Below, in pieces: positions 1 through 64,000 of a stretch of DNA of 64,000 nt. The notes under the pieces are model-generated. The model had not been told where the DNA came from. It saw nothing but the letters and a program-made list of their open reading frames with translations, and ran no database searches. The DNA comes from Pelagibius marinus. GTDB taxonomy: Bacteria > Pseudomonadota > Alphaproteobacteria > Kiloniellales > Kiloniellaceae. A program made the translations under genes and the position numbers. Positions within the stretch are counted from its first letter, which is position 1. Each line of letters starts with the position of its first letter. The DNA lies in assembly GCF_014925385.1 (NCBI RefSeq), contig NZ_JACSDK010000013.1, positions 62,001-126,000 on the forward strand, written 5' to 3'.

Positions 1-43
1 AAACGTGGCGAAGAGACACTTTAGGACAGGGGAGACCACAAGC

Positions 44-457
44 ATGTCGATCACTGATACCGCAAAGAATTTCTTTGAAGCTTGCGAAGCCGGTAAGGGC
101 TGGGAGGTCTGCAAAGCCTGGTGCCATGACACGGCCAGTTTTTCCTGTCAGTCGGGCGCGCTGTCCGAGACGACGACGCTCGAAGGCTATACCGATTGGA
201 TGAGAGGGCTTCTGACCCCGATCCCGGACGGGGACTATGAACTGAAGGGGTTTGCCGCGGACGAAGCGCGCAATGTTGTTCTTGCCTATGGTGTGTTTCA
301 CGGCACCCACACCGGTGACGGCGGACCGGTCGCGCCGACTGGCAGGTCCCTGGCGGCCGACTATGTCTACTCGATGGAGTTTGACGGCGGCAAGATCCGG
401 CACATGACGAAGATCTGGAACGACGGGCATTCCTTGGCCCAGCTTGGCTGGGCATAG
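44..457 (+). CDS. SnoaL/NTF2-like small protein
   Basis: The protein is 137 aa and soluble, with no signal peptide. An N-terminal helix of the type TAKNFFEACEAGKGWEVC is followed by an alternating strand pattern ending in IRHMTKIWNDG, as in SnoaL-like/NTF2-fold proteins (cone-shaped alpha+beta barrels used as cyclases, isomerases or ligand binders). An open frame extends upstream to position 5, but the ATG at 44 follows an AGGGGAGA Shine-Dalgarno and gives the family-like N-terminus MSITDTA. It is monocistronic as far as visible, and the window begins just upstream. The substrate cannot be deduced. The fold call is fairly secure; the function is unknown. Confidence 0.7.
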   Translation: MSITDTAKNFFEACEAGKGWEVCKAWCHDTASFSCQSGALSETTTLEGYTDWMRGLLTPIPDGDYELKGFAADEARNVVLAYGVFHGTHTGDGGPVAPTGRSLAADYVYSMEFDGGKIRHMTKIWNDGHSLAQLGWA

Positions 458-846
458 CGCGGCCGCTGACGACGTTCCCCGTGAGGGCTTCATTTGCCTG
501 AGCAGGCGCACTTGTGAGCAGGCGTCCATGGGGGAGCGTCCGCTTTATCCGCTCAGCGGACATCCTCCGGCAATCGCCAATCGTTCGTCCTGGCACTCAG
601 CGGCTGTCGTCATCGCCTCACGGTCGGCTCCGTTTCCTGATGCTGGCCTGACAGGGGCGGACAGTGTCTGCGGGTTCGATGGTCTGCCTTCATGAGAGAG
701 TCCGGTGCCCCCTGATCCGAGACGAGTTCCGGCTCGGTCATTGAGCTCGTGGCGGTCTAGGCGGCGATGCGGCGACCGCGCCCCTTGTCACCCTCGGGAC
801 AAGCCCGAGCATGACACCCGGGGTGGTGGCGCGAGAGGGAATGTGA
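458..846. other. intergenic stretch without convincing gene
   Basis: These 389 bases lie between the NTF2-like gene and the 3' end of phnF. Short open frames exist on both strands but none has a recognisable protein family or good start signal. The only structured element is the hairpin repeat at 786-816. Confidence 0.5.
786..816. repeat. REP-like hairpin downstream of phnF
   Basis: TGTCA-CCTCGGG / CCCGAG-TGACA forms a hairpin around a short ACAAG loop. The same CCTCGGG..CAAGCCCGAG core with flanking TGACA recurs at 57286-57311, so this is a dispersed intergenic palindrome. It could act as the phnF terminator, since phnF ends at 847 on the minus strand. Confidence 0.6.
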
Positions 847-1569
847 TCAGGGCTGTACCACGAGCTGGGCGCGCTCTGCGGCCATGCGGCCCCAGCCGTA
901 TTCGACGACGCGCCCCTCGGCGTCGACGTTGACCGATTCGGTGACCAGCACCGGCTGGCTGCGCGGCAGCTCCAGCAGGCGGCATTCGTTGGCGGTTGGC
1001 AGGCGCGCGGTGATGCGGGTTTCCTTGCGCGTGTAGTCCTCGACACCGTAGTGGGCCAGCGCCTTGGTGATGGAGCGCGTCTTCTTGTAGACCTCGATCA
1101 TCTCAGGAAAGCGCTTGGCCGGGAAATGGTGCGCGGCGACCGAGATCGGCCGGCCGTCCACCTTGCCGACGCTCTCGATCAGCACCACCGACGCGCCTTT
1201 GCGGAGGTGCAGATTCCTGGCCAGACTCTCGTCGGCGCTGAGGGTGATGGCCCGCACCAGGTCGCCGGAGGGAATGCGCGACTGCTTTTCGATGTTCTCG
1301 CTGAAGCGGGTGCGCTTGCCCAGCTTGTAGTCGACCATGCGCTCCTGCACGAAGGTGCCGCGGCCCTGCTCGACGCGCAGCAGCCCTTCCTGCTCCAGGA
1401 AGGCGATGCCGCGGCGCACCGTGTGGCGGTTGACGGAGAAGCGCTCGGCCAGCTCCGCCTCCGTCGGCAGCTGCTTGCCGGGGGCGAAGGCCTGCGCCTT
1501 GATGTCGCTTTCCAGGGTCTCGGCGATCTGGCGCCACAGCGCCACGCCGTCACGCCTCTGCAAGGTCAT
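847..1569 (-). CDS. phnF: GntR/HutC-family regulator PhnF
   Basis: This 240-aa transcription factor has an N-terminal winged helix (LWRQIAETLESDIKAQAFAPG, then LPTEAELAERFSVNRHTVRRGIAFLEQEGLL) and a C-terminal UTRA ligand domain (about residues 90-235). It matches PhnF, the phosphonate-metabolism regulator of the HutC subfamily. It is divergent from phnG, so repression of the C-P lyase operon through the palindrome at 1662-1674 is the likely role. Two starts are possible. The ATG at 1578 abuts the AAGAGG, while the ATG at 1569 lies 9 nt from it and is preferred. Confidence 0.88.
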   Translation of the reverse strand: MTLQRRDGVALWRQIAETLESDIKAQAFAPGKQLPTEAELAERFSVNRHTVRRGIAFLEQEGLLRVEQGRGTFVQERMVDYKLGKRTRFSENIEKQSRIPSGDLVRAITLSADESLARNLHLRKGASVVLIESVGKVDGRPISVAAHHFPAKRFPEMIEVYKKTRSITKALAHYGVEDYTRKETRITARLPTANECRLLELPRSQPVLVTESVNVDAEGRVVEYGWGRMAAERAQLVVQP

Positions 1570-1661
1570 CACCGCCATCCTCTTTTCGCGGTTCCGTCAT
1601 CCAAGTTTCATGAAGTTCTGCTTTACATCTCTTCGGCGCCCCTTCTAACATCAAAACATAC

Positions 1662-1674
1662 AGACGTCTAGACG
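1662..1674. promoter_or_regulatory. candidate PhnF operator
   Basis: AGACGTCTAGACG contains two overlapping perfect palindromes, AGACGTCT (1662-1669) and CGTCTAGACG (1665-1674), in the phnF-phnG divergent promoter region. A GTCTAGAC core is typical of HutC-type GntR operators. Only 17 nt separate it from the phnG start, so binding would block initiation. Assignment to PhnF is inferred from position and family. Confidence 0.6.
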
Positions 1675-1691
1675 AATATGGGACTTGTCTA

Positions 1692-2204
1692 ATGGATGCG
1701 GCTCCACGCTCGGCCGCCCCGCAAGGGGACGGCCAGTCGGCTCCGGGAGAGCGGGATCCGGCGCAGGCGGCACGCCGGCGCTGGATGTCGGTTCTGGCCA
1801 AGGCCAAGCTGAACGAACTGGAAAGCGCCTGGGAAGACCTGGCGCAAAAGCCGGCCTACGACTGGCTGCGCCGGCCGGAGGTCGGCATGGTCATGGTCCG
1901 CGCCCGCACCGGCGGCACCGGCGGCCGCTTCAACCTCGGCCAGATGACGGTGACCCGCTGCGCCCTGCGGCTGGCCTCCGGAGAGGCGGGTCTGGGGTAC
2001 GTGCAGGGGCGTTCCAAGCGCCATGCCGAGCTGGCGGCGCTCTTCGACGCGCTGCTGCAGGACGAGGGCCGGCGCGGAGAGCTGGAGGACAGCGTGATCG
2101 CGCCGCTGGAAGCGTCCCACCTGGACCGCCGCACGGCGCGCAGCCGCAAGGCCAATTCCACCAAGGTCAACTTCTTCACCATGGTGCGTGGCGAAAACGA
2201 ATAG
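1692..2204 (+). CDS. phnG: C-P lyase core subunit PhnG
   Basis: The 170-aa protein contains the PhnG signature region RPEVGMVMVRARTGGTGGRFNLGQMTVTRC (residues 57-86) and the conserved C-terminal half with ARSRKANSTKVNFFTM. PhnG is part of the PhnGHIJ core complex and assists PhnI in attaching a phosphonate to the ribose of ATP in place of adenine. It is the first gene of the operon, 12 bp before phnH. The ATG at 1692 has no strong Shine-Dalgarno and another ATG follows at 1698. The N-terminus is longer than in E. coli PhnG (about 150 aa) and Ala/Gly/Asp-rich. Confidence 0.93.
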   Translation: MDAAPRSAAPQGDGQSAPGERDPAQAARRRWMSVLAKAKLNELESAWEDLAQKPAYDWLRRPEVGMVMVRARTGGTGGRFNLGQMTVTRCALRLASGEAGLGYVQGRSKRHAELAALFDALLQDEGRRGELEDSVIAPLEASHLDRRTARSRKANSTKVNFFTMVRGENE

Positions 2205-2219
2205 GGGGCAGAACGCGTG

Positions 2220-2849
2220 ATGGCACTGGCAACTTCACTCAACGCCAGCGGCGGCATCGACACCGCGGAGCTGAGGCCCGGCCTCGCCGATCCTGTGCAC
2301 GACTCCCAGCACATCTTCCGCGGCCTGCTGACGGCGCTGGCCCATCCGGGCCGGCCGGTGACCCTGCCCGGAGACGTCGCGGGGCCGGAGCCGCTGGACC
2401 CGGCGACCACGGCGGTGGCGCTGACGCTGCTCGACTACGACACCCCGCTGTGGATCGACTGGATCGCCGATACCCCGCCCTTGCGCGCCTATCTGAAGTT
2501 CCACTGCGGCTGCCCCCTCGTGGAGCGCAGCCAGGACGCCGCTTTCGGCCTGGTGACCGACCCGGAGAACATGCCGCGCCTGGCGCTCTTCGCCCAGGGG
2601 CGCGACCAGTACCCGGACAGCTCGGCCAGCCTGCTGCTGCAGGTCCCGAGCCTGGAAGAGGGGCCGGCTGTCACCCTGAAGGGCCCCGGCATCCGCGAGA
2701 CGGCGACCATCCGGCCGGCGGGGCTGCCGGACTGGTTCTGGAACGACTGGCGGCTGAACGCGGCGCAGTTCCCGCTGGGTGTCGATATCTTCTTCACCTG
2801 CGGGCGGAGCGTCGTCGGCCTGCCGCGCAGCATCCTGGCGGAGGGCTGA
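2220..2849 (+). CDS. phnH: C-P lyase core subunit PhnH
   Basis: This 209-aa protein has the PhnH pattern: PGLADPVHDSQHIFRGLLTALAHPGRP near the N-terminus, LDYDTPLWIDW in the middle, and a C-terminal FPLGVDIFFTCGRSVVGLPRS. PhnH is a structural member of the PhnGHIJ complex with a PLP-transferase-like fold but no PLP. A GTG at 2217 directly precedes the ATG at 2220, and either could start translation. It lies 12 bp after phnG and 4 bp before phnI. Confidence 0.93.
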   Translation: MALATSLNASGGIDTAELRPGLADPVHDSQHIFRGLLTALAHPGRPVTLPGDVAGPEPLDPATTAVALTLLDYDTPLWIDWIADTPPLRAYLKFHCGCPLVERSQDAAFGLVTDPENMPRLALFAQGRDQYPDSSASLLLQVPSLEEGPAVTLKGPGIRETATIRPAGLPDWFWNDWRLNAAQFPLGVDIFFTCGRSVVGLPRSILAEG

Positions 2850-2853
2850 AGCC

Positions 2854-3954
2854 ATGTACGTTGCAGTGAAGGGCGGCGAGCAGGCCATCCTCAACTCCCA
2901 CAAGCTGATCGCAGAGGAACGCCGCGGCGATACCGAGGTGCCGGAGCTGAGCCTGGCGCAGATCAAGGAGCAGATGCAGCTCGCCGTCGACCGGGTGATG
3001 ACGGAAGGCTCGCTCTACGACCGCGACCTGGCGGCGCTGGCCATCAAGCAGGCCCAGGGCGACCTCCTGGAGGCGATCTTCCTGCTGCGCGCCTACCGCA
3101 CCACGCTGACCCGCTTCGGCGAGAGCGAGCCCATCGACACCTCTTGCATGGCGGTGCGCCGGCGCATCTCCGCCGCCTACAAGGACCTGCCGGGCGGCCA
3201 GGTGCTGGGCCCGAGCTACGACTACACCCACCGCCTGCTCGACTTCGCCCTGGCGGCGGAGGAGGGCGTCGGCGCGCCCGAGGCGGAGGCCGCCGAGGCC
3301 GGCGTCGACGAGAGCATTCCGCGGGTCACCGACATTCTGAACCACGAAGGCCTGATCGAGGAGGAGACCGCCCTGGACGGCGACGCGGGCGCCGTCGCGG
3401 ACCTGACCCGCGAACCCCTGCGCTTTCCCGCCGGGCGCGACCTGCGATTGCAGAACCTGGCGCGCGGCGACGAGGGCTTCCTGCTGGCGCTGGGCTACTC
3501 CACCCAGCGCGGCTACGGGCGCAACCACCCCTTCGCCGGCGAGATCCGCCTGGGCGAGGTGGCGGTGGAGTTCGTGCCCGAGGAGCTGGGCTTTCCCATC
3601 GAGCTGGGCGAGATCACCGTCACCGAATGCCAGATGATCAACCAGTTCGCCGGCTCCGCCGGGCGGCCGCCGCAGTTCACCCGCGGCTACGGCCTCTCCT
3701 TCGGGCACTGCGAGCGCAAGACCATGGCCATGGCCCTGGTGGACCGGGCGCTGCGGGCGCGCGAGCTGGACGAGACCGTGGAATACCCGGCCCAGGACGA
3801 GGAGTTCGTCCTCTACCACTCCGACAACGTGGAGGCCTCCGGCTTCGTGCAGCACCTGAAGCTGCCGCACTACGTCGACTTCCAGTCGGAGCTGCAGCTC
3901 ATCCGCTCGCTGCGCAGGCGCCACGACGAAGAGCAGCAGGAGGCCGCCGAGTGA
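2854..3954 (+). CDS. phnI: nucleosidase-like C-P lyase subunit PhnI
   Basis: The 366-aa protein starts MYVAVKGGEQAILNSHKLI, the family N-terminus. It also carries LSLAQIKEQMQLAVDRVMTEGSLYD, the FGESEPIDT segment, and near the C-terminus SFGHCERKTMAMALVDRAL. PhnI displaces adenine from ATP with phosphonate to give the alpha-D-ribose 1-phosphonate 5-triphosphate. An open frame continues upstream of 2854, but this ATG matches family starts. The final A of its TGA is the A of the phnJ ATG (TGATG), so the genes are translationally coupled. Confidence 0.95.
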   Translation: MYVAVKGGEQAILNSHKLIAEERRGDTEVPELSLAQIKEQMQLAVDRVMTEGSLYDRDLAALAIKQAQGDLLEAIFLLRAYRTTLTRFGESEPIDTSCMAVRRRISAAYKDLPGGQVLGPSYDYTHRLLDFALAAEEGVGAPEAEAAEAGVDESIPRVTDILNHEGLIEEETALDGDAGAVADLTREPLRFPAGRDLRLQNLARGDEGFLLALGYSTQRGYGRNHPFAGEIRLGEVAVEFVPEELGFPIELGEITVTECQMINQFAGSAGRPPQFTRGYGLSFGHCERKTMAMALVDRALRARELDETVEYPAQDEEFVLYHSDNVEASGFVQHLKLPHYVDFQSELQLIRSLRRRHDEEQQEAAE

Positions 3955-4892
3955 TGAGCGCCGCACAGCAGCAAGCGACAGAAGGCGATGACGGCTACAA
4001 CTTCGCCTACCTGGACGAGCAGACCAAGCGCATGATCCGGCGCTGCCTCCTGAAGGCCGTGGCGGTGCCCGGCTATCAGGTGCCCTTCGGCGGGCGCGAG
4101 ATGCCGCTGCCCTACGGCTGGGGCACCGGCGGCATGCAGGTGACGGCCAGCATCATCGGCAGGGACGACACCCTGAAGGTAATCGACCAGGGCGCCGACG
4201 ACACCACCAACGCCGTGAACATCCGCCGCTTCTTCGCCCGCGTGGCCGAGGTGCCGACCACCGAGTCGACGGCGGAGGCGAGCATCGTGCAGACCCGCCA
4301 CCGGGTGCCGGAAGACCCCATGAGGGAGGACCAGATCATCGTCTACCAGGTGCCGCAGCCGGAACCCCTGCGCCCCCTGGAGCCGCGCGAGATCGAGTGC
4401 CGCAAGATGCACGCCTACAAGGAGTACGGCCTGATGCAGGTCTCGCTCTACGAGGACATCGCCCGCTTCGGCGAGATCGCGACCTCCTATTCCTATCCGG
4501 TGATGGTGGGCGACCGCTACCTCATGTCGCCGACGCCGATCCCCAAGTTCGACAATCCCAAGATGGACGACTTCCCGGCCCTGCAGCTCTTCGGCGCCGG
4601 GCGCGAGAAGCGCATCTACGCCATACCGCCCTACACCAAGGTGAAGAGCCTGGACTTCGACGATCATCCCTTCGCGGTCCAGCAGTGGGAGGAGGACTGC
4701 GCCCTCTGCGGGGCCGAGGATACTTTCCTGGACGAGGTCATCCTCGACGATCAGGGCGGCAAGATGTACGTCTGCTCCGACTCCCACTACTGCGCCCGGC
4801 GGCGCGCGGAGGGCCACGAAGGCAAGCTGTCGGAATCGGCGGCCAGGGCCTACGCGGCCGCGGTAGGCGCCGCCGAAGAAGAGGAGGCGTGA
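3954..4892 (+). CDS. phnJ: radical SAM C-P lyase PhnJ
   Basis: This 312-aa protein is the catalytic C-P lyase. It uses a 4Fe-4S cluster and SAM to cleave ribose 1-phosphonate 5-phosphate to a cyclic phosphate and release the alkane (methane from methylphosphonate). The N-terminus [16 protein letters not shown] and the [17 protein letters not shown] segment are family hallmarks. The cysteines are at about 249, 252, 274 and 280, the C-x2-C-x21-C-x5-C spacing expected from the E. coli enzyme. It overlaps the phnI stop by one base. All key residues appear intact. Confidence 0.96.
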
Positions 4893-4894
4893 TC

Positions 4895-5674
4895 GTGGAC
4901 ACTTCCTCGCCTCTGCTGCGCGTACGCAACCTGACCCACGCCTACGGCAATCTTCTGGCCTGCTCCGACATCTCCTTCGAGCTGCACAGCGGCGAGGTGC
5001 TGGGCATCGTCGGCGAGTCCGGCTCCGGCAAGACCACGCTGCTGAACTGCCTCTCCGCGCGCCTCGCGCCGACCAACGGCATCGTCGAGTACGACCTGCG
5101 CGGACGCGGCCTCAGCGATATCTACGCTCTCTCCGAGCCGGAGCGCCGCTTGCTGCTGCGCACCGACTGGGGCGTGGTGATGCAGAACCCGCGCGACGGC
5201 CTGCGCATGGACGTCAGCGCCGGCGGCAACGTCGGCGAGCGGCTCATGGCCGTGGGCGCGCGCCACTACGGCGCCATCCGCCAGGAGGCGGAGGACTGGC
5301 TGACCAAGGTGGAGATGGACCTGGGCCGCATGGACGACAAGCCCAAGCACTTCTCCGGCGGCATGCAGCAGCGCCTGCAGATCGCCCGCAACCTGGTGAC
5401 CAAGCCGCGCCTGGTCTTCATGGACGAGCCTACCGGCGGCCTGGACGTTTCCGTCCAAGCACGACTCCTCGACTTGCTGCGCGGGCTGGTGCGCGAGCTG
5501 CGGCTTTCTGCCATCATCGTCACCCACGACCTGGCCGTCGCCCGCCTGCTGGCCGACCGCCTCATGGTGATGAAGGACGGCAAGGTGGTGGAGACGGGCC
5601 TCACCGACCAGGTGCTGGACGACCCGCACCACCCCTACACACAGCTTCTGGTCTCCTCGGTGCTGCAGGTATGA
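4895..5674 (+). CDS. phnK: ABC-type ATPase PhnK
   Basis: The 259-aa ABC ATPase has Walker [10 protein letters not shown], the family [15 protein letters not shown] region, signature [14 protein letters not shown], and Walker [13 protein letters not shown]. PhnK binds the PhnGHIJ core complex rather than a membrane permease. Two GTG starts are possible. The one at 4889 overlaps the phnJ stop but is only 2 nt from the GAGGAG. The GTG at 4895 has about 8 nt spacing and is preferred. Its stop overlaps phnL by 4 bp. Confidence 0.93.
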
Positions 5675-6393
5675 GCGACATGACAGATGACAAGAAGGAT
5701 GCGGTGATCCGCGTCGAGAACCTCTCCAAGGCTTTCGTCCTGCATGTGCAGGGCGGGGCGCGCCTGCCGGTCTTCTCCAACTTGAATCTGGAGGTGGCCG
5801 CCGGGGAAAGCGTGGCGCTCTACGGCCCCTCGGGGACCGGCAAGTCGACGCTGCTGCGTTCGCTCTACGCCAACTACAAGCCCGGCAGCGGCCAGGTCTG
5901 GGTCCGGCACGACGACGACTGGGTCGACATGGCCGGGGCTGCCCCGCACCGGGTGCTGGAGGTGCGGCGCCGGACCGTCGGCTACGTCAGCCAGTTCCTG
6001 CGCGTCATCCCGCGCATCTGCTCGCGCGATATCGTCGCCGAGCCGCTGCACGCCCTGGGCGCCGACCTGGACCAGGCCCGCGCCAAGGCCGAGGCGCTGC
6101 TGGCGCGCCTCAACATCCCCGAGGCCATGTGGGACCTGGCGCCGGCGACCTTCTCCGGCGGCGAGCAGCAGCGCGTGAACATCGCGCGCGGCTTCGTGGC
6201 CGACTATCCCGTGCTGCTGCTCGACGAGCCGACCGCCTCGCTGGACGCCGGCAACCGCGCCGTGGTCATGGACCTGATCGGCGAGGCCAAGGCGCGCGGC
6301 GCGGCCATCGTCGGCATCTTCCACGACGACGAGGTACGCGAGGCCGTGGCCGACCGGGTCTTCGACCTCTCCAAGGAAAGGGCCGTCGCCTGA
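5671..6393 (+). CDS. phnL: ABC-type ATPase PhnL
   Basis: This 240-aa ABC ATPase has Walker [10 protein letters not shown], the PhnL-type Q-loop [15 protein letters not shown], signature [14 protein letters not shown] and Walker [13 protein letters not shown], followed by a short C-terminus with [19 protein letters not shown]. PhnL works with PhnK on the C-P lyase core complex; its exact role is less well defined than that of PhnI or PhnJ. The ATG overlaps the phnK stop by 4 bp and the stop overlaps the phnM ATG by 1 bp (TGATG). Confidence 0.93.
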
Positions 6394-7550
6394 TGCCCCG
6401 GAAAACGTCAGGCGAACAAGTCCTGAGCAACGCCCGCATCGTGCTGGCCGACGAGGTCGTCCACGGTTCCCTGCGGCTGCGCGACGGCAGGATCGTCGAG
6501 GTGGCCTCCGGCGCCACCCCCGTTAAGGGCGCCGAGGACCTGGGCGGCGACTACCTGCTGCCCGGCCTGATCGATCTGCACACCGACCACTTCGAGAAGC
6601 ACGTGCTGCCCCGCCCCGGCACCCGCTGGGACATGGTCTCCGCCGTCATGGCGCACGACGCCCAGATGGCCGCCGGCGGCATCACAACCACCTTCGACTG
6701 CGTCTGCGTCGGGGTCAGCATCAAGCATCCGGAGCGCCGCGAGATCTTCCGCCCGATGATCGACGCGGTGCGCGAGGCCCGCGACAACGACATGCTGCGC
6801 GCCGACCACATCGTGCATCTGCGCTGCGAGGTGACCGACGAGGTGGTGGTCGAGCTCTTCGACTCGGTAGCAGACCACGCCGCCGTCGGCATGATGTCGC
6901 TGATGGACCATGCCCCGGGCCACCGCCAATATCCTGACATCAGGCGCTTCCGCGAGCGCACGATGAAGAACCTGAAGCTCAGCGAGGCCGAGGCCGACGC
7001 CCACATCGAGCGCCTGCTGGCGGCGCAGGAGTACACGGTGCCGCGCAACCGCCGCGACCTCGCCCGGCGCGCCAAAGAGCGCGGCCTGGCGCTGGCCAGC
7101 CACGACGACGAAACGCCGGAGCACGTGGCGGAAGCGGCCGAGCTGGGCATCACCGTTTCCGAGTTTCCGACCACCCTGGCGGCGGCCAAAGCGGCGCGTG
7201 ACAATGGTATGAAAATCATCATGGGCGCGCCGAACCTGATGCGCGGCGGGTCCCATTCCGGTAATGTATCGGCGGCGGAGCTGGCCGCCGAAGGACTGCT
7301 CGACAATCTGGCCTCCGACTATGTACCGGCTAGCCTGGTGCAGGCGGCTTTCCGTCTCGCCGACCCGGCGCACGGTCTGGATCTGCCCCAAGCTGTAGCC
7401 ACGGTCAGCGCCGTCCCGGCGGCGACGGCGGGCCTCGACGACCGGGGCCGCATCGAGCCGGGCCTCAAGGCCGATCTGCTGCGCGTGGCGCTGATCGGGG
7501 ACCAGCCCTTCGTGAAGACAGTCTGGCGTGACGCAAAACGGGTGATGTGA
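6393..7550 (+). CDS. phnM: ribose 1-phosphonate 5-triphosphate diphosphatase PhnM
   Basis: The 385-aa amidohydrolase-superfamily protein carries LLPGLIDLHTDHFEKHV (metal-ligand histidines), VHLRCEVTD, LASHDDETPEHV and IIMGAPNLMRGGSHSGN, all PhnM hallmarks. PhnM removes pyrophosphate from the triphosphate intermediate before PhnJ acts. The open frame reaches upstream to 6129, but the ATG at 6393 shares its A with the phnL TGA and gives the expected length. It is followed directly by a paralogue that could have partly overlapping function. Confidence 0.92.
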   Translation: MPRKTSGEQVLSNARIVLADEVVHGSLRLRDGRIVEVASGATPVKGAEDLGGDYLLPGLIDLHTDHFEKHVLPRPGTRWDMVSAVMAHDAQMAAGGITTTFDCVCVGVSIKHPERREIFRPMIDAVREARDNDMLRADHIVHLRCEVTDEVVVELFDSVADHAAVGMMSLMDHAPGHRQYPDIRRFRERTMKNLKLSEAEADAHIERLLAAQEYTVPRNRRDLARRAKERGLALASHDDETPEHVAEAAELGITVSEFPTTLAAAKAARDNGMKIIMGAPNLMRGGSHSGNVSAAELAAEGLLDNLASDYVPASLVQAAFRLADPAHGLDLPQAVATVSAVPAATAGLDDRGRIEPGLKADLLRVALIGDQPFVKTVWRDAKRVM

Positions 7551-7567
7551 TGCTGCAGGAAGAATTT

Positions 7568-8734
7568 ATGGAACGGCTGGTCTCGGCGGAAGACAACTCG
7601 CTGCGTCTCGCCAACGCCGAGGTGGTGACGGCCGAGGCGGTGTTCCGCGGCAGCGTCACCGTGGAAGACGGCGTCATCACCGCGGTGGAGGAGGGCGGCG
7701 CCGTGCCGGGCGACGCCCTGGACTGCGGCGGCGAGCTGCTGATCCCCGGCCTGGTCGACCTGCACACCGACCACTGCGAGCGCCACGTGGTGCCGCGCCC
7801 CGGCGTCCACTGGGAGCCCCTGCAGGCGGCCATCGCCCACGACGCCCAGGTGGCGGCGGCCGGCATCACCACGGTCTTCGATTCCCTGGTGGTCGGCCTG
7901 CGCGACGCCGACCAGACCCGCCGCGACCTGCTGGGCGAGATCATGGCCGCGGTGGAGAAGGGCGAGGAGCTGGGCGTCTTCCGCAGCCAGCACCTCTTGC
8001 ACCTGCGCTGCGAGGTGACCGACCCGACGCTCTTGGACCAGATCGCCCCGCAGATGGACCACCCGCTGCTGCAGCTCGTCTCGGTCATGGAGCACACCGT
8101 CGGCCAGCGCCAGTTTCCCGACCCGGAGAAGTACCGCGAGGTTCTGGTGAAGCTGTTCCACGTGCCCGCGGACCAGGTGGACGAGCGTTTCCGCCGCGAT
8201 GCCGAGGCTTCGCGCACCTTCGCGCCGACCTACCGCGAGGCGGTGGCCAGGATGGCGGCCGAGCGCGGCATCCCCGTGGCCGCCCACGACGACGAGACCC
8301 CGGAGCACGTGGAGGAGGCGTCGCGCCTGGGCATGACCCTCTCCGAGTTTCCAACCACCATGGTCGCGGCGGAGGCGGCCAAGGAACGCGGCATGACCAC
8401 CATCATGGGCGCGCCCAACGTGGTGAAGGGCGGCAGCCAGTCCGGCAACCTCTCGGCCCTCGACCTCGCCAGGGCGGGCCTGCTGGACGTGCTGGCCTCG
8501 GACTACGTGCCGATCTCCCTGCTGGCCGCCACCCTGCGCCTCACCGAGGATGACGTCGGGATGTCGCTGCCCGAGGCGGTGAAGATCGCCAGCCTCAACG
8601 CCGCCAGGGCCGCCGGGCTGGACGACCGCGGCGAGATCGCCCCGGGCAAGCGCGCCGACCTGCTGCGCGTGCGCCAGGTCGGCGACCACCCGGTGATCCG
8701 CACGGTTTATACCGCGGGCAGGCGGGTGGCGTAA
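7568..8734 (+). CDS. second, divergent PhnM-like amidohydrolase
   Basis: The product is 388 aa from ATG 7568, which has AGGAAG 5 nt upstream. A GTG at 7547 and an ATG at 7550 overlap the phnM stop and are alternatives. It is clearly paralogous to the preceding PhnM: it shares LVDLHTDHCERHV, LLHLRCEVTD, AAHDDETPEHV and IMGAPNVVKGGSQSGN with intact histidines, but diverges strongly elsewhere, for example GVHWEPLQAAIAHDAQV. It is probably a metal-dependent hydrolase working in the same pathway. Whether it duplicates PhnM or processes another phosphonate intermediate cannot be told from sequence. Confidence 0.85.
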   Translation: MERLVSAEDNSLRLANAEVVTAEAVFRGSVTVEDGVITAVEEGGAVPGDALDCGGELLIPGLVDLHTDHCERHVVPRPGVHWEPLQAAIAHDAQVAAAGITTVFDSLVVGLRDADQTRRDLLGEIMAAVEKGEELGVFRSQHLLHLRCEVTDPTLLDQIAPQMDHPLLQLVSVMEHTVGQRQFPDPEKYREVLVKLFHVPADQVDERFRRDAEASRTFAPTYREAVARMAAERGIPVAAHDDETPEHVEEASRLGMTLSEFPTTMVAAEAAKERGMTTIMGAPNVVKGGSQSGNLSALDLARAGLLDVLASDYVPISLLAATLRLTEDDVGMSLPEAVKIASLNAARAAGLDDRGEIAPGKRADLLRVRQVGDHPVIRTVYTAGRRVA

Positions 8735-8750
8735 GGCGCCGCGCGCCCAC

Positions 8751-8897
8751 CCCCTCACCCAGCTTCGTCTAGGCTCGCTTCGCTCACCAAGACTGCGCAA
8801 CCCTCTCCCCCTTTCAGGGGGCGAGGGTTCGTTTTTTTGCCCCTCGGCCCACTTGCGGGGAGAGGAAGGGGCTCGCGTCAGCGGGAGGGTGAGGGGT
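8751..8897. repeat. long imperfect inverted repeat after phn operon
   Basis: CCCCTCACCC at 8751 and its complement GGGTGAGGGG at 8887 bracket a region with nested complementary blocks (CCCTCTCCCCCTTT / AGGGGGCGAGGG, then CCACTTGCGGGGAGAGG). This is the composition of a dispersed alphaproteobacterial intergenic element. It may also end transcription of the phn operon; a T7 run lies at about 8832-8838. Confidence 0.6.
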
Positions 8898-8975
8898 TGT
8901 TGCCACTTGCGCGCTGCGGGCCGACTGGGGCAACTTCCGGCTGGTTCACCAAGAGCAATGATTGTAAGTCCACCC

Positions 8976-9464
8976 ATGATCATCCGAGAAGACGACCTCA
9001 GCGGGCCTGAGATATTGGCCCTGCTGGAAGCCCACCTGGACCTCATGCGGTCGATCTCGCCGCCGGAGAGCGTGCACGCGCTGGACCTGGATGGGTTGCG
9101 ATCGCCCGATGTCACCTTCTGGACGCTCTGGGACGGTCCGGCGCTGCTCGGCTGCGGCGCGCTGAAGCAGCTCGATCCCACCCACGGCGAGATCAAGTCC
9201 ATGCACACGGCGGCGGCGGCGCGCGGCCGCGGCGTGGCGCGCCGCATGGTGGAGCACATCCTGGAAGAGGCGCGCGCGCGCGGCTACCGGCGCCTCAGCC
9301 TGGAGACCGGCGCCACCGAGGATTTCGCCCCGGCGCGCGGGCTCTACAGCCGCTTCGGCTTCGCCACCTGCAGGCCCTTCGCCGACTATGTCCTCGACCC
9401 CTTCAGCGCCTTCATGACCCTGGAGTTGCGGGAAGGCGAAGTGGAATCGTCGCGTGGAGCATAA
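8976..9464 (+). CDS. GNAT-family N-acetyltransferase
   Basis: This 162-aa single-domain acetyltransferase begins IIREDDLSGPEILALLEAHL. It has the acetyl-CoA loop region HTAAAARGRGVARRMVEHIL (R/Q-x-x-G-x-A type) and a C-terminal YSRFGFATCRPFADY. Such proteins transfer acetyl from acetyl-CoA to an amine, and the acceptor is unknown. Its place after the phn operon recalls PhnO (aminoalkylphosphonate acetyltransferase), but it looks like a general GNAT and the repeat at 8751-8897 separates it from the operon. An ATG at 8958 is an alternative start; neither has a clear Shine-Dalgarno. Confidence 0.8.
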   Translation: MIIREDDLSGPEILALLEAHLDLMRSISPPESVHALDLDGLRSPDVTFWTLWDGPALLGCGALKQLDPTHGEIKSMHTAAAARGRGVARRMVEHILEEARARGYRRLSLETGATEDFAPARGLYSRFGFATCRPFADYVLDPFSAFMTLELREGEVESSRGA

Positions 9465-9726
9465 GAACAAGGTGGTGGCGTCGATCAATGCGCCCAGTTC
9501 ATACGCAGGGGGCGAAAGCCGCTGCGTCGATGTCTTCCGGCGGCCGGACGGGACCTTCGGCTTCGAGGAATACCGCCGCGATGTGGAGGACGCCCGCGGC
9601 TGGTTTCCCGTCGGCTTCTTCGGGGAGCGGGTCTTCGGAAGCGCCGAGGCGGCGCTGGATGAGGCACGGCAGAAGGTGTCCTGGCTGGGCGCCGCCGCGC
9701 AGCGGCCCGACGCCTCCGAAAGCTGA
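9454..9726 (+). CDS. small hypothetical protein
   Basis: The 90-aa frame starts at a GTG overlapping the end of the GNAT gene. It contains a compact beta-rich segment (RCVDVFRRPDGTFGFEEYRRDVED) followed by WFPVGFFGERVFGSAEAALDEARQKVSWL, a pattern of short conserved hypothetical proteins. There is no signal peptide or membrane segment. GTGs at 9472 and 9475 are alternative starts. Function unknown; probably real because of codon bias and coupling to the upstream gene. Confidence 0.6.
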   Translation: MEHKNKVVASINAPSSYAGGESRCVDVFRRPDGTFGFEEYRRDVEDARGWFPVGFFGERVFGSAEAALDEARQKVSWLGAAAQRPDASES

Positions 9727-9860
9727 GGCGATCACGAGTTTGTGATCGCCCGCTGCCCCTTGGCCCGCGAATGGCCCTGGCCGCCGGACGGGGGGATGGG
9801 GTTCACTTGGGCTTGCCGCTCTGCCTTGATCTTCACAGCCATCCTTGGAGGAAGTTCGAG

Positions 9861-10103
9861 ATGAAAGCACTTGTATCCGCGGCTCTCCTGTCCCTGGCCC
9901 TTGCCGGGCCGGCCTTCGCCTCTCAATGCCCGTCCGACATCGCCAAGATCGACCAGGCGTTGCAGACGGCCAGCCTGAGCGCCGACCAGAAGGCGCAGGT
10001 CATGGAACTGCGCAACGAAGGCGAGCGCCTGCACCAGGGCGGCCAGCACGCCGCCTCGGTGGAGACCCTGGCTCAGGCCAAGGAAATCCTCGGCGTCCAA
10101 TAG
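9861..10103 (+). CDS. small secreted helical protein
   Basis: This 80-aa protein follows a strong GGAGGAAG ribosome site. Residues 1-21 form a signal peptide (MKALVSAALLSLALAGPAFA, cleavage after AFA). The mature part has one cysteine and a helical segment (DQKAQVMELRNEGERLHQGGQHAASVETLAQAKEILG) resembling a single TPR-like hairpin. It is probably periplasmic. Function unknown. A strong hairpin at 10128-10158 follows the gene. Confidence 0.7.
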   Translation: MKALVSAALLSLALAGPAFASQCPSDIAKIDQALQTASLSADQKAQVMELRNEGERLHQGGQHAASVETLAQAKEILGVQ

Positions 10104-10127
10104 CCAGTCCCGGCGGCGGACTCGGTA

Positions 10128-10158
10128 GGGCGGACCCGGCGGTCGGCCGGGCCCGCCC
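10128..10158. terminator. GC-rich hairpin between convergent genes
   Basis: GGGCGGACCCGGC (10128-10140) pairs with GCCGGGCCCGCCC (10146-10158) with one mismatch and a 5-nt loop. It lies between the convergent small secreted protein and CBS-hemerythrin genes. There is no clear T-tract, so it may be a bidirectional or Rho-assisted terminator. Confidence 0.55.
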
Positions 10159-10196
10159 AGACGCTAAACCGTTTCCGGGGCCGCTTCGCCAGCGGG

Positions 10197-11231
10197 TCAA
10201 GCCGCATGGTGAAAGATCGGCGCGTCGGGCAGCTCGTGAAGAATGTGCCGGTACAGCTTTTCGAACTCTGCCCTGCGTTCCCGCCCGAACAGGGGATCAC
10301 TGTCGCGCCTGAAGGCCGCGGCGATCTGCCGCCAATCCGCGTCCGTCAAGTACCTTGCCGCCAGGGGCATGAATACCCTCTCTTCCTGGCGCATGTGCGC
10401 CCCTTCGAATTCGACGTAGTGCTTCACCGCCTGCCGAAAGCGCTCGCGGCTGGCCGGGTCGCGGGCCAGGTCCGGCAGCGTGGCTCGAAGTCCTGTAAGC
10501 AGCAGCTTTCCGGTCTCGTGTTCCTTGACCAACTGGTCGATCACTTCCGACTCGCCGGGCCTCCGGCGGCGCAGGGCAGAGAAGAGGAAACGCTCTTCCT
10601 TGGGGTGGTGGATCGTGTCCGGGAAGGCATCCATGTAGTCAAGAATCGCCGAAAGCAATCCGCTGTCCACCTCATGCTCCATTTTGCCGAGGCTTTGTGC
10701 GAGATGCCGCAGGCACACAAGAACGCATCCGATTCTGCGGTGCTCCTCGTGCAGGATATTCAGGACTTCCGGCATGTCCTCTCCGCGTGCCGCCGGCGGA
10801 GCAATGAAGAATTCGAACTCATGGGCCTCCAACTGCTTTTCATGACGGAGCAGATGGAAGATGTCCCGCAGGTTGATGATGCCCAGGAACTTCTCATCCT
10901 CACCGACTACGGGGATCCGCCTGAGACCGTGGCTGTCCAGGCGCGACCAAGCATCGCTGAGCGTCTCATCCGGCCTGCAAGTGACGACCTTACGGGTCAT
11001 CACGGCATCGATGCGCGACCCGCAGTTGCACGTCTCGCCCGGGCAACAGGCGATGTGCCGCATGATGTCGCTATCGGTAACGATGCCCAGCACCCGCCCT
11101 TCGTTGTCGCAGACGACGATGACGCCGACATGCTTGTCCAGAAGCATCGCGGCGGCCTCGGCAAGTGTCGCATCCGAGGGCATTGTCGCGGCCTCTCTGT
11201 CTTTCTTGCGAAGGGCTGTCTCAACGAGCAT
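10197..11231 (-). CDS. CBS-pair / hemerythrin fusion protein
   Basis: The 344-aa protein has two parts. Residues 1-140 hold two CBS motifs (VGVIVVCDNEGRVLGIVTDSDI and RRIPVVGEDEKFLGIINLRDI), the usual adenosyl-nucleotide sensor. Residues 150-340 form a hemerythrin-like four-helix domain with the diiron/oxygen ligand pattern HEEHRRIG, HHPKEERFLF, EHETG and HMRQEERVF. Between the CBS motifs lies a cysteine cluster, CCPGETCNC. The likely role is oxygen, NO or iron sensing coupled to nucleotide state; no output domain is present. The ATG at 11231 follows GAGGAGACGG. The neighbouring gene encodes a CBS protein with cysteines in the same place. Confidence 0.85.
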   Translation of the reverse strand: MLVETALRKKDREAATMPSDATLAEAAAMLLDKHVGVIVVCDNEGRVLGIVTDSDIMRHIACCPGETCNCGSRIDAVMTRKVVTCRPDETLSDAWSRLDSHGLRRIPVVGEDEKFLGIINLRDIFHLLRHEKQLEAHEFEFFIAPPAARGEDMPEVLNILHEEHRRIGCVLVCLRHLAQSLGKMEHEVDSGLLSAILDYMDAFPDTIHHPKEERFLFSALRRRRPGESEVIDQLVKEHETGKLLLTGLRATLPDLARDPASRERFRQAVKHYVEFEGAHMRQEERVFMPLAARYLTDADWRQIAAAFRRDSDPLFGRERRAEFEKLYRHILHELPDAPIFHHAA

Positions 11232-11265
11232 TGTCCGTCTCCTCGTCACAGCCGCGGATCAAGGC

Positions 11266-11715
11266 TTACTGATATCCGACCCCGAAGAAATAGTGCTCGA
11301 GGTCACCTTCCTCGATCTCAGCCGCTTGGTACTGGTGGAGCAGAAGTTCGCGCAAACTGACAAGACCGATCAACCGGCCATCGCCATCAACAACCGGAAC
11401 CCGCCGCAGGCCCCGCTCAATCATCATTGCCCGAACGTCATCCAGATCATCTTTCCTGCTGCAGCTTGCAACTTCCTGCACCATGATCTTGGAAACCGGG
11501 GCGTTGCAGAGGTATGCGCCTCCCTTGCAATTCACGATGTCGCCTAAGATGTCGCTCTCGGTGACGACGCCGAGGACCCTGTGTTCGGAATCGCAGACGA
11601 CAACCACATCAATATGTTGCGCCGCCAGCAAGGCCGCCGCCTCAGCGACCTTGGCCTGGGCCCCGATTGTCGCTTCCGTCCCGCGTTGCTTTTGCAGAAG
11701 ATCTTTGATCATCAT
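11266..11715 (-). CDS. CBS-pair protein
   Basis: This 149-aa stand-alone CBS pair consists of IDVVVVCDSEHRVLGVVTESDILGDI, a cysteine-containing linker (NCKGGAYLC), then LRRVPVVDGDGRLIGLVSLREL. The CBS-pair layout is that of the N-terminal half of the downstream CBS-hemerythrin protein, so the two are likely related and co-expressed (34 bp apart, same strand). Such proteins bind AMP, ATP or SAM and regulate partners. The ATG at 11715 has GGAGGG 6 nt upstream, whereas the open frame extends to 11766 without a site. The partner is unknown. Confidence 0.82.
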   Translation of the reverse strand: MMIKDLLQKQRGTEATIGAQAKVAEAAALLAAQHIDVVVVCDSEHRVLGVVTESDILGDIVNCKGGAYLCNAPVSKIMVQEVASCSRKDDLDDVRAMMIERGLRRVPVVDGDGRLIGLVSLRELLLHQYQAAEIEEGDLEHYFFGVGYQ

Positions 11716-11992
11716 AGCGGCCCTCCCGCACCGGTCTTGGTGCTTCTGCCGAGCGCTCATGACCACACCGCATATATGGGTACCGGGCCTGCGCCGATCA
11801 AGCCGGGATCACAGATGGTCTTCGCCGGGTAGTGGAAGTCGGAGGGCAACGGACATCTGCGGTATCGCGTCGGTGCCGGAACGAGTACCCAGAGACGATC
11901 CGGCCGGCGGCTAGAGGGTCATCGCCGCATTTCCGCTAAAGCCTCAGCCTTGAGTTCGCCTGGCTCGCCCGGGATGGCGGTTGTGAAGGCCG

Positions 11993-12093
11993 TCAACTCT
12001 TCCCGGTCGAGTAGATGTAGTCGGCGCCGCGCACGGTCTTGATGCGGGCCAGCAGTTCGCGCAGGTCGACCGGCTTGCCGAGATCGTCGGGGC
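11993..12093 (-). pseudogene. internally deleted OmpR-type response regulator remnant
   Basis: On the minus strand the translation reads DLGKPVDLRELLARIK joined directly to TVRGADYIYSTGKS and a stop. The first piece is the alpha4-alpha5 region of a receiver domain and the second is the C-terminal end of an OmpR-type DNA-binding domain. The same two pieces lie 108 codons apart in the intact regulator at 22434-23162. The junction falls on CTTGATG, which occurs at both corresponding places in the intact gene, so a short-repeat deletion of the middle is likely. The receiver N-terminus is missing. Confidence 0.75.
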
Positions 12094-12095
12094 CG

Positions 12096-12288
12096 CCGGC
12101 TTCGACAAGCCCGACGACCTGCAGCCGCGCCACATCATGGTGCGCCAGAAGAACGGCGAGACCCTCTCCGCCGAGGAAGCCTACTGGACGCTGGAAAGGG
12201 CGCCCTCATCAACGGCGACTGTGAAAAGTCCGACTACACCCGCTTCTGGAACATGGCGCGGGCCGAGAGCTTCCAGCCGGTGGGGTGA
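12096..12288 (+). pseudogene. 3' fragment of an unidentified gene, frameshifted
   Basis: In one frame the sequence reads AGFDKPDDLQPRHIMVRQKN then GETLSAEEAYWTLE. After a shift near 12195 another frame continues GALINGDCEKSDYTRFWNMA then RAESFQPVG and a TGA at 12286-12288. Continuous sense across the shift and good codon bias suggest a broken 3' end of a former gene. I do not recognise the family. It abuts the response-regulator remnant, so the two pieces were joined by rearrangement. Confidence 0.5.
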
Positions 12289-12314
12289 GGGCAACCGACC
12301 GCCTCGCGCCGCTT

Positions 12315-13661
12315 CTAGAAGTCGAAGCTGACCTCGACTCTGGCTAGGAAGGCAGCGTCGTTCTCTGCGGAATAGGCCTTGCCCGGCAGGAAGACTCCGA
12401 CAGCCGCCTCGATATCGACCGCTTCGATCTCGCTCAAGCCCAGCACCAGGTCGATCTCGTCGCCAAGGTGGTGGTGGCGCCCGCCGGGATCCGCGTCCAG
12501 CGCGGCTTCGCGCAGAAAGTCCGCCGCCTGAGGCTGCCAGTAGCGATGATAGACGAGATCGAGCGAACTGCCTTCGCTCGGGCGCAGGCCGAGCCCGGCG
12601 GTCAGCACGACAAGGTTGCTGAGTTCGGGATCGAGGACCTCGCCGTAGTACTTGAAGCGCGTGATTCCGTTGAATCCATCCTGGTTCTCCTGCAGGCCGC
12701 TCTGGCGGAACGCATGGTCATGGCCGTCCTCCGGGTCGCTGTCGCCCGATCCGAAGGCGGCGGCCAGGGTGCCCGACAGCCCGAGCGGCGCGTCGGACAC
12801 CACGGTAACGCCGGCGTCGAGCGCGAAGCCGCTGACCTGGCTTTCGTCTTCGCGGCCGAATACAAAAGCGCTGTCCAGCCACCATCCACCGCCGCCCGGC
12901 CAGTCGGCGATGGCCTGCACGCCGAGGAAGGTGAGGTCGTCCGCGTCGGCGTCCCGGTTGTCGCGGATGAGGACATAGCCGTTCGCCTCGAAGGTTTCAT
13001 CGGGCCTGTAGCGCAGCTTGGCCAGGTAGTTGTCGATCGCGGTGATGGAGTCCTTGTGCAGCAGGTCGTAGTCGAAGAACTGCTCGCGGTTGGCGGCCAG
13101 CTCCAGACCAAAGGGGCTGAGGCGCAGAAAGGTGCGCAGGCCATCCAGTTCCTGGTCCATCAACCATTCGCGCCGGTCCCGCAGGCGCGCCCGGCCCACC
13201 TGCAGGGAGAGGCTCTCGACGATATCCGAAAAGGTCAGGTAGGCCTCGTCAACGATCAGCTTAGTTTCCGGATCGGGCTCGTCGCCCGGCGCGCGGAAAT
13301 CGAAATCCCTTTCCAGGTGAACCTCAAGGTAGGCGAAGATGTTCTCCGAGACGTCGAGTCCGAAGCTGACCGCGAGTTCGGGGTTCAGGCGGGCAAGGTC
13401 CTGATCCTCCGAGGCGTCGAGATCGAAGTCGCCTTCGTAGTTGAATTCGCTGTCCAGTGCCGCCCCGAAGGACAGCTGCTCGGTGAGCCGGTAGCTGAGC
13501 TCAGGCGGGTTCTCGATGTCGAAGAGGATGTGGCGGTCTTCAAGCTCTTCTTCTTCCTGCTGCTCCTGGGCCAGCGCCAGTGGGGCCCATAGCAGCGTCG
13601 CGGCGGAGAGCGCTGCAAGCGGACCGAAGGCGGGGCGCCGCGCATGCCGTATCTTTAGCAT
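12315..13661 (-). CDS. alginate-export (AlgE-like) outer-membrane porin
   Basis: The 448-aa precursor starts with a signal peptide (LLWAPLALA, cleavage near residue 32), a short acidic Gln/Glu stretch, then a beta-barrel with alternating aromatic strands, for example ENIFAYLEVHLERDFDF and LVYHRYWQPQAADFL. It ends VEVSFDF, the terminal Phe expected for BAM insertion. Overall layout (EELEDRHILFDIENPPELSYRL, then VGRARLRDRREWLMDQELDGLRTFL) matches the alginate-export porin family. The exported or imported solute is not known. It is divergent from the RTX gene with a shared 280-bp region containing the palindrome at 13790-13807. ATG 13661 was chosen for the signal peptide; the open frame extends 23 codons upstream. 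Confidence 0.82.
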   Translation of the reverse strand: MLKIRHARRPAFGPLAALSAATLLWAPLALAQEQQEEEELEDRHILFDIENPPELSYRLTEQLSFGAALDSEFNYEGDFDLDASEDQDLARLNPELAVSFGLDVSENIFAYLEVHLERDFDFRAPGDEPDPETKLIVDEAYLTFSDIVESLSLQVGRARLRDRREWLMDQELDGLRTFLRLSPFGLELAANREQFFDYDLLHKDSITAIDNYLAKLRYRPDETFEANGYVLIRDNRDADADDLTFLGVQAIADWPGGGGWWLDSAFVFGREDESQVSGFALDAGVTVVSDAPLGLSGTLAAAFGSGDSDPEDGHDHAFRQSGLQENQDGFNGITRFKYYGEVLDPELSNLVVLTAGLGLRPSEGSSLDLVYHRYWQPQAADFLREAALDADPGGRHHHLGDEIDLVLGLSEIEAVDIEAAVGVFLPGKAYSAENDAAFLARVEVSFDF

Positions 13662-13789
13662 TGCCGGAAAGCCCTCTTCGGTGATCTCGGACCCCTCTCT
13701 GACCTGACTGCATGATGGCCGCTCCTCCACGTGTCATGTCAAGGCAGAAGCGAGCAGCACCGTGAAACATAGGTGCAGTGCAGCAGGTT

Positions 13790-13807
13790 CCTTACCGATC
13801 CGTAAGG
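13790..13807. promoter_or_regulatory. CCTTAC-n6-GTAAGG palindrome
   Basis: CCTTACCGATCCGTAAGG is an inverted repeat in the divergent region between the porin and RTX genes. Almost the same sequence (one base shorter spacer) lies upstream of the beta-oxidation operon at 40617-40633. The symmetry and size suit a TetR-type operator; the regulator is not identifiable here. Confidence 0.6.
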
Positions 13808-13941
13808 TGCGCGGCTGTCCTGCGGTAAGCCCGGTGCTCGCAGACTGCAGGGGCCAGCGCCGGTTCGGTGGACCCGGTCGGAAGCTCCTCTCGCGTATTG
13901 CAGCGCTGGTCGGGAGGAGCCCGGAGAAAGGTGGACGAGAA

Positions 13942-15738
13942 ATGGCGATCCTTCCCAACTACGGGGCGGCGGTCTTCGTGCCCGGAGCGCCGGTCGACAA
14001 TACCTACTTCCCGCTCATCGAAGGCAGTGTGCTGAGCTACAGCGGCAGCAAGGTGGACGAAGACAGCGGCGAGACCGAGACCGAGAGCAACGACGTCTTC
14101 GTCACCTTCGAAACGACGAGCATCGACGGAGTGCAGGTCGTCGTGGTGCATGATACCGGCTACCTGGACGGTGTGCTGATCGAGGACACTCTCGACTATT
14201 ATGCCCAGGACACGGACGGCAACGTCTGGTACCTCGGCGAACTGTCCTACAGTTACGAGTACGACGACGACGGGCAGTACATCGCCACCAGCACGGAGGG
14301 TTCCTGGGAGACCGGCGTCGACGGCGCGCTGCCCGGCTGGGCCATGCCGGCGGACCCGCAGGTGGGTGACAGCTACTACCAGGAGTTCCTTGCCGGCGAG
14401 GCCGAAGACGAGGGGCTCGTGCTCGGCACGGACGAGGATGTCTCCATCGCCTTCGGTGATTTCGATCAGGTGTTGCAGACCCAGGACACCACCGCCCTGG
14501 AACCCGATGTCCTGGAGTACAAGTACTATGCCCCCGGCGTCGGTCAGATCCTGACCGAGGAGGATATCGACGAGGAAGGTGAGCCGGAGCTCAGCGTCGA
14601 GCTGATCGGCATCCGCCAGACCGGCCCCGGCGCCCTCGGCGAGGACGTCGACCACCCGGACATCGAGGACTTCACGCCAAACTCGCCGCTCTACGTCACC
14701 TATCTCGGCCAGGAAGCTCTCTACGAGAGCGCCCTCGGCGCCTACGTTTTCGACCTGGAGACGCATGAGATCGGCGAGGGTTGGATCCTCTTCGACAGCT
14801 CGGAAGACCTGGAGTTCGGCGAGCAGATCGAAGTCGACCTGGAAGAAGGCCAGGGGCTCGGCCTGTTCCTGATCTCCGATGTCGAGGACTACCCCCTCGA
14901 CCTCTCCGAGTTCGAGGAGGGTGGTCTCTACTTCCAGAACTTCCTTACCGGCGAGGCCGCGACCCTGGACGACAACCTCGCGCCGCTGATCACCGACGAG
15001 GAGGGCGTGCCCCTGCCGATCCAGGGCTTTCATGCGCTGGGTGGCGAGGACGGTTTCAATTTCCTCAATCCGGCGGCCGGCTCTCAGGCCACCGAGCTGG
15101 ATTTCGACTGCCTCGATGTCGGAGGGGAAGACGGCCTCACCGTCGTCGGCTTCGAGGACCTGCGCATCACGGATCCGGACTTCGACGGCGACTACAACGA
15201 CTTCCTGGTCGCGGTCAGCCGTGACCCGGCGGAAGACCTGCTCGAGTTCGACGACCTGATTGTCGGAGATAACCACAACGATCACTTGATCGGCGGCAGG
15301 GAGGACGAGATTCTGCTCGGCCTCGGCGGCAATGATCGGCTCTTCGGCGGCCGCGGCGGTGACGGGCTGCAGGGTGGTGATGGCGACGATCGGTTGTTCG
15401 GCGGCGCCGGCGACGACCGGCTGTGCGGCGATGACGGCGACGACTGGCTTTTCGGCGGCCGCGGCGACGACACGCTGACCGGCGGCGCCGGGGACGACCG
15501 CATGAACGGCGGCCTGGGGAGCGACGTCTTCTCCTTCGGCCTCGACGAGGGCGACGACATCGTCTACGGCTTCGAGGCCGATTGCGACAGCATCGATCTC
15601 AGCGCCACGGCACTCACCTTCCAGGATCTGACCATTCAGCAGATTGCGTCCGGGACTCAGATCGACCTGGGTGCCGGCTCGATCCTGCTGGCGGGGGTGC
15701 AGGCGCCCGAGATCGACGAGACCAGCTTCGTGTTCTGA
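13942..15738 (+). CDS. RTX calcium-binding protein with DUF4114 domain
   Basis: This 598-aa very acidic protein has no signal peptide. The N-terminal third (residues 1-235) is an unrecognised beta-rich region (YFPLIEGSVLSYSGSK). The middle (about 280-435) resembles DUF4114, ending DPDFDGDYNDFLVAV. Residues 445-535 hold tandem nonapeptide RTX repeats (GGNDRLFGGRGGD, GGAGDDRLCGDDGDD and so on), which fold into a Ca2+-bound beta-roll. The C-terminus is the typical hydrophobic/acidic tail recognised by type I secretion. It is likely exported to the surface or medium. No T1SS genes are nearby. ATG 13942 follows GGAGAAAGG. Confidence 0.85.
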   Translation: MAILPNYGAAVFVPGAPVDNTYFPLIEGSVLSYSGSKVDEDSGETETESNDVFVTFETTSIDGVQVVVVHDTGYLDGVLIEDTLDYYAQDTDGNVWYLGELSYSYEYDDDGQYIATSTEGSWETGVDGALPGWAMPADPQVGDSYYQEFLAGEAEDEGLVLGTDEDVSIAFGDFDQVLQTQDTTALEPDVLEYKYYAPGVGQILTEEDIDEEGEPELSVELIGIRQTGPGALGEDVDHPDIEDFTPNSPLYVTYLGQEALYESALGAYVFDLETHEIGEGWILFDSSEDLEFGEQIEVDLEEGQGLGLFLISDVEDYPLDLSEFEEGGLYFQNFLTGEAATLDDNLAPLITDEEGVPLPIQGFHALGGEDGFNFLNPAAGSQATELDFDCLDVGGEDGLTVVGFEDLRITDPDFDGDYNDFLVAVSRDPAEDLLEFDDLIVGDNHNDHLIGGREDEILLGLGGNDRLFGGRGGDGLQGGDGDDRLFGGAGDDRLCGDDGDDWLFGGRGDDTLTGGAGDDRMNGGLGSDVFSFGLDEGDDIVYGFEADCDSIDLSATALTFQDLTIQQIASGTQIDLGAGSILLAGVQAPEIDETSFVF

Positions 15739-15850
15739 GGCGTGCCGGGGCGGCAGCCGCGCACTCCGGCCGCACGCTCAGGCTGTGGCGGGCCGCGGCA
15801 GGTGGTGTAGACTCCCTGTCCGCGGCCCCGCGACGGAGGTGCGAGGTGCT

Positions 15851-16528
15851 TTGAAAGTACTGCTGATCGAAGACGACGACGAAACGGCCGAATTCATCGA
15901 GCGTGGCCTGAGGGAGCAGGGCGACATGATCGACCGTGCCGCGACCGGCCGCGATGGGATGTTCCTGGCCGGCGACGGCGATTACGACGTCTTGATCGTC
16001 GACCGGCTTCTGCCCGGCATGGATGGGCTGAACGTGGTACGGCTGCTGCGCGAAGCCGAGGTGACCACGCCGGTGCTGTTTCTCAGCGCTCTCAGCGGGC
16101 TGGACGACCGAATCAGCGGCCTTGATGCCGGCGGCGACGACTACCTGGTGAAACCCTTCGCCTTTGCCGAACTGCGCGCGCGGCTGCGCGCGCTGGTGCG
16201 GCGGCCGCCGATGGCCGCGACCAGCAACCTGCTGCAGGTGGCGGATCTGACGCTGGACCGGCTTGCCCGCCGGGTGGAGCGTGCCGGCCAGCGCATCGAG
16301 CTGCAGCCGCGCGAGTTTCGCCTGCTCGAATACCTGATGGAGCACCAGGGTGAGGTGGTTACCAGGACCATGCTGCTCGAACACGTTTGGGAGTATCACT
16401 TCGAGCCGAAGACCAGCGTCGTCGAGACCCACATGAGCCGGCTGCGCACCAAGATCGACAAGCCCTTCGAGGCAGAACTGATCAAGACCGTCCGAGGATC
16501 GGGATATGTTCTCACGGCGCCCGACTAA
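15851..16528 (+). CDS. OmpR-family response regulator
   Basis: The 225-aa protein has a receiver domain (acidic pocket EDDD at 8-10, phosphoacceptor Asp51 in LIVDRLLPGMDG, Lys in DDYLVKPFAF) and a C-terminal winged helix (IELQPREFRLLEYLMEHQGEVVTR through RTKIDKPFEAELIKTVRGSGYVL). It resembles QseB/CopR-type regulators. TTG 15851 is preferred because GAGG lies just upstream and the family starts at this residue; a GTG at 15839 is an alternative. It overlaps the kinase gene by 23 bp. The RTX gene immediately upstream may be a target. Confidence 0.9.
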   Translation: MKVLLIEDDDETAEFIERGLREQGDMIDRAATGRDGMFLAGDGDYDVLIVDRLLPGMDGLNVVRLLREAEVTTPVLFLSALSGLDDRISGLDAGGDDYLVKPFAFAELRARLRALVRRPPMAATSNLLQVADLTLDRLARRVERAGQRIELQPREFRLLEYLMEHQGEVVTRTMLLEHVWEYHFEPKTSVVETHMSRLRTKIDKPFEAELIKTVRGSGYVLTAPD

Positions 16529-17870
16529 GATCTTCGCCTCGGCCTCGTTCCGCCTGACGATGGCCTATGCGGCGGTCTTCGTCGTCGTCACGCTCACCGT
16601 GATCTTCGCCGGCGGCGCCGCAGCGATGGCGATCTTCCGGGCAGAGCTGAAGGACGAGGTGGCCGAGGAGCTGCGCGCACTGGCGGCCGAGGCGGCGCAG
16701 GGGCGGGAGACGCTCCTAAACGCGCTGGCGGCGCGCGCGGCCAAGACGGGCGAGACCGGCCTATCCTATCAGCTGGCCGGGCCAAGCGGAGAGGCGCTGT
16801 TCGGCGACCTCGGCCTCTCCCGTTTCGAGAGCGACTGGTTCGAATTCGTGCCGGTGGGCGAGGACGACGAAGAGGAATGGCTGGGCAGGGCGGAGCGGCT
16901 GCCGGACGGGTCGTGGCTGGCGGTGGTGAGCGACCTGGAACAGGTGCACGACACCTGGGAGCTGATGGTCGCGGGCACCGGCTGGACGCTCGCCATCTCG
17001 CTACCGCTGGCCCTGCTGTGCGGCGCCATGATGAGCGCCATGGTGCTGCGGCGCATAGAGGCGATCGACGCGACGGCAGCGCGCATCCGCGACGGTGGTC
17101 TGCACGAGCGCGCGCCGCTGCGCGGTAGCGGCGACGAGTTCGACCGCCTGACCGCCAACATCAACGCCATGCTCGACAGCATCGAGGCGCTGACCCGCAA
17201 CATCCGCGACGTGTCGAGCGGCATCGCGCACGATCTGCGCACGCCCCTGACCCGGGTCAGCAACCGCTTGGAGTCGCTGCAGGAACGCCGGCCGGCGGGC
17301 GCGGAGCTCGAGTCTGAGATCGAGGCGGTGAAGTCCGAGATCAGCACGCTGCTCGTCACCTTCGACGCGCTGCTGCGCATCGGCGAGATCGAGGCGGGCA
17401 CGCGCCGGGCGGGCTTCCGCACTCTCGACTTTTCGGCGCTGTCCGGCGAGTTGGCGGAAACCTATGAAGTGATGGCGGCGGAGAGCGGCAAGCGCCTCAG
17501 CAGCCAAATCGCTCCGGGGGTGCAGCTGCAGGGCGACCGCGCCCTACTCGTGCAGATGATCGCCAATGTACTCGAAAATGCCATTGTTCACACCGCGTCC
17601 GGCACCGAAATCTCGCTGTCGCTCTCCCCTGCCACCGACGGCGCCCGCCTGGTCATCGCCGACACAGGCCCGGGAATACCGGAAGCAGAGCGCCAGCGGG
17701 TCTTCACACGCTTCTACCGCGGCGACCGCAGCCGCCGCACGAATGGCAACGGGTTGGGCATGAACATCGTGCGCTCGATCGCCGGGCTGCACGGGATCAA
17801 GGTGACCCTCGCGGACAATGCGCCCGGACTGCGTGTAGAGTTCCTGGTGCCGAGGGAGTCGCTTCGCTAG
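16506..17870 (+). CDS. sensor histidine kinase
   Basis: This 454-aa inner-membrane kinase has TM1 at about 17-42, a periplasmic sensor region of about 115 residues rich in acidic residues (VPVGEDDEEEWLG), and TM2 at about 160-180. A HAMP linker, HisKA (GIAHDLRTPLTRV, phospho-His near 241) and HATPase_c with N, G1 and G2 boxes (NVLENAIVH, ADTGPGIPE, GNGLGMNIV) follow. The start overlaps the response regulator, so the two form a cognate pair. The short sensor domain and pair type resemble QseC/CusS-like kinases. The stimulus is unknown. Confidence 0.9.
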   Translation: MFSRRPTKIFASASFRLTMAYAAVFVVVTLTVIFAGGAAAMAIFRAELKDEVAEELRALAAEAAQGRETLLNALAARAAKTGETGLSYQLAGPSGEALFGDLGLSRFESDWFEFVPVGEDDEEEWLGRAERLPDGSWLAVVSDLEQVHDTWELMVAGTGWTLAISLPLALLCGAMMSAMVLRRIEAIDATAARIRDGGLHERAPLRGSGDEFDRLTANINAMLDSIEALTRNIRDVSSGIAHDLRTPLTRVSNRLESLQERRPAGAELESEIEAVKSEISTLLVTFDALLRIGEIEAGTRRAGFRTLDFSALSGELAETYEVMAAESGKRLSSQIAPGVQLQGDRALLVQMIANVLENAIVHTASGTEISLSLSPATDGARLVIADTGPGIPEAERQRVFTRFYRGDRSRRTNGNGLGMNIVRSIAGLHGIKVTLADNAPGLRVEFLVPRESLR

Positions 17871-17941
17871 TCCAGCCCCCCGTAGTTCTCCGGCAAAATC
17901 TCGATCTGCAGGCCGTGGCGATAGCGGCGGGAAACGACGGA

Positions 17942-18367
17942 TTATGACGGCTCGTCGGGAATCACCGCCGTGCCGTCGATCTCGACCAGCCATTCGGGGC
18001 GGGCCAGGGCCTGCACCACCAGCCCGGTGGAGACGGGGTGCACGCCTTTGATGTACTCGCCGATGGTGCGGTAGACCGCCTCGCGGTGGCGCACGTCGGT
18101 GATGTAGACGACGATCTTCACCAGGTGCTCCATGCCGCCGCCGGCCTCTTCGATCAGCTGCTGGATGTTCTGCATCACCTTGTGGGTCTGCGCCGCGGGA
18201 TCGTGGCTGTCGATGTTCACCGCATCGTCCAGGTTCTGCGGACACTGACCGCGCAGCCAGACGGTCCTGCCGCCGGTCGTGACCACCGCCTGGCACAAGT
18301 CGTTGTCCAGTCTCTGTTCCGGATAGGTGTCCTTGGTGTTGAACTTGCGGATGCGGGTATGGGCCAT
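17942..18367 (-). CDS. RidA/YjgF-family protein
   Basis: The 141-aa protein begins MAHTRIRKFNTKDTYPEQRL. It has the RidA core (GRTVWLRGQCPQNLDD, ALARPEWLVEIDGTAVI) but lacks the canonical P-R-x-C active-site arrangement of archetypal RidA, so it belongs to one of the Rid subfamilies. Rid proteins hydrolyse reactive imines/enamines made by flavin or PLP amine enzymes. It is divergent from the flavin monooxygenase gene, which could generate such a product. ATG 18367 has GGAG 6 nt upstream. Confidence 0.85.
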   Translation of the reverse strand: MAHTRIRKFNTKDTYPEQRLDNDLCQAVVTTGGRTVWLRGQCPQNLDDAVNIDSHDPAAQTHKVMQNIQQLIEEAGGGMEHLVKIVVYITDVRHREAVYRTIGEYIKGVHPVSTGLVVQALARPEWLVEIDGTAVIPDEPS

Positions 18368-18606
18368 CTCGGTCTCCGTCGGATCAGGCACGAGGTGAAG
18401 GGAACTGCGGGGGTCTTCGGCTCTCCATTCTGCCGGCCGGGACAGCTTGACGGCTTTCGGCTGCGCCCTCCAGCCCTATCAGACGCTGTTCTCGGCGAGG
18501 CGGCCGAGGCGGGAGGATTTCATATTTTTCCCGGTCGAAGGTATCCCCTAGACTGGCGGCAGATCCGCCGAGACACTTGGAAAGCCGAACCATTGGGGGC
18601 CCACGC

Positions 18607-19923
18607 ATGTCCGCTGAGAAAGTAGAGGCCCTCGTTGTCGGCGGCGGCCAGGCGGGCCTGGCCATGAGCGAGCACCTGAGCAAGAGCGGTGTACCTCATC
18701 TGGTTCTGGAGCGGCACCGCATTGCCGAACGCTGGCGCTCGCAAAGATGGGACTCCCTGGTCGCCAACGGCCCGGCCTGGCACGACAGGTTTCCGGGCAT
18801 GACCTTTCCCGGGATCGATCCCGATGCTTTTCCTCCGAAGGAGAGGGTCGCGGACTACTTCGTCGCCTACGCGGAGATGATCGCGGCGCCCCTGCGCTGC
18901 GGTGTGGAGGTGAGGGAGGTGCGACGGCATGCGGATCGTCCCGGCTTCCGTGTCGAAACCTCTGAGGGTGTGATCGAAGCCGACTGCGTGGTTGCCGCCA
19001 CCGGGCCGTTTCAGCACCCCGTCATCCCGGCCATCGTGCCTGAAGAGGCGGGTGTCCTGCAGATCCATTCCAGCGCCTACCGGAACCCCGGCCAGTTGCC
19101 GGAAGGTGCGGTGCTGGTGGTCGGGGCGGGATCGTCGGGGGTGCAGATCGCGGAGGAACTGCTGCGGGCGGGAAAGCCCGTCTACCTCTCGGTCGGCCCG
19201 CACCAGCGTCCGCCACGCAGCTATCGCGGGCGCGACTTCGTCTGGTGGCTGGGGGTTCTCGGCAAGTGGGATGCCGAGACCCCCGAGGCTGGCGCGGAAC
19301 ATGTCACCATTGCGGTGAGCGGCGCCCAGGGCGGCCATACGGTCGACTTCCGGCGTCTTGCCGAGCAGGGGATGAACCTCGTCGGCCTGACGAAAGCCTT
19401 CAAGGACGGCGTGCTGAGTTTCGCGCCGGATCTGGGGGACAATATCGCGCAAGGCGACGCCTACTACCTCTCGCTCCTGGCCGAAGCCGACGCCTATGTC
19501 GCCCGCAACGGCCTCGACCTTCCGGAGGAGCCGGAGGCCCGCAAGTTCGCGCCGGACCCGCCCTGCATGGCCGATCCCCTTCTTGCGTTGGACCTGGCGG
19601 CGGCCGGGATCGCCTCGATCATCTGGGCAACCGGCTTTGCGCTGGATTTCAGCTGGCTGAAGGTCGACGCCTTCGATCGGGACGGCAGGCCGAAGCACCA
19701 GCGCGGGGTTTCATCTGAGCCCGGGGTCTATTTCCTGGGGCTGCCCTGGCTGTCGCGGCGGGGATCCTCCTTCATCTGGGGGGTCTGGCACGACGCCAAG
19801 TTCCTGGCGGACCATATCGCCACCCAGCGCAAGTACCTGGCTTACCGTCCTGCCGCGGAGGAGAAAGCCGAAGCCTCATACCCGGATCATTCCCGGCATG
19901 AACCACAGGAACCCCGGCCATGA
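18607..19923 (+). CDS. FAD-dependent flavin monooxygenase (CzcO-like)
   Basis: This 438-aa class B flavoprotein-monooxygenase-like protein has an N-terminal FAD-binding Rossmann motif (VVGGGQAGLAMSEHL), RWDSLVANGPAWHDRFPG, then a second NADPH-type Rossmann motif (VVGAGSSGVQIAEEL) near residue 175. The C-terminal IIWATGFALDFSWL matches the ATG motif of YUCCA/FMO-type enzymes. It probably oxygenates or oxidises a nitrogen compound, given its RidA and DUF1028 neighbours. ATG 18607 is the usual start for the family. Its stop overlaps the DUF1028 start by 4 bp (ATGA). Confidence 0.87.
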   Translation: MSAEKVEALVVGGGQAGLAMSEHLSKSGVPHLVLERHRIAERWRSQRWDSLVANGPAWHDRFPGMTFPGIDPDAFPPKERVADYFVAYAEMIAAPLRCGVEVREVRRHADRPGFRVETSEGVIEADCVVAATGPFQHPVIPAIVPEEAGVLQIHSSAYRNPGQLPEGAVLVVGAGSSGVQIAEELLRAGKPVYLSVGPHQRPPRSYRGRDFVWWLGVLGKWDAETPEAGAEHVTIAVSGAQGGHTVDFRRLAEQGMNLVGLTKAFKDGVLSFAPDLGDNIAQGDAYYLSLLAEADAYVARNGLDLPEEPEARKFAPDPPCMADPLLALDLAAAGIASIIWATGFALDFSWLKVDAFDRDGRPKHQRGVSSEPGVYFLGLPWLSRRGSSFIWGVWHDAKFLADHIATQRKYLAYRPAAEEKAEASYPDHSRHEPQEPRP

Positions 19924-20594
19924 CGTTTTCCATTGCGGCGCATTGCCCTGACACGGGCATGTTCGGCGTCGCCGTTTCGTCGTCGTCACCGGCCGTTGCG
20001 GCCAGGTGTGCCTTCGTCCGCCCGCGCACGGGGGCCGTGCTGAGCCAGAACATCACGGACCCGAGACTGGGAACGCGCCTGCTCGATCTGCTGGGCGAGG
20101 GGGCGAGCGCCGAGGACGCCGTCGCAACTGTGGCGAAGACGGCGGAGCATATCGCCTACCGCCAGCTCATCGCCGTGGACGGGCGCGGCGGATCGGCGGT
20201 CTATTCCGGTTCCCATGCGCTGGGCATCGTCGGCGAGGCGCGCGGCCGCGGCGTCGCCAGCGGCGGCAATCTCCTGACCACCGACTCCATTCCGCAGGTG
20301 ATCGTCGACGCCTTCCTGGCGAGCCGCGGGCACCTTGCCGCCAGGCTGCTGACCGCCCTGCAGGCCGCCGTCGCTGCCGGCGGTGAGGCGGGCCCGGTCC
20401 ATTCGGCCGGCCTGAGTGTCGTCGGTGAGGTCGACTGGCCGATCGCCGACCTGCGCGTCGACTGGACCGAGAACTGCCCGGTCGCCGAGCTGACCAAGCT
20501 TTGGCAGCTCTACGAGCCTCAGCTCGAGGCCTATGTGACGCGGGCGCTGGACCCCTCAGCCGCACCACGCTACGGCGTGCCCGGGGACCGCTAG
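19920..20594 (+). CDS. DUF1028 family Ntn-hydrolase-like protein
   Basis: The 224-aa protein starts MTFSIAAHCPDTGMFGVAVSSSS, the DUF1028 signature, and continues with AVLSQNITDPRLGTRLLDLL and the SGSHALGIVGE segment. DUF1028 proteins have an Ntn-hydrolase-like fold and are often encoded next to Rid proteins or peptidases; no activity is firmly established to my knowledge. The 4-bp overlap with the flavin monooxygenase gene implies a common pathway, perhaps hydrolysing an amide or imine product. There is no signal peptide. Confidence 0.85.
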   Translation: MTFSIAAHCPDTGMFGVAVSSSSPAVAARCAFVRPRTGAVLSQNITDPRLGTRLLDLLGEGASAEDAVATVAKTAEHIAYRQLIAVDGRGGSAVYSGSHALGIVGEARGRGVASGGNLLTTDSIPQVIVDAFLASRGHLAARLLTALQAAVAAGGEAGPVHSAGLSVVGEVDWPIADLRVDWTENCPVAELTKLWQLYEPQLEAYVTRALDPSAAPRYGVPGDR

Positions 20595-20646
20595 CCGGCG
20601 CACTTTACCGCGCGGTCCCTCCGCCACGGACAGCAGAATCTATCAT

Positions 20647-20702
20647 TCAACTATTTTGTTGACTGATCCGCCGGGCGGCTTTAATTTAACAATATGGTTG
20701 AA
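20647..20702. promoter_or_regulatory. two ArsR-type operator palindromes
   Basis: TCAAC-n6-GTTGA (20647-20662) and TTTAAC-n6-GTTGAA (20685-20702) are two like-spaced inverted repeats 39 bp centre to centre. The second covers the start codon of the ArsR gene (ATG at 20694). This suggests tight autorepression and probably a leaderless or very short-leader transcript. Confidence 0.6.
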
Positions 20703-21071
20703 CGAGAAACCCACCCGATGGATGCCATTTTCCATGCCCTCAGCGACGAGACCCGGCGCCGGATGCTTCGCGACCTCGCAGCCGGCGAACGCACTGTCGG
20801 CGAACTGGCGGAACCGCATCCGATGTCGCTCGCCGCGGCCTCGAAACACATCAAGGTCCTGGAAAAGGCGGGCCTCATTCGCCGCGAGATCCGGTGGCGG
20901 ACCCATGTGTGCCACCTGGAGGCCGCGCCGCTGGAACGCGCGCATGACGAGATCGCTTTCTACGAGCAGTTCTGGACACGCAAGCTCGACACCCTGGAAC
21001 GCCTCCTTCGCGAAGAAGACGCCCAGAATGCCTCCGAGCTCTCCGATCCCCCGAAAAGAGAAGACGAATGA
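20694..21071 (+). CDS. ArsR-family transcriptional regulator
   Basis: The 125-aa winged-helix repressor has AIFHALSDETRRRMLRDLAAGERTVGELAE followed by the recognition helix SLAAASKHIKVLEKAGLI and RREIRWRTHVCHLEAAPL. It belongs to the ArsR group linked to SRPBCC (AHSA1) genes rather than the metal-sensing type, since no metal-ligand cysteines are seen. The N-terminus MVERETHPMD matches family starts even though the ATG lies inside a candidate operator. It overlaps the next gene by 4 bp and likely controls the three-gene operon. Confidence 0.88.
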   Translation: MVERETHPMDAIFHALSDETRRRMLRDLAAGERTVGELAEPHPMSLAAASKHIKVLEKAGLIRREIRWRTHVCHLEAAPLERAHDEIAFYEQFWTRKLDTLERLLREEDAQNASELSDPPKREDE

Positions 21072-21820
21072 CCAGCCAACAATCACTCGCCTGCCTGGCA
21101 ATAGCCGCAGGCCTCGGCCTGGGTGGGATGATACTTTCCACTGCCGCGGCCGGCACCGCTGGAACCGCTATCGAGAAGATGCCCGCCGACCTCGAAACCC
21201 GCTTCGCGCTCAGCGCCGCGCCGGCGCACATCCGCGCGGAGGCGACGGTCTACCTGCTCGATCCCGCGAAAGGCTATGAAGTCGCCAAAGAGGGGAGCAA
21301 CGGCGTCGCCTGCATGGTGTCGCGGACGGCCTGGGAGCAGGCCGAGTACCGCAACGATATCTATGTGCCGCTGTGCTACGACGCCGCCGGGGTCGAGACC
21401 TACTTCAAGGTCCTGATGGACGTGGCGGCGCTGCGGATCGAGGGGCTGGCCCCCGAGGCGCTGAAGGCGGAAATCGAGGCGCGCTACGGCAACGGAACCT
21501 ATACGGCGCCTGAACAGCCCGGCCTTTCCTACATGGTCGCTCCGGTGTTGCGCACCTGGATGCTTCCCGACATGAAGGTCCACACCAGGCCGATGCCGCA
21601 TCTCATGTTCTATGCCCCGAATCTGACCGACAAGGATATCGCCGCCAATCTGGCGGCAGACGTGAGCTATCCCTTTATCTTCGCGGAAGGGCATCCGGCG
21701 CAGAGTTACATGATCCAGGTCGTCGGTTCTGCTGAGAGCGAAGCGATCCTTACCGCGGAGAAAGACCTTCTCGACAAGCTCTGCGCCTATCGCGATGTCC
21801 TTTGCGTGGAGGAGCGTTGA
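21068..21820 (+). CDS. secreted hypothetical protein in ArsR-SRPBCC operon
   Basis: The 250-aa protein has an N-terminal signal peptide (CLAIAAGLGLGGMILSTAAAG). The mature part has GVACMVSRTAWEQAEYRND, a repeated Pro-Met pattern (TRPMPHLMFYAPNLTD) and three cysteines, C105 pairing possibly with the C-terminal CAYRDVLC pair. It is probably periplasmic. I do not recognise a family with certainty. Its overlap with the ArsR gene and proximity to the SRPBCC gene indicate co-regulation. Confidence 0.65.
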   Translation: MTSQQSLACLAIAAGLGLGGMILSTAAAGTAGTAIEKMPADLETRFALSAAPAHIRAEATVYLLDPAKGYEVAKEGSNGVACMVSRTAWEQAEYRNDIYVPLCYDAAGVETYFKVLMDVAALRIEGLAPEALKAEIEARYGNGTYTAPEQPGLSYMVAPVLRTWMLPDMKVHTRPMPHLMFYAPNLTDKDIAANLAADVSYPFIFAEGHPAQSYMIQVVGSAESEAILTAEKDLLDKLCAYRDVLCVEER

Positions 21821-21872
21821 GCGCCGCCGGCTTCCGTCAGTCCGGAATTATCAAGACCGAAAGAGATGCGAC

Positions 21873-22403
21873 ATGACTGATCAAAACCAGGCCGATGACT
21901 TCGGCACCCTGACCGACAGGTCGACCCTTGTGATCCAGCGCTGGCTGCCAGGCCCGGTGGAGCGGATCTGGAGCTACCTGACCGAGAGCGACAAGCGCCG
22001 CAAGTGGCTCGCCTCGGGCGAGATGACGCTGAGCCCCGGCGCGCCGCTGGAGCTGGTCTGGCGCAACGACGACCTCAGCCGCCCGAACGACCCGCGTCCC
22101 GACAGCTTTCCCGCCGAGCACCGCTTGGAAAGCCGGGTGATCGCGTTCGACCCTCCGCACAGCCTCACGATCGCCTGGGGCGATGGTGACGTGACCTTCG
22201 AACTGCAGCCGAAGGGCGACCGGGTGCTGCTCACGGTGACCCATAGGGGCCTTGTCGAGCGCTCGGGCAAGGTGGGCGTCAGCGCGGGCTGGCACATGCA
22301 CCTCGACCTCCTGGTCGCCGAGGTATCCGGTACGGAACCCGCCACGTTCTGGTCCGGCTGGTCGGCGCTCAAGGAGGCCTACGAAGACCGTATTCCGCAG
22401 TGA
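21873..22403 (+). CDS. SRPBCC (AHSA1-like) protein
   Basis: This 176-aa START/AHSA1-fold protein has LVIQRWLPGPVERIWSYLTE SDKRRKWLASGEM near the N-terminus, ESRVIAFDPPHSLTIAWGDG in the middle, and VSAGWHMHLDLLVAEV before a C-terminal helix. These domains bind hydrophobic ligands in a deep cavity and are commonly controlled by an adjacent ArsR regulator, as here. It lies 52 bp after the secreted protein. The ligand is unknown. An open frame runs upstream of 21873, but this ATG gives a normal start. Confidence 0.87.
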   Translation: MTDQNQADDFGTLTDRSTLVIQRWLPGPVERIWSYLTESDKRRKWLASGEMTLSPGAPLELVWRNDDLSRPNDPRPDSFPAEHRLESRVIAFDPPHSLTIAWGDGDVTFELQPKGDRVLLTVTHRGLVERSGKVGVSAGWHMHLDLLVAEVSGTEPATFWSGWSALKEAYEDRIPQ

Positions 22404-22433
22404 CGGCCCGCGTCCGCAGAACTGCTGGCGGGA

Positions 22434-23162
22434 TCAGCCCTTCGCCGTTGAATAGATGTAGCCGGCGCCGCGCACGGTCTTGATGACCTGGGGCTTGGCG
22501 GGGTCGCTCTCGATCTTGCGGCGGATGCGGGCGATGCGGATGTCGATGGAGCGGTCGAAGGGCTCCCAGTCGCGGTTGTGCGCCAGGTTCAGCAACTGGT
22601 CGCGGCTCAGCACCCGGTTGGGATTGTCGGCGAAGGCTTTCAGCAGGTCGAACTCCATGCCCGTCAGCGGGACCTCGCCGCCTTCCGAGTCGAACAGCTT
22701 GTGGGAGTCGAGATTGAGGGTGAAGCGGCCGAAGCGCGCCAGGCGGGCGTCGGCGGCTTCGTCGTCGCCTTCCGCCGCCTGCATCTTCTCGGCGCGGCGC
22801 AGCACCGCCTTGATGCGGGCCAGCAGCTCGCGCAGGTCGACGGGCTTGGCCAGGTAGTCGTCGGCGCCCATCTCCAGGCCGACGATGCGATCGACCACCT
22901 CGCCGGCCGCCGTCAGCATGATGATGCCGACGTCGCTGTTGCCGCGCAGGTAGCGCGCCAGCGAAAGGCCGTCCTCGCCGGGCATGCGGATGTCGAGCAG
23001 CACCAGGTCGACGTCGTTCTCGTCCACCACCTCGCGCAGCGCCTCGCCGCCGTCGGCGGGGGTGACGCGGAAGTCGTGCAGCTCCAGGTATTCCTGGATG
23101 GTCTCGCGGATGCCGGGTTCGTCGTCGACGACGACAATGTGCTTCTGCCCTTGCATTGCCAT
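22434..23162 (-). CDS. OmpR-family response regulator
   Basis: The 242-aa regulator has a receiver domain (VVVDDEPGIRETIQEYLELH, phosphoacceptor Asp57 in LVLLDIRMPGEDG, Lys in DDYLAKPVDLRELLARIK) and an OmpR-type winged helix (LTGMEFDLLKAFADNPNRVLSRDQL, then DIRIARIRRKIE and VIKTVRGAGYIY). Its layout is TorR/OmpR-like. It lies 33 bp downstream of the hybrid kinase on the same strand and is its likely partner. ATG 23162 has AAGGA 4 nt upstream; an ATG two codons later is possible. Confidence 0.92.
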   Translation of the reverse strand: MAMQGQKHIVVVDDEPGIRETIQEYLELHDFRVTPADGGEALREVVDENDVDLVLLDIRMPGEDGLSLARYLRGNSDVGIIMLTAAGEVVDRIVGLEMGADDYLAKPVDLRELLARIKAVLRRAEKMQAAEGDDEAADARLARFGRFTLNLDSHKLFDSEGGEVPLTGMEFDLLKAFADNPNRVLSRDQLLNLAHNRDWEPFDRSIDIRIARIRRKIESDPAKPQVIKTVRGAGYIYSTAKG

Positions 23163-23195
23163 GTGTTCCTTAAATCAAGGGGACTGCCGCGTTGT

Positions 23196-26672
<3,477 letters not shown>

Positions 26673-26981
26673 GGCGACCCCTTGCGCGGCCCCCTGCCTC
26701 ACCGCACGAACGCTATCCCGGGGGCGGTCCGGAGGCGCAGGCGGGCTGCCTGCCGGGGGCGCCAAGCAGATTAGCCGAGGGGCGCACCAGAGAAAAGGCA
26801 GCTTGGCGACCGGCGGCCGGGGCGCTGAACTGCCGGTCAGCCGCTCATTCGACGCCGCACGCTTTGAGGGTTCTCCCATCCCATGACCTGCCCAAGGTGG
26901 CTTTGCAGACGCAGGCGTTCCCCGCCGGCGTTCCGGGCGGGCCGCCGCTTCCCCCTGCGGGCGGCCCGTCCGGGTAGAGGG
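26673..26981. other. intergenic region between kinase and DUF1127 gene
   Basis: These 309 bases hold the upstream region of the kinase gene and the DUF1127 terminator hairpin at 26933-26973. I see no other gene or repeat. Confidence 0.5.
26933..26973 (-). terminator. strong hairpin after DUF1127 gene
   Basis: CCGGGCGGGCCGCC pairs with GGCGGCCCGTCCGG around a TTCCCCCT-containing loop, with one mismatch in the outer stem. It starts 9 bases beyond the DUF1127 stop. No T-run follows on the minus strand. Confidence 0.55.
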
Positions 26982-27308
26982 TTAGAAAGGTTGGCGCCCG
27001 GAGCGGGGGCTGCGCTGCAACTCCGCCTGGCACGCCGAGGAAATGATCGAGGCCCGGTTCAGGCCGATGTCGCGCAGGGTCCGGTCATCGAGCCGGGACA
27101 GCGCGACAGCGGTCTTGCGGATCCGCCGCGTCTGGTCGTTGGGAACGAAGGCCCGCCGCAGCAGGGTTCCCAGGAAACCGCCCAGCCGGCGGATCGCCCG
27201 CGCCGGGATCGCGTCGCGTCGCGGGGCATAGGGGGCCGCGCCGAAGGGGCTGACGGGTTTGTTGCCGGTCAGGATCATCGGCGAGCCGAAAACTTCGGAG
27301 TTGCTCAT
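26982..27308 (-). CDS. DUF1127 small protein
   Basis: The 108-aa basic protein has a C-terminal DUF1127 motif: TAVALSRLDDRTLRDIGLNRASI. The N-terminal half (residues 1-50) is Pro/Ala-rich and of low complexity, longer than in the minimal 47-aa DUF1127 proteins. In alphaproteobacteria such small Arg-rich proteins affect phosphate and carbon metabolism and RNA turnover; the mechanism here is unknown. It is monocistronic, with a hairpin immediately downstream. Confidence 0.85.
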   Translation of the reverse strand: MSNSEVFGSPMILTGNKPVSPFGAAPYAPRRDAIPARAIRRLGGFLGTLLRRAFVPNDQTRRIRKTAVALSRLDDRTLRDIGLNRASIISSACQAELQRSPRSGRQPF

Positions 27309-27936
27309 GTCACGTCACCAGGTTCGTCGATTGCTGATTGCTCGCCCGGACCGCCGGCCGCCGGGTCCTCTCTCGGCCTGCCGTTCAGTCGCTAGGATGG
27401 AGATATAGAGGGGCGCTGTTTCTTGCCGATGTCGCAGCCCCGGGGTTTCGGTATCAATTGTTCGCGCCCCGCCGCGGGCTGCGCGGCCCCCGGCCGCGCC
27501 ACGACGTTTCCGCTTCCCGGCGGCGGAAATCTATAGATTTCAGCTAGTTGCGGCCGCCGGCCGGAAGGCGGCGGAGCGCCCTTGCCGCGCCTTTGCGGCG
27601 CGGGTCCTGAAACAATTGAAACATTGGCGGATGTGGGACTGAGGCTTTCAGGCTGTGAGATATCGGGCGCCGGGCCGGAATTCTTGAGGGCTTTTGCGGG
27701 AGAATCGAGGGCCATTTGCCGGGATTTTCGGGCTAAATGCTTGGCCGTAATGTGAAAAATCCAAGCTCTCTCTTATGTGGTAATCCGCACAGACCCTCCA
27801 CCGGTCGCAGCGTAGCCTTCTCCTATCAGCGACACGCGGATTCCTTTGCCCCCTGGGCGAACGCTGGGGATCCGGCCTGTCGGAGGTTGACGCCAAGGGG
27901 TTGGTGGCGCCTAAAGGGGAAGGGAGAGCAAATACC
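27309..27936. other. long AT-richer intergenic region
   Basis: These 628 bases separate two divergent genes (DUF1127, minus; LuxR-type, plus). No credible coding frame is seen. AT-richer patches around 27520-27550 and 27730-27800 differ from the surrounding GC-rich sequence and could hold promoters. The only clear motif is the palindrome at 27526-27541. Confidence 0.5.
27526..27541. promoter_or_regulatory. perfect 16-bp palindrome
   Basis: GAAATCTATAGATTTC is fully self-complementary and lies in the divergent region between the DUF1127 and LuxR-type genes. It is A/T-rich in a GC-rich context, so it is unlikely by chance and may be a regulator binding site. Confidence 0.5.
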
Positions 27937-28659
27937 ATGTCTGAAGTGAACACACTGCTGATCGGCCGAAACCGGCTGTTCCTGGAAGGGCTGAAGAGCT
28001 TACTGCGCGGCAGTTCCTTCAACGTCTGCGGCGAGGCGCTCTGCGTCGGCGCGATGGAGGAGGCCGAAGACGCGCCGGAACTCATCCTCATCGAACTGCG
28101 CGACGAACTCTCCGAGGTGGTCGAGGATCTGCGCCAGCTGCGCGAAGATCTGCCCGAGACGCCGGTCGTCGTGCTGACTGACGAGCGCGATCCGCGCACC
28201 CTGGCGGGCTGTCTCAATGCGGGGGCCGCGGCCTTCCTGTTGAAGGACATCTCGCTGGAAGCGCTGATCCACTCCCTGAAGCTGGCCATGCTGGGTCAGA
28301 AGGTCATGCCGACCGACCTTGCCGCCGCGCTCATCAACGGGGCCGCCGGGGTGCAGTCGGTCAACGGCAAGAGCATCGAGAACTACGGTCTGTCGGACCG
28401 CGAGCTGGAGATCCTGCGTTGCCTGGTCAACGGTGACGCCAACAAGGTGATCGCCAACCGTCTGGACATCACCGAAGCTACGGTGAAGGTCCACATGAAG
28501 AGCCTGCTGCGCAAGATCAAGGCGGGCAACCGGACCCAGGCGGCGATCTGGGCGCTGAACCACGGCCTGGCTCCCGGCCTGCCTTTCGGCAAGTCCGAGC
28601 AAGCCCCGGTCTCCGCGCCGGCGTCCAAGGAAGTGGTGATGTCGCAGATGATGGGCTAG
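27937..28659 (+). CDS. LuxR/NarL-type regulator with degenerate receiver
   Basis: The 240-aa protein has a receiver-like N-terminus (residues 1-125) and an intact LuxR HTH (LSDRELEILRCLVNGDANKVIANRLDI then TEATVKVHMKSLLRKIKAGNRTQAAIW, about 148-205). The receiver lacks the canonical acidic pair (IGRNRLFLEG instead of VDDHxLFREG). The phosphoacceptor Asp is replaced by Glu53 (LIELRDE), while the AFLLKD lysine is retained. It is therefore a pseudo-receiver or constitutively active form. ATG 27937 follows GGGGAAGGGAGAG. It converges on another LuxR-type gene at 28767-29501. Confidence 0.85.
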   Translation: MSEVNTLLIGRNRLFLEGLKSLLRGSSFNVCGEALCVGAMEEAEDAPELILIELRDELSEVVEDLRQLREDLPETPVVVLTDERDPRTLAGCLNAGAAAFLLKDISLEALIHSLKLAMLGQKVMPTDLAAALINGAAGVQSVNGKSIENYGLSDRELEILRCLVNGDANKVIANRLDITEATVKVHMKSLLRKIKAGNRTQAAIWALNHGLAPGLPFGKSEQAPVSAPASKEVVMSQMMG

Positions 28660-28696
28660 GCGAACCTGGCCCATCTTCGTTCTCTTGCTCTCTCGG

Positions 28697-28727
28697 GGCG
28701 CGCTGGCCTCTTCGGGTTCGGCGCGCC
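28697..28727. terminator. hairpin between convergent regulators
   Basis: GGCGCGC (28697-28703) pairs with GCGCGCC (28721-28727). It lies between two convergent LuxR-type genes and may serve both strands. The stem is short and there is no T-tract, so confidence is modest. Confidence 0.35.
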
Positions 28728-28766
28728 GATGTCTGGGGCCCCGCGGGCTGCCGCGGCGTTCAGCGC

Positions 28767-29501
28767 TTAGTCCCAGACGCCGCCGTCGTGATCCTTGCCG
28801 TTGCCTTTGTCTTTGACGCTTCTGGCGCCGTCCTGCTGCAGAGACTCCAGCAGCGGCAGCAAGACGGTGGCGGCCAGCACCGCCGCTTCGGTCCTGTTGC
28901 GGCAGTCCAGCTTGATCAGAATGGCGCGGACCATGGACTTCACCCGCGCTTCGCTCTCCTCCAGCGCTTCGGCGATGCTGCGGTTGCTGTCGCCCTCGGC
29001 CAGCAGGGCCAGGATGGCTTTCTCGCCGTCGCTGAGGCGCGCCAGCATTTCCAGGTAGACGCTGTTGTCGCTGCTGCCGCTCCCGGCGGCTGGCATGACC
29101 GAATAGCCGTCCTCGGCCAGCTTCAGGCTTTCCTCCAGGTAGTTCAGGCCGCGGTCCAGCAGGATCAGGCCGTCGGCGCGCTCGGGCAGTTCGCCCAGCA
29201 TGGCGCACTTTGATTCCGGCACAGCCAGGAGCACCCGCGTGCGCTGGCCCGACCAGCGCCCGATCTGGTCCTCCAGGCCGTGGAAGCGGCTGCCGTCGTT
29301 GGCGGCGAGGATAAGGTAGTCGGCCTCCGGCTCGCCCCGGCCGTTGGAGGGAAAGATACAGATGTCTCCGACGCGGGTGTTGGGCACGCTGCGCAAGGCG
29401 TCCAGAAGAGGGCCGGGCTCGATGCCGGCCGCCACCACGGCGCAGCGGCGCTGCCGCGGCGCGGCCTCTTCCTGGGAGTCACGGACGTGCGAATCGTTCA
29501 T
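28767..29501 (-). CDS. LuxR-type regulator with atypical receiver
   Basis: The 244-aa protein has a poorly conserved receiver-like region (residues 20-140; ADYLILAANDGSRFHGLEDQ, no typical DD or phosphoacceptor context) followed by a divergent LuxR HTH (LSDGEKAILALLAEGDSNRSI then AEALEESEARVKSMVRAILIKL and NRTEAAVLA). The HTH is recognisable, but the motif VKxHxxxIxxKL has become VKSMVRAILIKL, so DNA recognition may differ. It is organised like the neighbouring convergent gene. ATG 29501 has GGAGG 10 nt upstream; the frame extends further without a better site. Confidence 0.75.
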   Translation of the reverse strand: MNDSHVRDSQEEAAPRQRRCAVVAAGIEPGPLLDALRSVPNTRVGDICIFPSNGRGEPEADYLILAANDGSRFHGLEDQIGRWSGQRTRVLLAVPESKCAMLGELPERADGLILLDRGLNYLEESLKLAEDGYSVMPAAGSGSSDNSVYLEMLARLSDGEKAILALLAEGDSNRSIAEALEESEARVKSMVRAILIKLDCRNRTEAAVLAATVLLPLLESLQQDGARSVKDKGNGKDHDGGVWD

Positions 29502-29631
29502 CTGGACAGGACCTCCAACCAAAGGTGAACCCTCAAAGTCGGGCGCCTGGACCATCCTCGGCCCGTTCCGCACCCTGGCTGGTCGAAGCCTAGCACGCTG
29601 CACTTCCGCGTTCCCTGGCACAGGCATAGTA

Positions 29632-29646
29632 CTACCTAGGGGGTAG
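29632..29646. promoter_or_regulatory. CTACC-n5-GGTAG inverted repeat
   Basis: CTACCTAGGGGGTAG lies 131 bp upstream of the LuxR-type gene on the minus strand. Inverted repeats of this style are seen at LuxR/NarL-family sites, so autoregulation is possible. Inference only. Confidence 0.4.
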
Positions 29647-29789
29647 CCGGCGGTCCCGATCGGGCCCGAAGCAGCCGGTTGCAGACGGTGATGTTTCCCG
29701 GAAAACCGCAAATTTCTATCGGTAGGGGCGTTTTCTGCGCCGCCTTGTGACTTATCCCACAGAGCGGCGGGGCCACGGCGTCTACCTTG

Positions 29790-29885
29790 GGCGCGTCATT
29801 GTGGAGGTCCTCCCTCAAGCCACGATGACGGACCTTCTAAGGTGAGCCCAAGCCCCGTCCGCCGCCCATCGGACGGGGCTTCTCC
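29790..29885 (+). ncRNA. candidate small RNA with intrinsic terminator
   Basis: Three consecutive hairpins are visible. The first is an 11-bp stem, CGTCATTGTGG (29794-29804) with CCACGATGACG (29820-29830), one G-U pair, and a 15-nt loop containing TCCTCCCTC. The second is a small ACCTT-CT-AAGGT stem (29832-29843). The third is a 12-bp perfect stem, AAGCCCCGTCCG with CGGACGGGGCTT (29850-29881), followed by CTCCTTTTC. The CCTCCC loop could pair with Shine-Dalgarno sequences, as in anti-SD sRNAs of alphaproteobacteria. There is no ORF inside. The 5' end is a guess; no homology is claimed. Confidence 0.55.
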
Positions 29886-29890
29886 TTTTC
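29850..29890 (+). terminator. Rho-independent terminator
   Basis: A perfect 12-bp GC-rich stem (29850-29861 / 29870-29881) with an 8-nt loop is followed by CTCCTTTTC. It lies on the plus strand with no protein gene upstream on that strand for over 800 bases, which supports an untranslated transcript ending here. On the minus strand it precedes nothing obvious, since the Crp gene ends at 29920. Confidence 0.75.
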
Positions 29891-29919
29891 ACCGGTGTCG
29901 GGCTGCGAAAAGCGCCGCT

Positions 29920-30636
29920 TCAATCGCCGGTCACGTCGTGGACCAGGCGTTCCAGCTCTTCCATATCGCTGATGATCAGCGTGCGGCCGTCGCGCGAGAT
30001 CAGGCCGCTCTTGGTCAGGTCGTTCAGCTCGCGGGTCACCGCTTCGCGGTGCGTGGAGATGCGGCTGGCGATGTCGGCGTGGGTCGGCGCCGGCGAGATG
30101 CGCGCGGTCTTGCCGTCACGCTCGCTCTCGCGGGCCAGGCGCAGCAACTCGGAATGGATCCGGTTCTTCACCGCCAGGGTTGAGAACTCGAAGATGCGTT
30201 CGCTCAAGGAGCGGACGGTGCCGATCAGGTTCGTCAGCATGGCCATGGAGACCGCCGGGAACTCCTCCAGGATCGAGCGGAAGGTCTCCGCCGAGACCGA
30301 GCCGATCATGACGTCGCTGAGCGCGATGACGTTGGCCGAGCGCGGCGCGCCGTCGATGGCCGCGAACTCGCCGAAGCATTCGCCGGCGTGGATGTCCCGG
30401 AAGGCCACTTCCTTGCCGGCGCTGGAGAAGAGGATCACCCGCACGGTCCCGGAGACCATGAAGTAGACGTCGGTGGAGCCTTCCTGGTGGCCGATGATCT
30501 GCTGGTTGGCCGTGTAGTTCCGCCAGTTCACGCGCTGCGTCAGGCGCTCGATCTCACGCGGATCGAGATCGCGGAAGATCTCGATGCGTTCGAGAGCGTA
30601 GCCTGTGCCGCCCGATAGCTTTTGGTTGGCCGTCAT
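29920..30636 (-). CDS. Crp/Fnr-family transcriptional regulator
   Basis: The 238-aa protein has an N-terminal cyclic-nucleotide-binding domain (IFRDLDPREIERLTQRVN through GECFGEFAAIDGAPRSANVIAL; the FGEFAAIDGAPRSA box keeps the Glu and Arg typical of cAMP binding), a dimer helix, and a C-terminal winged helix (THADIASRISTHREAVTRELND). No Fnr-type cysteine cluster is present, so it is a Crp-like rather than oxygen-sensing protein. ATG 30636 has GGGA upstream; an ATG at 30645 is an alternative. Targets unknown. Confidence 0.88.
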   Translation of the reverse strand: MTANQKLSGGTGYALERIEIFRDLDPREIERLTQRVNWRNYTANQQIIGHQEGSTDVYFMVSGTVRVILFSSAGKEVAFRDIHAGECFGEFAAIDGAPRSANVIALSDVMIGSVSAETFRSILEEFPAVSMAMLTNLIGTVRSLSERIFEFSTLAVKNRIHSELLRLARESERDGKTARISPAPTHADIASRISTHREAVTRELNDLTKSGLISRDGRTLIISDMEELERLVHDVTGD

Positions 30637-30986
30637 GATTCCCATTCATGCCGCTTCGGCTTGGCGCGCGCCCCCATAACCGGGAAGACAGGACCGCCGA
30701 GCCGTTGAACCGCTTTGCGAAGCCAGAATGCACCTCTCCGCAGACGCGGACCCGTTTTCCCACCTGATGCTCCCATTCCATCCTGGGAGCACTGGATGAA
30801 GGCCACTAAACCTGCGCAATAGTACCCGCCGGCCTCGCGGATGCAACTGACCGTTCGTTGCAGATTTCCTGCAATGCCCGCCGCGGGCCCTCGCCGCGCG
30901 TTGCTGACAGCTTGCTTTGTGAAGGGCATCGCAGTATGGAGGCGCCAACCCGCCCCGTCTGCAGCCAGAAACCGCTCCGCCAAAAA
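30637..30986. other. divergent intergenic region
   Basis: These 350 bases separate the Crp-type gene (minus) and the AGE epimerase (plus). Open frames here are short and lack family resemblance or start signals. I see no strong repeat or operator. Confidence 0.4.
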
Positions 30987-32198
30987 ATGTCACAAGCGGC
31001 CGAAGCTTTCCCCGTGGAGCCTTTGCACCCCTGGCTGACGCAGGTGCTGTTGCCGTTCTGGGCCGAGACCGGATTCGACCCGGAAAACGGCGCATTCGTT
31101 GAGAAATTCGAGCCCGACGGCACGCCGAGCACGGCGGACTTCACCCGTGTCCGGGTGCAGGCGCGCCAGATCTACGTCTTTTCCCACGCCGCCCACGCCG
31201 GCTACAGCGGCGTCGGCCTGGCGCGCGCCCGGCAGGCCTTCGACTTCCTTGAAGCCCACGCCTGGGACCGGGAGGCGGGCGGCTGGTTTCAGCGCCTGCG
31301 CCGCGACGGGCCGCCGCTGGACCGGACAAAAGACAGCTACGACCACGCCTTCATGCTGCTGGCCATGGCCTGGCTGTACCGCGCCGGCGGCGATGCGCGG
31401 GTGTTGAAGCGCGCCGAGCAGACCATCGAATTCCTGGATGCGCACCTGGGGCAGACCCGCGACGGCGCCTTCGACGGCTATGCCGAGTGGGAAGTGGCGC
31501 CGGGCGAAGCCCTGCCGCTGCCGCGGCGCCAGAATCCGCATATGCACCTGCTGGAAGCTTTCCTGGCGCTCTATGAGGCCAGCGGCGCCGAGCGGTGGCT
31601 GGCGCAGGCGCAGCGCATCTTCGGCCTCTTCGAGCGGCATTTCTTCGATGCCACTTCCGGCCAGCTCATTGAGTACTTCGACCGCGACTGGCGCGAGATC
31701 CCGCAGCCGGAAGGCCCTGGGGGCCGGCGGCGGCGCGAACCCGGCCATCACTTCGAATGGGTCTGGCTGCTGCACCGCTACGCCGGGCTGGCGCAAGACG
31801 ACCGCGCGGCGGCGGCTATGCGTCCGCTCTTCGACTGGGCCTGGGACAAGGGCATCGACCGCGCCGGCGCGGCGCCCTTCGTGGTCTACGAGGAGTTGGA
31901 TCCCGCCGGCCGGGTCCTGGGCGGCGGCAGCAAAAGACTTTGGGCGCAGACCGAGGCGGTGAAGGCCTGCTTGGCTGTTTACGAACGATTTGGGGACGAC
32001 TCGGCGGCCGAGGGCGCTGGCCTGCTGCTGGGCGGCCTGTTCCGCACCTTTGCCGGGCTCGACCATCCGCGCTGGCGCGAGCAGGTCGACCGCGAGGGCA
32101 ACCTGATCCGCGAGGGCATGCCCTCCAGCAGCCTCTATCATCTCTTCCTGGCGGTGGCCGAGGCGATCCGCGTGCTGCCCGCAGCCGAGGACTCTTAG
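30987..32198 (+). CDS. AGE family epimerase/isomerase
   Basis: This 403-aa protein has the (alpha/alpha)6-barrel pattern of N-acylglucosamine 2-epimerase and mannose/YihS-type isomerases: TRVRVQARQIYVFSHAAHAGY, YDHAFMLLAMAWLYRAGGD, RQNPHMHLLEAFLALYEASG, GHHFEWVWLLHRYAG, RLWAQTEAVKACLAVYERFG. The conserved His and Arg pairs of the barrel are present. It probably isomerises an aldose and ketose (mannose/fructose type), which fits the neighbouring sugar-acid genes. ATG 30987 has a weak ribosome site, and an ATG at 30936 is possible. Its 3' end overlaps the convergent uxuB gene by 4 bp. Confidence 0.85.
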   Translation: MSQAAEAFPVEPLHPWLTQVLLPFWAETGFDPENGAFVEKFEPDGTPSTADFTRVRVQARQIYVFSHAAHAGYSGVGLARARQAFDFLEAHAWDREAGGWFQRLRRDGPPLDRTKDSYDHAFMLLAMAWLYRAGGDARVLKRAEQTIEFLDAHLGQTRDGAFDGYAEWEVAPGEALPLPRRQNPHMHLLEAFLALYEASGAERWLAQAQRIFGLFERHFFDATSGQLIEYFDRDWREIPQPEGPGGRRRREPGHHFEWVWLLHRYAGLAQDDRAAAAMRPLFDWAWDKGIDRAGAAPFVVYEELDPAGRVLGGGSKRLWAQTEAVKACLAVYERFGDDSAAEGAGLLLGGLFRTFAGLDHPRWREQVDREGNLIREGMPSSSLYHLFLAVAEAIRVLPAAEDS

Positions 32199-33682
32199 AC
32201 TTCCAGCCTTTGCAGCGCGGCGGCCACGGTGGCGCGGCTGCCGTGGTCGACGAGGGACTGCAACGCCGCGGTGACGGCCGCGCGCAGCCGAGGGTCGGCG
32301 GCCAGCTCTGCGTCGAAGACTTCGGAGATTCCCAGGAAGCCCTCGACGATCCCGGCGGGCGCGGCGCCGGCTGCGTAGACGGCGCCGAGGCGCGCGGCCA
32401 GCGGGTCGCGCACGTCGATCTCGCGGCCGCTCTCGTCCTGGCCGCCGGCGTAGCGTATCCAGGCGGCCACCGCCAAAGCCAGGATGTCGATCGGCGCGCC
32501 GTCGTCGAGGCGCTGGCGGAGGCTGCCGAGCAGGCGCTGCGGCAGCTTCTGACTGCCGTCCATGGCGATCTGCCAGGTGCGGTGCTGCAGGCCCGGGTTG
32601 GCGAAGCGCTCGATCAAGGCCGCCTTGTAGCCTTCCAGGTCGGCGCCGGCCGGCAGCTTGAGGGTCGGCCCCGCCTCGCGGTCCATGAAGCACTTGGCCA
32701 GGCGGCGGAAGTCGGCGTCGGCCATGGTGTCGGCCACGGTCTCGTAGCCGGCCAGGTAGCCCAGGTAGGCGAGCAGCGAGTGGCTGCCGTTCAGCAACCG
32801 CAGCTTCATCTCCTCGTAGGGCGCGACGTCGCGCACCATCTCCGCACCGGCCTCCTCCCAGGGCGGGCGGCCGTCGGCAAAGTCTTCTTCGATGACCCAC
32901 TGGGTGAAAGGCTCGGCCACCACCAGGCCCTCGTCGCGCAGGCCGAGGCGTTCTTCGGCCCGGGCGCGGTCGGCCTCGGTCGTCGCCGGCACGATACGGT
33001 CGATCATGGTGGCGGGAAAGCGCGCCTCGTCCTCGATCCAGGCGGCGAGGCCCGGGTCCTCCAGCGCCGCCAGCTCCAGGATCAGGCCGCGCAGCAGGCG
33101 GCCGTTGTGCGGAAGGTTGTCGCAGCTCAGCAGGGTGAAGGGTTTCGCGCCCGCCGCCCTGCGCGCCCTCAGGCCCGCCAGCAGAAAGCCGGGCAGGGAG
33201 CGCGGCCGGCCCGGGTTGGCCAGGTCGTGGGTGATGTCCGGATGCTCGGGGCGCAGCTTGCCGCTGGCCGGGTCGTGGCAGTAGCCCTTCTCGGTGACGG
33301 TGATGGAGACGATGCGGGTCTGCGGCGCGGCCAGGCGCTGGATCAGGGCCTCGGGCGACTCGGCGGCGAAGGTCACGGCCTTGACGGCGCCGATGACGCG
33401 CAGCGCCTCGCCCTCGGGGCCGCGCTCGGCCAGCGTGTAGAGGCCGCCCTGCGGGGCGAGCTGGTCGCGCACGCCGGGGCCGCGCAGGCTGACGCCGTGG
33501 ATCGCCCAGTCCCCGCTGTGCTTTGCAAGGATGTCGTCAGTGTAGACCGCCTGGTGGGCACGGTGAAAGGCGCCGAGGCCCAGGTGCACGATGCCGATGC
33601 CGCAGGCGGCGCGGTCGTAGGCCGGTTGGGCCACCTCGCGCGGCAGCGCGCCGCGTGTCGCTTCACTCAATCTTTTTGTCAT
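32195..33682 (-). CDS. uxuB: fructuronate/mannitol-type dehydrogenase (UxuB-like)
   Basis: The 495-aa protein belongs to the long-chain mannitol dehydrogenase family: IVHLGLGAFHRAHQAVYTDD (nucleotide-binding N-terminus), VSITVTEKGYCHDP, SCDNLPHNGRLLRG, and KLRLLNGSHSLLAYLG with the catalytic Lys. UxuB reduces D-fructuronate to D-mannonate, and related enzymes act on mannitol, arabinitol or tagaturonate. Gene context (uxaC adjacent, 3 bp upstream on the same strand) favours a uronate role. The exact substrate is not provable from sequence. Confidence 0.85.
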   Translation of the reverse strand: MTKRLSEATRGALPREVAQPAYDRAACGIGIVHLGLGAFHRAHQAVYTDDILAKHSGDWAIHGVSLRGPGVRDQLAPQGGLYTLAERGPEGEALRVIGAVKAVTFAAESPEALIQRLAAPQTRIVSITVTEKGYCHDPASGKLRPEHPDITHDLANPGRPRSLPGFLLAGLRARRAAGAKPFTLLSCDNLPHNGRLLRGLILELAALEDPGLAAWIEDEARFPATMIDRIVPATTEADRARAEERLGLRDEGLVVAEPFTQWVIEEDFADGRPPWEEAGAEMVRDVAPYEEMKLRLLNGSHSLLAYLGYLAGYETVADTMADADFRRLAKCFMDREAGPTLKLPAGADLEGYKAALIERFANPGLQHRTWQIAMDGSQKLPQRLLGSLRQRLDDGAPIDILALAVAAWIRYAGGQDESGREIDVRDPLAARLGAVYAAGAAPAGIVEGFLGISEVFDAELAADPRLRAAVTAALQSLVDHGSRATVAAALQRLEV

Positions 33683-33685
33683 GGG

Positions 33686-35101
33686 CTACAGCTTATAGGC
33701 CTGCTTCACCAGGCGGTAGGTCAGGTCGTGGGCGACTTCCAGGGCCTCGTCCTCCTCCAGGCGGTGGGTGCAGACCAGCTCGGCCAGGTAGGCGCAGTCG
33801 ACGCGGCGGGCGACGTCGTGGCGCGCCGGGATGGAGAGGAAGGCGCGGGTGTCGTCGTTGAAGCCGACGGTGTTGTAGAAGCCGGCGGTCTCGGTCAGCG
33901 CCCTGCGGTAGCGCAGCATGCCCTCGGGGCTGTCGTAGAACCACCAGGCCGGACCGATCCTCAGGCAGGGATAGTGGCCCGCCAGGGGCGCCAGCTCCCG
34001 GCTGTAGCTGGTCTCGTCCAGGGTGAAGAGAATGATCGAGAGGCCGGGCTCGTTGCCGTAGCGGTCGAGCAGCGGCTTCAGGCCGGTGACGTAGTCGGTC
34101 GGCAGCGGCATGTCGGCGCCGACATTGCGCCCGAAGTCCGCGAAGAGGCGGGCGTTGTGGTTACGGAAGGAGCCGGGATGGATCTGCATGACCAGGCCGT
34201 CGTCCAGGCTCATGCGCGCCATCTCGGTGAGGATCTGGGCGCGGAACAGCTCGTGCTCCTGGGCCGAGCTCTTGCCCCGGCGGATGCGCTCGAAGAGCTG
34301 CGCGGCGGCGATGCTGCCCAGGTCGGCGGTGGCCGCTGTCGGATGGCCGTGGTCGCTGGAGGTGGCGCCCATCTCGGCGAAGAAGGCGCGGCGCTGGGCC
34401 AGGGCGGCCAGGTAGCCGTCCCAGGTGGCGGTGTCTTCCCCGGTGATCTCGCCCAGGCGTTCGACGTTTGCCTCGAAGCCCTCGAAGTCCGGGTCGACCA
34501 CCGGGTCGGGGCGGAAGGCGGTGATCACGCGGCCGTTCCAGTTGCTGTCGCGGATCACCTGGTGGTGGGCCAGGTCGTCGGTCGGCGATTCCGTGGTCGC
34601 CAGCACCTCGATGCCGAAGCGTTCAAAGAGCGCGCGCGGGCGCATGTCGTCTTGGGCCAGGCGGGCGCTCAGCTGGTCGTAGATGCGGTCGGCGCTTTCC
34701 GGCGTCAGGCGTTCCTCGATGCCGCAGACCACGGAGAGCGCGTGGTCGAACCACATCCGCGAGGGTGTGCCGCGGAAGAGATGATAGTGCCCGGCGAAGC
34801 TGCGCCAGATCTTGCGCCCATCGGTTTCCACCGGCCCGCCGTCGGCGCGCGGAATGCCCAGGTCCTCCAGCTTCACGCCCTGGCTGTAGAGCATGCGGAA
34901 GAGGTAGTGGTCGGGGATGATGAAGAGCTCGGCGGGGTCGCCGAAGGGCGCGTTGTCGGCGAACCAGCGCGGCTCGGTATGGCCGTGCGGGGAGACGATG
35001 GGCAGGTCCTTGATCTCGTCGTAGAGCCGCCGCGCCACCGCCCGCATCGCGGGGTCCGGCGGAAAGAGGCGGTCTTCGTGCAGTCGCAGGGCCTCGGCCA
35101 T
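33686..35101 (-). CDS. uxaC: uronate isomerase UxaC
   Basis: The 471-aa protein of the amidohydrolase superfamily has LPIVSPHGHTEPRWFADN (metal His), LSVVCGIEERL, LATTESPTDDLAHHQVI, FRPDPVVDPDF, VMQIHPGSFRNHN and GFNDDTRAFLSIPARHD, all UxaC hallmarks. It isomerises D-glucuronate to D-fructuronate (and D-galacturonate to D-tagaturonate), the first step of hexuronate catabolism. It is the first gene of the uxaC-uxuB pair, 3 bp apart. A palindrome at 35161-35170 sits 60 bp upstream of the ATG and may be its operator. Confidence 0.95.
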   Translation of the reverse strand: MAEALRLHEDRLFPPDPAMRAVARRLYDEIKDLPIVSPHGHTEPRWFADNAPFGDPAELFIIPDHYLFRMLYSQGVKLEDLGIPRADGGPVETDGRKIWRSFAGHYHLFRGTPSRMWFDHALSVVCGIEERLTPESADRIYDQLSARLAQDDMRPRALFERFGIEVLATTESPTDDLAHHQVIRDSNWNGRVITAFRPDPVVDPDFEGFEANVERLGEITGEDTATWDGYLAALAQRRAFFAEMGATSSDHGHPTAATADLGSIAAAQLFERIRRGKSSAQEHELFRAQILTEMARMSLDDGLVMQIHPGSFRNHNARLFADFGRNVGADMPLPTDYVTGLKPLLDRYGNEPGLSIILFTLDETSYSRELAPLAGHYPCLRIGPAWWFYDSPEGMLRYRRALTETAGFYNTVGFNDDTRAFLSIPARHDVARRVDCAYLAELVCTHRLEEDEALEVAHDLTYRLVKQAYKL

Positions 35102-35160
35102 GAAATGTCGTCTCCCGTGTCTCGCCGCCCGGTCTGCGCCAGGCGTTTCGACGTTGTTCT

Positions 35161-35170
35161 ATACTAGTAT
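35161..35170. promoter_or_regulatory. ATACTAGTAT palindrome upstream of uxaC
   Basis: A perfect 10-bp palindrome lies in the uxaC promoter region, inside the AT-rich stretch TTCTATACTAGTATGGTAG. GntR-type uronate regulators (FadR/UxuR subfamily) use short A/T-rich palindromes. No regulator gene is adjacent, so the assignment is inferred. Confidence 0.45.
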
Positions 35171-35231
35171 GGTAGCCTGAGCTCAAGGGGCAAGGCGGGT
35201 TGGGGAGGCGCAGCTTCTTGCGCGAGAGCCG

Positions 35232-35564
35232 TTAGCCCACGGGCTGCAGGAGGTCCGGGTTCAGCACCTTGGTCACCCGCCCATAGCCAACGATCCAGTT
35301 GCCCTCCTGCACAGTGAAGTCAAAACCTTCATAGAGGCGCCCGCGCTGCAGTTCGGGCGCCAGAAAGGTCATTTCCGACCTCACCGTATCGCCTGGCCGC
35401 ACCTCCTCGACATCGGGAAAGCTGTGGCGGGCGTCGTTCAGGCTGCCGGGCAGTCCGAAGTCGTGGTTTGGGAAATAGCCGCTGCGGCAGGGGATATTCT
35501 TGCCCCCTTCCTCGGTGGGGAGAAAGCGGATCTCCGCTTCGATGTCAGGTGTGGGCTGGGGCAT
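35232..35564 (-). CDS. stand-alone EF-Tu domain III-like protein
   Basis: The 110-aa protein aligns over its whole length with the C-terminal beta-barrel of elongation factor Tu: IEAEIRFLPTEEGGKNIPCRSGYFPNHDF corresponds to the EAEVYxLxKEEGGRxxPFxxGYRPQF region, followed by VRPGDTV, LYEGFDFTVQEGNWIVGYGRVTKVL. There is no GTPase domain. It is likely a repurposed binding module. A second protein of this kind lies at 57409-57726. ATG 35564 has GGAG 8 nt upstream; a GTG at 35570 is an alternative. Confidence 0.75.
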   Translation of the reverse strand: MPQPTPDIEAEIRFLPTEEGGKNIPCRSGYFPNHDFGLPGSLNDARHSFPDVEEVRPGDTVRSEMTFLAPELQRGRLYEGFDFTVQEGNWIVGYGRVTKVLNPDLLQPVG

Positions 35565-35676
35565 GGCCACTGCTCCGAGGTGTTCCTTCTGTCCAGAAAA
35601 GCGTAGTTTCCCGGGCTTTGGGCCGGGTTGTCAAACGGACTACAAATACCCTTTCGGTATGCGATTTAGAATTATC

Positions 35677-35695
35677 CTAATTGATAATCATTCGC
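35677..35695. promoter_or_regulatory. candidate Fur box
   Basis: CTAATTGATAATCATTCGC matches the Fur consensus at 13 of 19 positions, including an unbroken GATAATCATT. It lies 47 bp upstream of the DUF2061 ATG within an AT-rich promoter-like region. Iron control of that gene is inferred. Confidence 0.5.
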
Positions 35696-35742
35696 AATTG
35701 AGCTATATAAGAGGCCTGGAACCGACCCGAGGAGACCGTGAG

Positions 35743-36048
35743 ATGAGGCTGGATCTGGTGAAAACCCTGAGTTTCGCCGTGCTGCACTTCAGCGTCGGCT
35801 TCACCGTCACCTTTGCCCTGACCGGGTCGGTGGCGATCTCCACCGGCGTCGCCCTCATCGAGCCGGCGGTGAACACGGTGGTCTTCTTCTTCCACGAGCG
35901 GGCCTGGCAGCGCTTCACGGCCTCCAAGGCCCGGAGGGCGGCCGTTCCGGCCGCGGCGCCCGGCGGCGGCCTGGGCCCTGCGCCCAATCTGCCGTCCTTG
36001 GGCTCCTGGGGGCTGGCGCAGGGCGCCTGCGCCAAGCCGGCGGAGTGA
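35743..36048 (+). CDS. DUF2061 membrane protein
   Basis: This 101-aa protein has the DUF2061 pattern: VKTLSFAVLHFSVGFTVTFALTGS (first TM), VAISTGVALIEPAVNTVVFFFHERAW (second TM), then an Ala/Pro-rich tail. DUF2061 proteins are small two-helix inner-membrane proteins of unknown role. ATG 35743 follows GGAGACC. The upstream Fur-like box suggests iron-dependent expression. It converges on the small gene at 36056. Confidence 0.8.
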   Translation: MRLDLVKTLSFAVLHFSVGFTVTFALTGSVAISTGVALIEPAVNTVVFFFHERAWQRFTASKARRAAVPAAAPGGGLGPAPNLPSLGSWGLAQGACAKPAE

Positions 36049-36055
36049 TGCGCCG

Positions 36056-36316
36056 CTAACGCAGGCCGCCCAGGTTGGCGATCAGCGCCTCGCGCGCCTG
36101 CTCGATCTCCCGGCCGATCTTATGGGCCATGTCCTCGTCTTCGCTGCAGACGTTGCGCGCGGCGTGGCCGTAGGAGGCTTCGCACTCGCGCATGGCCTCG
36201 ATCACCAGTTCCTCGATGATCTTGTCGATGGCCTCTCTCTGGCCAGGCGAGAGCGTGGCGCCGACGATTTCCTCGATGTTCAGGACCGCCTTCTGCGCTT
36301 TCTGCTTCAATTCCAT
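36056..36316 (-). CDS. small helical hypothetical protein
   Basis: The 86-aa protein is largely helical and charged: LKQKAQKAVLNIEEIVGATLS, AIDKIIEELVIEAMRECEA, then DMAHKIGREIEQAREALIANL. It has two cysteines and no membrane segment or signal. Codon bias and a clean ATG support a real gene; I do not recognise the family. Confidence 0.6.
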   Translation of the reverse strand: MELKQKAQKAVLNIEEIVGATLSPGQREAIDKIIEELVIEAMRECEASYGHAARNVCSEDEDMAHKIGREIEQAREALIANLGGLR

Positions 36317-36392
36317 GCCTTCTTCCTCCCCGGGAACGATGATCTTTGGCGGCAGCTTGCCATAGGCGAGGGGGCCTGACGACCCCGTGCCC

Positions 36393-37493
36393 TTAAAGCG
36401 CCGAGAGGGGCTCTATACTCCGGGCCGCCGCCAGCTCGCCGAAGATGCGCCAGTTGGGCGCGTCGAGGGGGATGCCGTCGGCGCTGCGTTCCCGCTCCAC
36501 CGCCCACTCGCGGTCGCCGGCGGCCATGACGCGCTCGCCCGGCAGGGCCGCCTGGCCGCGCAAAGAGTCGAGGTATTCGCGCAGCTGGGCCTGGAAGATG
36601 TCCTCGGCGACGAAGGCCGAGGGCTTCAGGGCCAGGAAGAACTGGCCGAGGCGGCGCGGCTCCGACCAGGGGGGCTGGAACATCTCCACCATCTGGTGGC
36701 TGAGACACATGCCGCTCAGGCCGGCGGAGAGGATCTCCACCATGCCGGCCAGGGCCGCCCCCTTGTAGCCGTAGCCGCTGCCGCCCAGCGGCAGCAGCGA
36801 CTTGGCGGCGTGGGGGTCCCGGGTCATGCGGCCCGCGTCGTCCACCACCACCTCCGCCGGCAGCTCCCTGTCGAGGGCGCGGTACTGCAGGATGCGGTTC
36901 ATTGGGATCGAGCTGCTGGCCATGTCGATGAGGTAGGGGCGCTCGCCCGCGACCGGCGCGGCGAAGCTGAGGGGGTTGGTGCCGTGAAAGCCCTCGCGCC
37001 CGCTGTGCGCCAAAACGGCGCTGGTGGCGTTGCAGGTGGCGAGACCGATGTAGCCTGCTTCCGCGGCGGCCAGGGTGTAGCAGCCGGCGGCGGCGAAGTG
37101 GGAGGAGTTGGAAACGCTGACGGCGCCGACCCCCGCCTCCGCGGCCAGCGTCATGGCCTCTTCCATGGCGCGGTAGCCGGCGGCGGTGCCAAGGGCGTGG
37201 TCGGCGTCCAGCCGCCCGGCCGCCGCCGCGGTCTTTTCGAAACGCATCTCGGGGCGGCCCTTCACGCGGCCGCCCTCGACCACCTTGGCGTAATGCGGCA
37301 GCAGGCGCACGCCGTGGCTGTCGACGCCGCGCAGCGAGGCACCGACCAGGGCACGGGCGGTCGCCTCGGCGGAGGCCTCGTCGGCGCCGGCGGCGGCCAG
37401 CACCGCGCGGACGAAACGGTCCAGGTCCCCGGCCGCGACGCGCGCGGCCCCCGGCTCCTGCTGTTGCTCCTGCTCTCCGGCGACTTCGCTCAC
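36393..37493 (-). CDS. Ldh-family (malate/L-lactate type) oxidoreductase
   Basis: The 366-aa NAD(P)-dependent dehydrogenase belongs to the YlbC/Ldh_2 fold: SLRGVDSHGVRLLPHYAKVVEGG (catalytic His), SVSNSSHFAAAGCYTLAA, TNPLSFAAP, GYGYKGAALAGMVEILSAGLSG. It acts on 2-hydroxy or cyclic imino acids in this family. The GTG start overlaps the uxaA stop (GTGA), so it belongs to the uxaA operon. It could reduce or oxidise a sugar-acid intermediate. The C-terminal end is longer than in some members. Confidence 0.82.
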   Translation of the reverse strand: MSEVAGEQEQQQEPGAARVAAGDLDRFVRAVLAAAGADEASAEATARALVGASLRGVDSHGVRLLPHYAKVVEGGRVKGRPEMRFEKTAAAAGRLDADHALGTAAGYRAMEEAMTLAAEAGVGAVSVSNSSHFAAAGCYTLAAAEAGYIGLATCNATSAVLAHSGREGFHGTNPLSFAAPVAGERPYLIDMASSSIPMNRILQYRALDRELPAEVVVDDAGRMTRDPHAAKSLLPLGGSGYGYKGAALAGMVEILSAGLSGMCLSHQMVEMFQPPWSEPRRLGQFFLALKPSAFVAEDIFQAQLREYLDSLRGQAALPGERVMAAGDREWAVERERSADGIPLDAPNWRIFGELAAARSIEPLSAL

Positions 37494-39028
37494 ATCACCG
37501 CGCCGATCTGCCAGGGAATGAATTCGGCGTCGCCGAAGCCCAGCGCCTCGGACTTGGAGGGTGTGCCGCTGGCGATCTCCAGCACCTTCTCGAAGATCTC
37601 GCGCCCGACCTGCTCGATCGTCCTGTCGCCCTCGGCGATGCCACCGCAGTTGATGTCCATGTCTTCGGACAGGCGGGCGTACATGGCGCTGTTGGTGGCC
37701 AGCTTGATGGAGGGCGAGGGCTTGAAGCCGAAGACCGAGCCGCGCCCGGTGGTGAAGCAGACCACGTTGGCGCCGGAGGCGACCTGCCCGGTCACCGAGC
37801 AGGGGTCGTAGCCGGGCGAGTCCATGAAGACGAAGCCCTTGGCCGTCACCGGCTCGGCGTACTTGTAGACGCCGACCAGGTTGGTGGTGCCGCCCTTGGC
37901 CGCCGCGCCCAGCGACTTCTCCAGGATGGTGGTGAGCCCGCCGGCCTTGTTGCCGGGCGAGGGGTTGTTGTTCATCTCGCCGCCGTTGCGCCGGGTGTAG
38001 TCCTCCCACCAGTGGATGCGCTCGATCAGCTTCTCGCCGACCTCGCGGCTGACGGCGCGGCGGGTCAGCAGGTGCTCGGCGCCGTAGATCTCCGGCGTCT
38101 CGCTGAGGATCGCGGTGCCGCCGTGGCGCACCAGCAGGTCGGCGGCCTGGCCCAGGGCCGGGTTGGCGGTGATGCCGGAATAGGCGTCCGACCCGCCGCA
38201 CTGCAGGGCCAGGGTCAGCTCGCTGGCCGGCAGGGTCTCGCGCACCGCCGCGTTGGCCGCCGGCAGCATGGCCTTGATGCGCTCGATGGCCTCGTCGACC
38301 GTGCGCCGGGTGCCGCCGGTCTCCTGGATGGTCAGGGTCTGGAAGCGCTCGCCGGTCGAGAGGCCGTAGGCGTCCAGCAGGAAGGGGATCTGGTTCACCT
38401 CGCAGCCGAGGCCCACCATCAGCACCCCGGCCAGGTTGGGGTGCCGGGCATAGCCCCAGAGGGTGCGCTGCAGGGCCTCGTAGCCGTCGCCGCTGTCGGC
38501 CATGCCGCAGCCGGTGGAATGCACGAAGGCGCAGACGCCGTCGACGTTGGGGAACTCGTCCAGGATGCCGGTCCTGTTGAAGGCCTCGGCGATGTAGCGC
38601 GCCACGGTGGCCGAGCAGTTCACCGAGGTCAGGATACCGATGTAGTTGCGCGTGCCCGCCCGTCCGTCGGCGCGGCGGTAGCCCTGGAAGGTGGCGCGCT
38701 CGCCCTCCGGCACCATCTCGGTCGGCTTCGCGCCCTCGCAGAAGGCATAGTCGCGGTCGAACTCGCCCATGCCGCAGTTCTGCACGTGGACGTGCTCTCC
38801 GGGCGCAATATCCTTGGTGGCGAAGCCGATCACCTGGTCGTACTTCACCACCGGCGCGCCTTTCTCGATGGCGCGGGTCGCGACCTTGTGGCCGGTGGGA
38901 ATGCGGTTCGCCGTGGTGACGCCTTCGCCCGGAACTTCGGTGCCTTCCAGGATCTCGGCGCGGCTCACCACCACGTTGTCGTTGGGGCTGAGGCGGATGG
39001 TGAGGCCGGCGCCGGTCGGGGATGTCAT
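37490..39028 (-). CDS. uxaA: altronate dehydratase UxaA family
   Basis: This 512-aa UxaA-type dehydratase has an N-terminal SAF domain (residues 1-95: IRLSPNDNVVVSRAEILEG, HVHVQNCGMGEFDRDY) and a catalytic domain with GYRRADGRAGTRNYIGILTSVNCS, FVHSTGCGM, VGLGCEVNQIP, LALQCGGSDAYSG, GGEMNNNPSPGNKAGG and DSPGYDPCSVTGQVASGANVVCFTTGRGS. It dehydrates D-altronate to 2-keto-3-deoxygluconate (galactarate is the related GarD substrate). Fe-S/metal cysteines are retained. It is coupled to the Ldh-type gene. Confidence 0.9.
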   Translation of the reverse strand: MTSPTGAGLTIRLSPNDNVVVSRAEILEGTEVPGEGVTTANRIPTGHKVATRAIEKGAPVVKYDQVIGFATKDIAPGEHVHVQNCGMGEFDRDYAFCEGAKPTEMVPEGERATFQGYRRADGRAGTRNYIGILTSVNCSATVARYIAEAFNRTGILDEFPNVDGVCAFVHSTGCGMADSGDGYEALQRTLWGYARHPNLAGVLMVGLGCEVNQIPFLLDAYGLSTGERFQTLTIQETGGTRRTVDEAIERIKAMLPAANAAVRETLPASELTLALQCGGSDAYSGITANPALGQAADLLVRHGGTAILSETPEIYGAEHLLTRRAVSREVGEKLIERIHWWEDYTRRNGGEMNNNPSPGNKAGGLTTILEKSLGAAAKGGTTNLVGVYKYAEPVTAKGFVFMDSPGYDPCSVTGQVASGANVVCFTTGRGSVFGFKPSPSIKLATNSAMYARLSEDMDINCGGIAEGDRTIEQVGREIFEKVLEIASGTPSKSEALGFGDAEFIPWQIGAVM

Positions 39029-39046
39029 TGCAGTGGTTCCTTGAAG

Positions 39047-39421
39047 TCAGCCGGTGGTGTAGCTGCGGCAGAGCGCGTCCAGGTGACAGCCGTAGGACGA
39101 TTCCAGACGCAGGAAGGTCAGTTCACCCTTCTGTACGGCCGCGCGCAGATCGCTGAGATAATCCCGGCCTTTTTCCGAGACCGCGTTTTCCATCGAGGTG
39201 ACGCGGGCCAGGTCGCTGAGGTTCGGCGCCTCGATTTTCTGGACGTCGAAGATGACGTTGCCCAGCAGCAGGTTATTGCAGCGCAGATGCTCGACGCCTT
39301 CGAGCTTCAGCGTGCAGGTATCCTTGTCATGGGTCTCGATGGTCAGCGTGAAGGTCTTGTCGCCGGGCATCTCGATCTTGCGCAGTTCGCCGTCGCTGAC
39401 TTCCGGCAGGATTTCGGTCAT
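39047..39421 (-). CDS. hypothetical protein upstream of uxaA
   Basis: The 124-aa soluble protein has a strand-rich N-terminus (GELRKIEMPGDKTFTLTIET and DTCTLKLEGVEHLRCNNLLLGN) and a C-terminal region with two cysteines (SSYGCHLDALCRSY). There is no signal or TM. I do not recognise the family. It lies 18 bp upstream of uxaA on the same strand, so it could be the first gene of that operon, or independent. Confidence 0.6.
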   Translation of the reverse strand: MTEILPEVSDGELRKIEMPGDKTFTLTIETHDKDTCTLKLEGVEHLRCNNLLLGNVIFDVQKIEAPNLSDLARVTSMENAVSEKGRDYLSDLRAAVQKGELTFLRLESSYGCHLDALCRSYTTG

Positions 39422-39508
39422 GGGCTGGTCTCGCGGTAGGTCACGGGGTTGTAGGGGGCATGATCTGCATCATTAGCGCCTCGGCCGCCGTCTGGCTATG
39501 CTGCGGCC

Positions 39509-40513
39509 ATGGCGGACGATCATAGCATGCACGCGATGGTCCTGCGGGAAAAGGCGGCCGGAAGGCTTGAGGCCGCCGATCTGCCGCGCCCGGAACCGGG
39601 TCCCGGGCAGATCCGCGTGAAGGTGGCGGCCTGCGGGGTCTGCCGCACCGACCTGCACGTGGTCGACGGCGAGCTGCCGGACCCCAAGCTGCCCATCGTG
39701 CCGGGTCACGAGATCGTCGGGACGGTGGACGCCCTGGGCGAGGGAGTCGAGACCTTTGCTCTGGGCCGGCGGGTCGGCGTGCCCTGGCTCGGCTTTTCCT
39801 GCGGCGCCTGTGGCTACTGCACCTCGGGGCGCGAGAACCTCTGCGGGGCGGCGCGCTACACCGGCTACCAGATCGACGGCGGCTATGCCGACTACTGCAT
39901 TGCCGACGCGCGCTACAGCTTCGCCCTGCCGGAAGGCTACAGCGATTGCGAGGCGGCGCCGCTGCTCTGCGCCGGACTCATCGGCCACCGCGCCTACCGC
40001 ATGGCCGGCGAGGCCAAGCGCCTGGGCGTCTACGGCTTCGGCGCGGCGGCCCACATCATGATCCAGGTCGCCCTCTGGGAGGGGCGGGAGGTCTACGGTT
40101 TTACCCGCCCCGGCGACGACGAGGCCCAGGCCTTCGCCCGCGGCCTCGGCGCCACCTGGGCCGGAGCTTCCGGCGAGGCGCCGCCGGAAGAGCTGGACGC
40201 CGCCATCATCTTCGCCCCTGTCGGGGCCCTGGTGCCCGAGGCGCTGAGGCGCACGGCGCGCGGCGGCACCGTGGTCTGCGCCGGCATCCACATGAGCGAC
40301 ATCCCGAGCTTTCCCTACCGCATCCTCTGGGAGGAGCGGCAGATCCGCTCGGTCGCCAACCTGACCCGGCGTGATGCCGAGGAATTCCTGGCGCTGGCCC
40401 CCAAGGTGCCGGTGAAGACCCATGTCCGTGACTACCCCCTGGCCGAGGCCAACCGGGCCCTCGACGACCTGCGCCGGGGGCGCCTGCAGGGGGCCGCCGT
40501 CCTGCGGCCCTGA
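39509..40513 (+). CDS. zinc-dependent alcohol dehydrogenase
   Basis: The 334-aa MDR-family enzyme has ACGVCRTDLHVVDGEL (first zinc ligand), PIVPGHEIVGTV, and the structural zinc cysteines in CGACGYCTSGRENLC. The usual GxGxxG is GFGAAAH (residues 170-176), and LTRRDAEEFLAL is near the end. It oxidises an alcohol with NAD(P), most like AdhA-type enzymes. It has its own start with no operon partner. The specific substrate is unknown, although uronate genes are adjacent. Confidence 0.88.
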   Translation: MADDHSMHAMVLREKAAGRLEAADLPRPEPGPGQIRVKVAACGVCRTDLHVVDGELPDPKLPIVPGHEIVGTVDALGEGVETFALGRRVGVPWLGFSCGACGYCTSGRENLCGAARYTGYQIDGGYADYCIADARYSFALPEGYSDCEAAPLLCAGLIGHRAYRMAGEAKRLGVYGFGAAAHIMIQVALWEGREVYGFTRPGDDEAQAFARGLGATWAGASGEAPPEELDAAIIFAPVGALVPEALRRTARGGTVVCAGIHMSDIPSFPYRILWEERQIRSVANLTRRDAEEFLALAPKVPVKTHVRDYPLAEANRALDDLRRGRLQGAAVLRP

Positions 40514-40585
40514 ATATTCCACAGATGACATGGGGGGCGGGGTGCGCTCTCCCTTGAAAGCGCCCGAAAAAGTGCCGACCTTAAT

Positions 40586-40604
40586 GGTTAACGGCTGCTT
40601 AACC
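40586..40604. promoter_or_regulatory. GGTTAA-n7-TTAACC inverted repeat
   Basis: A 6-bp inverted repeat with a 7-bp spacer lies upstream of the beta-oxidation operon, 13 bp before the CCTTAC palindrome. It is a candidate second operator or part of the promoter. Confidence 0.45.
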
Positions 40605-40616
40605 TAAGCGCCCGAT

Positions 40617-40633
40617 CCTTACCGATCGTAAGG
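40617..40633. promoter_or_regulatory. CCTTAC-n5-GTAAGG palindrome upstream of fad operon
   Basis: CCTTACCGATCGTAAGG lies 106 bp before the acyl-CoA ligase start. It is nearly identical to the palindrome at 13790-13807, differing by one base in the spacer. It may be a TetR-family site controlling fatty-acid oxidation and the porin/RTX genes together. Confidence 0.6.
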
Positions 40634-40738
40634 GAGTTCGGCGCTACCCTCGCGTTAGGACCCGGTAGCCTGCTGCACCCCCGGCGGGCTGCCCCGAAGC
40701 AGGGGTCTTGCGGGGGCGACTAGGTGCGAGGTTGGAAG

Positions 40739-42568
40739 ATGACCCTGGGTCCCGAAACCGACCTTTGGGATGCCCACCACCCGCGGGCGGCGCAGGGCGC
40801 GCGCCCCTGGGACCGCAGCTATCCGGCGGGCATCGCCTGGGATGAGCCGGTTCTGCAGGAACCGCTGGCCCTGGCGCTCGACCGCGCCGTGGCGGCCTTC
40901 GGCGAACGTCCCTGCCTGGATTTCCTCGGCCGGTCCTATTCCTATGCCCAGGTCGGTGACCTGGTCGCCCGCACCGCCAAGGGCCTGCAGGACCTGGGCG
41001 TCGCCAAGGGCACGCGCGTCGCGCTCTTCCTGCCCAACACTCCCTACTACGTGGTCGCCTACTTCGCGGTGATGAAGCTGGGCGGCATCGTGGTCAACGT
41101 GAACCCGCTCTACGCGGAGGAGGAAGTCCACGAGCTGCTGGCCGATTCCGGCGCCGAGTTCGCCGTCACCATGGACCTGAAGCTGCTGCTGCCCAAGCTG
41201 ACCTCGGCGCTGGCCCCCGACACCCGGAAGAAGTGCGCGCTGAAGAAGATCATCGTCGGCGCCATGGGCGACATCCTGCGCTTTCCCACGCGCCAGCTCT
41301 TCGCCGTCGCCAAGCGCGGCGAGCTGGCCAGGCCGCCCGCCGGCGACGACCGCTACCTGCGCTTTTCGAGGCTGATCGACAACGACGGCGACTTCACGCC
41401 CGCCGAGGTCGGCATCGGCGACGTGGCGGTGCTGCAGTACACCGGCGGCACCACCGGTCTGCCCAAGGGCGCCATGCTGACCCACGGCTCGATCTCCGCC
41501 AACGTCAGCCAGCTCCACACCTGGTTCATCGGCGTCGAGCCCGGCACGCAAAGGGTGCTGGCGGTGCTGCCGCTGTTCCACGTCTTCGCCATGACGGTGA
41601 ACATGCACCTGGGCATCCGGCTCGCGGGCGAGATCATCCTGATGCCGCGCTTCGAGATCAAAACGCTGCTGCAGACCATCGCGCGCCGCCGGCCCACCTT
41701 CTTCCCCGGCGTGCCGACGCTGTTCAACGCCATCCTGCACTACCCGAAGCTGGAGCGTTACGACCTCTCCTGCATCGAGGTCTGCATCTCCGGCGGCGCC
41801 GGCCTGCCGGCTCCGGTGCACGAGGGCTTCGAGAACCTGACCGGCGGGCGCCTCTTCGAAGGTTACGGCCTTTCGGAGGCCTCGCCCGTGGTCACCTGCA
41901 ACCCCATCGCCGGTTCCACCAAGGTCGGCTCCATCGGCCTGCCGCTGCCGGGCACGGAGGTGGTCATCCGCTCCCTGGACAACCGGGACCAGGAGGTGCC
42001 GCTGGGCGAACGCGGCGAGATCTGCCTGCGCGGCCCGCAGGTCATGGCCGGCTACTGGCAGCGTCCGGAGGCCTCCGCCGAGACCCTGCGCCACGGCTGG
42101 CTGCACACCGGCGACGTCGGCTACATGGACGAGGACGGCTACACCTACCTCATCGACCGCCTTAAGGAGGTCATCGTCTCCGGCGGTTACAAGGTCTATC
42201 CGCGCCACGTCGAGGAAGCCATCCACCGCCATCCCGCGGTGGCCGAGGTCATCTGCTGCGCCAAGCCCGACGAGTACCGCGGCGAGGTCCCCAAGGCCTT
42301 CGTGCGCCTGAAGGAGGGCGAGACGCTGAACGAGGAAGATCTGCGCGCTTTCCTCGCCGACAAGCTGTCGCCCATGGAGATGCCGCGCGAGGTGGAGTTC
42401 CGCGAAGAGCTGCCCAAGACCATGATCGGCAAGCTGTCGAAAAAGGAACTGATTGCTCACGAGCGCGCGAAGCACGACGAAGAGCGTGCCAAGCACGCGG
42501 GACAAGAGCAGAATGAACAGGGTCCGGCGGGCGAATCGCCGCCGCTGGAAGAGACGAAAGGTCTTTAG
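40739..42568 (+). CDS. fadD: long-chain acyl-CoA ligase (FadD-type)
   Basis: This 609-aa adenylate-forming enzyme contains LQYTGGTTGLPKGAMLTH (P-loop), FEGYGLSEASPVVTCNP, the DVGYMDEDGYTYLIDRLKEVIVSGGYKVYP hinge and catalytic segment, and the C-terminal Lys in GKLSKKEL. It activates fatty acids as acyl-AMP then acyl-CoA. A hydrophilic C-terminal tail of about 40 residues (KHDEERAKHAGQEQ) is unusual. ATG 40739 follows GAGGTTGGAAG. It is the first gene of ligase-thiolase-FadB-dehydrogenase, 3 bp before the thiolase. Confidence 0.9.
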   Translation: MTLGPETDLWDAHHPRAAQGARPWDRSYPAGIAWDEPVLQEPLALALDRAVAAFGERPCLDFLGRSYSYAQVGDLVARTAKGLQDLGVAKGTRVALFLPNTPYYVVAYFAVMKLGGIVVNVNPLYAEEEVHELLADSGAEFAVTMDLKLLLPKLTSALAPDTRKKCALKKIIVGAMGDILRFPTRQLFAVAKRGELARPPAGDDRYLRFSRLIDNDGDFTPAEVGIGDVAVLQYTGGTTGLPKGAMLTHGSISANVSQLHTWFIGVEPGTQRVLAVLPLFHVFAMTVNMHLGIRLAGEIILMPRFEIKTLLQTIARRRPTFFPGVPTLFNAILHYPKLERYDLSCIEVCISGGAGLPAPVHEGFENLTGGRLFEGYGLSEASPVVTCNPIAGSTKVGSIGLPLPGTEVVIRSLDNRDQEVPLGERGEICLRGPQVMAGYWQRPEASAETLRHGWLHTGDVGYMDEDGYTYLIDRLKEVIVSGGYKVYPRHVEEAIHRHPAVAEVICCAKPDEYRGEVPKAFVRLKEGETLNEEDLRAFLADKLSPMEMPREVEFREELPKTMIGKLSKKELIAHERAKHDEERAKHAGQEQNEQGPAGESPPLEETKGL

Positions 42569-42571
42569 ACG

Positions 42572-43711
42572 ATGGAAAAGAACGTTGTGATCGCCGGCTA
42601 TGCCCGCTCACCCTTCACCTTCGCCCACAAGGGCGAGATGGTGAAGCTGCGCCCCGACGAGATGGCGGCGCAGGTGGTGCGCGGCCTGCTTGAAAGGACC
42701 GGCGTCGAGCCCAAGGACATCGAAGACCTCATCGTCGGCTGCGCCTTTCCCGAGGGCGAGCAGGGCCTGAACGTGGCGCGGCTCATCGGTTTTCTGGCCG
42801 AGCTGCCGATCTCGGTCGCCGGCACCACGGTGAACCGTTTCTGCGGCTCCTCCATGCAGGCCATCCACATGGCCGCCGGCAACATCCAGATGAACGCCGG
42901 CGAGGCCTTCATCTGCGCGGGCATCGAGTCCATGAGCCGCGTGCCCATGGCCGGTTTCAACCCGCTGCTCAACCCCGGCCTCGCCGAGCGCTTCCCCGCC
43001 GCCTACATCTCCATGGGCGAGACGGCGGAGAACGTGGCGCGGCGCCACCAGATCACCCGCGCCCGCCAGGAGGAGCTGGCGGTGCTCAGCCACCGCCGGG
43101 CCGCCGTGGCGCGCAACGAAGGCAAGCTCGCCGACGAGATCGTGCCGGTGCAGGTGAACGGCGCGGCCGTGGAGGCCGACGGCTGCATCCGCCCCGACAC
43201 CTCGATGGAGGCCCTGGGCGAACTGAAGCCCGCCTTCGCCACCGACGGCAGCGTCACCGCGGCGACTTCCTCGCCGCTGACCGACGGCGCCTCGGCGGTG
43301 CTGGTGACTTCGGAGGACTACGCCAAGGCGCACGGCCTGAGGCCGCTGGCCCGGGTGAAGTCCATCGCCGTCGCCGGCTGCGACCCCGAGGTCATGGGCA
43401 TCGGCCCGGTGGCCGCCACCAGGAAGGCGCTGGAGCGCGCCGGGCTTTCGGTGGGCGACATCGACATCGTCGAACTGAACGAGGCCTTCGCCGCCCAGGC
43501 CCTGGCCTGCGCCGACGAACTGGGCCTGGACCTGGAGAAGACCAACCTGGACGGCGGCGCCATCGCGCTGGGCCATCCGCTGGGCGCCACCGGCGCGCGC
43601 ATCACCGGCAAGGCGGCGGCGCTGCTGCAGCGCGAGGGCAAGCAGTTCGCGCTCTCGACCCAGTGCATCGGCGGCGGCCAGGGCATCGCCACCATCCTGG
43701 AGGCCGCCTGA
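42572..43711 (+). CDS. fadA: acetyl-CoA acyltransferase (thiolase)
   Basis: The 379-aa thiolase begins MEKNVVIAGYARSPF. The nucleophile lies in VNRFCGSSMQAIHMAAG (Cys about 90), the second site His in ALGHPLGATGAR, and the C-terminal Cys in QCIGGGQG. It cleaves 3-ketoacyl-CoA with CoA in beta-oxidation. The next gene begins 1 base inside its stop (TGATG), so it is coupled to the FadB-type enzyme. Confidence 0.93.
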   Translation: MEKNVVIAGYARSPFTFAHKGEMVKLRPDEMAAQVVRGLLERTGVEPKDIEDLIVGCAFPEGEQGLNVARLIGFLAELPISVAGTTVNRFCGSSMQAIHMAAGNIQMNAGEAFICAGIESMSRVPMAGFNPLLNPGLAERFPAAYISMGETAENVARRHQITRARQEELAVLSHRRAAVARNEGKLADEIVPVQVNGAAVEADGCIRPDTSMEALGELKPAFATDGSVTAATSSPLTDGASAVLVTSEDYAKAHGLRPLARVKSIAVAGCDPEVMGIGPVAATRKALERAGLSVGDIDIVELNEAFAAQALACADELGLDLEKTNLDGGAIALGHPLGATGARITGKAAALLQREGKQFALSTQCIGGGQGIATILEAA

Positions 43712-46041
43712 TGCCCATTCAACAGGCTGCGGTGATCGGCGCCGGCGTCATGGGCGCCGGCATCGCCGCGCATCTCGCCAATGCCGGCGTTCCGGTGCTG
43801 CTGCTCGACATCGTGCCGGAAGGTGCGGAGAACCGCAGCGCGCTGGCCGAGGGCGCCGTCGCAAAGCAGTTGAAGGCCGACCCGGCACCCTTCATGTGGA
43901 AGCGCGCCGCCAAGCTGGTGACGCCCGGCAACCTGGAAGACGACTTCGACAGGCTGGCCGACTGCGACTGGATCATCGAGGCGGTGCTGGAAGACCCGGA
44001 GGTCAAGCGCGATCTCTACCGCCGCCTGGAAGAGGTCCGCAAGGACGGCGCCATCGTCTCCTCCAACACCTCGACCCTGCCGCTGAAGCTGCTGACCGAG
44101 GGCATGCCGGAACGCTTCTGCGCCGACTTCCTCATCACCCACTTCTTCAATCCGCCGCGCTACATGCCGCTGCTGGAACTGGTGGCCGGCGAGAGGACGC
44201 GGCCCGAGGCGGTGGCGGAGATCGCCGCCTTCGGCGACCGCGTGCTGGGCAAGGCCATCGTTCACTGCCACGACACGCCGGGCTTCGTCGCCAACCGCAT
44301 CGGCACCTTCTGGCTGCAGTGCGCGGTGGTGGAGACCCTGGACCGCGGCGTGACGGTGGAGGAGGCCGACGCCGTTCTGGGCCGCCCGCTGGGCGTTCCC
44401 AAGACCGGCGTCTTCGCGCTCCTGGACCTGGTGGGTCTCGACCTCATGCCCAAGGTCGACGCTTCCATGGCCGCGACCCTGGCCAAGGACGACGCCTACC
44501 ACGCTCTGCGCCGGCCCTTCCCGCTGCTGGAAAAGCTGATCGCCGAGGGCTACACCGGCCGTAAGGGCAAGGGCGGCTTCTACCGCCTGAACCGGGAGGG
44601 CGGCGGCAAGGTGAAGGAAGCCGTCGACCTCGCGACCGGCGACTACGCGCCGGCGGCCAAGGTGTCGTTGAGTTCCGTCTCCGCCGCGCGCAAGGGCGGC
44701 CCCAGGGCACTGGTCGAGCACGCCGACAAGGGCGGGCAGCTTGCCTGGGCGGTGATGTCCCAGGTGCTGAGCTACGCCGCCTCGCTGCTGCCGGAGATCG
44801 CCGACGACGTGCCCTCGGTCGATCGCGCCCTGCGCACGGGCTACAACTGGAAATTCGGCCCCTTCGAGCTGCTCGACAGGATCGGCGTGGACTACGTCGC
44901 CGCGCGCCTGAAGGAAGAGGGCCGTCCGATACCGGAACTGCTGGAAAAGGCCGCGGCCGCCGAGGGCTTCTACCGGGTGAAGGACGGCCGCCAGCAGTAC
45001 CTCACCGTCGCCGGCGACTACGCCGATGTGGAGCGTGCCGAGGGCGTGCTGCTGCTCTCCGACGTGAAGCTGAAGGGCGAGCCTCTGGCCAGGAACGGCT
45101 CGGCTTCCCTCTGGGACATCGGCGACGGTGTCGTCTGCCTGGAAGTCCACACCAAGATGAACACCATGGACCCCGAGGTGTTCAAGATCATGGCCAAGGC
45201 CATCGAGATCGTGCCGAAGGGCTATAAGGCGCTGGTCATCTACAACGAAGGCTCGCACTTCTCCGCCGGAGCCAACCTGGGTCTTGCCATGTTCGCCGCC
45301 AACGTCGGCGCCTGGCCGATGATCGAGGACATGGTGGCCGAGGGCCAGAAGGTCTACACCGCCCTGAAGCGCGCGCCCTTCCCGGTGGTGGCCGCGCCTT
45401 CGGGCCTGGCGCTGGGCGGCGGCTGCGAGATCCTGCTGGCCTCCGACGCCGTGCAGGCCCATGCCGAAAGCTACATCGGCCTGGTCGAGGCCGGCGTCGG
45501 CGTGGTGCCGGCCTGGGGTGGCTGCAAGGAGCTGCTGGCCCGCTACGCCCATGATCCCAAGCGCCCCAAGGGGCCCATGCCGCCGGTGGCCGCCGCTTTC
45601 GAGACCATCGGCCTGGCCAAGGTGGCGAAGTCGGCCTACGAGGCCAAGGAGCTGGGCTTCCTGCGCGGCAGCGACCACATCACCTTCAACCGCGAGCGCC
45701 TGCTGGCCGACGCCAAGCAGAAAGCGCTGGATCTGGTCGAAGGCTACCGGCCGCCGGAACCGGCCGAGTTGTTCCTGCCCGGGCCCTCCGGCAAGGCCTC
45801 GCTGGCCTTTGCCCTGCGCGATCTCTACGCCAAGGGCGTCGCCACCGAGCACGACATGGTGGTGGCGAGCGAGCTGGCCGAGGTGCTGACCGGCGGCCCC
45901 AAGGCCGACTTCACCGAGGCCATGAGCGAAGACGACATTCTGAAGATGGAGCGCGCCGCCTTCATGCGCCTGGTCAGGACGCCGGGCACCATGGCGCGGG
46001 TCGAGCACACGATTGAAACCGGGAAACCCCTTCGCAATTGA
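43711..46041 (+). CDS. fadB: 3-hydroxyacyl-CoA dehydrogenase / enoyl-CoA hydratase
   Basis: The 776-aa bifunctional enzyme has an N-terminal dehydrogenase half (VIGAGVMGAGIAAHLANAG, catalytic region ITHFFNPPRYMPLLELV, GFVANRIGTF) and a C-terminal crotonase half (residues about 460-690: IYNEGSHFSAGANLGLAM, LALGGGCEILLASD, GVGVVPAWGGCKELL). The domain order is opposite to E. coli FadB. It hydrates enoyl-CoA and oxidises 3-hydroxyacyl-CoA. It overlaps fadA by one base and lies 24 bp before the dehydrogenase. Confidence 0.92.
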   Translation: MPIQQAAVIGAGVMGAGIAAHLANAGVPVLLLDIVPEGAENRSALAEGAVAKQLKADPAPFMWKRAAKLVTPGNLEDDFDRLADCDWIIEAVLEDPEVKRDLYRRLEEVRKDGAIVSSNTSTLPLKLLTEGMPERFCADFLITHFFNPPRYMPLLELVAGERTRPEAVAEIAAFGDRVLGKAIVHCHDTPGFVANRIGTFWLQCAVVETLDRGVTVEEADAVLGRPLGVPKTGVFALLDLVGLDLMPKVDASMAATLAKDDAYHALRRPFPLLEKLIAEGYTGRKGKGGFYRLNREGGGKVKEAVDLATGDYAPAAKVSLSSVSAARKGGPRALVEHADKGGQLAWAVMSQVLSYAASLLPEIADDVPSVDRALRTGYNWKFGPFELLDRIGVDYVAARLKEEGRPIPELLEKAAAAEGFYRVKDGRQQYLTVAGDYADVERAEGVLLLSDVKLKGEPLARNGSASLWDIGDGVVCLEVHTKMNTMDPEVFKIMAKAIEIVPKGYKALVIYNEGSHFSAGANLGLAMFAANVGAWPMIEDMVAEGQKVYTALKRAPFPVVAAPSGLALGGGCEILLASDAVQAHAESYIGLVEAGVGVVPAWGGCKELLARYAHDPKRPKGPMPPVAAAFETIGLAKVAKSAYEAKELGFLRGSDHITFNRERLLADAKQKALDLVEGYRPPEPAELFLPGPSGKASLAFALRDLYAKGVATEHDMVVASELAEVLTGGPKADFTEAMSEDDILKMERAAFMRLVRTPGTMARVEHTIETGKPLRN

Positions 46042-46065
46042 TGCTGCGGAACTAGGAACGATCAG

Positions 46066-47853
<1,788 letters not shown>

Positions 47854-47950
47854 GACGCGTGAGCGATCGCCGGACACAATTGCCGGTTGTTTGCGCAGAA
47901 GACGCCCGATAGCCTGTCCTTCCAGTCTGGCGGGGAGAGGCATCGGGGGC

Positions 47951-50788
47951 GTGGACACGATTTCCAAGACGGGCGCGGCCGCGTTTCCGAGGGTGCGCTT
48001 TGTGGGCAAGTGGCGCGCCTACCAGGCACGGGTCCTGGCCGAGCTGGAAGGCCACCTGGATGACGCGCGGCTCAACATCGTTGCGGCGCCCGGTGCGGGC
48101 AAGACGGTGCTGGGCCTGGAGGTGGTCTGCCGCCTCGGCCGTCCGACACTCATTCTCTCGCCTACACGCGCCATTCGCGACCAGTGGCTCGCGCGTCTGT
48201 TCGATCTCTTCGAAGCGGAAGACGGCAACTGGCCGGCGGGCTGGGGGACCCGGATCGCCACGCCCGGCTGGATCACCTCTACCACCTACCAGTCTCTGCA
48301 CGCGGCGCTGCGCGGCCTTGTCGATGAAGATGAGGCTGACGAGAGTGCCGAGACTGAAGACGCCGACGATGAAAGGGCGGAGGAGGACAGCAAGGCCGCC
48401 GAAATGGCGGCAGCGGGCGAGGCGCTGCTGCAGGCGCTCGACCGCGCCGGGATCGAAACCCTGGTCCTGGACGAAGCGCATCACCTGCGCCGGGCTTGGT
48501 GGGAGAGCCTGCAGGACGCCATCGCCTACCTGCAGGAGCGGCGGCCCGGCCTGCATGTCGTCAGCCTGACCGCCACGCCGCCCTATGATGTCGAGCCGGC
48601 GGAATGGGACCGATACGCCGAGATCTGCGGGCCCGTCGACGCGGAAATCTCTATTCCCGAACTGGTGAAGCAGGGCGACCTTTGCCCGCATCAGGATTTC
48701 GTGCACTTCAGCGTTGCCGAAGAGGCCGTCATCGCCAGCCTGGAGGCCTTTGCCCGGGAGGTGGAGCAGCTGGCTTATGGCTGGGCCCGCGATCCGGTCG
48801 TCCTTGCCTGGGTCCGGGAGCACGACTGGATCGCCGAGCCGGAGGCCAGGGAGGCGGAGATTCTGGCCAGGCCCGGCGCCTACTGCGGCCTGCTGGCGGT
48901 GATGAAGTCGAATGGCCAGCCGTTGCCGTCGCCGGGGCCGGAGATCCTGGGTATCAAGGCGGCCGAAGTTCCAGCGCCCGGTGCGCGCGTTCTAGAGGCA
49001 TTGTTCCAGGAGATCGTGATCGGCGAGCCGCCGTTCTCCGCTGGCGAGATGGGTGAGCGTCTGCGCCGCGAACTGCGCGCCGTCGGCGCCCTTTGGCGCC
49101 GTCGCGTGCGCCTCCGCAAGAGCGAGCACCTGGCCCGCGCGCTGACCGGAACGGCCGCGAAACTGGACAGCATCGAAGCCATCGCGCGCGCCGAGGCCGC
49201 CACCCTGGGCGAGGGGCTGCGGCTGGTCGTGCTGACCGACTACGTCCGCGCCGCGGCAATCACTCGGCCGGCGGATCAGTCGAGCGATGCGCTGGGTGCC
49301 GGCCCCATCCTGCGCCGCCTGGGGCAAGCCGGTCTCGCGCCGCTGCTGCGCCCCGCCATGGTGACCGGCAGCTGGGTGGTGATCCCGGACACCGTGATCC
49401 CGGACTTCCGTGTCGAGGCGATCGGCCACGGCCTGGCGGAAACTGAGCTCACCTTCCAGCCCCTTCCACACATTCCCGGCTGGTCACGAGTGCTGGTAGA
49501 GGGCGGCAAGACCTCGCGGCGCCTTCAGGTCGTCACCAGTCTCTTCGAGCAGGGCAGCCTGCGCTGTCTCGTCGGCACCGCCGCGTTGCTTGGCGAAGGC
49601 TGGGACGCTCCGGCGACGAACTCCTTGGTCCTCGCAACCTCGGTCAAGAGCTACATGCTGTCGAACCAGATGCGAGGCCGGGCGATCCGGAAATCCAAAC
49701 GCCATCCGCACAAGGTCGCAGCGATCTGGCATTTGGCGACGATCTTGCCGCCGGGAACGGAGCTGCTGAACGTCGAGGAGTCGCTGTGGGACCTGCTGCG
49801 CTCGCACCGGCGCGAGGCGTTGGCAAGCGGTACCCTGGACGAGGCGCCGTCGCGGCTGGGTTACGACGCGATTGCGCTGTTCCGCCGCTTTGCGGGCTTT
49901 GCCGGAGTCTCCCACACCCAGCCTCCGGTCATCGAGTCAGGGATTATCCGGCTGGGCATCGAGACGCGGCATTGGACGGTGGCAGCCGTTCGCGATTGGA
50001 ATGCGGTCATGCTGAAGCGGGCCGCCGACCGCGCCGCCGTGGCGCGGGCCTGGTCGGAGGTCTTTTTCGATGCGGGCAAACTGCAGAAGCCGACCACCGG
50101 TGCGGTGCTGCCGCCGCCTGAAGGGCCCAAGGGTATCCGGCGCGTCGCGCTGGGCTGGGCCCTGGCGGGCTTAATCGGTGCGCTCTTTCAGGTCGCTCTG
50201 CTATCGCTCCATACCTTGCGCGCGGGCTGGCGGATCGCACTCGTGGTTCTCGGCCTGGGCCTGCTCGGTGCGGCGCTCTATCACAGCAGGGCGATTTGGT
50301 ACAGCATCACGGCGGGCTCGCCGAGACGCTACATGGTGAGCATCGGGCGCTGCCTGCTGGACGCCTTGAGCGTGGCGGATGTCCTGGATCAGCCCAGGCG
50401 GACGATGGACGTGCGTGTCGAGGAAGAAGGAGGCCCCGGCGACAGGACCTACTGCCGCTTGTCCGGCAGCACACATCTGGATGAAGTCCGCTTCGCAGAG
50501 GCGTCGGTGACCTTTTTCGGAGAGATCGGCAACCCACGGCATATCCTGATCCGTTATCACCGGCGCGGCTTCGTGAGGCAGGTGGATTACCACGCGATAC
50601 CGGCTGAGATCAGCGCCAGCAAGGAGGCGCTGAAAATGCTGGAGAGGTCCTGGTCGGCGCGCTTGGGGCGCTGCGAGATCGTGAATACCCGAACGCGCGA
50701 GGGGCGGCTATTTCTTCTGCGCGCTAGGGTCCTGTCCTACTCCTCTGTCTTCAAGAGCCAGGCGAAGCGGAAGCAACGCTGGGAGTGA
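47951..50788 (+). CDS. SF2 DEAH helicase with C-terminal membrane segments
   Basis: The 945-aa protein has a helicase core: KWRAYQARVLAELE, Walker A AAPGAGKT (Lys51), an acidic low-complexity insert (residues about 120-155, DEDEADESAETEDADDERAE), DEAH near 175-178 (LVLDEAHHLRR), SLTATPPYD, then a second RecA lobe with LVGTAALLGEGWDAPA and NQMRGRAIRK. After about residue 690 come two hydrophobic segments (ALGWALAGLIGALFQVALLS and IALVVLGLGLLGAALYH, about 733-785) and a soluble C-terminal domain. This looks like a membrane-anchored nucleic-acid translocase. GTG 47951 was chosen; a TTG at 47891 is also in frame. The element lies between duplicated target ends. Confidence 0.85.
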   Translation: MDTISKTGAAAFPRVRFVGKWRAYQARVLAELEGHLDDARLNIVAAPGAGKTVLGLEVVCRLGRPTLILSPTRAIRDQWLARLFDLFEAEDGNWPAGWGTRIATPGWITSTTYQSLHAALRGLVDEDEADESAETEDADDERAEEDSKAAEMAAAGEALLQALDRAGIETLVLDEAHHLRRAWWESLQDAIAYLQERRPGLHVVSLTATPPYDVEPAEWDRYAEICGPVDAEISIPELVKQGDLCPHQDFVHFSVAEEAVIASLEAFAREVEQLAYGWARDPVVLAWVREHDWIAEPEAREAEILARPGAYCGLLAVMKSNGQPLPSPGPEILGIKAAEVPAPGARVLEALFQEIVIGEPPFSAGEMGERLRRELRAVGALWRRRVRLRKSEHLARALTGTAAKLDSIEAIARAEAATLGEGLRLVVLTDYVRAAAITRPADQSSDALGAGPILRRLGQAGLAPLLRPAMVTGSWVVIPDTVIPDFRVEAIGHGLAETELTFQPLPHIPGWSRVLVEGGKTSRRLQVVTSLFEQGSLRCLVGTAALLGEGWDAPATNSLVLATSVKSYMLSNQMRGRAIRKSKRHPHKVAAIWHLATILPPGTELLNVEESLWDLLRSHRREALASGTLDEAPSRLGYDAIALFRRFAGFAGVSHTQPPVIESGIIRLGIETRHWTVAAVRDWNAVMLKRAADRAAVARAWSEVFFDAGKLQKPTTGAVLPPPEGPKGIRRVALGWALAGLIGALFQVALLSLHTLRAGWRIALVVLGLGLLGAALYHSRAIWYSITAGSPRRYMVSIGRCLLDALSVADVLDQPRRTMDVRVEEEGGPGDRTYCRLSGSTHLDEVRFAEASVTFFGEIGNPRHILIRYHRRGFVRQVDYHAIPAEISASKEALKMLERSWSARLGRCEIVNTRTREGRLFLLRARVLSYSSVFKSQAKRKQRWE

Positions 50789-50826
50789 TCCTCGTCATTG
50801 AAGTGAGCATCGTTGAGGCTCTTCGA

Positions 50827-50949
50827 GAGGCCAAGCTCGCCACCGCGCGCTTCTTCTTCCAGCGTCTCTTGCCCAAGAGCTCCGGCCACTTCGCCGCCAT
50901 CATGGCCGGCAAGGCCCCGCTCATGGAAATGAAGGAAGCGGCGTTTTAG
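50827..50949 (+). repeat. direct repeat copy B (orphan acyl-CoA dehydrogenase 3' end)
   Basis: This sequence encodes EAKLATARFFFQRLLPKSSG then HFAAIMAGKAPLMEMKEAAF and stops with TAG. It has no start or upstream part of the gene. Nine mismatches to copy A, eight of them silent, show that it evolved under protein-level constraint before becoming an orphan. It is therefore a displaced original end or an end brought in from a related strain, not a recent slip duplication. Confidence 0.88.
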
Positions 50950-51004
50950 GCGCACCTGGGTTCTCTGATGGCGCTGTGGCGTCGGGGCGTGCTACCGCTT
51001 CTAC

Positions 51005-51895
51005 ATGTCCGAATGTCATATCGCCGTTGTTGACGACGAGGGGATCCTTGAAGCGGGGGCCTCGACCGCCGTGGTGCCCTGGTGGTCTTTCACCAAGACG
51101 CTGATCGCCGTTGCCGTGCTGCGGCTCGAAGAGCGCGGCGAGGTGGCCTTGGACGCGCCCCTGGACGGCTATCCCTTCACGACGCGTCAACTGCTGCAGC
51201 ACCGCGCCGGGGTGGGCAATTACGGCGGCCTGCGCGCCTATCACGACGCGGTGGCCCGCGGCGACACACCCTGGTCCCGCGACGAATTGCTGGCCCGGGT
51301 GCCGCCGGAGGACCTGCGCTATCCCCCGGGCGAGGGTTGGGCCTACTCCAACGTCGGTTACCTGCTGCTGCGCCAGCTTGTCGAACAACGCTGTGATGCC
51401 GGGCTGCACGCCGTCCTGCAGGCCCTGGTGCTGGAGCCGCTGGGTCTGTCACAGGCGCGGCTGGCCGAGACGGTGGCGGATATGGACGGCTCGGCCTTCG
51501 CCGGCAACCACGGCTACGATCCGGGCTGGGTCTACCACGGCTGTGTCATCGGCCCGGCAAGCGAGGCGGCGCTGGCCCTGCACCGGATTTTGACCGGCGA
51601 CCTGCTGTCGCCTGCGTCGCGGACCGCCTTGCTGGACCGCCATCCTATCGGCGGGCCGCTGCCGGGGCGGCCCTGGCGAACCACCGGCTACGGCCTGGGC
51701 CTGATGATGGGGGACGTGCTGTGCGACGGCATGACGGCGCCGCGCCGGCTGGCCGGCCATTCCGCCGCCGGGCCGGGCAGCGTCGGGGCCGTCTACCACG
51801 CAGCGGAACGGCAGCGCACCGCGGCGGTCTTCACCGCCGATCCGCAGGAATACCGCGCCGAGTTCCTGGCGGTGCAGCGCCTCTTTCTGGTCTGA
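51005..51895 (+). CDS. class C beta-lactamase-like serine hydrolase
   Basis: The 296-aa protein has the serine beta-lactamase/penicillin-recognising fold motifs: SFTK (SxxK) near residue 28, YSN in EGWAYSNVGYLLL, and a C-terminal region SAAGPGSVGAVYHA where the KTG-like motif is replaced. There is no signal peptide, so it is likely cytoplasmic; a role as an esterase or peptidase is more probable than antibiotic resistance. It starts 55 bp after repeat copy B, so the dehydrogenase may once have been followed directly by it. Confidence 0.82.
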   Translation: MSECHIAVVDDEGILEAGASTAVVPWWSFTKTLIAVAVLRLEERGEVALDAPLDGYPFTTRQLLQHRAGVGNYGGLRAYHDAVARGDTPWSRDELLARVPPEDLRYPPGEGWAYSNVGYLLLRQLVEQRCDAGLHAVLQALVLEPLGLSQARLAETVADMDGSAFAGNHGYDPGWVYHGCVIGPASEAALALHRILTGDLLSPASRTALLDRHPIGGPLPGRPWRTTGYGLGLMMGDVLCDGMTAPRRLAGHSAAGPGSVGAVYHAAERQRTAAVFTADPQEYRAEFLAVQRLFLV

Positions 51896-52051
51896 CGCTG
51901 CGCGTCACGCCCGCTCGCTGCCCGCTCCGTCCCGCACAGTGAATTCCGGGTCTTTCAACCCCGGGAAACTGGCGGGGTGTGATTTCAATGTGTAGGCTCG
52001 GCCGTTAGAGCCGGGTTCCGGCGCATCCACGCAACTGAGAGCGTTGGATCG

Positions 52052-53695
52052 ATGCGGACCGAAGAACCGACAGTCTGGCCTTTTCCCAGCGTCAAGCGGC
52101 GCACGCTGCTGCGCGCCCTGCTGTACGGCGCGGCAAGCGGCGCGGCGCTCGGCACGCTCGGCCTTTCCCCCCGCGCCGGCGAGCTGGCGAGCGAAGAAAT
52201 CGTGCTGACCATGCTGGGCATTCTGCAGCCGGCCTCCGCCGAGGAGGTGTTCTGCATCCTGGAACTGCTCCACGACGCCGCCGCTGCCGAAGGCATGGCG
52301 CTGGATCTCGAACGGCCCCGGGCCGGCGAGATTTCCGAGGCCGTCGAGGCGCTGCAGCGCCAGGGCGCGATCCTGCCGGTGCAGGCGAATCCGGTCCGGC
52401 GCTATTCAATGACCGCCGCGGGCAACCGCAGGCTTAGCCCCCGGCTCAGGGCCACGCGGGATACGACCCGGCTGTTCTTGCTTCACGGTCCCCGCGCGCG
52501 CATCATGGAGATGTCGCGCGAGGGACGCGAAGGGGAGTCGGGCGGCGCTTCGCCGCCTTCAAACCTAAGGTCTCTCATCGATTCACTCGGCCGACCCCTT
52601 GGGTCGACCGAGGACGATGGCAACCAACCGCCCACGCGGGCGTGGCCGGTTGCTCGCCATCGTCTGTGGTCCCGACACTGTCGAACCAGCCCCCTGGCGC
52701 TTTCGCGCGACACCTCGCTCCGTTTCCTTTCCTTCGACAGCCTCGAGCAGTTGCGCCTTGCCGGCGGCACGAGTGGAATGGTGTCCAGGTTGCGTCTCTC
52801 GCCGCAGGGTATCGCCCTTTCTCTCGGGGTTTCCCTGCAGTTTCTGCGCTGGCTGCGCGATACCCGCTACGACCGGCACTACCGGAGCTTTGCGATCCCG
52901 AAACGCGGCGGCGGCAAGCGCTGGATCGAGAGTCCGCGCATCTTCCTCAAGGTGACCCAGCGCTTCGTGCTGCACCACATCCTGAGCGGCCAGCCCGTGC
53001 ATGACACGGTGCATTCCTTCGTGCCGGCGGTGCAGGCCGGGGAGCTGCGCAATTCCATCACCAACGCCCGGCGCCACCTGGCGAAGCCCTATGTCGCGAA
53101 GATCGACATCAAGGATTTCTTCGGCTCGCTGCGCGGTTACCTCGTCGACCAGGCATTCCAGGACACCGCCTTACTTAACGCCGATGCCCGCCGCCTCCTC
53201 AGCAGTCTCTGCACGCGGCGCAACGCCCTGCCGCAGGGCGCGCCGACCAGCCCGATGATCTCCAACCTGATCCTGCGCCGCTTCGACGAGAACATGGCCC
53301 GCTTGTGCAGCGAGCTGGACCTCGTCTACACGCGCTATGCCGACGACATCACGATCAGCGGGGCGGTGCGGGAGGACGTGGAGCTTGCGGCCTGGTTCGC
53401 GCGCAAGGGGCTGACGGGCGAGCCGCTCACGCTGCCGGTGAACGAGGACAAGTCGCGCATCCTCTCCGCCGGCCAGCAGCAGCGCGTGACCGGCGTCATC
53501 GTCAACGAACGCGGGCTGCCGCCGCGCCGGATGCGGCGGCGCGTGCGGGCCATGTTCCACCAGGCCGCCCTCGACCCGGCAAGGCTGCGGGAGGAGCGCG
53601 CCCGGCTGGGTGGCTATCTCGCTTATTTCCGGGCCTTTCCCGACTACCCCTCCGGCGAACTGGCCCGCTATGCGCGGGTCCTGGCGCAGAAGTAA
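52052..53695 (+). CDS. retron: winged-helix-like N-terminus and reverse transcriptase in one open frame
   Basis: The frame encodes up to 547 aa. Residues 1-150 look like a winged-helix accessory domain (ISEAVEALQRQGAILPV, RRYSMTAAGNRRLSPRLRAT, RDTTRLFLLHG). Residues 153-242 coincide with a highly structured RNA (52508-52716) and use rare codons (CTA, AGG, TCA), so they may not be real protein. Residues 243-547 are a retron-type RT: IPKRGGGKRWIESP, NARRH (region X, 338-342), KIDIKDFFGSL (Asp352), PQGAPTSP, YTRYADDITIS (429-432), and VTG (479-481). No maturase or endonuclease domain is present. The RT may instead start at ATG 52778 (305 aa, the normal size). Retron RTs make msDNA and many give phage defence. 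Confidence 0.85.
   Translation: MRTEEPTVWPFPSVKRRTLLRALLYGAASGAALGTLGLSPRAGELASEEIVLTMLGILQPASAEEVFCILELLHDAAAAEGMALDLERPRAGEISEAVEALQRQGAILPVQANPVRRYSMTAAGNRRLSPRLRATRDTTRLFLLHGPRARIMEMSREGREGESGGASPPSNLRSLIDSLGRPLGSTEDDGNQPPTRAWPVARHRLWSRHCRTSPLALSRDTSLRFLSFDSLEQLRLAGGTSGMVSRLRLSPQGIALSLGVSLQFLRWLRDTRYDRHYRSFAIPKRGGGKRWIESPRIFLKVTQRFVLHHILSGQPVHDTVHSFVPAVQAGELRNSITNARRHLAKPYVAKIDIKDFFGSLRGYLVDQAFQDTALLNADARRLLSSLCTRRNALPQGAPTSPMISNLILRRFDENMARLCSELDLVYTRYADDITISGAVREDVELAAWFARKGLTGEPLTLPVNEDKSRILSAGQQQRVTGVIVNERGLPPRRMRRRVRAMFHQAALDPARLREERARLGGYLAYFRAFPDYPSGELARYARVLAQK
52508..52716 (+). ncRNA. candidate retron msr-msd RNA
   Basis: The outer ends are complementary. GAGATGTCGCGCGAGGG (52508-52524) pairs with 52700-52716 (CTTTCGCGCGACACCTC) with one mismatch and two G-U pairs, as expected for a1/a2. 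The msr half has stem-loops GGCGGCG-CTT-CGCCGCC (52541-52557) and TCGG-CGACCC-CTT-GGGTCG-CCGA (52587-52611). The msd half has a long hairpin (52613-52664) with 20 of 23 positions paired plus a G-C at the tip, followed by CCAG-CTGG. It lies immediately 5' of the RT, the canonical position. The branching G is not assigned. Confidence 0.8.
52778..53695 (+). other. alternative start: stand-alone retron reverse transcriptase
   Basis: ATG 52778 is the first Met after the a2 end of the RNA and would give a 305-aa RT, the usual size for this family, starting MVSRLRLSPQG and containing all RT motifs. A TTG at 52751 is another possibility. Given the RNA structure upstream, separate translation of the RT is more plausible than a 547-aa fusion, but the frame has no stop codon in between. 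Confidence 0.6.
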
Positions 53696-53724
53696 GAGGC
53701 GCCGAGGCCGGCCCTGGCCGCCCG

Positions 53725-54198
53725 CTATCCCCGCTCTAGGCGGCACTGGAAGCAGTTGTTGCTGGCCGAGCGCAGGTGGATGTAGGCGATCTCCGGGTCT
53801 TCGAACAGTTCGGCGGCGCGGGATTCGATCTCCGTGGTCGGGATGACCTTGCCGCTGCCGTAGACGATGCGGTCGTCGTGGCCGTAGCCGCGCATGAGAA
53901 TGACCTCGCGCCGCACGAAGATCCCCGGCTTGCCCGCCGTCTCGCCGTAACGCGGGCAGTCTTCGGCGTGGACGAAGATGGGGCCGACCTCGGCGTAAGG
54001 CTGCGGGCCGGGGAAGGGGCGGTGGGCCAGCACCAGCATGGGGGCGTCCCCGGCGATGTCGTCCAGGCAGTGGCGGCAGGGATTGCCGCCGCCGTCGGAA
54101 GTCATTCGCTCGGGCGCCTGGCCGTTGGCGTCGGGGGCGCCGCGGCGCCAGGTCTGGACGAGGTCGCTGTCGAGGGCGACGAAACGCAAGTCGATCAT
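53725..54198 (-). CDS. DUF1203 family protein
   Basis: The 157-aa protein has the DUF1203 pattern: NPCRHCLDDIAGDAPMLVLAHRPF, YAEVGPIFVHAEDCPRY, then VYGSGKVIPTTEI and a C-terminal SASNNCFQCRLERG. Conserved cysteines (CRHC, and FQC near the end) suggest metal binding. Function unknown. It is convergent with the retron and divergent from the SDR gene. Confidence 0.82.
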   Translation of the reverse strand: MIDLRFVALDSDLVQTWRRGAPDANGQAPERMTSDGGGNPCRHCLDDIAGDAPMLVLAHRPFPGPQPYAEVGPIFVHAEDCPRYGETAGKPGIFVRREVILMRGYGHDDRIVYGSGKVIPTTEIESRAAELFEDPEIAYIHLRSASNNCFQCRLERG

Positions 54199-54322
54199 CA
54201 GGTCTACTCCAGGAAGCGGGACGGGCAGATTTCAGCAGCCGGGCCCCGGGGCCTCTATCCGCTTCTTGCGCGCGCCCGTCGAAACTGCTCCCCTGCTGCG
54301 CGGACCAGAACGGAGGGGCGAC

Positions 54323-55123
54323 ATGCGCGGGGCGAAGCGGCCAAAGATCAAGCGGCTTTCGGAGCTGTCGGCGGTGATCGTCGGCGGTACTTCGGGCATC
54401 GGCCTGGCGGCAGCGGAGGCCCTGATCCGCGCGGGCGTGCCGCGCCTGCGCCTGGTCGGCCGTAATCCCGAGCGCGCGGCCGCCGCCGTGGACCACCTGC
54501 GCCGCTTCAAGGGCGAGGCGGAGATCGCGGCCCTGCTGGCCGACTGCGCCGACCCCAAGGCGGCCAAGGACATGGCGGAGACGGCGCTGGCCGGCATGGG
54601 CGGCATCGACCTGCTGGTCTGCTCGCCGGGCGGCAACAACCTGCCGGAGCTGCTGTTCCGCCAGCCCATCGCCCAGATCAACCGCACCCTCATGGAGGAC
54701 ATGGCGCCGACGCTGAACGCCTGCCGCGCGGTGCTGCCGGCGATGATGGAGGGTGGCGGCGGCTGCATCCTCAACCTTGCCTCCGACGCCGCCAAGGTGG
54801 CGACGCCGGGCGAGAGCGTCATCGGCGCGGTCATGGCGGGTATCGTGCAGTTCACCCGCGGCCTGGCCATCGAGGGCAAGCGCAACGGCATCCGCGCCAA
54901 CGCCATCACCCCCTCGCTGGTGGAGGGTACCGCGCTCACCGACCGGCTCATGGCCGAGGGCACCTTCTCCAAGAAGCTCTTCGAGAAGGCGCGGCCCCTG
55001 GCCGACCTGGGGCCCACCACGGCGGAGGATCTGGCCGAGCTCATCGTGTTTCTCGCGGGGCCCGGCGCGGCCAAGATCACCGGTCAGGCGATCTCGGTCA
55101 ACGGCGGCATCAGCGCCGCCTGA
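54323..55123 (+). CDS. SDR-fold protein lacking the catalytic YxxxK
   Basis: This 266-aa Rossmann protein has AVIVGGTSGIGLAAAEALIRAG (TGxxxGxG-like), VCSPGG (NNAG-equivalent), LNLASDAA with the catalytic-type Ser, and a C-terminal ITGQAISVNGGI. Where active SDRs have YxxxK the sequence is GESVIGAVMAGI: Tyr is Ile and Lys is Met. It is therefore unlikely to act as a normal dehydrogenase, and a structural or ligand-binding role is possible. ATG 54323 has GGAGGGG upstream; a longer frame exists. Confidence 0.8.
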   Translation: MRGAKRPKIKRLSELSAVIVGGTSGIGLAAAEALIRAGVPRLRLVGRNPERAAAAVDHLRRFKGEAEIAALLADCADPKAAKDMAETALAGMGGIDLLVCSPGGNNLPELLFRQPIAQINRTLMEDMAPTLNACRAVLPAMMEGGGGCILNLASDAAKVATPGESVIGAVMAGIVQFTRGLAIEGKRNGIRANAITPSLVEGTALTDRLMAEGTFSKKLFEKARPLADLGPTTAEDLAELIVFLAGPGAAKITGQAISVNGGISAA

Positions 55124-55192
55124 GAGCTGCGGCTTCATCGTTTGAGACGCCCGCTGGCGCGGGCTCCGCACCATGAGATTCATAGCTGGACC

Positions 55193-55232
55193 TCACCCTG
55201 AGGAGGCGCGTCAGCGCCGTCTCGAAGGGTGA
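55193..55232. repeat. dispersed intergenic hairpin repeat
   Basis: TCACCCT (55193-55199) pairs with AGGGTGA (55226-55232), enclosing GGCGC-GTCA-GCGCC. The layout CTCACCCTGAGGAGGC...GCCGTCTCGAAGGGTGA is a common alphaproteobacterial intergenic repeat. It sits between the SDR and the convergent MarC gene. Confidence 0.6.
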
Positions 55233-55243
55233 CTAAGCGAAGA

Positions 55244-55876
55244 CTAGCCGCCCAGCAGGCCGCTGCTGGCGATGCCGTCGAAGAGGAACTGCACGGCCAG
55301 GGCGGCCAGCAGCACGCCCATGACGCGGGCGACGACGTGCAGGCCGGTAACGCCCAGCAGGCGTTGGATCTGCACGGCGATCAGCATCAGCACGAAGGTG
55401 GCCAGCAGCATGCCGGCTAGGCAGCCGACGACGATGGCGATGGTCGCGGGATCACCCTCGGCGTCGGCGACCAGCAGGATGGTGGCGCCCATGGTGCCCG
55501 GCCCGGCGATCAGCGGCGTGGCCAGGGGGAAGACCGAGATGTCGGCCTTGGCCGTGGCCTCGCGGTTCTCGTCCTCGGTGGTGGTGACGCCGCCGGAGGG
55601 CCTTGCGAAGACCATGTCGATGGCGATCAGCAGCAGCAGGATGCCGCCGGCGGTCCTGAGCGCCGGCAGGGAGATGCCGAAGAGGTGCAGCAGCGAGTCG
55701 CCGAAGACGGCGAAGGCCAGCAGGATGCCCAGCGCGATCAGGGTGCCTTTGAGCGCGATGGCCCGCCGTTCCTTGGTGCTGTTGTGCGGCGTCAGCGCGG
55801 CGAAGAGCGCCGCCACGTCGAGCGGGCCCATGGTCGCGAAGAAGGTGGCGGTGGCGACGAGCGCGGTTTCCAGCAT
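55244..55876 (-). CDS. MarC-family inner-membrane protein
   Basis: The 210-aa protein has six predicted TM segments: ALVATATFFATMGPLDVAALFAAL, TLIALGILLAFAVFGDSLLHLF, AGGILLLLIAIDMVF, then after a hydrophilic loop with Glu/Asp, FPLATPLIAGPGTMGATILLVA, IAIVVGCLAGMLLATFVLMLIA and GLHVVARVMGVLLAALAVQFLFDGI. The LAGPGT motif is a MarC hallmark. MarC proteins are of uncertain transport function. ATG 55876 has AGGGA upstream. Confidence 0.85.
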   Translation of the reverse strand: MLETALVATATFFATMGPLDVAALFAALTPHNSTKERRAIALKGTLIALGILLAFAVFGDSLLHLFGISLPALRTAGGILLLLIAIDMVFARPSGGVTTTEDENREATAKADISVFPLATPLIAGPGTMGATILLVADAEGDPATIAIVVGCLAGMLLATFVLMLIAVQIQRLLGVTGLHVVARVMGVLLAALAVQFLFDGIASSGLLGG

Positions 55877-56119
55877 GGTCCCTGGGGGGTTCGGCGGTGA
55901 CCTGGATAAGGCGATGACTTGGGCGCATCCTGGCAGGGGCCGGTGGGCGCGTCCAGGGGCGCGGACCGGGGGCGCAGGCCGGGGATTTTCCGCCATAAGT
56001 GGCATGCCCCGGGACTTACCTGTGCTATGGTCACTCCCGGGCGTGTCGCCGCAGGGGTTGCCATCGTACCCGCCGGCAATGCCTTAGCGGTTGTGCATCG
56101 TGATTTCAGCCAGCGGACC

Positions 56120-56653
56120 ATGCTTCCAGCCATCAAGAGCCAAGCCTTGCGGACCCTCCTGACGCACTATCTCGAGGTGCGGGGGGACAAGCGCATGCCG
56201 TCGCGCCGGGATATCGACCCGGCCTGCCTGGGGCCGGTGCTGCCGATCATCTGGCTGAGCGAGTACGAGCCGGCCGCCGGCACCTTCCGCTATCGCCTGG
56301 CGGGCGAGGAGGTGAACGAGATCTTCGGCGGTTCGGTCGCCGGACGGCTGCTGTCGGATTTCGTCGCCGGCGACCGCTTCCTGGTGGTCAACAAGAACTT
56401 CCTGAGAGTGATCCACGACGAGGCGGCCCTGCTGGCCAGCGGGCCCATCTACCGCTGCACCGACCGCATCGCCATGGGCGAACGCCTGGTGCTGCCGCTC
56501 AGCAGCGACGGGGTTGCCGCCGACGGCCTGCTGGGCGCCACCGCGCGCAGCGCCCTGGTCGATCTCGACGTGATCTCGATGAACGAGCAGACGTCCACCT
56601 TCGTCCCCATCGACGACCTGGAACGCGCCGTGAAGAGCGCGGTGGGGGACTGA
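56120..56653 (+). CDS. PAS-domain protein (PAS_5 type)
   Basis: The 177-aa protein has the alphaproteobacterial PAS_5 pattern: LLTHYLEVRGDKRMPSRRDIDPACLGPVLPIIWLSEYE, then FRYRLAGEEVNEIFGGSVAGRLLSDFV and VLPLSSDGVAADGLLGAT. There is no output domain. Such proteins occur alone and are of unknown signalling role. ATG 56120 is preceded by AGCGGA; an upstream in-frame GTG gives a slightly longer N-terminus. Confidence 0.82.
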   Translation: MLPAIKSQALRTLLTHYLEVRGDKRMPSRRDIDPACLGPVLPIIWLSEYEPAAGTFRYRLAGEEVNEIFGGSVAGRLLSDFVAGDRFLVVNKNFLRVIHDEAALLASGPIYRCTDRIAMGERLVLPLSSDGVAADGLLGATARSALVDLDVISMNEQTSTFVPIDDLERAVKSAVGD

Positions 56654-56668
56654 GCGGGCGGGGGCGCC

Positions 56669-57127
56669 ATGGCCCGGCGCTCGCTCAGGCTGGGGTCCTG
56701 GCCGCTGCCGCTGCGCTGGCTGCTCGCGGTTCTTGTCGTCCCCACAATTCCCTTCATCACCACCGTTCTGTTGAGCGCCGTCTTCTCCGGGCTTGGGTTG
56801 ATGATCCCGACGGTGGTCGCCGGCGTGCTGTCGGAGATGATCCTGCCCACGGTTCCGGTGGCCTGGCTCACCATCCTGCCGCTTTACTTTGCGCTCGGCA
56901 GGTGGTGGCGCCACTCCAGATGGAGCTACATTGCTGCCGCTGTGCTGGCTGCCCTGTTCCTGCTGCTCGCCAAGACCGGCCATCTGCTCTTGACCGGCCC
57001 CGTCGACCGGCTGTCGTTCCCCCTGCTTGGGATCTGGTTCGCGGCCACCCTGGTGACGGCGGCCCTCATCGGCGCGATGGTCTGGTGGGTCCTCTGGTGG
57101 GGCCGGGAGAGTGAACAGGCCAAGTGA
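56669..57127 (+). CDS. four-TM hypothetical membrane protein
   Basis: The 152-aa protein has four hydrophobic segments: WLLAVLVVPTIPFITTVLLS, VVAGVLSEMILPTVPVAWLT, YIAAAVLAALFLLLAKTGHL and WFAATLVTAALIGAMVWWVL. No motif identifies its role. It lies 15 bp after the PAS gene on the same strand and may be co-transcribed. Confidence 0.6.
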   Translation: MARRSLRLGSWPLPLRWLLAVLVVPTIPFITTVLLSAVFSGLGLMIPTVVAGVLSEMILPTVPVAWLTILPLYFALGRWWRHSRWSYIAAAVLAALFLLLAKTGHLLLTGPVDRLSFPLLGIWFAATLVTAALIGAMVWWVLWWGRESEQAK

Positions 57128-57205
57128 GCGGGCCGGCCAGGCCAACACGAAATGCCGCTTTGCCGTTCACAAGGTGCCGCTCCGTTGTTTCCGGATCACG
57201 CTCGG

Positions 57206-57313
57206 TTGTCATCCCGGACAAGCGAGCGTTCGCGAGCGCGATCCGGGATCCATGGGAGAAGCCGGGCGCCTGGCTCTACCATGGACCCTCGGGTCAAGCC
57301 CGAGGGTGACATT
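57206..57313. repeat. REP-type palindromic element
   Basis: The segment begins TTGTCATCCCGGACAAGCGA and contains GATCCGGGATCCATGG and CCATGGACCCTCGGGTCAAG, ending CCCGAGGGTGACA. The CCCTCGGG / CCCGAGGG hairpin core repeats that at 786-816. It is a dispersed intergenic element between the membrane protein gene and the EF-Tu-like gene. Confidence 0.65.
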
Positions 57314-57408
57314 GGAAGTTGGTGGCGCCGGTCAATCCTTTGGGTTCTCGCCGACTACGGCCTCGCGGGCGTTGCGGACCAGTTTGTCATACTCCAGCTT
57401 TAACGGCA

Positions 57409-57726
57409 TCAGCAGCTTCGTCTCCAGACGTCCGTGATCATTCCCGTAGCGACTGTGCGTGAACCTTCCTTGAGTTCGAACTTTGCTCCGATCGTTAGGC
57501 AAGAGGCAACGTTCTCAGGAGAAGCGAAGACAATCGTTGTGTCGGCTTCGTCGCCTGGGTTCATTTTTCCCGAGCCGGAAATCCACTTGATGGCGATATC
57601 GCTGGAGAATTCGCCGATATAGAATCGGGGCCGATAGTTCGCCTCGATTGGAGCAGGCCTTCCACCTTCTTCCGCCGTCAGGAGTCGAAGCCGCGCAGCA
57701 ATATCGGCGTTGGACTGGGAGCTCAC
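57409..57726 (-). CDS. stand-alone EF-Tu domain III-like protein
   Basis: The 105-aa protein matches EF-Tu domain III: IAARLRLLTAEEGGRPAPIEANYRPRFYIG, then MNPGDEADTTIVFASPENVASCL and FELKEGSRTVATGMITDVW, the pattern of the EF-Tu C-terminal barrel. There is no GTPase. It is the second such protein in the window. The GTG start overlaps the aldo/keto reductase stop by 4 bp (GTGA), so the two are translated together. Confidence 0.75.
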   Translation of the reverse strand: MSSQSNADIAARLRLLTAEEGGRPAPIEANYRPRFYIGEFSSDIAIKWISGSGKMNPGDEADTTIVFASPENVASCLTIGAKFELKEGSRTVATGMITDVWRRSC

Positions 57727-58730
57727 CACCCCGGCCGGCCCGTCAGCGGATAGCGCGGGTCGCTGTAGCCGGGGGTCGAGGGGTGGCCCGGGGCGACCAG
57801 GGAGTTCAAGAGCGCCTCGTCCTCTTCATCGAAGCCGTGATCGAGGGCGCCCAGGTAGCCCTTCCACTGCTCCAGGGTGCGCGGGCCGGCCAGCACCGAG
57901 GTGATGATGGGGTTGGCCAGCACCCAGTTGACCGCGAAGTCGGCCGCCGTCATGCCCTTGGCTTCCGCGTGCTTCTGGATCTTCTGGGCGATGACCAGGG
58001 ATTCCTCGCGGAACTCGCTCTGCATCATGCGGGCGTCCTTGCGGCCGGCGCGGCTGCCCTTGGGCGGCGCCTTGCCGGGCTGGTACTTGCCGGTCAGCAC
58101 GCCGCGCGCCAGCGGGCTGTAGGGCACCACGCCCAGGCCGTAGTACTCGCAGGCCGGCAGGATCTCCACCTCGGGCATGCGGTTCATGGCGTTGTAGTAG
58201 GGCTGGCAGACCACCGGCCTGTCGATCCCGGCCTGGGCTGCCAGGTGGACCATCTCGGCGATGCGCCAGCCGCGGAAGTTGCTGACCCCCCAGTAGAGCG
58301 CCTTGCCGGAGCCCAGCACGTCGGCCACGGCGCTGACCGCTTCTTCCAGCGGCGCCGAGTAGTCGTCCAGGTGTAGGTACCAGATGTCGACGTAATCCAC
58401 CTTCAGGCGGGCCAGGCTGTCGTCCATGGCCTTCAACAGCCACTTGCGGCTCAGCCCCTGCGAATTGGCGTGGCTGTCCTTCACCGGGTTGCCGCCCTTG
58501 GTGGCCAGGACCCAGGAATCGCGGTCCTTGGCGATGGCGCGGCCGACGATCTCCTCCGACTTGCCCTGGGCGTACTGGTCGGCGGTGTCGATGAAGTTCA
58601 CCCCGGCGTCGCGGGCATGGTCGATGATCCGGCGGGCGGCCTTTTCGTCCGTCTGGTCGCCGAACATCATGGTGCCGAGGCAGAGGGGGGAGACGGAGAG
58701 GCCGCTGCGGCCGAGCTTGCGGGTTTCCAT
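57723..58730 (-). CDS. aldo/keto reductase
   Basis: The 335-aa (beta/alpha)8 enzyme begins METRKLGRSGLSVSPLCLGTM. The catalytic tetrad is visible: Asp and Tyr in FIDTADQYAQGKSE, Lys in LATKGG, and His in WYLHLDDY. It is an AKR of the YghZ/oxidoreductase type that reduces carbonyls with NADPH; the substrate is unknown. A longer frame exists, but ATG 58730 fits the family start. Confidence 0.88.
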   Translation of the reverse strand: METRKLGRSGLSVSPLCLGTMMFGDQTDEKAARRIIDHARDAGVNFIDTADQYAQGKSEEIVGRAIAKDRDSWVLATKGGNPVKDSHANSQGLSRKWLLKAMDDSLARLKVDYVDIWYLHLDDYSAPLEEAVSAVADVLGSGKALYWGVSNFRGWRIAEMVHLAAQAGIDRPVVCQPYYNAMNRMPEVEILPACEYYGLGVVPYSPLARGVLTGKYQPGKAPPKGSRAGRKDARMMQSEFREESLVIAQKIQKHAEAKGMTAADFAVNWVLANPIITSVLAGPRTLEQWKGYLGALDHGFDEEDEALLNSLVAPGHPSTPGYSDPRYPLTGRPGW

Positions 58731-58956
58731 AGGGGGCACCTTTCGCGGGGCGTTCTTGGGATTCCTGGAAGGATTCCAGGCCCTGGGAGGGGATTTGCGG
58801 GCGAGTTTAATCTTTCGCCCGGCCGGACGGCAACCGGCGGCGGAACCGCGCGGTCCCCGCGAGGGCCTTGGACGGCGGGTCGTTTGCATGCTAAGCCAAA
58901 GGTCTGAAATTCCGCCCGCCGGGCGCCCAATAAGAACACCAGGGAGCGAGACCAAG

Positions 58957-59928
58957 ATGCGTCTACGAACCGCCATTACCGGCCTGACCGCGGCCGCGCT
59001 GACCGCCGCCGGACTGACCCTTTCCGCCGGGGCCCAGGAGATCACCGTGGCGACCACCGCCATCGTCGAGCATCCGGCCCTGGACGCCGCGCGCGACGGC
59101 GTGCGCGACGAGCTGGCCGCCGCCGGCTACGTGGAGGGCAAGAACCTGCGCTTTCTCTACGAAAGCGCCCAGGGCAACCCCGCCACGGCGGCGCAGATCG
59201 CCCGCAAGTTCGTCGGCGAGGCGCCGGACGTGATCGTGCCGATCTCCACCCCCTCGGCCCAGGCCGTGGTCTCGGCGACCGACGACATTCCCGTGGTCTT
59301 CACCGCAGTGACCGACCCCGTGGGGGCCAAGCTGGTCGGCGACCCGATGATGCCGGGCGGCAACGTCACCGGCATGTCCGACCTCTCGCCCATCGGCAAG
59401 CACCTTGACCTGATCAAGCAGATCAGCCCCGACGCCAAGATCGTGGGCGTGCCCTTCAACCCGGGCGAGGCCAACTCGGTGACCCTGCTGGAGCTGATCA
59501 AGAAGGAGGCCCCGGCGCGTGGCCTGACCATCGTCGAGGCGCCGGCCACCAAGTCTTCCGAGGTGCTGGGCGCCGCCCAGAGCCTGGTCGGCAAGGCCGA
59601 CGTCATCTACGTGCCGACCGACAACACCATCGTTTCGGCCTTCGAGGCGGTGGTGAAGGTGGGCGTCGACAACAAGGTCCCGGTCTATGCCGGCGACACG
59701 GACTCGGTGCCGCGCGGTGCCATCGCCGCCGTGGGCTTCAACTACTACGACATCGGCCGCCAGACCGGGAAGATGGTGGTCCGGATCCTCAAGGGCGAGG
59801 CCCCGGGCACGATCCCCGTGGAGGGCGTGGAGATCACCGAGCTCTATGTGAACCCCGCCATGGCCGCGAAGATGGGGGTCACCATCCCCGACTCCGTCAT
59901 TGCAAAAGCCAAGGAGGTGGTGCAGTAA
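58957..59928 (+). CDS. ABC transporter substrate-binding protein (TrpX-like)
   Basis: This 323-aa precursor has a signal peptide (TAAALTAAGLTLSAGAQE, cleavage after GAQ). The mature part matches the tryptophan/tyrosine-binding TrpX/YckM family: ITVATTAIVEHPALDAARDG, YVEGKNLRFLYESAQGNPAT, ISTPSAQAVVSAT, VTDPVGAKLVGD, VYVPTDNTIVSAFE-type region and GDTDSVPRGAIAAVGFNYYDIGRQTGKMVVRIL. It is periplasmic. It is followed by its permease 55 bp downstream, after a hairpin. Confidence 0.88.
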   Translation: MRLRTAITGLTAAALTAAGLTLSAGAQEITVATTAIVEHPALDAARDGVRDELAAAGYVEGKNLRFLYESAQGNPATAAQIARKFVGEAPDVIVPISTPSAQAVVSATDDIPVVFTAVTDPVGAKLVGDPMMPGGNVTGMSDLSPIGKHLDLIKQISPDAKIVGVPFNPGEANSVTLLELIKKEAPARGLTIVEAPATKSSEVLGAAQSLVGKADVIYVPTDNTIVSAFEAVVKVGVDNKVPVYAGDTDSVPRGAIAAVGFNYYDIGRQTGKMVVRILKGEAPGTIPVEGVEITELYVNPAMAAKMGVTIPDSVIAKAKEVVQ

Positions 59929-59955
59929 GCGCCCCATCCTTCGGCTTTGATGAGG

Positions 59956-59975
59956 CCGCGCCCCGCGGGGCGCGG
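59956..59975 (+). promoter_or_regulatory. intercistronic hairpin after binding-protein gene
   Basis: CCGCGCCCCGCGGGGCGCGG is a perfect 20-bp palindrome between the substrate-binding protein and the permease. It likely stabilises the upstream message or partly terminates, giving more binding protein than permease, as in many ABC operons. No T-run follows. Confidence 0.55.
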
Positions 59976-59983
59976 CGGGCGGC

Positions 59984-60907
59984 ATGAACCTAGTCTCCTT
60001 CCTCGGGGCGATCGAGATCGGCTTCGTCTTCGCTCTCGTCGCCCTGGGGGTCTATCTCTCCTTCCGCATCCTGAATTTTCCGGATCTGACGGTCGACGGC
60101 AGCTTCCCGCTGGGCGCCGCCGTGGCGGCGACCCTGATCATCGACGGGGTCGACCCCTATCTGGCGACGGGGCTGGCCATCGTCGCCGGCATGCTGGCCG
60201 GGCTGGTGACGGCCATCCTCAACCTGCGCTTCGGCATTCTGCACCTGCTGGCCTCGATCCTCACCATGATCGCGCTCTATTCGGTGAACCTGCGCATCAT
60301 GGGCCGCCCGAACCTGGCGCTGATCACCGAGCCGACGGTGCTGACCCCCTTCGAGGGCCTGGGCATCTCGGGGCTCTACCTGAAGCCCCTCTTCGGGGCG
60401 GTGGTGATCGCCGTGGTCGCGCTGCTGTTGGGCTGGTTCCTGATCACCGAGTACGGCCTGGGCATGCGCGCCACCGGTGCCAACCCGCGCATGGCCCGCG
60501 CCCAGGGCATCGCCACCGCAAAGGTGACCGCCACCGGCATGGCGCTCTCCAACGGCCTGGTGGCCCTCGGCGGCGCGCTTTTCGCCCAGATGAACGGCTT
60601 TGCCGACATCACCATCGGCACCGGCACCATCGTCGTCGGCCTGGCCGCGGTCATCGCCGGCGAGGCGATCTTCCGGGTGCGCGGCGTGGTCATGGCGGTG
60701 GCGGCCTGCATCTTCGGCTCCATCGTCTACCGCCTGGCCATCGCCTTCGCGCTCAACGCCGACTACCTGGGCCTGACCTCGGCGGACCTGAACCTGGTGA
60801 CCGCCGTGCTGGTGGCCCTGGCCCTCATCCTGCCGGGCGCGCGCAATCCCTTCAAAGCGCTGCTGGCGCGGCGCAACGGGGTGAACGGCGGGGGAGGCGG
60901 CGCATGA
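59984..60907 (+). CDS. ABC transporter permease (TrpY-like)
   Basis: The 307-aa permease of the branched-chain/TrpY type has many TM segments: FLGAIEIGFVFALVALGVYLSF, FPLGAAVAATLIIDGV, AGMLAGLVTAILNLRFGILHLLASILTMIALY, ALLLGWFLITEYGLGM, VAACIFGSIVYRLAIAF and VLVALALILPGARNPF. The EAA-like segment is GANPRMARAQG. It overlaps the ATPase start by 4 bp (ATGA). It forms the membrane channel of the transporter. Confidence 0.88.
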   Translation: MNLVSFLGAIEIGFVFALVALGVYLSFRILNFPDLTVDGSFPLGAAVAATLIIDGVDPYLATGLAIVAGMLAGLVTAILNLRFGILHLLASILTMIALYSVNLRIMGRPNLALITEPTVLTPFEGLGISGLYLKPLFGAVVIAVVALLLGWFLITEYGLGMRATGANPRMARAQGIATAKVTATGMALSNGLVALGGALFAQMNGFADITIGTGTIVVGLAAVIAGEAIFRVRGVVMAVAACIFGSIVYRLAIAFALNADYLGLTSADLNLVTAVLVALALILPGARNPFKALLARRNGVNGGGGGA

Positions 60908-61698
60908 TCCGGGTCGAAGACCTGAAGGTCACCTTCAGCCCCGGCACGGTGATGGAGACCCGCGCCCTGCAGGGCCTCTCCACCGAGATCGCTGCCGGCG
61001 AATTCGTCACCGTCATCGGCTCCAACGGCGCCGGCAAGTCGACCCTGCTGAACTGCCTGACCGGCGAGGTGCCGCCGACGTCCGGGCGCATCGTCATCGA
61101 CGGCACCGACGTGACCTCCTGGCCGTCGCCGCGCCGCGCGGCGCTGGCCGCCCGGGTCTTCCAGGACCCCCTGGCCGGCACCTGCGAGGGCCTGACCATC
61201 GAGGAGAACCTCGCCCTGGCGGCCTCGCGCGGTTCGCGCCGCGGCCTCGGCAAGGCGCTGACCCTGGCGCGGCGGGACGAGTTCCGCGACAAGATCGCGC
61301 GCCTGGGCCTCAACCTGGAAAACCGCCTCGGCGACCGCATGGGCCTGCTCTCCGGCGGCCAGCGCCAGGCGGTCAGCCTGGTCATGGCGACACTGCGGCC
61401 GACCAAGATCCTGCTGCTGGACGAGCACACCGCCGCGCTGGACCCGCGCATGCAGAACTTCGTCCTGGAACTGACCCGCGACCTGGTGGAGGCCGAAAAG
61501 CTGACCACCCTGATGGTCACCCACTCCATGCGCCAGGCCCTGTCCCTGGGCAGCCGCAGCCTCATGCTGCACGAGGGCCAGGTGGTGCTGGACGTCTCCG
61601 GGGAGGAGCGCGCGCGCCTGCAGGTCGGCGACCTCATGGCCCTCTTCACCAAGGTGCGCGGCGAGGAGTTGGACAGCGATTCCCTGCTGTTGAGCTGA
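60904..61698 (+). CDS. ABC transporter ATP-binding protein (TrpZ-like)
   Basis: The 264-aa ATPase has Walker A GSNGAGKST, the Q-loop region VFQDPLAGTCEGLT, signature LSGGQRQAVSLVMA, Walker B ILLLDEHTAALD, and the switch His in MVTHSMRQAL. Signature and Walker B Glu are intact. It completes the binding protein-permease-ATPase set, probably for aromatic amino acids. Confidence 0.9.
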   Translation: MIRVEDLKVTFSPGTVMETRALQGLSTEIAAGEFVTVIGSNGAGKSTLLNCLTGEVPPTSGRIVIDGTDVTSWPSPRRAALAARVFQDPLAGTCEGLTIEENLALAASRGSRRGLGKALTLARRDEFRDKIARLGLNLENRLGDRMGLLSGGQRQAVSLVMATLRPTKILLLDEHTAALDPRMQNFVLELTRDLVEAEKLTTLMVTHSMRQALSLGSRSLMLHEGQVVLDVSGEERARLQVGDLMALFTKVRGEELDSDSLLLS

Positions 61699-61710
61699 TC
61701 TCCAAGGCAG

Positions 61711-61747
61711 AATTATACAGATGTAAAATTATACGTCTGTGATACAG
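61711..61747. promoter_or_regulatory. operator/promoter of AbrB-Doc module
   Basis: An AT-rich region contains direct repeats AATTATAC (61711-61718 and 61727-61734) and the imperfect inverted repeat ATACAGA...TCTGTGAT. TA modules are usually autoregulated by the antitoxin, and this element lies 30 bp before the AbrB start. Confidence 0.55.
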
Positions 61748-61777
61748 TGGCCCTTCCACCTTCGGAGGGCGAGCGCC

Positions 61778-62002
61778 ATGGGCGACTCTGTAAAGATCCG
61801 CAAAATCGGCAACTCCCTGGGGGTCACGTTGTCGGAGCAGGTCCGTGAGATGGGGCTGAAGGAAGGCGACAGCCTCTTCGTCGTGAAAACCCGCGACGGC
61901 ATCGAACTGACGCCTTACGACCCGGATTTCGCCGAGGCGCTCGACGCGGCCCGCGACTTCATGCACCGCTACCCCAATGCCATGAAGAAGCTGGCCCAGT
62001 GA
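61778..62002 (+). CDS. AbrB/MazE-type antitoxin
   Basis: This 74-aa swapped-hairpin AbrB protein has VKIRKIGNSLGVTLSEQVRE and GDSLFVVKTRDGIELTPYD, then a C-terminal helix EALDAARDFMHRYPNAMKKLAQ that likely binds the toxin. It overlaps the Doc gene by 4 bp (GTGA) and should neutralise it and repress the operon. ATG 61778 follows GGAGGGCGAG. Confidence 0.87.
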   Translation: MGDSVKIRKIGNSLGVTLSEQVREMGLKEGDSLFVVKTRDGIELTPYDPDFAEALDAARDFMHRYPNAMKKLAQ

Positions 62003-62388
62003 GCGAGCCACGCTGGCTGAGCCTGGCGATAGTCCATGCCCTGCACAGCGAATCCGTTGCCCGCTTCGGCGGCACGGACGGCACACGTGATGCGGGCCTC
62101 CTGGAGTCCGCCCTGGCGCGGCCTCAGCACAGAGCAGCCTATGAAGAAGGTGTGTCGCTCTTCGCGCTGGCCGCCGACTACTGCTTGGGCATCGTGAAGA
62201 ACCATCCTTTTTTGGATGGGAACAAGCGCAGCGGCATCCTGGCGGCGGCGACCTTCCTCTCGCTCAACGGCCATGACTTCAGACCGCCGGAGGCGTCCAT
62301 CGTTCAGATGATCGTCGCCCTGGCTGCGAGCGAGGTAGATGCGGAAGCGCTGACCGAGTGGTTCGAGGAGTTCTCCAAGGCGCGCTGA
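61999..62388 (+). CDS. Doc-type (Fic-fold) toxin
   Basis: The 129-aa death-on-curing family protein has the Fic/Doc active-site motif HPFLDGNKRSG near residues 68-78 (VKNHPFLDGNKRSGILAA). Doc proteins phosphorylate EF-Tu using ATP, halting translation. ARFGGTDGTRDAGLLESALARPQ is a conserved N-terminal signature. The GTG start overlaps the antitoxin stop. No inactivating change is seen, so the module looks intact. Confidence 0.88.
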   Translation: MSEPRWLSLAIVHALHSESVARFGGTDGTRDAGLLESALARPQHRAAYEEGVSLFALAADYCLGIVKNHPFLDGNKRSGILAAATFLSLNGHDFRPPEASIVQMIVALAASEVDAEALTEWFEEFSKAR

Positions 62389-62398
62389 CCTTGTCGAC

Positions 62399-63307
62399 TT
62401 AAGGCCTGACCCGCGCGGCCGCCTGCACCGGCTTGTGGCGGGCCAGGTAGAGCGCGCCGCCGCAGATCATCGCCGCCCCGGCGATGGCGGCGGGACGTGG
62501 CCATTCGTCGAAGAACACCAGACCCAGAAGGGCGGCGAAGACCAGCCCGCTGTATTTGATCGGCACCAGCTTGGCGGTCTCCGCCATGCGGAAGGCGCGG
62601 ATGTTGCAGTACTGGCCGACGATGGCGAGCGGCCCCATGGCCAGCAGGATCAGCAGGTCGTGCAGCGGCAGGCGCTCCCACAGCCAGGCGGTGAGCAGCA
62701 GAAGCCCCAGGCAGGCGCTGCCGTTCACCAGGGTCAGGGTGCGCTGGGGTGTGTCGTTCACTGCGGCGAAGCGCAGGAACACCACTTCGGCACCCCAGGC
62801 GAAGGCCTGCAGCAGGGCCGCCAGCGCGCCCAGCGAAATCCAGCTCGGCGCGCCGGGGTCCGGCCCGGCGACGATCACCGCGCCGCTCAGGCAGACGATA
62901 CCGGCGCCGATATCCGGCAGCGTCAGGCGCTCGCGCAGGAAGGTCGCGGCCAGCAGCACTGCGAAGACCCCGTTGGTCATGGCGATGGACTGGGCGTTGG
63001 CCAGGGGAATATGGGTCACGGCATAGGTGCCGAAAGCGACGCTGGCGACGCCGCAGGACGCGCGCAGCGCGTGCATGAGGTTCAGCCGCCGCTTTGCCGG
63101 ACCGACCACCTGCGCCACGCTCTCGCGGGGCCCATAGGTCCCCAGAAAGAACGGCAGGATGGTCATGAAGCCCGCGAAGTAGCGCAGGAAGGCCACCTGC
63201 AGCGGCGGCACCGCATCGCTCACCAGCTTCGGCAGCATGAACATGAAGGCGAAGAGGAAGGCGGCGACGATGGCCCAGGCCATGGCTTTGACGAGATCGC
63301 GGGACAC
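62399..63307 (-). CDS. EamA/DMT-family transporter
   Basis: The 302-aa protein has ten predicted TM segments in the two-EamA arrangement: AMAWAIVAAFLFAFMFMLPK, VAFLRYFAGFMTILPFFLG, IAMTNGVFAVLLAATFLRE, IGAGIVCLSGAVIVAG, LGALAALLQAFAWGAEVVFLR, LTLVNGSACLGLLLLTAWL, LLILLAMGPLAIVGQYCNI and SGLVFAALLGLVFFDEW. It exports or imports small metabolites. GTG 63307 was chosen; ATG 63283 is an alternative. It is divergent from a LysR gene, a common arrangement for its control. Confidence 0.85.
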   Translation of the reverse strand: MSRDLVKAMAWAIVAAFLFAFMFMLPKLVSDAVPPLQVAFLRYFAGFMTILPFFLGTYGPRESVAQVVGPAKRRLNLMHALRASCGVASVAFGTYAVTHIPLANAQSIAMTNGVFAVLLAATFLRERLTLPDIGAGIVCLSGAVIVAGPDPGAPSWISLGALAALLQAFAWGAEVVFLRFAAVNDTPQRTLTLVNGSACLGLLLLTAWLWERLPLHDLLILLAMGPLAIVGQYCNIRAFRMAETAKLVPIKYSGLVFAALLGLVFFDEWPRPAAIAGAAMICGGALYLARHKPVQAAARVRP

Positions 63308-63464
63308 GAGGGCGCTTTTCTCCAGGGTTCTCGGTTGATTTCCGGGAATGACGACGCTGACGACGCCGCAGCGAGGAGACCATCGGCTATAACGCTGATG
63401 AATGGAAGATGCTGTTATGGTATATCTGTCATTCAACTGTGCATGGCATGGAAGGGGCAGGACG

Positions 63465-64000
63465 ATGGCTTCGGAAGGCGATCTGGCGGCAATGGATTGG
63501 GACGATCTCAGGGTCCTCAATGCGGCTGCTGAGTGTTTGAGCCTCTCAGGGGCGGCCCGGCATCTCGGCATCAGCCAGCCGAAAGCCAGCCGGCGGCTGC
63601 GGGCTCTGGAGGAAGCCTTGGGGGCCAGGTTGTTCGACCGCCTGCCCAGCGGCCTGGCGCCGACGCCGGCCGGCCAGCGCCTGATCCCGCTGGTGGCCGA
63701 GATGGCGAAGGCCGCCGACGCGGTGGCGCGGCTGCGCCCGGCCCTGCCGGAAGAAGCCCGGGGGACGGTGCGGATCTCCGCCATGGAAACGGTATCGCGC
63801 TTTCTCTCCCAGCGGATGGACCGCCTCTTTGCCGCCGCGCCGGGTGTCGAAATCGAAATCCTGCCGGCCCATGCCGACGTGAACCTCTGGCGCCGGGAGG
63901 CCGATCTGCAGGTGCGTGAGTGCCTGCCGGAGGGGGCCGATCTGGTGATGCGCCGCTTGGGCGACGTCGCCTATGCCGTTTATGGATCCCGCGACCTGGT
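63465..64000 (+). CDS. LysR-family transcriptional regulator (partial)
   Basis: The first 178 residues are visible; the gene runs off the right edge. A LysR winged helix is clear: MDWDDLRVLNAAAECLSLSGAARHLGISQ then PKASRRLRALEEALGARLFDRL and TPAGQRLIPLVAEM, with the ligand-domain start TVRISAMETVSRFLSQRMDRLF. It has the usual divergent position to the EamA gene and probably regulates it. ATG 63465 has AAGGGGCAGG upstream. Confidence 0.9.
   Translation, partial: MASEGDLAAMDWDDLRVLNAAAECLSLSGAARHLGISQPKASRRLRALEEALGARLFDRLPSGLAPTPAGQRLIPLVAEMAKAADAVARLRPALPEEARGTVRISAMETVSRFLSQRMDRLFAAAPGVEIEILPAHADVNLWRREADLQVRECLPEGADLVMRRLGDVAYAVYGSRDL

Follow-up and report, generated by a model that had tools for sequence, protein, structure and literature searches.

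Organization of the locus

The window, by which we mean the whole 64,000-nucleotide stretch of Pelagibius marinus DNA that was analyzed, contains a single reading frame in which a winged-helix domain, an msr-msd-like RNA and a retron-type reverse transcriptase (RT) follow one another (Table 1). The frame lies in a variable cargo site that is flanked by an acyl-CoA dehydrogenase gene and a DUF1203 gene. The same site is empty in genome G004, and in G007 the helicase is its sole cargo; the helicase of G002, too, lies next to DUF1203. In G005 a beta-lactamase-fold gene is followed by the DUF1203 end with no retron between them. Beyond the helicase the 3' end of the dehydrogenase gene is present a second time and ends at the stop codon, as if cargo had entered at the 3' end of this gene.

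Table 1. Features of the retron locus and its surroundings, with positions counted from the first nucleotide of the window
Feature	Position	Strand	Basis or remark
Variable cargo site between acyl-CoA dehydrogenase gene and DUF1203 gene	46066..54198		Holds the retron
Large DEAD/DEAH-type helicase	47891..50788		ResIII match; C-terminal hydrophobic stretch
Second copy of dehydrogenase 3' end, 124 nt	50826..50949		92.7% identical
Beta-lactamase-fold serine hydrolase gene	51005..51895		
Single open frame (winged helix, RNA, RT), 547 aa	52052..53695	+	PADLOC PDLC02940 RT_II-A match
N-terminal extension, residues 1-47	52052..52192	+	Alignments, without counterpart in relatives; start codon uncertain
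Winged-helix domain, residues 48-145	52193..52486	+	PDLC02940 match, structure model, PadR/MarR-type matches
msr-msd-like RNA, 209 nt, codons 153-222	52508..52716	+	Covariance model R1 built without the window; fold z = -4.9
a1 repeat	52508..52524	+	16/17 pairs with 52700-52716
msr hairpin, kept in all aligned relatives	about 52540..52558	+	Fold prediction, covariance model, alignment
Second hairpin, peculiar to the window	about 52586..52612	+	Fold prediction
Long hairpin, presumed msd	about 52613..52664	+	Fold prediction; long stem at corresponding place in relatives
a2 repeat	52700..52716	+	Pairing with a1
Retron reverse transcriptase domain, residues 248-547	52793..53695	+	Profile, PDB sequence and fold matches

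The helicase, for which PADLOC gives weak matches only, also occupies this site as cargo in G002 and G007 (59-63% identity) and is a candidate defense gene. The beta-lactamase-fold gene is same-site cargo in G005 (72% identity), where such a gene, a DUF1203 3'-end remnant and the start of an apparent second gene copy succeed one another (L162:9078-9246), suggesting a tandem duplication. As a possible effector of the retron this neighbor was rejected, having no PADLOC match and being present at the G005 hotspot without a retron.

The retron frame runs through 547 codons from 52052 to 53695, and the earlier observation that no stop codon separates the accessory region, the RNA and the RT is confirmed by its translation. 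Residues 48-533 are covered by the PADLOC RT_II-A model PDLC02940, which has 477 positions (E = 6e-104). Its positions 7-97 also match residues 1-152 taken alone (E = 4e-12), and the winged-helix part is therefore a piece of a known, annotated fused protein. AlphaFold models of the window and locus sequences give a winged helix at residues 48-145 and a good RT from residue 248, with pLDDT below 50 at residues 1-45 and 146-247. The latter stretch, which comprises the RNA codons 153-222 plus their flanks, is predicted to be a disordered linker. Structural matches of the winged-helix model include PadR/MarR regulators (Z up to 9.0, r.m.s.d. of 3.0 over 86 residues) as well as chain 8qbl_G, the Eco1 effector (Z of 8.1, r.m.s.d. 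of 4.1 over 110 residues); because these matches are nearly tied, they define the fold class only. Pfam has no family for the winged helix of the window. An earlier note, made from the sequence alone, had assigned residues 1-150 to a winged-helix protein, which holds for residues 48-145 by profile, model and fold matches and does not hold for residues 1-45, where model confidence is low. The codon-position G+C of the N-terminal extension resembles that of the winged-helix part. A membrane effector in this extension was also considered and is unsupported, since its hydropathy is not exceptional and the model confidence is low.

Lineage of the reverse transcriptase

The translation contains NARRH (338-342), KIDIKDFF, LPQGAPTSP, YADD (429-432) and VTG (479-481), that is, the whole retron-type motif set proposed beforehand (NAxxH, IDIKDFF, PQGAPTSP, YADD and VTG). 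RT_II-A is the best PADLOC profile, with RT_XIII as runner-up at 9e-64. Among PDB entries the Kva2 and Ec86 RTs are closest in sequence and Ec86 is closest in fold. The group II maturase model scores 64 bits against a cut-off of 300, the Drt2 and Drt3a models remain far below their cut-offs, and folds of the group II intron, DGR and DRT type rank below retron RTs. The enzyme thus has the NAxxH, VTG and YxDD motifs as well as the lineage of a retron RT, and it is not closest to group II introns, DGRs or DRTs; a position inside the retron clade was the outcome on which the earlier note had staked its reading.

A structured RNA inside the coding frame

The RNA adjoining the RT has the expected retron parts (a1/a2, msr and msd), here within the frame. 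Its ends pair at 16 of 17 positions when G-U is counted, with exactly the coordinates and the single mismatch described before, and none of 300 shuffles reached this pairing. For a 246-nt segment the predicted folding energy is -122.4 kcal/mol (z = -4.9), and 0 of 200 shuffles folded as well. The two msr hairpins and the long msd hairpin that had been proposed are all predicted; the first is conserved and the long stem is matched in relatives, but the second is absent from that place in them. Rfam gave no match in the window at gathering thresholds.

Could this be an ordinary fused protein, with hairpins that arise by chance in GC-rich coding DNA and no functional RNA at all? GC-rich sequence readily folds, and evidence from the window alone would be moderate. 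We therefore turn to the comparison of relatives, which argues strongly the other way. In an alignment of eight relatives, with the window left out, both sides have changed in 24 of 44 consensus pairs; shuffled controls give 9.9 +/- 2.3, and sliding the partners gives 3 to 9. Such compensatory changes affect 8 of 10 pairs in a1/a2 and 9 of 15 in the msd stem. A covariance model built from relatives only detects the window segment from position 52507 with E = 9e-8 (next match in the 64 kb: E = 4.3). What the model recognizes in the window is a1 together with the msr hairpin; the two msd-side hairpins of the window are its own and unmatched.

Synonymous divergence collapses between a1 and a2. 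For the pair L133/L059, the RNA has a dS of 0.02, against 0.99 for the winged helix, 0.96 for the linker after a2 and 1.05 for the RT; for L135/L140 the RNA has 0.08 and the regions beyond it have 1.3-1.9. Codons with unchanged amino acids are all identical between a1 and a2 in L133/L059, but not outside. Flank dN/dS values of 0.05-0.2 indicate protein selection in both close pairs. Strong compensatory change and frozen synonymous sites are the opposite of the strict codon-level conservation without covariation that the earlier note had named as fatal to its proposal. Chance hairpins are thus already contradicted for the family and, in our judgment, extremely improbable for the window: the RNA of this family is real, in its constraint and in its structure.

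The fused family and its single origin

The fused protein is already in the databases (PADLOC, RefSeq), and E. coli protein WP_021558548.1 bears the RefSeq name 'retron St85 family RNA-directed DNA polymerase'. Full-length fused members were found by a phylum search in G750 (E = 2e-197) and G738 (E = 7e-130), and viral contigs hold further ones, including L058 and L059. Matches are present in 8 of 5,426 complete E. coli genomes; seven cover at least 80% of the query, and the eighth, shorter one is a full-length, more distant gene. All five E. coli loci examined lie between the integrase and psu genes of P4-like satellites, three of them adjoining tRNA-Sec. This satellite hotspot carries defense systems including retrons (PMC9122126). 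A Klebsiella plasmid copy (L056:4000-5470) has frameshifts in the effector, the winged helix and the RT with the RNA structure intact. A search of genome contigs with the window protein returned RT-level relatives only, and PADLOC family searches of the window's order and class returned no fused member except the window. Methanosarcina acetivorans was not counted as a fused member, as it gave a match at E <= 1e-55 and none at 1e-75.

A tree of 89 RTs unites the ten fused ones in a single clade (SH-aLRT 95, quick search), within which branches are long. Sister to this clade is L055 (G734), in which the NDT gene, the winged-helix gene, the RNA and the RT are all separate. There, a1 follows directly on the stop codon of the winged-helix gene, and a2 overlaps with the start codon of the RT gene; the L055 winged helix matches positions 10-98 of PDLC02940 (E = 2e-7). 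From this layout, fusion required the loss of the stop codon and an open frame through the RNA. The window has the one open frame and an RT within the fused clade. Judging from this tree, the fused arrangement is a family trait of single origin and not a peculiarity of this genome.

Probable translation through the RNA

The RNA coding frame is stop-free in all eight intact genes compared, and the other two frames contain 1-5 stops each, save one frame of the window. The chance of an open RNA frame is 0.41 for the GC-rich window, where an open frame alone is unsurprising, and about 0.04, 0.12, 0.07 and 0.04 for the other four lineages (range 0.03-0.41). By our own arithmetic the product for five independent lineages is about 5e-6. 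Four members (G750, G738, L058 and L133) have no in-frame ATG, GTG or TTG between a2 and the RT core. In E110019-type E. coli copies (L137:3309-3473; also L134 and L138) 39 nt of the msd hairpin have been lost, in frame; these copies should yield a shorter msDNA and provide a natural deletion mutant. Amino-acid selection inside the RNA is invisible, there being few differences and no codon-position pattern under the nucleotide constraint.

Taken together, the open frames, the missing start codons and the in-frame deletion favor translation through the RNA, short of proof, and the sequences are best explained if the RNA also encodes a disordered linker of the protein. The earlier note had left a choice between this and separate parts that merely lack a stop codon, and the comparison of genes supports the former better.

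Winged helix and RT might still be made as separate proteins from a locus with a genuine RNA, through ribosomes that start internally, re-initiate or bypass the hairpins, or through cleavage of the linker, in which case the open frame would be secondary. The predicted disorder of the linker would suit such a scheme, and so would the in-frame ATG, GTG and TTG codons after a2 in the window, the in-frame ATG inside the RNA just before a2 in the E. coli copies, and the unfused sister, which makes both proteins separately. However, four members have no start codon after a2 and those of the others are not conserved; moreover, the frame has stayed open in five deep lineages, and separate reading of the parts would not enforce this. 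We regard separate proteins as unlikely.

How the RNA is released may differ among members. In enterobacterial copies a promoter-like sequence, TTGACA-16-TAAATT, ends 0-2 nt before a1 and is identical in 5 of 5 copies spanning the stretch; in L133 it lies inside winged-helix codons (L133:4281-4308). Three plus-strand matches this good occur in 2.6 kb, and we estimate a chance of ~1% for one at the exact place of a1. Its position suggests a separate short transcript from a1 in enterobacteria. The sequence is confined to these copies and missing from other members, and a promoter scan in the window found none; non-enterobacterial members may obtain the RNA by processing of the long transcript.

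The effector

Relatives carry an NDT-type gene upstream (PDLC02929, E = 2e-23 to 1e-75). In G750 the NDT effector is joined to an N-terminal trypsin-like, LmuA-like (protease-like) domain (L053:5329-6576) and in G738 to an alpha/beta-hydrolase domain (L054:4600-6009), forms that look unusual for II-A retrons. The winged helix had been proposed as the accessory region; because the relatives have this separate upstream gene, it is probably not the toxic part.

Neither the window nor its genome contains an NDT gene by models PDLC02928, 02929 and 02930. Type II-A combines an RT of the II-A lineage with an NDT-type effector gene; the window has the former and its clade relatives have the latter as well, so that the locus is a retron of the II-A RT lineage but not a complete II-A system. 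The window copy might therefore be an orphan or decaying retron that has lost its effector and with it defense, leaving an intact-looking RT and RNA. That the three models find no NDT gene nearby or genome-wide, and that relatives have theirs directly upstream, speaks for such a loss. On the other hand, the frame is uninterrupted over its 547 codons and none of the RT motifs is missing, and a replaced, unrecognized effector may be present, for example in the N-terminal extension or in a gene elsewhere. An orphan is to us a serious possibility, although we lean somewhat against it.

Proposed mechanism and implications

We consider it likely that the locus represents a retron with an RT of the II-A lineage, formed when a winged-helix gene and an RT gene fused across the RNA between them, and that this RNA is used twice, the msr-msd now being coding as well. 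A long transcript would be translated into one protein consisting of the winged helix, about 100 unstructured residues and the RT; 70 residues of this linker would be read from the RNA and the remainder from its flanks. This RNA segment, whether it comes from the long transcript or from a short transcript that begins near a1, would fold as msr-msd, which the RT domain would bind in order to copy the msd hairpin into msDNA. The winged helix, carried on the RT chain, probably touches the msDNA or the effector. In relatives the NDT-type effector is presumably the toxic part of what may be a phage defense, and in the window this effector is either missing or unrecognized.

A bolder version, which we put forward tentatively and think rather doubtful, is that any one transcript serves either translation or reverse transcription, with the fused RT binding and copying a template in its own message, and that the window retron is one gene without a separate effector. 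If true, msDNA formation would consume the mRNA of its enzyme and translation would unfold the template, a built-in switch between protein and sensor DNA that the clade would have maintained throughout its long divergence.

To our knowledge, retron RNAs have been described as lying outside genes. A literature search that did not include the key classification paper (Mestre 2020) found no description of an RNA embedded in the frame. An msr-msd in a coding frame pits the ribosome against the reverse transcriptase on one RNA, a conflict that is testable in E. coli, which has intact copies in P4-like satellites, and it is relevant to the expression and processing of retron RNAs. The family offers a clear series from a separate winged-helix gene to an RT fusion, and retron RNA searches limited to intergenic DNA miss such cases.

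Comparison with known systems

By profile and fold the RT lineage is that of the type II-A Retron-Eco1 (Ec86), which consists of an NDT-like/DNA-binding effector, the msr-msd and the RT. An NDT-type effector is also found in relatives of the window, and that of L058 weakly matches the Eco1 effector. The window differs from Eco1 in having the winged helix N-terminal on the RT, the RNA inside the joint gene and no NDT gene.

The protein described by PDLC02940 and WP_021558548.1 (E. coli P4-like satellites) is the same fused protein at full length, but both are protein records and neither marks an RNA inside the frame. Compared with these copies, the window has its own N-terminal extension and two msd-side hairpins and lacks the NDT gene. 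The unfused sister L055, whose RT is the nearest outside the fused clade, has the same order of parts and differs in the winged-helix stop before a1 and the RT start overlapping a2.

Single-gene fusions such as RT-Toprim (Eco2/Ec67), RT-TIR and RT-protease likewise carry an extra domain on the RT chain. In the known examples of those fusions this domain is at the C-terminus and the gene does not include the RNA, whereas the window's family has an N-terminal extra domain, with the RNA placed between the two domains.
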